This document shows positions 1-22,561 of a stretch of 22,561 bases of DNA, piece by piece. The stretch's first letter is position 1. Each line of letters begins with the position of its first letter. This DNA comes from a virus, in the IMG/VR virus record IMGVR_UViG_3300006947_000088, positions 1-22,561 of that record; one strand, given 5' to 3'. The position numbers and the translations under genes were made by a program. Under the pieces are notes generated by a model that was not told where the DNA came from, ran no database searches, and saw nothing but the letters and a program-made list of their open reading frames with translations.

Positions 1-286
1 GATCAATCTCAAAATTTTCAATCCACTCACACTCTGGAAATGTGTCGAACATAAGAGGCACAATATACTGAGCAAACCAACCAGCAAGTAGAGCTACTCT
101 TTTCGGTTGAACATCTAATTTCTTTAATGTCTCTACCAACCAGAGTTTACTTTCTAATTGAGAGGCGTTCATAGAATCAAAAACTCTTTTTGTCAAGTAT
201 TGATAATTCCCAACTTCTAAATTTACGCCAGATGAAATTGCATTCTTCCAATCATTTGCCAGCTCTGGTGTAAATTGTAAATTCAT
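1..286 (-). CDS. Partial CDS: possible class I SAM-methyltransferase-like protein (N-terminus)
   Basis: An open frame starts at the ATG at 286 and runs off the left edge, giving 95 complete codons (it begins MNLQFTPELANDWKNAISSG). A strong Shine-Dalgarno, GGAGG, lies 8 nt before the ATG and fixes the start. Around residues 62-72 there is a hydrophobic strand running into RVALLAGWFAQ. About 20 residues later comes ENFEID. This resembles a Rossmann motif I (hhhhGGW-like) followed by the acidic end of strand 2, as in class I methyltransferase-like proteins. The first glycine position of the usual G-x-G is Ala here, and the catalytic region lies outside the window, so function is an inference. 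It follows the glycosyltransferase gene with a 32-nt gap and is probably co-transcribed with it. A plain hypothetical protein remains possible. Confidence 0.6.
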   Translation of the reverse strand, partial: MNLQFTPELANDWKNAISSGVNLEVGNYQYLTKRVFDSMNASQLESKLWLVETLKKLDVQPKRVALLAGWFAQYIVPLMFDTFPECEWIENFEID

Positions 287-294
287 ATTTTGTT

Positions 295-312
295 CCTCCG
301 ATACCTCCGATA
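295..312 (-). promoter_or_regulatory. Tandem 9-bp repeat giving two Shine-Dalgarno copies
   Basis: The plus strand reads cctccgata twice in direct succession (295-303 and 304-312). On the coding strand this gives two CGGAGG cores 9 nt apart in the 32-nt gap before the ATG at 286. The proximal copy is correctly spaced; the distal one is about 17 nt upstream of the ATG. Most other starts in this cluster have a single, weaker site. Confidence 0.8.
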
Positions 313-318
313 CTATTT

Positions 319-1179
319 TTACCATAATGATTTCAACTCCTCAACATCGTTAGTATCTGCACTATTATTAAATAAACAAATCCTATGATCTGGTCTTAAT
401 TTTTTTTGTTCTATATCTGAGGGAAAAATGTTGCCTGTGTAATATGAATAAATGTCTCCTTTTGGAAATACATTAAAGAAATTTTCAGCAAGGTTATTGT
501 TAGTTTCATTCCACATATTATACCAAAAGTGATTGAGATAATTATCAATGGTAGGATATGTAAAAAATAAAACGTCTAAGTTCTTAACAATGTGCTTGTA
601 TATCTCTGTGAGTTGACCCCTATTCCATCGAATGACAGATGAATTTATAGGAGTTGATTGCATCGATGCATAATTCTTTCGACACTCATTCATGTCATTC
701 CACCAACCTCTAACAATCCACGGATGTTTCATTTCAAGAGTAAAAAAGTATGCTAAGTCTTGATGGATGATAACGTCAAGGTCAAGATATAGAAAATTAT
801 CTCCCTTTATAGATTTAAAATCTTTCTCTGAATGTTCAGCTCTGCTGGATTCATCCAATCCACCAACGGGATGCCAGCTGGCACCAGTGGGCATATTTTC
901 TTCCGCTTGAAATTCATTTTGGATAAGTTGAAACATGTAGAGTTTTCTATATGCCCACATGTTTGAAGGAGCTTGTTGATTACGAAATCGACTGTGCAGA
1001 CCTTCGTACTCATCCCAAGTTGTAGGAAGCAAAATATCATAATCTTTTTCTTTTTTGTCAGTGAGACAGTAAAAGTTGAAAGGGACTGAACAGTTATCTT
1101 CACACTGTTGCTTTAACTTTTCTACATATTCTCGGCTGTACTTATCGCCCCACTTGACGCATAATATTGTATTTTTCAT
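319..1179 (-). CDS. Glycosyltransferase with DxD motif
   Basis: This 286-residue protein looks like a small GT-A type glycosyltransferase, an enzyme class that moves a sugar from a nucleotide donor. It starts with a strand reading ILCVKWGDKYS. The metal/donor-binding DxD motif is at residues 133-135 in NFLYLDLDVII. A conserved-looking PINSSVIRWN lies at 177-186, and FPKGDIYSYYTGN near 238-250 matches the C-terminal part of this phage/bacterial family. No signal peptide or membrane segment is visible. No clear Shine-Dalgarno precedes the ATG at 1179, so translation may depend on coupling to the gene that ends 10 nt upstream. Residues about 88-122, just before the DxD strand, look like an insertion: the DNA there is much more GC-rich than its surroundings and holds a 12-bp palindrome. 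The acceptor is unknown; a virion protein or a host surface glycan are both possible. Confidence 0.75.
   Translation of the reverse strand: MKNTILCVKWGDKYSREYVEKLKQQCEDNCSVPFNFYCLTDKKEKDYDILLPTTWDEYEGLHSRFRNQQAPSNMWAYRKLYMFQLIQNEFQAEENMPTGASWHPVGGLDESSRAEHSEKDFKSIKGDNFLYLDLDVIIHQDLAYFFTLEMKHPWIVRGWWNDMNECRKNYASMQSTPINSSVIRWNRGQLTEIYKHIVKNLDVLFFTYPTIDNYLNHFWYNMWNETNNNLAENFFNVFPKGDIYSYYTGNIFPSDIEQKKLRPDHRICLFNNSADTNDVEELKSLW
872..883. repeat. 12-bp perfect palindrome inside glycosyltransferase gene
   Basis: The sequence tgccagctggca is identical to its reverse complement. It sits inside a GC-rich patch (33 of 57 bases G or C at 838-894) in an otherwise AT-rich gene, in the part coding for the apparent insertion before the DxD strand. 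Confidence 0.75.
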
Positions 1180-1189
1180 AATTGTTTAT

Positions 1190-1831
1190 CTATAATAATG
1201 TAGAGTAAGCTTTAATTGCCTCCACTGGATTTTCTGCTTTACGAATTTCAGTTTTCGCTTTTCTTTTCTTACTATTCTTTACTGACTCTTGCTCAAATAT
1301 TTTCAGTTTCAATTTAAATAAAACTTCTTTGTGATCAGCATTTTCTGCATCAAAGTCAAAAAGAATATCCAAACTTCCCTGTGATTCCTCAGTAATTTCT
1401 TGAGTTTCTTGAGTTTCTTGATCTTGATCTTGATCTTGAGTTTGTTTAGTTTCTTGATACAGATTATTTTCTTTTGCATAACGATGAAAGGCATCTCTAA
1501 ATACTTGACGATCAACTTCAAGTTTTGCTCTTGTACATTCATCAATAGATTCCCAAGGAAATTCTTCCAACAAAGCTTTCATTCTTGCGTCATCAGGTTC
1601 CACTGGGGAAATATGATAAGAAGTTTGAAGTTCTTTTCCACCGTTTTCATGAACTCCAACTTCATCATCACCCGCATGAACTGCGCCAGCTGGGGGTGTA
1701 TAATTATATACAATCTCAAGGGCAGTTAACTCATTATTTATATAGTAAACCTCAACAACCTTTCCGACGAATGGAAATTTTGGATCACCATTCGCAAAAT
1801 ATGCATCAGTTTCTTTATTCTCATATGCCAT
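1190..1831 (-). CDS. Hypothetical protein with Gln/Asp/Glu/Thr-rich linker
   Basis: I do not recognise this 213-residue protein. The start is supported by AGGAG 7 nt before the ATG at 1831. Residues 1-80 look mainly like beta structure (GKVVEVYYINNELTALEIVY). Residues 83-125 are probably helical, with an FPWESIDECTRAK segment. Residues 126-151 are a low-complexity linker of DQ and ETQ units encoded by short tandem repeats. The C-terminal 60 residues are highly charged and Lys-rich. There is no signal peptide or membrane segment. It sits between a virion structural gene and a glycosyltransferase gene, 15 nt after the former and 10 nt before the latter, and is probably in the same late transcript. 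A role as a virion accessory or assembly protein would be a guess from position only. Confidence 0.8.
   Translation of the reverse strand: MAYENKETDAYFANGDPKFPFVGKVVEVYYINNELTALEIVYNYTPPAGAVHAGDDEVGVHENGGKELQTSYHISPVEPDDARMKALLEEFPWESIDECTRAKLEVDRQVFRDAFHRYAKENNLYQETKQTQDQDQDQETQETQEITEESQGSLDILFDFDAENADHKEVLFKLKLKIFEQESVKNSKKRKAKTEIRKAENPVEAIKAYSTLL
1400..1439 (-). repeat. In-frame short tandem repeats encoding the QDQDQ/ETQET linker
   Basis: The plus strand shows ttgagtttc twice (1400-1417), followed by tcttga four times (1416-1439). The units are 9 and 6 nt, both multiples of three, so copy-number changes would lengthen or shorten the linker at residues 131-144 without shifting the frame. 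Confidence 0.85.
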
Positions 1832-1846
1832 AATTAATCTCCTACC

Positions 1847-2797
1847 CTATGAAACGTGTATTCTTAAATTGTATGAACTAATTGCCTGTGCCGAACCACT
1901 AGGTTGTTCCTGTGCTCTATAATCATCACCAACTTGTCTTGTTCTATAAGTTGAACCATCTAACTTTGTATTTACCATTGCTGTTCCACGAACATTTCCA
2001 CTACCACTAGTTCCTACATTATAGGATATTTTATGGTCATTAGTAGAATGAGCAGCCTCAAATCTTAGTAAATTACCAAATAAAGTTGAAGCATCTGCAA
2101 CACTATATTCTTGAAGATTATTGTTTCCATCTATATGTAGTGGACTTCTTGATGGTGTATTATCAACACCATCTCTTACATGAAGAAAATAACTAGTTAT
2201 TGTTGTTGGTTGGTCAAGTGTCTCAGGAATACCAGCAGCAGTAAATGCACCTGCATTGGCTCTAGTATCAATAAATACTGCTGTAGTAGAAACGTTTGTA
2301 TATCCACTAGCCGCAGTCGCTGAATTTGTGATAGTAAAAGTTCCAGCAGTAGCAGATGATTCTGCTGCGGTTGTCATAGTCAAAATTGTAGGGAATACAA
2401 ATGTGTCTAACATATCAGTTAAAGTCATTGCTCTAACCGCACCCGCAGTTGAATCATAATATACAGGAAAACTTATTCCAGTATCACTAACATGTCCAAT
2501 CGACCCACTAGCAGTATATGCTAGATTAATCTTATCGAATGCAACAGTTACAGTTGCAACGTCAGCAGTCTCAGCTACCAAATCAAAGTTGGTAGCGTCT
2601 TGACCAGTTGCACCAGCCTTTGTTCTAGTATCACTCATTGCAGCAATCAATGCACCACTATTAGCAACTTGCGTAAGAACAGCAGTAGGATTCTCTGAAT
2701 ATATAAACTGCATCTTCTGTCGCCATTGAGTAACTTCACCAGAAGACATGGCAGTTAAATTACCATTTAAAAAATATAAAGGACTTCTTACTGTCAT
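1847..2797 (-). CDS. Virion structural protein of marine T4-like phages
   Basis: This 316-residue protein begins MTVRSPLYFLNGNLTAMSSG. That opening (PLYF..GNL.AMS) and the following TRTKAGA segment are familiar from uncharacterised structural proteins of marine T4-like myoviruses; this is recognition of a family pattern, not a search result. It is rich in Ala, Thr, Ser and Gly with alternating hydrophobic residues, as in beta-rich virion proteins, and has no enzyme motif. GGGAG lies 9 nt before the ATG, inside the last codons of the preceding fibre-like gene, whose stop is only 1 nt upstream, so the two are translationally linked. It may be a neck, tail or fibre-associated part; its location in the particle cannot be told from sequence. 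Confidence 0.65.
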   Translation of the reverse strand: MTVRSPLYFLNGNLTAMSSGEVTQWRQKMQFIYSENPTAVLTQVANSGALIAAMSDTRTKAGATGQDATNFDLVAETADVATVTVAFDKINLAYTASGSIGHVSDTGISFPVYYDSTAGAVRAMTLTDMLDTFVFPTILTMTTAAESSATAGTFTITNSATAASGYTNVSTTAVFIDTRANAGAFTAAGIPETLDQPTTITSYFLHVRDGVDNTPSRSPLHIDGNNNLQEYSVADASTLFGNLLRFEAAHSTNDHKISYNVGTSGSGNVRGTAMVNTKLDGSTYRTRQVGDDYRAQEQPSGSAQAISSYNLRIHVS

Positions 2798-2798
2798 T

Positions 2799-5009
2799 TT
2801 AAGTTACTCCCGGCGCAAATCCGGCAACTGAGTTTAATATATGCCCACCCGAATCACGAATTTCTATAACATTTTTTTGCATACCAGCATGAAGGAACGG
2901 CATGTTTTCCATATGAACATTACTACCAGCGTTAGTTGATGAACCATCTGTACCATCTAAGAGTATATTATCACCAGCATCAGTTCCGTCAGCAGCAGAT
3001 TGATTCATAACAATTAATACATCTCCACCCCTTCTTACCAAAGTTTGACCATCGCCATTTGGGCCGTTGTTGGCGCCGCCATCTGAAACCATCAAACCTT
3101 TATCAGGTCTATGGAAAAGATAAACTTCCTTATCAGCGCCAAAGTAAATAAAAGAACCATCAGATTTCAAACAAAAATCATCACCAACGGTAAGATCAAG
3201 AGAAATTCCAACACCACCAGCTACAGTTAATGCACCGTCTGTGGCAACTGTATTAGCAGTCGTTGCAGTTATAGCAACTACACCAGCAGAGGAGATTGTA
3301 ACAGCATTAAGATCACTAGCAGAACCGATTGACCCGCCGTCTTGGATTGTGATACTTGCATTAAATACAGGCCGGGCGCTAAAGGTAGCAATACCAGTAA
3401 CTAAAGCGGTTCCAGATATATCTACATTACCATTAATATCAATTAGGGTTGAGGTTAAGTCTATTTCATCGTCTGCAGCGATTGACAAATCACCGTCAGC
3501 AGTTGAACTAATGTGAATTGCAGTATCACGAAATATTATCTTTTTATTTGTAGCCATTGTTATGGCATCTGCTTGTGCAAGTGTACCACTAATCTCTACA
3601 TTACCATTGATATCAATAAGTGTAGAGTTAAGTTCTATCTCATCATCGGCATTAATGTCTAGATCACCATCAGCTGGAGAACCGATATTAATTGCAGCGT
3701 CACGAAACTGTACTACCATTGCAGCATTAAGTAATATCCCAGTATCGTGAACATGAGTTAAAGTTACATCTTTACCCGCACCAAAAGTTAATACAGCAGC
3801 GTCACTAAGTAAGAATAAGTCATCTCCAATAACAGCATCCAAGGCTACAGACAAACCACCATCAGTCTGCAATGAACCATCAGTTGTAGAAGTTGCAGCA
3901 GTAGTATCATCTGTTTTAATAATACCACTTGCAGTTACCGTACCAGTTACTGCTAGGGCCGAACCAGTAAAAGTTAAGTTTGCCTCACCGTTACCACTAT
4001 TAGAACCTGTAGCAGTAATAACACGGTTGTTACCGTCATTATTCAAAGATAAACCATCAGATTGATTAGCAAAAGCTAAGTTTCCATCACCATCAGTTGC
4101 AAGAAGTTGATTTGCAATACCATCAGCAACAGGCATTCTAAACTGAATACCACCAGCAGCTGGGGGAAGAAAAAGAGAACCTAAGAGGTTGTCACTTGTT
4201 GCAGACTGATAAGCAAATCTTGCGTTAACAGAAGACTCATCAACATTTTCTCTAGTCAAGAATACCAATGCATCTTCAGTTGATACTTCAAGGATTATAA
4301 ATTCTTCATAATCCTCAAATGTAGGATTGACAATATGATCATTTGTTCCTTCTTCATAAATAAGAGCTTCACCAATGTTAACGACCACACCTTCTACATC
4401 AGTTGCATCTCCGTCAAGAATGATTGCACTAGATGAATTTGCACCACTAGAATTAGTTCCATTAAGAAGAATAATATCATCAATATCTCTACCTATTAAT
4501 GCTATCGTTCCTGTCTTGTTTTGAACTGTTACTGTTCTATCAGCAGTAGGATCAGTGATTGAAAGGGTTGTTTGAAACTCATCTATTGTTGAACCCTCAA
4601 ATACAAAGTCTCCAGAAAATTGATTAAGAGGATTTATAAGATGATCCCCTGTTCCTATTTCATATAAAAGTGCCTCACCAACATCCACACCAACTGCGCT
4701 AGCATTAAGAATGATTGCACTAGACTCATCTGTACCACTTCCATCTGTTGCATTAAGAACAACAACATCGTTGATATCTCTACCCGTCAATGCTATTGTA
4801 CCAGACTTATCTTGCATTGTTACTGTTCTGTCAGTAGTAGGATCAATTATTACAAGGGTTGTTTGAAAATCATCAGCTGTAGTTCCCTCAAATACAATCT
4901 CTGCACCAAATTTCAATCCTTGAATATCTGATCTAAGAGTATTAAAAGATCGACGAAATGTATCTAATGAATCGCCAGTAGTTATTGAAGCTGCTGTAAT
5001 TGTTGCCAT
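2799..5009 (-). CDS. Repetitive tail-fibre-like virion protein
   Basis: This 736-residue protein is Ala/Thr/Asp/Gly-rich and strongly repetitive, like phage fibre shafts. Residues 36-134 and 135-229 are a diverged tandem duplication, each opening with FEG(T/S)T and DPT(T/A)DRTVT and passing through SGTIAL or TGTIAL. Residues 441-476 and 499-534 are a second repeat pair sharing ADGDL.I.ADDEI and STLIDINGNV. Residues about 681-699 (NILLDGTDGSSTNAGSNV) match the repeat found many times in the 1751-residue protein encoded at 14125-19380. The ATG overlaps the stop of the 75-residue gene as TAATG, suggesting reinitiation. These motifs are typical of fibre-like proteins of marine myoviruses. No receptor-binding or chaperone domain is recognisable, so it could be a fibre, a fibre-like baseplate decoration or another peripheral part. 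Confidence 0.7.
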   Translation of the reverse strand: MATITAASITTGDSLDTFRRSFNTLRSDIQGLKFGAEIVFEGTTADDFQTTLVIIDPTTDRTVTMQDKSGTIALTGRDINDVVVLNATDGSGTDESSAIILNASAVGVDVGEALLYEIGTGDHLINPLNQFSGDFVFEGSTIDEFQTTLSITDPTADRTVTVQNKTGTIALIGRDIDDIILLNGTNSSGANSSSAIILDGDATDVEGVVVNIGEALIYEEGTNDHIVNPTFEDYEEFIILEVSTEDALVFLTRENVDESSVNARFAYQSATSDNLLGSLFLPPAAGGIQFRMPVADGIANQLLATDGDGNLAFANQSDGLSLNNDGNNRVITATGSNSGNGEANLTFTGSALAVTGTVTASGIIKTDDTTAATSTTDGSLQTDGGLSVALDAVIGDDLFLLSDAAVLTFGAGKDVTLTHVHDTGILLNAAMVVQFRDAAINIGSPADGDLDINADDEIELNSTLIDINGNVEISGTLAQADAITMATNKKIIFRDTAIHISSTADGDLSIAADDEIDLTSTLIDINGNVDISGTALVTGIATFSARPVFNASITIQDGGSIGSASDLNAVTISSAGVVAITATTANTVATDGALTVAGGVGISLDLTVGDDFCLKSDGSFIYFGADKEVYLFHRPDKGLMVSDGGANNGPNGDGQTLVRRGGDVLIVMNQSAADGTDAGDNILLDGTDGSSTNAGSNVHMENMPFLHAGMQKNVIEIRDSGGHILNSVAGFAPGVT
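3408..3515 (-). repeat. Intragenic beta repeat, copy 2 (IDINGNVDISGT type)
   Basis: Encodes residues 499-534 of the fibre-like protein. It shares ADGDLSIAADDEIDL and STLIDINGNVDISGT with the copy at 3582-3689, with matching DNA as well as protein. This unit is common in fibre-like proteins of marine phages. Confidence 0.8.
3582..3689 (-). repeat. Intragenic beta repeat, copy 1 (IDINGNVEISGT type)
   Basis: Encodes residues 441-476 of the fibre-like protein (ADGDLDINADDEIEL, STLIDINGNVEISGT). It pairs with 3408-3515 with a spacing of 58 residues from one copy start to the next, consistent with a recurring shaft element. Confidence 0.8.
4323..4904 (-). repeat. Tandem duplication of about 97 codons in fibre-like gene
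   Basis: Residues 36-134 and 135-229 align end to end. Each copy has FEG.T.D.FQTTL, DPT.DRTVT, a GTIAL.GRDI segment, an SSAIIL segment, GEAL.YE, and finally GT.DH..NP. The copies are diverged at the DNA level, so this is an old internal duplication. Confidence 0.8.
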
Positions 5010-5236
5010 TATTCTTTACCCACCAACTTTTCTAATAGAGTTTTAATTTCGTGCATCTCGCATTTAATATTATTTATCTCCCTTGTCGCAGACCTTAAAT
5101 CATCTCTTTGCTTTTGTGCCGATTTAGATCGAGAAACTGCTCGATCATAGGCAGTCGTATTAGTATTAACAATAGCTCCTGAATGTTTATCTCTTACGAG
5201 GTCTACATTATCTTCTACTTTTATATAATTTTCCAT
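5009..5236 (-). CDS. Small helical protein, likely coiled coil
   Basis: This is a 75-residue protein (begins MENYIKVEDNVDLVRDKHSG). The first 30 residues contain VRDKHSGAIVNTNTTAYDRA. Residues about 30-73 are charged and predicted helical, with heptad-like hydrophobic spacing (INNIKCEMHEIKTLLEKLV) consistent with a short coiled coil. Small proteins with the same LVRD...GAI.NTN opening occur among the structural genes of marine T4-like phages; I know of no assigned function. The ATG is 1 nt after the stop of the 2230-residue gene, and its own stop overlaps the next ATG as TAATG, so it is embedded in a coupled series. It could be a small virion component or an oligomerisation/assembly factor for its large neighbours; that is inference. 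Confidence 0.75.
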   Translation of the reverse strand: MENYIKVEDNVDLVRDKHSGAIVNTNTTAYDRAVSRSKSAQKQRDDLRSATREINNIKCEMHEIKTLLEKLVGKE

Positions 5237-5237
5237 A

Positions 5238-8200
5238 TTATGTCGCCAACGCTAATGCTCTAAAGTCTTTGATTCTTGGTGGTTCAGAAGAGTTAGTCGA
5301 TTGCATGACAATTTTAATTGAGAACGCAATAAAATCATCTAGTGCATCACCAACACCATCATCTGTAACACCGGCAGTAAATAGATACTCTTGAAAATCA
5401 TCACGCCCCAAGGATGGGTTAGTGACAGAATCGGGAGAACCATCACCATTAAAGTATTTCCAATTTAATTCATCAAAGTCACTAGCATCGTCTGACCTCA
5501 AGATTTTAAACATAACTTTAATTTCTGAAGATGTATCTCTGTTCGCACTAAAGAACACTTTCAACGCTGTCGCTGACTGGGCCAATGAAGCTTTTCTTGT
5601 GCAGTATATCGCAACATTATTATCACCAACTGATTCAGTTGAATCTCTATATTCATCAGTTGGAAAAACATCAGAAGCAGAGTCAATATTATTAATTCTA
5701 TTTGAAACAGCAAGGCCTGTCATTCTCTGTGTATCAATAACAGGAGATAGATTTTCTTGAAAACTTGATAGGCTACAAGTTAATGATAATGATTTTTGAC
5801 CAGCAAGTTCATTTGTCTCGTTAATTGCAGAAGCAATCATATATGGAGAATCATAATACACATTTTCATTTAATGGTATTGGAGTTGCGTTTGAAACAGT
5901 ATCTTTAATAAATGATGCTTGAACACCAGATGCACTTGTTGCAGATGTCCCTTGTTTGACTGTTAAAATAGATGTACCTGTAAGTTGCATGTTTGATATA
6001 TTCATCTGTGCAAGGTCATACAACATATTTTCTGATGCATAAGCATCATCACCGCCGTTCTGAGCTCGTGTTATACCAGTACCATCAATAACGGCGTTAG
6101 TAGCTACCGTAATCGTGTAACTATCAATATTAATATTACTGATTGATGTAAACGTTTTATTAGCAGCAATATTATCAGCATCTGTAACGTAGTGATTGAT
6201 TTCTGTGAATGGTATTTTATGTAACTGATATAATTCTACAGGAGAACCAGCAGCATGATTTGCTCCAGATTCACCAGCCTGGTTACTACCAAATCCTCTT
6301 GTTGCACTACTAATTGTATTACTACTTATGGAAGAATATTGTATTATCTCGTTATTGATTCTTATCATCCAGTTGTTAGATGCGTCCCTAGAATATTTAC
6401 CAGCAGTATCATTAAAATTTGTACCGTCAGCAAGGACAATAGTTGTCGTTGTATCATCAATCGCATTTGCCAAGGTTGTTGTAGCACCAGACTTAATATC
6501 CATAAACCTAACATTATTATTAGTTGTGTTCATATTATGGTTTGGATGTAGAACTTGGATAACATTACTTCCATCTTGGAAAATCATAGGATTGATTGGT
6601 AGTCTAACTGAAGACTCGTTACCACCCGACAACCCAGTAGAAATACCTGACCTTTCGGGAACTGGTAGTTGATCATTTACAAGAGGCACCGTTCCTGAAA
6701 GTGCAGTAAACGAACACCTATTCATTTTAAATTTAATATCTTCCATAAGAGAAGGAGCCCAAGTTCTATTATTATGAGACTTAAACATAACCCCAACATC
6801 TGGTTGTTTAGAAACTGTCCTCTCTGCAAACAATGCATTAGACGTTGAGGTTGCTGTACCACCAACACCAGCAGCAGCCAATGTAGATTGAATTTCTGTT
6901 TCACCCATTCGAGCAATCCAAATCTTATGAGTTGGTACTTGTGCAAGCAAACAGAAACAATATTCTAAACCCGACTGTAAATAAACAGGGCTATTAAATT
7001 TAAAGTTGGTTGCTTTTTGTCCAGTTTCATCAATCGAAATATTTGCAGGGTCTTTTACAACCCGACCAAACGGCATAATTTTTGGGCCAGGATAACCGTT
7101 GACTACATTTCTCAACTCTAGTGTTACAGGGAATACCTCATCCTTTTCAGAAAAGAATATATCTATACTTGAAACAAACGCTCCTCCAGACTCTTCTATT
7201 AAAAAAGTCTGTGCTAACGGATCATCATCGTCCTCACCACCATTACCATCATCATCATCCTGCGCCTGCGGCACAGGCGGTGGAGGTGGAATAAATGAGG
7301 TAGATTGACTAATAACATCAGAGAAAATTGATGTTGAAGAATTTGTATTAGATTTACTCAATTCTGCATTTCTTGTTGCAATAATAGTTTCTTGTTCAGT
7401 TTCTAAAATACCTGTGGCATGGTAGATTGTTTGTCCTGCTGTAATAGGGTCTGTAGATGTGATATTTGTTGGACTTGCAGTAAGTCGAAATGAAATCTCA
7501 CCAGTTTTAAATTTAAGGTTTCCTGTCACTTTAGGATCAGGAAGACTGAATACTCCTTTAACTCTACCAGATGGGCCGGTTATTAAAGCATCACCAAAAA
7601 TTAAACTTGAATCAGATGTTGAGAACCCCTCTAGTGGTTTTGTTAAGGAAGAAACATCTACTTTATCAAAGAAAGGATATAGTTGTGTATTTGGTAAGAA
7701 ACTATTTCCTTCAAAATTTATTATTTTAGGTCTACAAAACGGCAGCATGGCCCTTGCAATAACTTTAGTTCCTTGTGATTCAAGGTCAATTTTTTCAATA
7801 ACATCAGTTTTAATACCAGTTCTACTCTGATCTGTTCTTACTGTACTAACTGTTCGTGATGTTAAGTTATTACCACTCCACCAAGAACTACTTGATGAAG
7901 CTGTTGTTCCAGACCATTGAGTTTGCCAAGCATTCCACACCGTTCCTATTGAATCTTTATTATCTTCATAAAAAGTATCAAAGTTACCCTCTACATTAAC
8001 AATTAAATCGGGAGCAACCTCTGTTTCAAACCAATCATCACTTTGTGGGTCAAGAGAAACATGTCCTTCCCAATTAGATAAAAGAACAGGAGTAACTCTT
8101 TCAACTCTAGTTGCAAATGGTTGATCAAGTAAAGTAACTTCTTTGTAAGGTAAAGTTATAAGATCACCAGTTTTTTGATAACCAAAATTAGCACGTTCTG

Positions 8201-11200
8201 TATCAGAAGTAGATTGTTCTACTATAGAAAATGATTTAGTCTTGGAAGCTGGCCGCAATTCATTATTTTCCATATCAATAGAACACTGATAGTCTTGGTG
8301 TTTAACATCACCAAGACGATGACCTTGGAAAGCATCAACCACAAATCCAGATTTAAATCTATTTAATCCATTAGCATCAGTAACTTCAAAACTCTCTGCA
8401 TCACGTTCTAATAAAGATAAGTGTGTATAATATTCTAAATTTCCAATACGATCTTGAAGCTTACCAATATCCTTCATAGTGAAACGTTGATTTTTTTCTC
8501 TTCGTATAACGACATCTCTAGGAGTAAATGTAAATGGTGGAATAAATAGTTCTGCCAATTTCATTGTCGAAGCTCGAGCCTCTGGAATTTGAGGATTTTC
8601 AGAAGAATCACCTTCAGTTATAGTAATATTACCACCAATATCAATATCAATTATTGCTCTTTTACCTAAGTAATATTCATAGTCTGCCTGTACCAAAGAA
8701 CCTGGCTTGAGGAAGTTATTTGCAGAAGCGCCAGTCCCATCATATTGTCGATGGAAGAAATCAAATGAATATCCAGTTATTGCATCAACTGTTTCAACAA
8801 CAGCTGTTGCCCCCACAGCATCTTCTACACTAGGTCTAAAATCAAAAGTGTTATATAGTTTATAAAACCCAGTAGGAGCAGGAGCTTCAGGATCAACTTT
8901 TGTAGCACTATATTGTGGAATATCAACATAGTCCATTTGATTTGCAACGTCACTATATGAATCAACGGTTAGAACATCACCAGCACTATGTTCAAGATAA
9001 TCAAATACAATTAATAATCGACCAGTAGGAGCTGGCAAACCGCTTCTTCTCTCAATACGAGAAATATCATAGTAATTGTCTCGTTGGCCAGTGTCTAATT
9101 GATAGTTGGAAGTTATAACAGAATCACCCTCAGTGACACTACCAACTGTCGAAGTTGCACCAGAAGATTCAGCAGTAATTACCTCATTTACTGAAAATCT
9201 TTTAGATGAACCAGAAGTATATACTAACTGTACTGGAGATGTTGTAGTAATAATTCTTGCTGTGGCATTAGTTGATGCACCAGTAATCTTTTCACCTCTA
9301 GTGAAAGTACCTGTTGTTGTACCTAAAGATATTGTTGGTGTATTTGCATCAGTACCAGAAGCTCCAGATTCAAATACTGCCATCAACCTAAACACATCAC
9401 TTCGTCCCAAAGAAATTTGTCTGTCCGTTGGTCTAGTTCCAAATGCAGCAGTTGCGCCTGGAATGACCTTAACTTGTTTCATTAGTTTTGTTGTTTTGGT
9501 TTTTTGAACAACTGAACTCTTAGAGAGAGTTGTCATAATTTTAAGTTTAGCACCAGTACCAAATACAATAGGATTGGTAATCGTAAGAGTTCCCGTTCCA
9601 GCGCCGGAGAATCCACTAGAAGCACTAACAACATCTCCAGATTTAGAAGAACCAGAACCAGCAATTAGAACTGAAATTGTATAGTCGGTTTCACTATGAG
9701 AAAGAAATGTTTCATTTGTACCAGCTGAAACTGTTACCGCACCAGAAGAATTTGTGTTCACAATAAACTGTCGGCGAATTGTAAGTTGTGTATCACTTTC
9801 TCCGCCATTTGATGCAGTTAATAAAGTTTTTACTGGACGTTTCGCAAGTCTAAAGAGAGAAATATTTTTTTCTGCATCTTCTAACTTACAAATAAACTTG
9901 AGAGAACCAGTACCACCAGATGCAGCTGTTTGCAACGCAATCGGATCACCTTCCACCTCTGTTAGAATATTATCTCCATTGTTTAATCCAACATCAGTTG
10001 TTCCATCTAAGTCTAAGAAGGAAGAAGCAGTAGCAACGGCGGTGAGTGCAATATCAGCAGTGAAGTCTTGACCAGCATCAGCGTCATCACAAACAACAGA
10101 CCGAACTTGGTCAAAAGATTTTGATTGAAAGGAAAGAATGGTTAAATCAGCATTACCAGAATTTTCTACTAAACCACCCGCTTCAGCAGAGTTAGATGAA
10201 ATAATTTTTTCACCGACTTGAAAAATTCCGTTAACGTTTGTGAGAACAAGATCAGCGCCTGAAGTTTCTTCACCAAATATAAGACCAGTTGCACCACTAT
10301 TGCTTCCTGTAACAAGTTGTCCGCCATTTGCGGCGATAGATAGTAATGTTGGACTTGGTGTTCCAGATAAAGTTATTCTAACAAACGGACGAACATCAAA
10401 AACAAAAAGTTTGTAAATAGCATCAGCTTGGCCAGGAGTACCAGAAAGATGTTGATAAGTCCGAACCCTTGCAACACCAATTTTTGTTCCAGTGGCAGTG
10501 CCACGGGCTGAGGTTGCAGTGTCATGTAAAGATAGTTGTTTGAATGGGGTTGACTCACCAGAAATAAATGATACATCTGGAGTTCCAAACAAATTATTTA
10601 CGGTTACAAAGTTACCAACATCAAACGCTGTATTACTAGAATTAACCGTATTAAATTCTCTAGACTTCTTTAAATCAATTACAGTAGGTGCAATTTTTTC
10701 AATCTCAAAACCCTTAACATATGCCTTACCAGAAGAAATTTGTAATGCAAGAAGTGATTCAGAAGCAATACCATTACTATCTGTTATTGTTCCAGACTTA
10801 TATACACCCTTATAATCTACAGGGCCAACACTAGCATCAATAGATTCTTTAACTTGGAATGTAAATGGCCTTACAGTATAGTTACCAGATTCATCAAATG
10901 TTCTACGAGCAAGTGTCTCTTCAAGGATAGAGTACTCTGTATTCCTTGCATGTCTTATTATTCTACCACCCTTAATCCTCAACAACTCAATGAAATTTTT
11001 ATCGTCTGTTGCAGAAGTTACAATAGATATAAGAGTTAGAGTAAACTTTAGTCGGTGTGCGCCTTTAGCTGCAAAGTTAGATGATCCAGTTGCATTATCT
11101 AATAGAGATGTATCAAGTTCTGGTGTTATAATTGACTCATCAACTCTCAGTCCAATTTTTACATTCAGTCCGAACCCACCTCTATATTTGTCAAGAATAA

Positions 11201-11930
11201 TATTTTGGTCAGCAACATTAACAAAATGACCTCTAACAAAATATACACCAGCCGAAATTGAAGCCATGCATGCTTTTCCAGCGACAGCTCCAGTACTTCC
11301 GTCTACAACTGTATTTATATCATCTGTTTCTAAAATTACAGTTGTTATAGAAGCTGCGTCTGCAGCAAACGTTGTTGAACCATGAGTTATTGCAACATTT
11401 GCACTAATATTTTCATTAATAACAAACTTGTCAAATCCACTAGCGTCTAGAGGGCCTTGTGATTGTAGACTATCAAGAGCTTCAAACGTATTCTCTACGG
11501 TTTTTGTTCCAGCAAGCTTGGATGAAATATAACTACCGAAAAGTGTCACAGGATCAGTTGATGTCGCAGCAGTCGAAGCAGTAACCATAAATTTAATGCC
11601 ACTGGTTGCCCCTGTAATAATAACAGGATTTTCAACATTAACATATTGAGTATGGTCAACCGATTCACCACCAAAAGAACTCTGAAGTCTAACGTATCTT
11701 GCGGCGTCTTTTCGACCTTGATAATTTGATGCGCCGGGAATAACCACTGTTCCATCTTTGAACATGTGACTGAACCCCTGTTCAATTTGATTCTGAAGGG
11801 TTGATTGAAGTTGTGTTAATTCTCTTGCCTGGATAGCAAATCCAGGCCGAAATAACGTCCTAACAAAATTATCATCTTTGTCGAAATCATCATAATATGG
11901 CGCAACGTTAAGGTCTGTATTTTGAGGCAT
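5238..11930 (-). CDS. Giant baseplate/tail structural protein with DUF4815-type N-terminus
   Basis: This 2230-residue protein opens with LNVAPYYDDFDKDDNFVRTL, then RPGFAIQARELTQLQSTLQNQ, the hallmark of the DUF4815-type N-terminus of large structural proteins in marine T4-like phages. The middle has several FxxGExIxxxxSxAxA modules (about 565-600, 873-892, 912-932). A conserved-looking segment at about 1160-1210 includes IGNLEYYTHLSLLERDAESF. A Pro5 run (1548-1552) and an acidic D/E stretch (1558-1570) form a linker, followed by DPLAQTF, a conserved start of a C-terminal domain. Near 2060, LSPVIDTQRMTGLAVSNRIN is another family motif. Its position after gp8 matches where T4 encodes its peripheral wedge proteins (gp9/gp10), but I see no direct homology to those. 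GGAG lies 9 nt before the ATG, inside the end of gp8. Confidence 0.75.
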   Translation of the reverse strand: MPQNTDLNVAPYYDDFDKDDNFVRTLFRPGFAIQARELTQLQSTLQNQIEQGFSHMFKDGTVVIPGASNYQGRKDAARYVRLQSSFGGESVDHTQYVNVENPVIITGATSGIKFMVTASTAATSTDPVTLFGSYISSKLAGTKTVENTFEALDSLQSQGPLDASGFDKFVINENISANVAITHGSTTFAADAASITTVILETDDINTVVDGSTGAVAGKACMASISAGVYFVRGHFVNVADQNIILDKYRGGFGLNVKIGLRVDESIITPELDTSLLDNATGSSNFAAKGAHRLKFTLTLISIVTSATDDKNFIELLRIKGGRIIRHARNTEYSILEETLARRTFDESGNYTVRPFTFQVKESIDASVGPVDYKGVYKSGTITDSNGIASESLLALQISSGKAYVKGFEIEKIAPTVIDLKKSREFNTVNSSNTAFDVGNFVTVNNLFGTPDVSFISGESTPFKQLSLHDTATSARGTATGTKIGVARVRTYQHLSGTPGQADAIYKLFVFDVRPFVRITLSGTPSPTLLSIAANGGQLVTGSNSGATGLIFGEETSGADLVLTNVNGIFQVGEKIISSNSAEAGGLVENSGNADLTILSFQSKSFDQVRSVVCDDADAGQDFTADIALTAVATASSFLDLDGTTDVGLNNGDNILTEVEGDPIALQTAASGGTGSLKFICKLEDAEKNISLFRLAKRPVKTLLTASNGGESDTQLTIRRQFIVNTNSSGAVTVSAGTNETFLSHSETDYTISVLIAGSGSSKSGDVVSASSGFSGAGTGTLTITNPIVFGTGAKLKIMTTLSKSSVVQKTKTTKLMKQVKVIPGATAAFGTRPTDRQISLGRSDVFRLMAVFESGASGTDANTPTISLGTTTGTFTRGEKITGASTNATARIITTTSPVQLVYTSGSSKRFSVNEVITAESSGATSTVGSVTEGDSVITSNYQLDTGQRDNYYDISRIERRSGLPAPTGRLLIVFDYLEHSAGDVLTVDSYSDVANQMDYVDIPQYSATKVDPEAPAPTGFYKLYNTFDFRPSVEDAVGATAVVETVDAITGYSFDFFHRQYDGTGASANNFLKPGSLVQADYEYYLGKRAIIDIDIGGNITITEGDSSENPQIPEARASTMKLAELFIPPFTFTPRDVVIRREKNQRFTMKDIGKLQDRIGNLEYYTHLSLLERDAESFEVTDANGLNRFKSGFVVDAFQGHRLGDVKHQDYQCSIDMENNELRPASKTKSFSIVEQSTSDTERANFGYQKTGDLITLPYKEVTLLDQPFATRVERVTPVLLSNWEGHVSLDPQSDDWFETEVAPDLIVNVEGNFDTFYEDNKDSIGTVWNAWQTQWSGTTASSSSSWWSGNNLTSRTVSTVRTDQSRTGIKTDVIEKIDLESQGTKVIARAMLPFCRPKIINFEGNSFLPNTQLYPFFDKVDVSSLTKPLEGFSTSDSSLIFGDALITGPSGRVKGVFSLPDPKVTGNLKFKTGEISFRLTASPTNITSTDPITAGQTIYHATGILETEQETIIATRNAELSKSNTNSSTSIFSDVISQSTSFIPPPPPVPQAQDDDDGNGGEDDDDPLAQTFLIEESGGAFVSSIDIFFSEKDEVFPVTLELRNVVNGYPGPKIMPFGRVVKDPANISIDETGQKATNFKFNSPVYLQSGLEYCFCLLAQVPTHKIWIARMGETEIQSTLAAAGVGGTATSTSNALFAERTVSKQPDVGVMFKSHNNRTWAPSLMEDIKFKMNRCSFTALSGTVPLVNDQLPVPERSGISTGLSGGNESSVRLPINPMIFQDGSNVIQVLHPNHNMNTTNNNVRFMDIKSGATTTLANAIDDTTTTIVLADGTNFNDTAGKYSRDASNNWMIRINNEIIQYSSISSNTISSATRGFGSNQAGESGANHAAGSPVELYQLHKIPFTEINHYVTDADNIAANKTFTSISNINIDSYTITVATNAVIDGTGITRAQNGGDDAYASENMLYDLAQMNISNMQLTGTSILTVKQGTSATSASGVQASFIKDTVSNATPIPLNENVYYDSPYMIASAINETNELAGQKSLSLTCSLSSFQENLSPVIDTQRMTGLAVSNRINNIDSASDVFPTDEYRDSTESVGDNNVAIYCTRKASLAQSATALKVFFSANRDTSSEIKVMFKILRSDDASDFDELNWKYFNGDGSPDSVTNPSLGRDDFQEYLFTAGVTDDGVGDALDDFIAFSIKIVMQSTNSSEPPRIKDFRALALAT

Positions 11931-11933
11931 TTA

Positions 11934-13430
11934 TTAAAACTCCACGATTACTTTAATATCTTCTATTTGATCTGAAGACCTACTAATTGGTTTTCTATTT
12001 TCTATGTATATAATATCACCACTATCTGCCGCCATTTCTGGGTTTGCATAACCATCTGAAAAAGTTAACGTATTACCACCAGCAAGAGTTACAGCGGTGT
12101 CTGCTGCTGCATCTGGTGTTCCAGTTGCAGAAGTTGTAGCACCTGTGATTACGTTAGCACCACTAAAGGCAACTTTTCCACCATTTGTTGAACTTGTTCC
12201 AAAATTACCAAATCTCTCTTGTGTGTAATAAAGAATTGAATTATCACTATCCCACTCAACAACCTTACCAACTGCACCTGTGGTAGCCTGAGTAATTGTC
12301 TCATCTCCATCAAAAGTACCAGATTGTGATGTGGTTTTTATTGCATAAGTAAGTCTTGCAGTCGAAATTGTTGCAACTGAAGTTGTACCAAATGTGTGTG
12401 GGTCAACAATAATTCCTAACTTACGGAAATCGTTTTCTGTACTGATATCATCACCTTCTGCAGCGGTTAATGTTGTTGCCAACATTACATAATGACCCCC
12501 AAGTTCTGATGGTGCATTAAAACCATGTCCACCCTTTGGACTAGCTACAATATTAACAGCACCACCCGAACCACCAATATTAGAAGCTGTAGATAATGTC
12601 ACATCAGAGAAAGTAAATCCAGCTGCAAGATTTACTGTTCCAAATGTGTAACCAGCACCGGCTGAATAAATTGTTGTATTTGTTCCGGCGGTAAGACCAA
12701 AGGATTGAATTGCACCACTAGCAACCACAATACTAACAATTGCGCCTGAAGAAGTTCCTTGACTTGTCCCGTCACCATATACTGCTGCATAGTAAGTACC
12801 GTTTGTATATCCCGAACCAGATGTAGTAATAAGAGCGTCGATAGAACCATCTACTGCAGCTGTACTAACTACTGAATCTGTTGCAACTGGCATGAAGTCT
12901 GATGTTAGGAAGTTATTAATCTGTCCTGCTGTTAAAGTATACATATACTGTAAAACATATCCGCCAGAAGCGAAAGGAGAGGTTGTGGTACTTGTTGGTT
13001 CTGTTCCACTAAATGCTGCTCCACTATTGTTAGAAAGAACTTTATATATACGAAAATCTGAAGTTAAGAAATAAAATTTAGAATCATATAAGTTTGAAGA
13101 ACCAGAGCTTGCGGTTATAGTTGAACTATAGTCTGGACGATACATATCGTATATCGTACCATTAGCCCAATTTCTTCTAGGGAGAACTCTCTGAATTGAA
13201 GCAGCACCGATATTCTTGGCAGCAATCATATCGTCCCATGCATAAAATTCATCAGCTGGTCCATCAGATGGAGTGGGAGGTGAAGCGTCAGACCCACCAC
13301 TCGTTCCAGATGTGAATGGAGTACTCTTACCTATGAAAAGGTAATATACATTATTAGAAGATTCACTGAAAGACTCTTCAAACTGAGTAGCGTTGTGAAG
13401 TCTAAATTTTTCTGTGATAATAGCTGCCAT
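11934..13430 (-). CDS. gp8: Baseplate wedge protein gp8
   Basis: This 498-residue protein fits the enlarged gp8 of marine T4-like phages (T4 gp8 is about 334 residues). Family features are the opening IITEKFRLHNATQFEESF, the YDMYRPDYS segment at 94-102, KGGHGFNAPSELGGHYVM at 299-316, NDFRKLGIIVDP at 333-344, and the C-terminal IYIENRKPISRSSDQIEDIK at 474-493. In T4, gp8 joins gp6, gp7 and gp10 in the baseplate wedge. Here it lies between the 211-residue fibre-like gene and the giant DUF4815-type gene. The extra length is in Ser/Gly/Thr-rich stretches near 40-55 and 190-290, and a GDETITQATTGAVGKVVEW module (375-393) resembles repeats in its large neighbours. AGGA is 7 nt before the ATG, and a CATAAATA box just upstream may be a late promoter. 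Confidence 0.88.
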   Translation of the reverse strand: MAAIITEKFRLHNATQFEESFSESSNNVYYLFIGKSTPFTSGTSGGSDASPPTPSDGPADEFYAWDDMIAAKNIGAASIQRVLPRRNWANGTIYDMYRPDYSSTITASSGSSNLYDSKFYFLTSDFRIYKVLSNNSGAAFSGTEPTSTTTSPFASGGYVLQYMYTLTAGQINNFLTSDFMPVATDSVVSTAAVDGSIDALITTSGSGYTNGTYYAAVYGDGTSQGTSSGAIVSIVVASGAIQSFGLTAGTNTTIYSAGAGYTFGTVNLAAGFTFSDVTLSTASNIGGSGGAVNIVASPKGGHGFNAPSELGGHYVMLATTLTAAEGDDISTENDFRKLGIIVDPHTFGTTSVATISTARLTYAIKTTSQSGTFDGDETITQATTGAVGKVVEWDSDNSILYYTQERFGNFGTSSTNGGKVAFSGANVITGATTSATGTPDAAADTAVTLAGGNTLTFSDGYANPEMAADSGDIIYIENRKPISRSSDQIEDIKVIVEF

Positions 13431-13449
13431 TTGTTTTTCCTATTTTATC

Positions 13450-13457
13450 TATTTATG
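13450..13457 (-). promoter_or_regulatory. Candidate T4-type late promoter before gp8 (variant box)
   Basis: The coding strand reads CATAAATA, one base from the T4 late consensus TATAAATA, 19 nt before the gp8 ATG and overlapping the stop of the 211-residue gene. The box-to-Shine-Dalgarno distance is only 8 nt, tighter than at the two exact boxes, so this is the weakest of the three. Confidence 0.4.
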
Positions 13458-14088
13458 ACGCAACGCCTGAACCAATAATTGTTTTTAATGTTGTACCACC
13501 AGAATTTACAATTAAAAGTGTTGATGCTGTTTTTAACATAGCACCTGATACAATATTTGTAGCACCAGTAGTTAAAACTGTTCCTGATTCATCTGCAAAT
13601 GTAATCGTCCTATCTGCTGTAGGGTCTGTAATTGCTAAAGTCATTTCATTCGTATTAGCTGTTGCACCTTCAAATATAATAGATGCTCCTGATGATATTA
13701 TATTTCCAACCGTTATATTACCCGCACCAAATGTACCAGTAGTAGTAATATTTTCGTTACCAAAACTGATAGCACCAGAAGTATCTGTTATTGATCCAGC
13801 TGCAAGAACAAGAGTTCCACCTTTTAAAGTTGTACCATTTACCGTAGTTGTAGCAAGAGTTGTGATAGTAGCAGAAGTTTGTGTCCCTGCAACAACCCCA
13901 CTGATATTAGGAGCAGTTAATGATAAGACAGATACAGTAGCACTGACTCCAGTACAAAGACCAGAACCATTACCAAATTTATTATAAATCTCGCCTAAGT
14001 TAGCATTAATTTTTGCACCAGCATCTCTTAATGTGTCACCACTGCCATCGTTGGCTGCTGTGCCAAGTCCTAAATTTTGATATGCCAT
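13453..14088 (-). CDS. Short fibre-like virion protein
   Basis: This 211-residue protein begins MAYQNLGLGTAANDGSGDTL, then RDAGAKINANLGEIY, a widespread N-terminal motif of phage fibre or virion proteins. The rest is Thr/Ser/Gly/Ala-rich with short alternating hydrophobic stretches, typical of a trimeric beta shaft. Residues 137-174 carry IIFEGATANTNEMTL, then DPTADRTITFADESGT, the same module found twice in the 736-residue fibre-like protein encoded at 2799-5009. It lies between the 1751-residue protein and gp8 in the baseplate region. It has its own upstream late-promoter box and an AGGA Shine-Dalgarno 8 nt before the ATG, so it may be made at a different level from its neighbours. A short fibre or a baseplate-fibre connector is plausible; no receptor-binding domain is identifiable. 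Confidence 0.72.
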   Translation of the reverse strand: MAYQNLGLGTAANDGSGDTLRDAGAKINANLGEIYNKFGNGSGLCTGVSATVSVLSLTAPNISGVVAGTQTSATITTLATTTVNGTTLKGGTLVLAAGSITDTSGAISFGNENITTTGTFGAGNITVGNIISSGASIIFEGATANTNEMTLAITDPTADRTITFADESGTVLTTGATNIVSGAMLKTASTLLIVNSGGTTLKTIIGSGVAS

Positions 14089-14111
14089 TTATCTTTTCCT
14101 ATCCTTATTGT

Positions 14112-14119
14112 TATTTATA
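14112..14119 (-). promoter_or_regulatory. T4-type late promoter box before the 211-residue gene
   Basis: The coding strand reads TATAAATA, the exact T4 late -10 element, in the 36-nt gap after the 1751-residue gene and 23 nt before the next ATG. The 23-nt leader holds AGGATAGGA ahead of the start. T4-like late promoters have no -35 element and use the gp55 sigma factor, which is encoded outside this window. Confidence 0.72.
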
Positions 14120-14124
14120 ACGTT

Positions 14125-17100
14125 TTACGCAGCATCAAAAGTTATACTTGTTGAATCAAAGCTTCCAGCATTACTATCAAAACTATTGGCTTGAATTGCA
14201 CCATCATCAGCACTTGATTCATCTGCACTCAATTGCAACCCGCCGGCTTCGGCAAAAAGATTATTCGCACTATTTATTGAGTTCTGTTGTAAAAATGTAA
14301 ATGTTCCTTCACCTATTGCATTTTTTTCTACCAATAATTCAAAACCAGCGTTCGTTCCATCACTATCAGTACCATCCAATAAGAAGAATCCGCCTTCATT
14401 ATCGGGTACAAGATTATAAACATTATCGAACATAACAATTTTATCACTAAGGTCACGGCCGCCACTACTGTCTAGTATTATATTATCACCAACATCTGTA
14501 TTAGCAGCTGACCTATCCATTATTAGGAAATTACCTTCATCAGTTCTTGACGAATCCGTTCCTTCTAATACAATATTTTGACCAATATCAAGAAGTGCTG
14601 ACGTACCATCAAATAAGATAACTCCACTATCGTCTTCTAATCTAAAGTTTAATCCATTTTCATATTCATCTTGTAAAGACAATCTATCTGTTGCAGATTT
14701 AGAATTAATTTCAGCAGCTCTTGTAAACGGTACTATATTTCTATTACCAAAGTTACCTTCTGGAATACTTCCTTGGTTAGTAGTGTCCTCAAACTCAATC
14801 AAACTTCCTTCGGTAACAAGTTTCTTACCCGTATTAATGTTAGTGCCGTCTAATACGATATTAATATTATGAGATGGATATCCATTACCAACACCAATCA
14901 TATATCCAGTATCAGTTGAAGATTCTAACTCAATAAAGTCTCCATCCTCTGTAATAAATTGTAACCATGTCTCCAACACAAAGTCATCAGAACCAGCAGA
15001 ACTCTGTTCAAATACAATAGCACCCTCAGTTGTTTTTAGTGTTCCAGCTGGTTCAGTGAACCCTACAGTATCTATTTCAACTAAATCTGAAAATGACAAA
15101 CCATTCAACTCACTGAGTGGAATACCACTATTAGCGTTAAGGTCTATTTCATAAGAAATTTTATCTCCATTGTCAGTACCACCTTTATCTGTTCCATCAA
15201 GAACAAGATTATCTTGCATGATGACAGGAATACTTTCTCTTAATCCATCTTCTAACTGAACAGTTGGTGAATCAAAGAAACCAGAACCGGGCAAAATACC
15301 AGAAGCAAGAGGAGCGCCATATCCAGTATTAGGAATAATAATTTGTGGAGTAATCTTTAATGTTGTTAAATGTGTAACAGATCGTTTTCCACTTTCATTC
15401 TCACCTAGTGCTGTCTCTGCAAGTAATCTACCTCCTCCATCATTCAAAAGAATAGTACCATCACCAGAACTTTGTGAGTTTTCAACTGCAATATCTAATC
15501 CACTTTCAAACTGTAGATTATCACCGTCAGTTTCTTCAAGAAGCAAATCACCAATTGCTACGCCATTCTCAAAAATGATTGTATCAAATAAACTACTTCC
15601 CCCCGTAGGATCAAGAACGCCTGGGCCGTCACGAACAGATGTAGTTTGAACTAGAACTTCATCAAATACTATATTAAATAGTGATGCAAGGGTTGGCGAG
15701 AAAGTATCATCTCCAGTATAATCCACAACACCTACAGCAGTAGGAACACCAACCGCAGCAGAAACTTGTGATGCAAGGGAAACTTTACCGAATGGAATAA
15801 AACCAGCAGGGTGAACAGAAGCTTTAAGTTCGTTAATATAATCAGATAGAACAGCACCAACCTTAACTTCATATGAAAACTGTTGGTAGAAATAGGAATC
15901 CTGTATACGAATAATGTCTTCACTAATAAGACTATCTGTATTTAAGTACGAACCTGTTTTGTTTATAGTTGTACCAATTGATGCTACACCTTTAACAGTT
16001 CCTTGTGCTACAATCTTAGCAGAAGCTCCACTAGAATCTAGTATGGTATTACCAACAACATTAAAATCGTCTTCCATAACAATTTCATCACCGATATCAG
16101 TTCCATTGGCCTGTGTTTGGTTAAGGATAATTTGATCTGTACCAACTTCATCTTCTATTAATATTTGACTACCAGCGTCTTCACCTGATAAATCTGTACC
16201 ATCAAGAATTAAATTAATACTAGCGTTTTCATTCAGTACCCTATCACCAGCTTCGTCAATTATATTTCCATAACCATCTTCATCACCAAGGTATATTGCA
16301 TTATTATATAAAATACGGCCTTTATCTAGAACACCTACATCAAGTTTATTAACGGGGGAATCTTCAGTAACAAAAGTCTCTAGTCCTTCTCCTAATAACC
16401 TACTATGTGGAGTATTACTATGTTTTATTGATTGTCCATGATTAGAAAATTCTGAAACATCAAAAACAGTTTGTAAGAGTTTATCTCCACTGCTGAAAGT
16501 TCTGAAACCAACAGGTGCTTCTGTCGCATTAAGGATTATAGTATTACCAGCGTCCTCACTAGTAATATAACTAGGAGAACCTTGGTTACCGTTAATTGAA
16601 TCTTCCGATAAAATAGCATCAGTATTATTACCAAATATAATATTTGAAAAACGTTGATACTCAATCTTATCTCCATCTTCCAAAGATGTTCCATCAAATA
16701 TAAGTTTATCACCTTCATTTTCAGTAGAAGTTTCCAATTCAACATTATCTAAATCAAATTCACCCCCCTCTAATCTAATATTATCATTAATATCTTTGGG
16801 AGTAAAATTAAATATTAAAACTCCTGTTAGTTGTTCACCGAATATATTTTTACCAACAGTATCATCCTCAAGAACAATATGGTCTTCAATACGCTGGTTT
16901 ATGGGCGGTAAAAAACCATCTAATAAAAATTTACCAGACTCATCAGCTACAATAAAACTACCTGATTCTAATTCTATGCCTTCATCAAGTAGAGAGTCTG
17001 TATCATCAATTTCCATATTGATTTGATAAACATCAACTTCACTTGCATTTTGTATTATTTCTTCATAAGATGAATTTTCAATTGCAATTCCTTCACCCTC

Positions 17101-19380
17101 TTCTGAAAATCCATCTATTAATATTCCTTGATTTGCATCATCTAAAGGTCTAAAGATTTCGTTGATAGGACCAAGATCAGAACGGCCGGGGCCAACAATA
17201 TCATAATCTTCAAGTTCAATACCTTCGTTTACAATTGAAGAATTTTCACCTGTAAGTCGGTTTGTGGGAGTGGAACTAATTGTAAGTTTATTTGTACTGC
17301 TATCAAATGAAACTACTGATCCAGTATGAGTCTGTAATGTATTTCCAGTTCCAAACGACCCAAAAACATCCTTCAAAATTAAATTTGTATTTGCAGTTGC
17401 AGTTGGTGGTGTTGAATATTTAAACCCAGAGTCAATTATTTCAATCTCTGTAACGGCTCCAATATCAGTTGTTAAACAAATCAACTTGGCGTTTATTCCA
17501 TTTACAGATGAAACTGTAGCAGTAGGTAGTTTACTATACCCGCCTCCAGAACCGGCCAAGAAAATTCTATTGATACTACCAGAATCATTATCACCAACAG
17601 TTTCATCCTCAAGAATAATACCGTCTGTTTCAGTACCATAAGAATCTCTTGTTAATACATCAATTTCAGATATAAGTAAATCACCCAACTCAGCTTCAGT
17701 ATTACTATTTGTTGCGACATCCATTCCAGTGGCAACGTTGTTGGACTCTTGTCGTAAGGAAAACCCACTATCCAATGTTTTTGTACTTGAGTGAAACAAA
17801 TTATATAATGAATTATCATAAGTTGATTTAGCAGTATTAATATTATTCGATGGCATATAAAATATGGTGTCAGGAATTTGGTCAAAAATGAAAGCAGTAA
17901 CTTGTCCATCAAGGAGGTTTTTAGTAGATGCTCTTTTTTCTGTTAGGTATAGTGGATAGTAATATGTTTGTGTATCACTATATGTTCTAGCTGTACCAAA
18001 TACTACATATGGTTCACCTGTTACAGTTGCAAGAGCAGTACCATTTAATAATATATTACTTGATACTAATGATTCGTTTGTTCCTGTCTCTATAACAAGA
18101 ACACCAGACGTTTCATCAGCTGCATATTCAACTGATAACCTACCGCCAGTAACAGAAACAAAAGCTCTTGCACTATTAATAGAGGTGTCATCAGAATCAT
18201 TTGTAAATTTAATTGCATCTCCAATATTAAATCCAGTTCCAACATCATCAATAATAACATCACTAATTGACCCCGTTGAAACTTGACTAATATTTGCGGT
18301 AGAAGCACCATTACCAATTTGTGGGTCTAACGTTATTGTATCCCCATTATTATACAGAATGCCACCAAAATCACCAGTTGTTACGGACAACACAATACCT
18401 TGAATAGTAAACTGCATAGAGTAATCATTAGTTGGAGAATAACCTGTAATAGTTTCAGATGGGGAAAATCCAGTACCAAGAACACTATCTCTTCTAAGAG
18501 TAAATTCTACAATAGAATCCGAGCCTTGATTGAACTGTGATACCGCAATAATCTGAGCAGTTGTTCCAGAAGATGCGCCAGTCACCTGTTGGCCAGCCAT
18601 CTCAGATGGAGTTGCTCCTTGAGAATCAGAAGTACATCGAATTGCTAGAGGATTTGCCCATTTACCGTCACTCAACCTCATCATATATTTTGCTGGGTAA
18701 TTTATAGTTGCTTCTTCACCCAAAAATATTCTAAAGAAAAGTTTATGTCCTTCGGAAGTTCCCTTAGCTGCATACAAATCTCTAATGTGTTTTATAAGAT
18801 TTCTCTTGGATACTCCACTTGCAAGAGACAGAGGGATAGAGTTCATAAAGGAGTCTTTAAAAGCTGAAAGGAAATGGTCAACAGTATTATCTGGATTTGC
18901 GTATTCTAATAACTGTTGAATATTTTGTACAGGGTTTGCACGATATTTTTTAAGGGTAGTAGTAGCATTACTAGTTCCCCCTGTAATAGTTTCACCCTCA
19001 ATAAACTTTTGGTTAGCAGTAATAAACAACTGTTCATCATCATCCACTAATATTGTGGCAGTAGCCTTACTTGTCACTCCCGTAATAGTTTCACCAATAT
19101 CAAATTTACCAGTGGTTCCGCTACCACTTTCAAAAACAATTCTATCTGCTCCATTTGAACCAGATATGTCAGTAGCATCTAAAACTAAATAATTGTCTGA
19201 TAATGTTTCTAATAAAACTTGGTCTATAGTACCGTCAATAGTTATCTGAGCAGATTCAAGAAACTTATAATATTGTTTAAGAAACTCAACAAATATTGGA
19301 TGGTCAGATTGAATATAATCAGGAACCTGTCCATCTATAAGGGGAGATATCTTTGTATTAAATTCACTATCAAAAGGCAT
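14125..19380 (-). CDS. Giant baseplate structural protein with LDGTD repeats
   Basis: This 1751-residue protein follows gp6 directly (2-nt gap), as in marine T4-like phages where a large structural protein sits there. Its N-terminus has ISPLIDGQVPDYIQSDHPIF and VEFLKQYYKFLES (11-43), then a helical part with ISGV-like SLASGVSKRNLIKHIRDLYA (185-204), which I associate with baseplate proteins of this group. Two GETITG modules lie at 93-144. About eleven units of the LDGTD..GTD.GD.I..E type are spread through the chain, clustered at 1057-1104 and 1392-1686. A distinctive IIRIQDSYFYQQFSYEV at 1156-1172 with HPAGFIPFGK at 1190-1199 is a conserved late domain. The overall composition is very acidic. 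It could be the positional counterpart of T4 gp7, but sequence homology is not evident to me. Confidence 0.72.
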   Translation of the reverse strand: MPFDSEFNTKISPLIDGQVPDYIQSDHPIFVEFLKQYYKFLESAQITIDGTIDQVLLETLSDNYLVLDATDISGSNGADRIVFESGSGTTGKFDIGETITGVTSKATATILVDDDEQLFITANQKFIEGETITGGTSNATTTLKKYRANPVQNIQQLLEYANPDNTVDHFLSAFKDSFMNSIPLSLASGVSKRNLIKHIRDLYAAKGTSEGHKLFFRIFLGEEATINYPAKYMMRLSDGKWANPLAIRCTSDSQGATPSEMAGQQVTGASSGTTAQIIAVSQFNQGSDSIVEFTLRRDSVLGTGFSPSETITGYSPTNDYSMQFTIQGIVLSVTTGDFGGILYNNGDTITLDPQIGNGASTANISQVSTGSISDVIIDDVGTGFNIGDAIKFTNDSDDTSINSARAFVSVTGGRLSVEYAADETSGVLVIETGTNESLVSSNILLNGTALATVTGEPYVVFGTARTYSDTQTYYYPLYLTEKRASTKNLLDGQVTAFIFDQIPDTIFYMPSNNINTAKSTYDNSLYNLFHSSTKTLDSGFSLRQESNNVATGMDVATNSNTEAELGDLLISEIDVLTRDSYGTETDGIILEDETVGDNDSGSINRIFLAGSGGGYSKLPTATVSSVNGINAKLICLTTDIGAVTEIEIIDSGFKYSTPPTATANTNLILKDVFGSFGTGNTLQTHTGSVVSFDSSTNKLTISSTPTNRLTGENSSIVNEGIELEDYDIVGPGRSDLGPINEIFRPLDDANQGILIDGFSEEGEGIAIENSSYEEIIQNASEVDVYQINMEIDDTDSLLDEGIELESGSFIVADESGKFLLDGFLPPINQRIEDHIVLEDDTVGKNIFGEQLTGVLIFNFTPKDINDNIRLEGGEFDLDNVELETSTENEGDKLIFDGTSLEDGDKIEYQRFSNIIFGNNTDAILSEDSINGNQGSPSYITSEDAGNTIILNATEAPVGFRTFSSGDKLLQTVFDVSEFSNHGQSIKHSNTPHSRLLGEGLETFVTEDSPVNKLDVGVLDKGRILYNNAIYLGDEDGYGNIIDEAGDRVLNENASINLILDGTDLSGEDAGSQILIEDEVGTDQIILNQTQANGTDIGDEIVMEDDFNVVGNTILDSSGASAKIVAQGTVKGVASIGTTINKTGSYLNTDSLISEDIIRIQDSYFYQQFSYEVKVGAVLSDYINELKASVHPAGFIPFGKVSLASQVSAAVGVPTAVGVVDYTGDDTFSPTLASLFNIVFDEVLVQTTSVRDGPGVLDPTGGSSLFDTIIFENGVAIGDLLLEETDGDNLQFESGLDIAVENSQSSGDGTILLNDGGGRLLAETALGENESGKRSVTHLTTLKITPQIIIPNTGYGAPLASGILPGSGFFDSPTVQLEDGLRESIPVIMQDNLVLDGTDKGGTDNGDKISYEIDLNANSGIPLSELNGLSFSDLVEIDTVGFTEPAGTLKTTEGAIVFEQSSAGSDDFVLETWLQFITEDGDFIELESSTDTGYMIGVGNGYPSHNINIVLDGTNINTGKKLVTEGSLIEFEDTTNQGSIPEGNFGNRNIVPFTRAAEINSKSATDRLSLQDEYENGLNFRLEDDSGVILFDGTSALLDIGQNIVLEGTDSSRTDEGNFLIMDRSAANTDVGDNIILDSSGGRDLSDKIVMFDNVYNLVPDNEGGFFLLDGTDSDGTNAGFELLVEKNAIGEGTFTFLQQNSINSANNLFAEAGGLQLSADESSADDGAIQANSFDSNAGSFDSTSITFDAA

Positions 19381-19382
19381 TT

Positions 19383-21290
19383 TTAGTAACCAATTCCTGT
19401 TGCGTTTACTGTTGATGAAGAAGCTTCAAACTGAGCAGCACCACCTTCGTCACCTACAGCAATTGTGTCAACTCCACCTGTAACTTTAGTATTAATCGTA
19501 TCAATTTCAAGTATTTGATTTCTTAGTGCAACAATATCATTTGATCTTGGGAGAACAGTGATACGAATACTAGTAGAGGCCAAACCATCTACAAGAGAAA
19601 TTGTTGATATTGATATATTACCAATAGCTATTGCACCACTATTATAGTTAACAGTTCCAGCTGTCTCATTAACGTAATTTCGAGTTGAACCTGTTAAATA
19701 ATACATCCTAAGATTACCAAGTCCATCGTCATCAAAGAAAAGTTCATTTGTATTACCCGTAATGTGAAATCCTGTAGAAGTTAATATACCACCATCAAGA
19801 CTGTTATGACCAGAATGAGGATTGTATAATGCATTATTAAAATATGTATTATATGACCTAGACTCTCCAAGCAATGGAATAACATATTTTGCAAGTCTAG
19901 GAATAATTGAATTACTGGTAATTGCTGGGTCTGTATTATCAACAATACTCAATAATTTTGAATGTCTTAGTATTGCATCGAACTTAACAAGTTCCGTAGT
20001 ATTATAATTTGATATAGATTGAACAACCTCACTTACAATTGTATCTTTAGATTTCGTGGTGATAGTAGAGTTATATTTAAAGTTACATGTTAATAATATA
20101 TAAGTGAAATCTGGATCAACAATAACAGGAGAAATTGAAGCAACAGTAAATTTCGCTAAACTATTAACTAGGTTGGACTTATCAACTTGAGTTAAATTTG
20201 TTCCAAGCGCATTCCTAACAGAAATAAACACCTTACCATATTCTGGTGTGGAAACAACTCCAAGACTAGGATCAAAAGAACCATTCTCTCCACCGAACAC
20301 TTGAACGGCAGTAGCGTTGGGATATAATTTTTGAACATAAACTTTATAGTCATTAGTTGTAACGCACCGACCTTGTGCAGCATAGTCTAACGGAGCAGAT
20401 AATTTTATAGACTGAACACTTTCTGAGTCAGCTCCATCAGTAGCTACTTCAACGGTTGTCACAGTAATATTAGTAACGGTATTTATTGCTCCCGAATTTG
20501 TAAATGCAAATGCGCCATTTGCTTCGGCAACATTAGTAACCACATACTTTAATATAACAATATTACCATCATTAACTTTCTTACTAACAACCCCATCACC
20601 AAAATAAATTTCATATTGACCATCTTCAACTTCTTGTAAGTAGTATACTGAACTAGTGCCAGTTAGTTGAGTGATGTCAGTTGCCTTATTATATACTAAT
20701 GTAGTCGAATCAGATGATGAGTTTTGTACCGTTACCGCAAGGGTAGTTGTATCTGCAACATTACTATTCAACAAATATCTCTGATTGACGTTTGTACTGT
20801 CAACCGTATATCTAGTTGTAACATATGTTCCCTCATAGATTGGGATATTGTTAAAGAATATTCCGTTACCAAGTTGAGATGAAGTATAAGAGGATGTGGT
20901 CACAAATTGATATGTAACATTATCAATAGTTGTATTGAATACTTGGCCAGCATTCATTGTTGCTGTACCTAAAGTGATATCGTTTAGTTGTACATTAATT
21001 TTTGCTATTGGAGCTCTAACTGAACTTGTCTCGTACCCTAAAGTTTTAGCATGAGATACAACACTAGAACGCAACGCCGCACTATCAATGAACATTTCAT
21101 TCGCAAGCATGTTTGCGTGAAATCCAAGGTAGTGAGTGTTATATGCTAACACATCTAATAGTGCGCTGATACCAGAACCTTCAAAATCGTAATCAATAAA
21201 CTGGTCTTGATTTTTCATAAAAGTTTTGAGATTGGTTTTGACTGTATCAAAATCAAGACCCGATATCTCTAATTTTTGATTATTTGCCAT
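19383..21290 (-). CDS. gp6: Baseplate wedge protein gp6
   Basis: This 635-residue protein is close in length to T4 gp6 (660). The N-terminal FIDYDFEGSGISALLDVLAY (31-50), NTHYLGFHANMLANEMFIDS (51-70) and AKTLGY are strong gp6 features. Further on are YEIYFGDGVVSKK (226-238), LSAPLDYAAQGRCVTTNDYK (297-316) and VFGGE (331-335), the core shared with the baseplate J family. In T4, gp6 dimers interlock into the inner ring that joins the six wedges around the hub. The ATG overlaps the gp25 stop as TAATG, and GGAGG lies 10 nt upstream, so the two are co-translated; gp25-gp6 adjacency is typical of T4-like phages. No truncation or frameshift is seen. Confidence 0.95.
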   Translation of the reverse strand: MANNQKLEISGLDFDTVKTNLKTFMKNQDQFIDYDFEGSGISALLDVLAYNTHYLGFHANMLANEMFIDSAALRSSVVSHAKTLGYETSSVRAPIAKINVQLNDITLGTATMNAGQVFNTTIDNVTYQFVTTSSYTSSQLGNGIFFNNIPIYEGTYVTTRYTVDSTNVNQRYLLNSNVADTTTLAVTVQNSSSDSTTLVYNKATDITQLTGTSSVYYLQEVEDGQYEIYFGDGVVSKKVNDGNIVILKYVVTNVAEANGAFAFTNSGAINTVTNITVTTVEVATDGADSESVQSIKLSAPLDYAAQGRCVTTNDYKVYVQKLYPNATAVQVFGGENGSFDPSLGVVSTPEYGKVFISVRNALGTNLTQVDKSNLVNSLAKFTVASISPVIVDPDFTYILLTCNFKYNSTITTKSKDTIVSEVVQSISNYNTTELVKFDAILRHSKLLSIVDNTDPAITSNSIIPRLAKYVIPLLGESRSYNTYFNNALYNPHSGHNSLDGGILTSTGFHITGNTNELFFDDDGLGNLRMYYLTGSTRNYVNETAGTVNYNSGAIAIGNISISTISLVDGLASTSIRITVLPRSNDIVALRNQILEIDTINTKVTGGVDTIAVGDEGGAAQFEASSSTVNATGIGY

Positions 21291-21757
21291 TATCGCAATA
21301 CCTCCAGTAGTATGTTTAAGGATACTAATTCTGACGGAGCATTCACAATAGTGAAATTAATGGTCAAATCATAGGAATTACTATCTAATTTTGGTATAAT
21401 ATCAACACTAATAGTTTTTGCCCTTGGCTCATAGTTTGCAATAACATCCTCACACGCTTGTGATAATGCAATAGAAGTTAATGGGCTTGCATTTTCAAAC
21501 AATAATCCCCTAACACCGCATCCTATTTCTGGATGAAAAGGTTTTTCATAAAAATTTGTGAGTATCAAATTTCGCACAGATCGTTTCACAGCAGTTATGT
21601 TGGTTAGAACATTAACATCTCTGTCTCTCGACCTCTTAGTAAAAAACATATCCAAGTCTCTATACTGCCGGACATTTGAGCTAGAATTATTAATTCCTTC
21701 AGCATCCCTTAGAGCAGTTAAATTTTTAAAACTCTGTGTTTTTTCTACTGTGGCCAT
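21290..21757 (-). CDS. gp25: Baseplate wedge protein gp25 (GPW/gp25 family)
   Basis: This 155-residue member of the GPW/gp25 family is a little longer than T4 gp25 (132). It shows YRDLDMFFT at 32-40, FHPEIGCGVRGLLFE at 74-88 and the characteristic YEPRA at 109-113, whose Glu-Pro-Arg is the family signature. In contractile tails this lysozyme-like but inactive fold sits in the inner wedge and starts sheath assembly. It is preceded by a 52-nt gap, one of the largest between genes in this window, containing an exact TATAAATA box. GGAG is 5 nt before the ATG. The downstream gp6 start overlaps its stop. Confidence 0.95.
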   Translation of the reverse strand: MATVEKTQSFKNLTALRDAEGINNSSSNVRQYRDLDMFFTKRSRDRDVNVLTNITAVKRSVRNLILTNFYEKPFHPEIGCGVRGLLFENASPLTSIALSQACEDVIANYEPRAKTISVDIIPKLDSNSYDLTINFTIVNAPSELVSLNILLEVLR

Positions 21758-21780
21758 TACTACTCCAAGGTGGTTTTTAT

Positions 21781-21788
21781 TATTTATA
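21781..21788 (-). promoter_or_regulatory. T4-type late promoter box before gp25
   Basis: The coding strand reads TATAAATA in the 52-nt gap between the PAAR and gp25 genes, 23 nt before the gp25 ATG, with GGAG in the leader. The spacing is identical to that of the box at 14112-14119. It would drive gp25-gp6 and the genes beyond. Confidence 0.75.
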
Positions 21789-21809
21789 AAGAATTAGATA
21801 GGTTATTAA

Positions 21810-22076
21810 TTAATCACCTACAATAACATTTGATGAACCGCTTGCCGCATGTCCACAAGTTGCAAGATCACCAGCATTACAAACTGCAATGCCACCAATA
21901 AAAACATTTTTGGAGCCAGCAATCATAGTTGGTGGAGCTGCATGTAATCCTGATAGGTGAGCAGTAACAGTGTCACCATGCACAATAACCTCATCTCCAT
22001 TTGCAAATACCTTAGTCTGCGTCTTGATCAATGCAGCTCCAGCGGTATCGGTTGTATCTCTACATATACCCGGCAT
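21810..22076 (-). CDS. PAAR-motif spike tip protein
   Basis: This 88-residue protein is typical of single-domain PAAR proteins, which fold into a small cone that sharpens and caps the trimeric spike of contractile injection systems (T4 gp5.4 is the counterpart). It opens MPGICRDTTDTAG, with GLHAAPPTMIAGSKNVFIGG at 43-62 and GDLATCGHAASGSSNVIVG at 69-87, the usual G..V.. glycine-rich loops and CGH. His33, His40, His45, Cys66, Cys74 and His76 are candidate ligands for the buried tip metal ion. No toxin extension is present. GGAG lies 8 nt before the ATG, overlapping the end of the gp5 gene, and the gene directly follows the spike needle it should cap. Confidence 0.92.
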   Translation of the reverse strand: MPGICRDTTDTAGAALIKTQTKVFANGDEVIVHGDTVTAHLSGLHAAPPTMIAGSKNVFIGGIAVCNAGDLATCGHAASGSSNVIVGD

Positions 22077-22087
22077 AGTTTATACTC

Positions 22088-22561
22088 CTATGGGTTCAAC
22101 TCAATTTTATCACCTTCGATGGTTACAATACCTGTAGATTCATGATCCCATGTTGTTCCTGTAGTACCATCCCAAGCGGTTCCTACCGTATAATTCCAAG
22201 AAGTACCAGTTGTTAGGTTAGTGGATAGGCCTGTAGACTTAGTATCTATTCCAGTTATGGTTGTTGATCGGGAATGTGTTGTATCAGTTCCATAAGTCTC
22301 TGTCACATTACGCAATACTGTATCATTAGTGCTACCTGTAACAAGCCTTGTATGAAAGTGTTTGTCTTTGGTTGTGCCATATGTCTCAATAACATTTGTC
22401 TCCACTGTTTGCTCTCGTTCTCCTTTAATAAGTGATACATGATTACCACCAATTGTTTCATGAGCATTACCACCAATTGTTTCATACTTGTTGCCGTCAA
22501 CCTGTATGTTCCAATCACCCTTGATGTAGGTCTTACAATTAGACTCGATAGTCAGATTTAC
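22088..22561 (-). CDS. gp5: Baseplate hub spike gp5, C-terminal needle (partial)
   Basis: The frame enters from the right edge and ends at TAG at 22088-22090, giving the last 157 residues of a longer protein. The residues fall into consecutive octads. After the first four residues come IESNCKTY, IKGDWNIQ, VDGNKYET, IGGNAHET, IGGNHVSL, IKGEREQT and so on, the V/I-x-G-x-x-x-x-x pattern of the T4 gp5 C-terminal beta-helix and VgrG spikes. Near the end, three octads carry Trp (TTGTSWNY, TVGTAWDG, TTGTTWDH). The trimeric needle pierces the cell envelope; the lysozyme and OB-fold domains expected upstream lie outside the window. The following PAAR gene supports the assignment. An internal GTG at 22405 is not the true start. 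Confidence 0.85.
   Translation of the reverse strand, partial: VNLTIESNCKTYIKGDWNIQVDGNKYETIGGNAHETIGGNHVSLIKGEREQTVETNVIETYGTTKDKHFHTRLVTGSTNDTVLRNVTETYGTDTTHSRSTTITGIDTKSTGLSTNLTTGTSWNYTVGTAWDGTTGTTWDHESTGIVTIEGDKIELNP

Follow-up and report, generated by a model that had tools for sequence, protein, structure and literature searches.

Phage virion proteins are known to share domains (PMC10684548), and two described baseplates are among the systems closest to the locus reported here. In that of phage T4, the platform for gp6 is built jointly from gp7 and gp8 (PMC3004832), and in the hub protein of phage JBD30 a small six-stranded barrel, domain VI, contacts domain VII and stabilizes the baseplate (PMC11445458). 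In the literature searches made we have found no report of the particular module described below, and a paper dealing with the A-1(L) tail contains nothing on this domain.

The DNA that was analysed (referred to below as the window) is the whole of a virus record of 22,561 bases. The closest cultured relatives found were Methylophilales phage Melnitz and the Pelagibacter phages HTVC008M and Mosig (Kyanoviridae), and the source virus is a marine T4-like phage. The genes on the minus strand follow in the order PAAR protein, gp25, gp6, gp7-like protein (1751 aa), gp9/10 N-like protein, gp8, VrlC/DUF4815 protein and fibre-like protein, with the PAAR and gp25 assignments based upon inspection by eye and synteny with the genomes of the relatives. 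The genes of this cluster that carry the module are as follows.

14125..19380, minus strand: gp7-like baseplate wedge protein, 1751 aa (PF23786), carrying copies a and b
11934..13430, minus strand: gp8 baseplate wedge protein, 498 aa (PF09215)
5238..11930, minus strand: VrlC/DUF4815 protein, 2230 aa (PF16075, phrog_358)

The gp7-like protein matched PF23786 (4.7e-10) and belongs to the T4 gp7 wedge family, as it has a helical wedge core followed by a barrel, comparable to T4 gp7 644-855. The gp8 protein scored 68.1 bits against PF09215 (cut-off 25) and matched the structure 1n7z with a Z of 19.6, placing it in the T4 gp8 family, and the VrlC protein, at 198 bits against PF16075 (cut-off 30), is a member of DUF4815. 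The fibre-like protein (2799-5009) contains internal repeats, e.g., DINGNVEISGTL / DINGNVDISGTA, together with two GTIAL.GRDI units, and it matched families of baseplate wedge initiators weakly; an ORF of 286 aa (319-1179) that follows downstream of the fibre-like genes is glycosyltransferase-like by eye (DLDVII motif). Within the gp7-like protein, about ten diverged units of the form LDGTD..GTD.GD.I..E are found in residues ~420-1751 (14125-18120) and 66-88, three of them by a strict pattern and the remainder by eye. The very acidic stretch containing these units has a net charge of -160 over 1331 residues, and one unit immediately precedes the module copy gp7a listed below.

The earlier note on this DNA had drawn attention to positions 18949-19104, which on the minus strand encode residues 93-144 of the gp7-like protein, and had described two adjacent units there (residues 93-143). 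Both of the quoted strings are present, and together they make up a single module of ~57 aa. The natural unit is the pair, consisting of two half-units of the form F..GE.ITG.TSgAtA.V linked by a strand. The copies identified in the window are listed here.

18943..19119, minus strand: copy gp7a, residues 88-146 of the gp7-like protein (half-unit 1, 93-110; half-unit 2, 126-143)
18391..18597, minus strand: copy gp7b, residues 262-330 of the gp7-like protein (structural counterpart, T4 gp7 764-842)
17215..17319, minus strand: weak, degenerate partial copy, residues 688-722 of the gp7-like protein (profile search)
12105..12323, minus strand: gp8 copy, residues 370-442 (inserted ahead of the C-terminal hairpin, in comparison with T4 gp8)
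11436..11633, minus strand: weak partial copy near the N-terminus of VrlC, residues ~100-165 (HHalign)
10149..10331, minus strand: copy VrlC1, residues 534-594 (profile search and HHalign)
9129..9329, minus strand: copy VrlC2, residues 868-934 (profile search and HHalign)

The full copy gp7b had been overlooked previously. The gp8 unit reported at residues 375-393 was recovered by a profile search from the gp7-like pair and belongs to the larger 370-442 copy, which also includes a second half at residues 422-438. The units reported in VrlC were likewise linked by profile, but the one placed at 565-600 is the second half of the copy spanning ~534-594. The gp7-like proteins of Melnitz and Mosig contain clear copies at a place comparable to that of the weak 688-722 copy in the window. 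The weak copy near the VrlC N-terminus gave HHalign values of 57.7% with gp7a and 90.8% with VrlC2, covering about 15-21 columns only.

The relatedness of these copies was examined by several means. A relaxed form of the motif gave five matches in the proteins of the window as compared with a mean of 0.07 (maximum 1) in 500 shuffles. In a jackhmmer search seeded with the gp7-like pair alone, gp7-like homologues were recruited first, with the VrlC proteins of Melnitz (1.9e-4) and Mosig (6e-4) appearing in round 1, the 2230-aa VrlC protein of the window (9.8e-10) and gp8 of P-HM2 (3e-4) in round 2, and gp8 of the window (1e-8) in round 4; no reversed decoys were included. Significant matches thus link all three proteins, and a lack of such matches, which the earlier note had named as a refutation, was not observed. 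When non-iterated profiles built separately for each slot (56 to 83 sequences each) were compared by HHalign, gp7 88-146 aligned with VrlC 868-934 at a probability of 98.5%, VrlC 534-594 at 96.4%, gp7 262-330 at 95.4% and gp8 370-442 at 94.8%, and the scores of module pairs were 40-69 versus at most 19.8 for 52 background tiles from the same proteins. The gp7a, gp7b, gp8, VrlC1 and VrlC2 profiles are thus similar to each other above both decoys and background. In the collected loci, 416 of the 2225 ORFs carry the module and none of the reversed ORFs does so. At the level of sequence profiles, common ancestry of the module copies is demonstrated by these results.

In regard to the fold, the predicted strands are at residues 98-101, 107-113, 117-120, and then 131-134 and 140-147 for gp7a; at 265-268, 274-285, 288-295, and then 310-314 and 321-330 for gp7b; and at 378-381, 386-394, 399-403, and then 428-430 and 436-439 for gp8. 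The order of predicted strands is identical in these three copies, which are the ones that were modelled. The model of gp8 is of good quality (mean pLDDT 90); that of the gp7-like protein is poor overall (pTM 0.32) and the placement of domains was therefore not read from it. Both the gp8 module and gp7b matched domain 3 of EF-Tu over the same residues (2c78 313-404 and 314-405, respectively), the former with a Z of 4-5, which it also showed with domain 3 of aIF2-gamma, and the latter with a Z of 6.5 (range 6-7). As the two independent models agree and the position of gp7b is collinear with that of its counterpart in T4 gp7 (discussed below), the module, in the gp8 and gp7b models, is likely a small beta-barrel resembling domain 3 of EF-Tu/eIF2-gamma; similarity of Z 4-7 to EF-Tu-like barrels can possibly reflect just a common barrel arrangement. 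The barrel may be closed in every copy. The profiles, the predicted strands and the structural matches common to the copies support the earlier suggestion of one small beta module in three different baseplate proteins. The gp8 module also matched chain b of the JBD30 structure 8rk3 at residues 494-559 (Z 5.5, 1.9 A over 63 residues), a range that probably corresponds to domain VI. A search of PDB sequences with the module profile gave a best E of 0.2. A match of residues 74-155 to an endosialidase was treated as due to chance, because the motif residues are not kept in the alignment.

The module profile was also searched against the genomes of HTVC008M, Melnitz, Mosig, P-HM2, P-SSM2, S-PM2, T4, T7, P-SSP7, HTVC010P and phage K. 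The first six, all belonging to the Kyanoviridae, contained 4-7 matches each, and no matches were found in T4, T7, P-SSP7, HTVC010P or phage K. Those matches that were looked up in the six Kyanoviridae genomes were in gp7-like, gp8, VrlC, gp14 and tail fibre genes, except for a weak P-SSM2 match (E 0.005), which fell in a hypothetical gene belonging to the same cluster. The gp14 gene lies outside the 22.5 kb window, and its copies are located in the genomes of relatives.

L030 108-1436, L031 624-1502 and L032 23659-25071: gp14 neck protein of P-HM2, S-PM2 and P-SSM2, with the module near its C-terminal part

In tblastn searches, a gp14 copy retrieved 461 phage records with E values up to 0.1, nearly all of them marine T4-like, together with five Salinibacter phages and one Ochrobactrum phage; the gp7a stretch reached only Melnitz and HTVC008M, and a Mosig copy only itself. 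The module is conserved in phages of Synechococcus, Prochlorococcus, Pelagibacter and Methylophilales.

The sites at which the module is found differ in their occupancy. The gp7a slot, which follows the first helices and precedes the wedge core, contains the module in the phage of the window, HTVC008M, Melnitz and Mosig, and in P-HM2 it contains a different module (TTIDV...FPD..EIIYY..RG), which is related to a module of VrlC (HHalign 83%, score 30.5 versus at most 12.0 in 50 shuffles). This second shared module is located in the window at 6291-6524 (VrlC 1803-1880; TTTIVLADGTNF...INNEIIQYSSI..TISSATRGF), and it is absent in about 34 of the 83 VrlC relatives, including HTVC008M and Mosig. The VrlC2 slot (VrlC 862-938) holds the module in 69 of 83 sequences and 1-17 residues instead in the other 14; it is empty in HTVC008M and Mosig and filled in Melnitz and P-HM2. 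Since this copy can be lost, at least that one is dispensable. In the relatives sampled, both the gp8 slot and the gp7a slot are occupied, and the motif residues are conserved.

In a nearest-neighbour test, 310 of the 311 distinct copies from five slots were closest to a copy from the same slot of another phage. This result speaks against recent shuffling from gene to gene and indicates that the spread between genes is old, the slots having been inherited vertically with loss and replacement. The intragenomic shuffling proposed in the earlier note therefore holds as an old process, as the same slot is empty, filled, or occupied by another module in different phages, but not as a recent one.

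We propose that the motif forms the core of a small beta-barrel of ~57 residues made of two similar half-units. In each of these, ETITG would form a short strand and TATILV a long one, and a third strand would lie between. The barrel would occupy loops in conserved scaffold proteins of the virion. In the gp7-like protein it would follow the first helices and precede the wedge core, in gp8 it would precede the last hairpin, and there would be two or three sites in VrlC/DUF4815, one towards the end of gp14, and others in tail fibres. The copies other than gp7b may have been inserted early in the marine T4-like (Kyanoviridae) lineage, and would subsequently have passed down within their own slots, some being lost or swapped. 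As a compact knob, the barrel would enlarge the wedge proteins and make additional contacts with an adjacent domain or subunit. We consider it reasonably probable that the module is an ancient, slot-inherited plug-in barrel of virion proteins that serves as a structural contact knob, and the most likely role for it is that of a structural contact or spacer domain. Given the gp7/gp8 platform for gp6 in T4, two or more of the carriers are expected to lie next to each other.

Among the alternatives, some chance must be allowed that the module is a surface adhesion decoration, e.g., a glycan-binding one similar to the Ig-like or OB domains of phage tails, through which the host or particles would be weakly contacted. 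On phage tails, small barrels that have binding roles are known, the distal tail protein of JBD30 has two domains named oligosaccharide-binding (PMC11445458), T5-type tail proteins appear low in the list of structural matches, and copies are present in fibre genes. However, the slots are vertically inherited, and a structural contact role is favoured over host binding because the neck protein gp14 also carries the module and because it is shared by phages of very different hosts, the surfaces of which differ from Synechococcus to Methylophilales. A selfish or neutral passenger, i.e., an easily inserted fold with close termini, spread by recombination and having little function, is a rather improbable reading of the module; the presence or absence of the module in the VrlC slot and its replacement in the gp7 slot would fit this proposal, but the conserved motif residues of the filled gp8 and gp7a slots and the persistence of the copies in their own slots argue against it. 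Lastly, convergence of turn-rich, G/T/S-rich beta sequence is very improbable. The motif is short and the carrier proteins have a high content of G, S and T, but the shuffles, reversed decoys and background tiles described above rule out such an effect of composition.

A further, doubtful proposal is that the barrels in gp7, gp8, VrlC, the fibres and gp14 constitute a common docking element, touching each other or a common partner. If the docking proposal is true, the barrels would knit the large marine T4-like baseplate and neck into a lattice that is absent from T4. The greater length of gp8 in ocean T4-like phages than in T4 is partly explained by the module, as is that of some gp7-like, VrlC and gp14 proteins. 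It provides annotators with a recurrent domain that has so far been uncurated, and the slots that are present, absent or swapped in close relatives offer a clean test of the effect of an inserted domain in a baseplate.

In comparison with T4, the domain at ~764-842 of gp7 (PDB 5iv5, 5hx2) is similar to gp7b and collinear with it, being located after the conserved helical wedge core. The two superimpose with a Z of 8.3 and 2.9 A over 79 residues; the sequence link between them is not significant and the correspondence is based upon structure. Over a longer range, residues 10..339 of the gp7-like protein matched T4 gp7 644..855 with a Z of 10.0, the rmsd of 25.6 over the whole range reflecting a different placement of the domains. 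T4 gp7 seems to be without the module in the gp7a slot, as judged from inspection of the T4 sequence and from the structural match, which covers a shorter range in T4. The gp8 proteins of T4 and the window can be aligned over their full length, except that the segment preceding the final SGdiiYiENR hairpin is missing from the former, and T4 has no counterpart of the gp8 copy. Hence, gp7b is shared with T4 gp7, whereas the other copies look like plug-in insertions. The JBD30 baseplate hub gp53 (PDB 8rk3) is similar in that a small barrel is present within a baseplate protein, but that barrel occurs in a single copy in a siphophage hub, with 6% identity over the match and no sequence link. The resemblance of the gp8 module and gp7b to domain 3 of EF-Tu/eIF2-gamma involves at most 16% identity and no functional link. 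In regard to curated families, the gp7-like carrier belongs with PF23786 (Baseplate_wedge) and the TIGR02242 wedge core; the PF23786 model spans copy gp7a inside a longer domain and marks no separate repeated domain. The module has no curated Pfam family to itself, since 15 copies gave only scattered weak Pfam matches, limited to 1-2 members each; the scan of NCBIfam covered whole proteins only. The nearest likeness is to the promiscuous virion domains, such as the Ig-like ones, and to domain mosaicism (PMC10684548), where a small domain is common to otherwise unrelated virion proteins; the present module differs from the Ig-like domains in having another fold and in occupying slots that are old and vertically inherited, and it is a new and well-supported case of a promiscuous virion domain.
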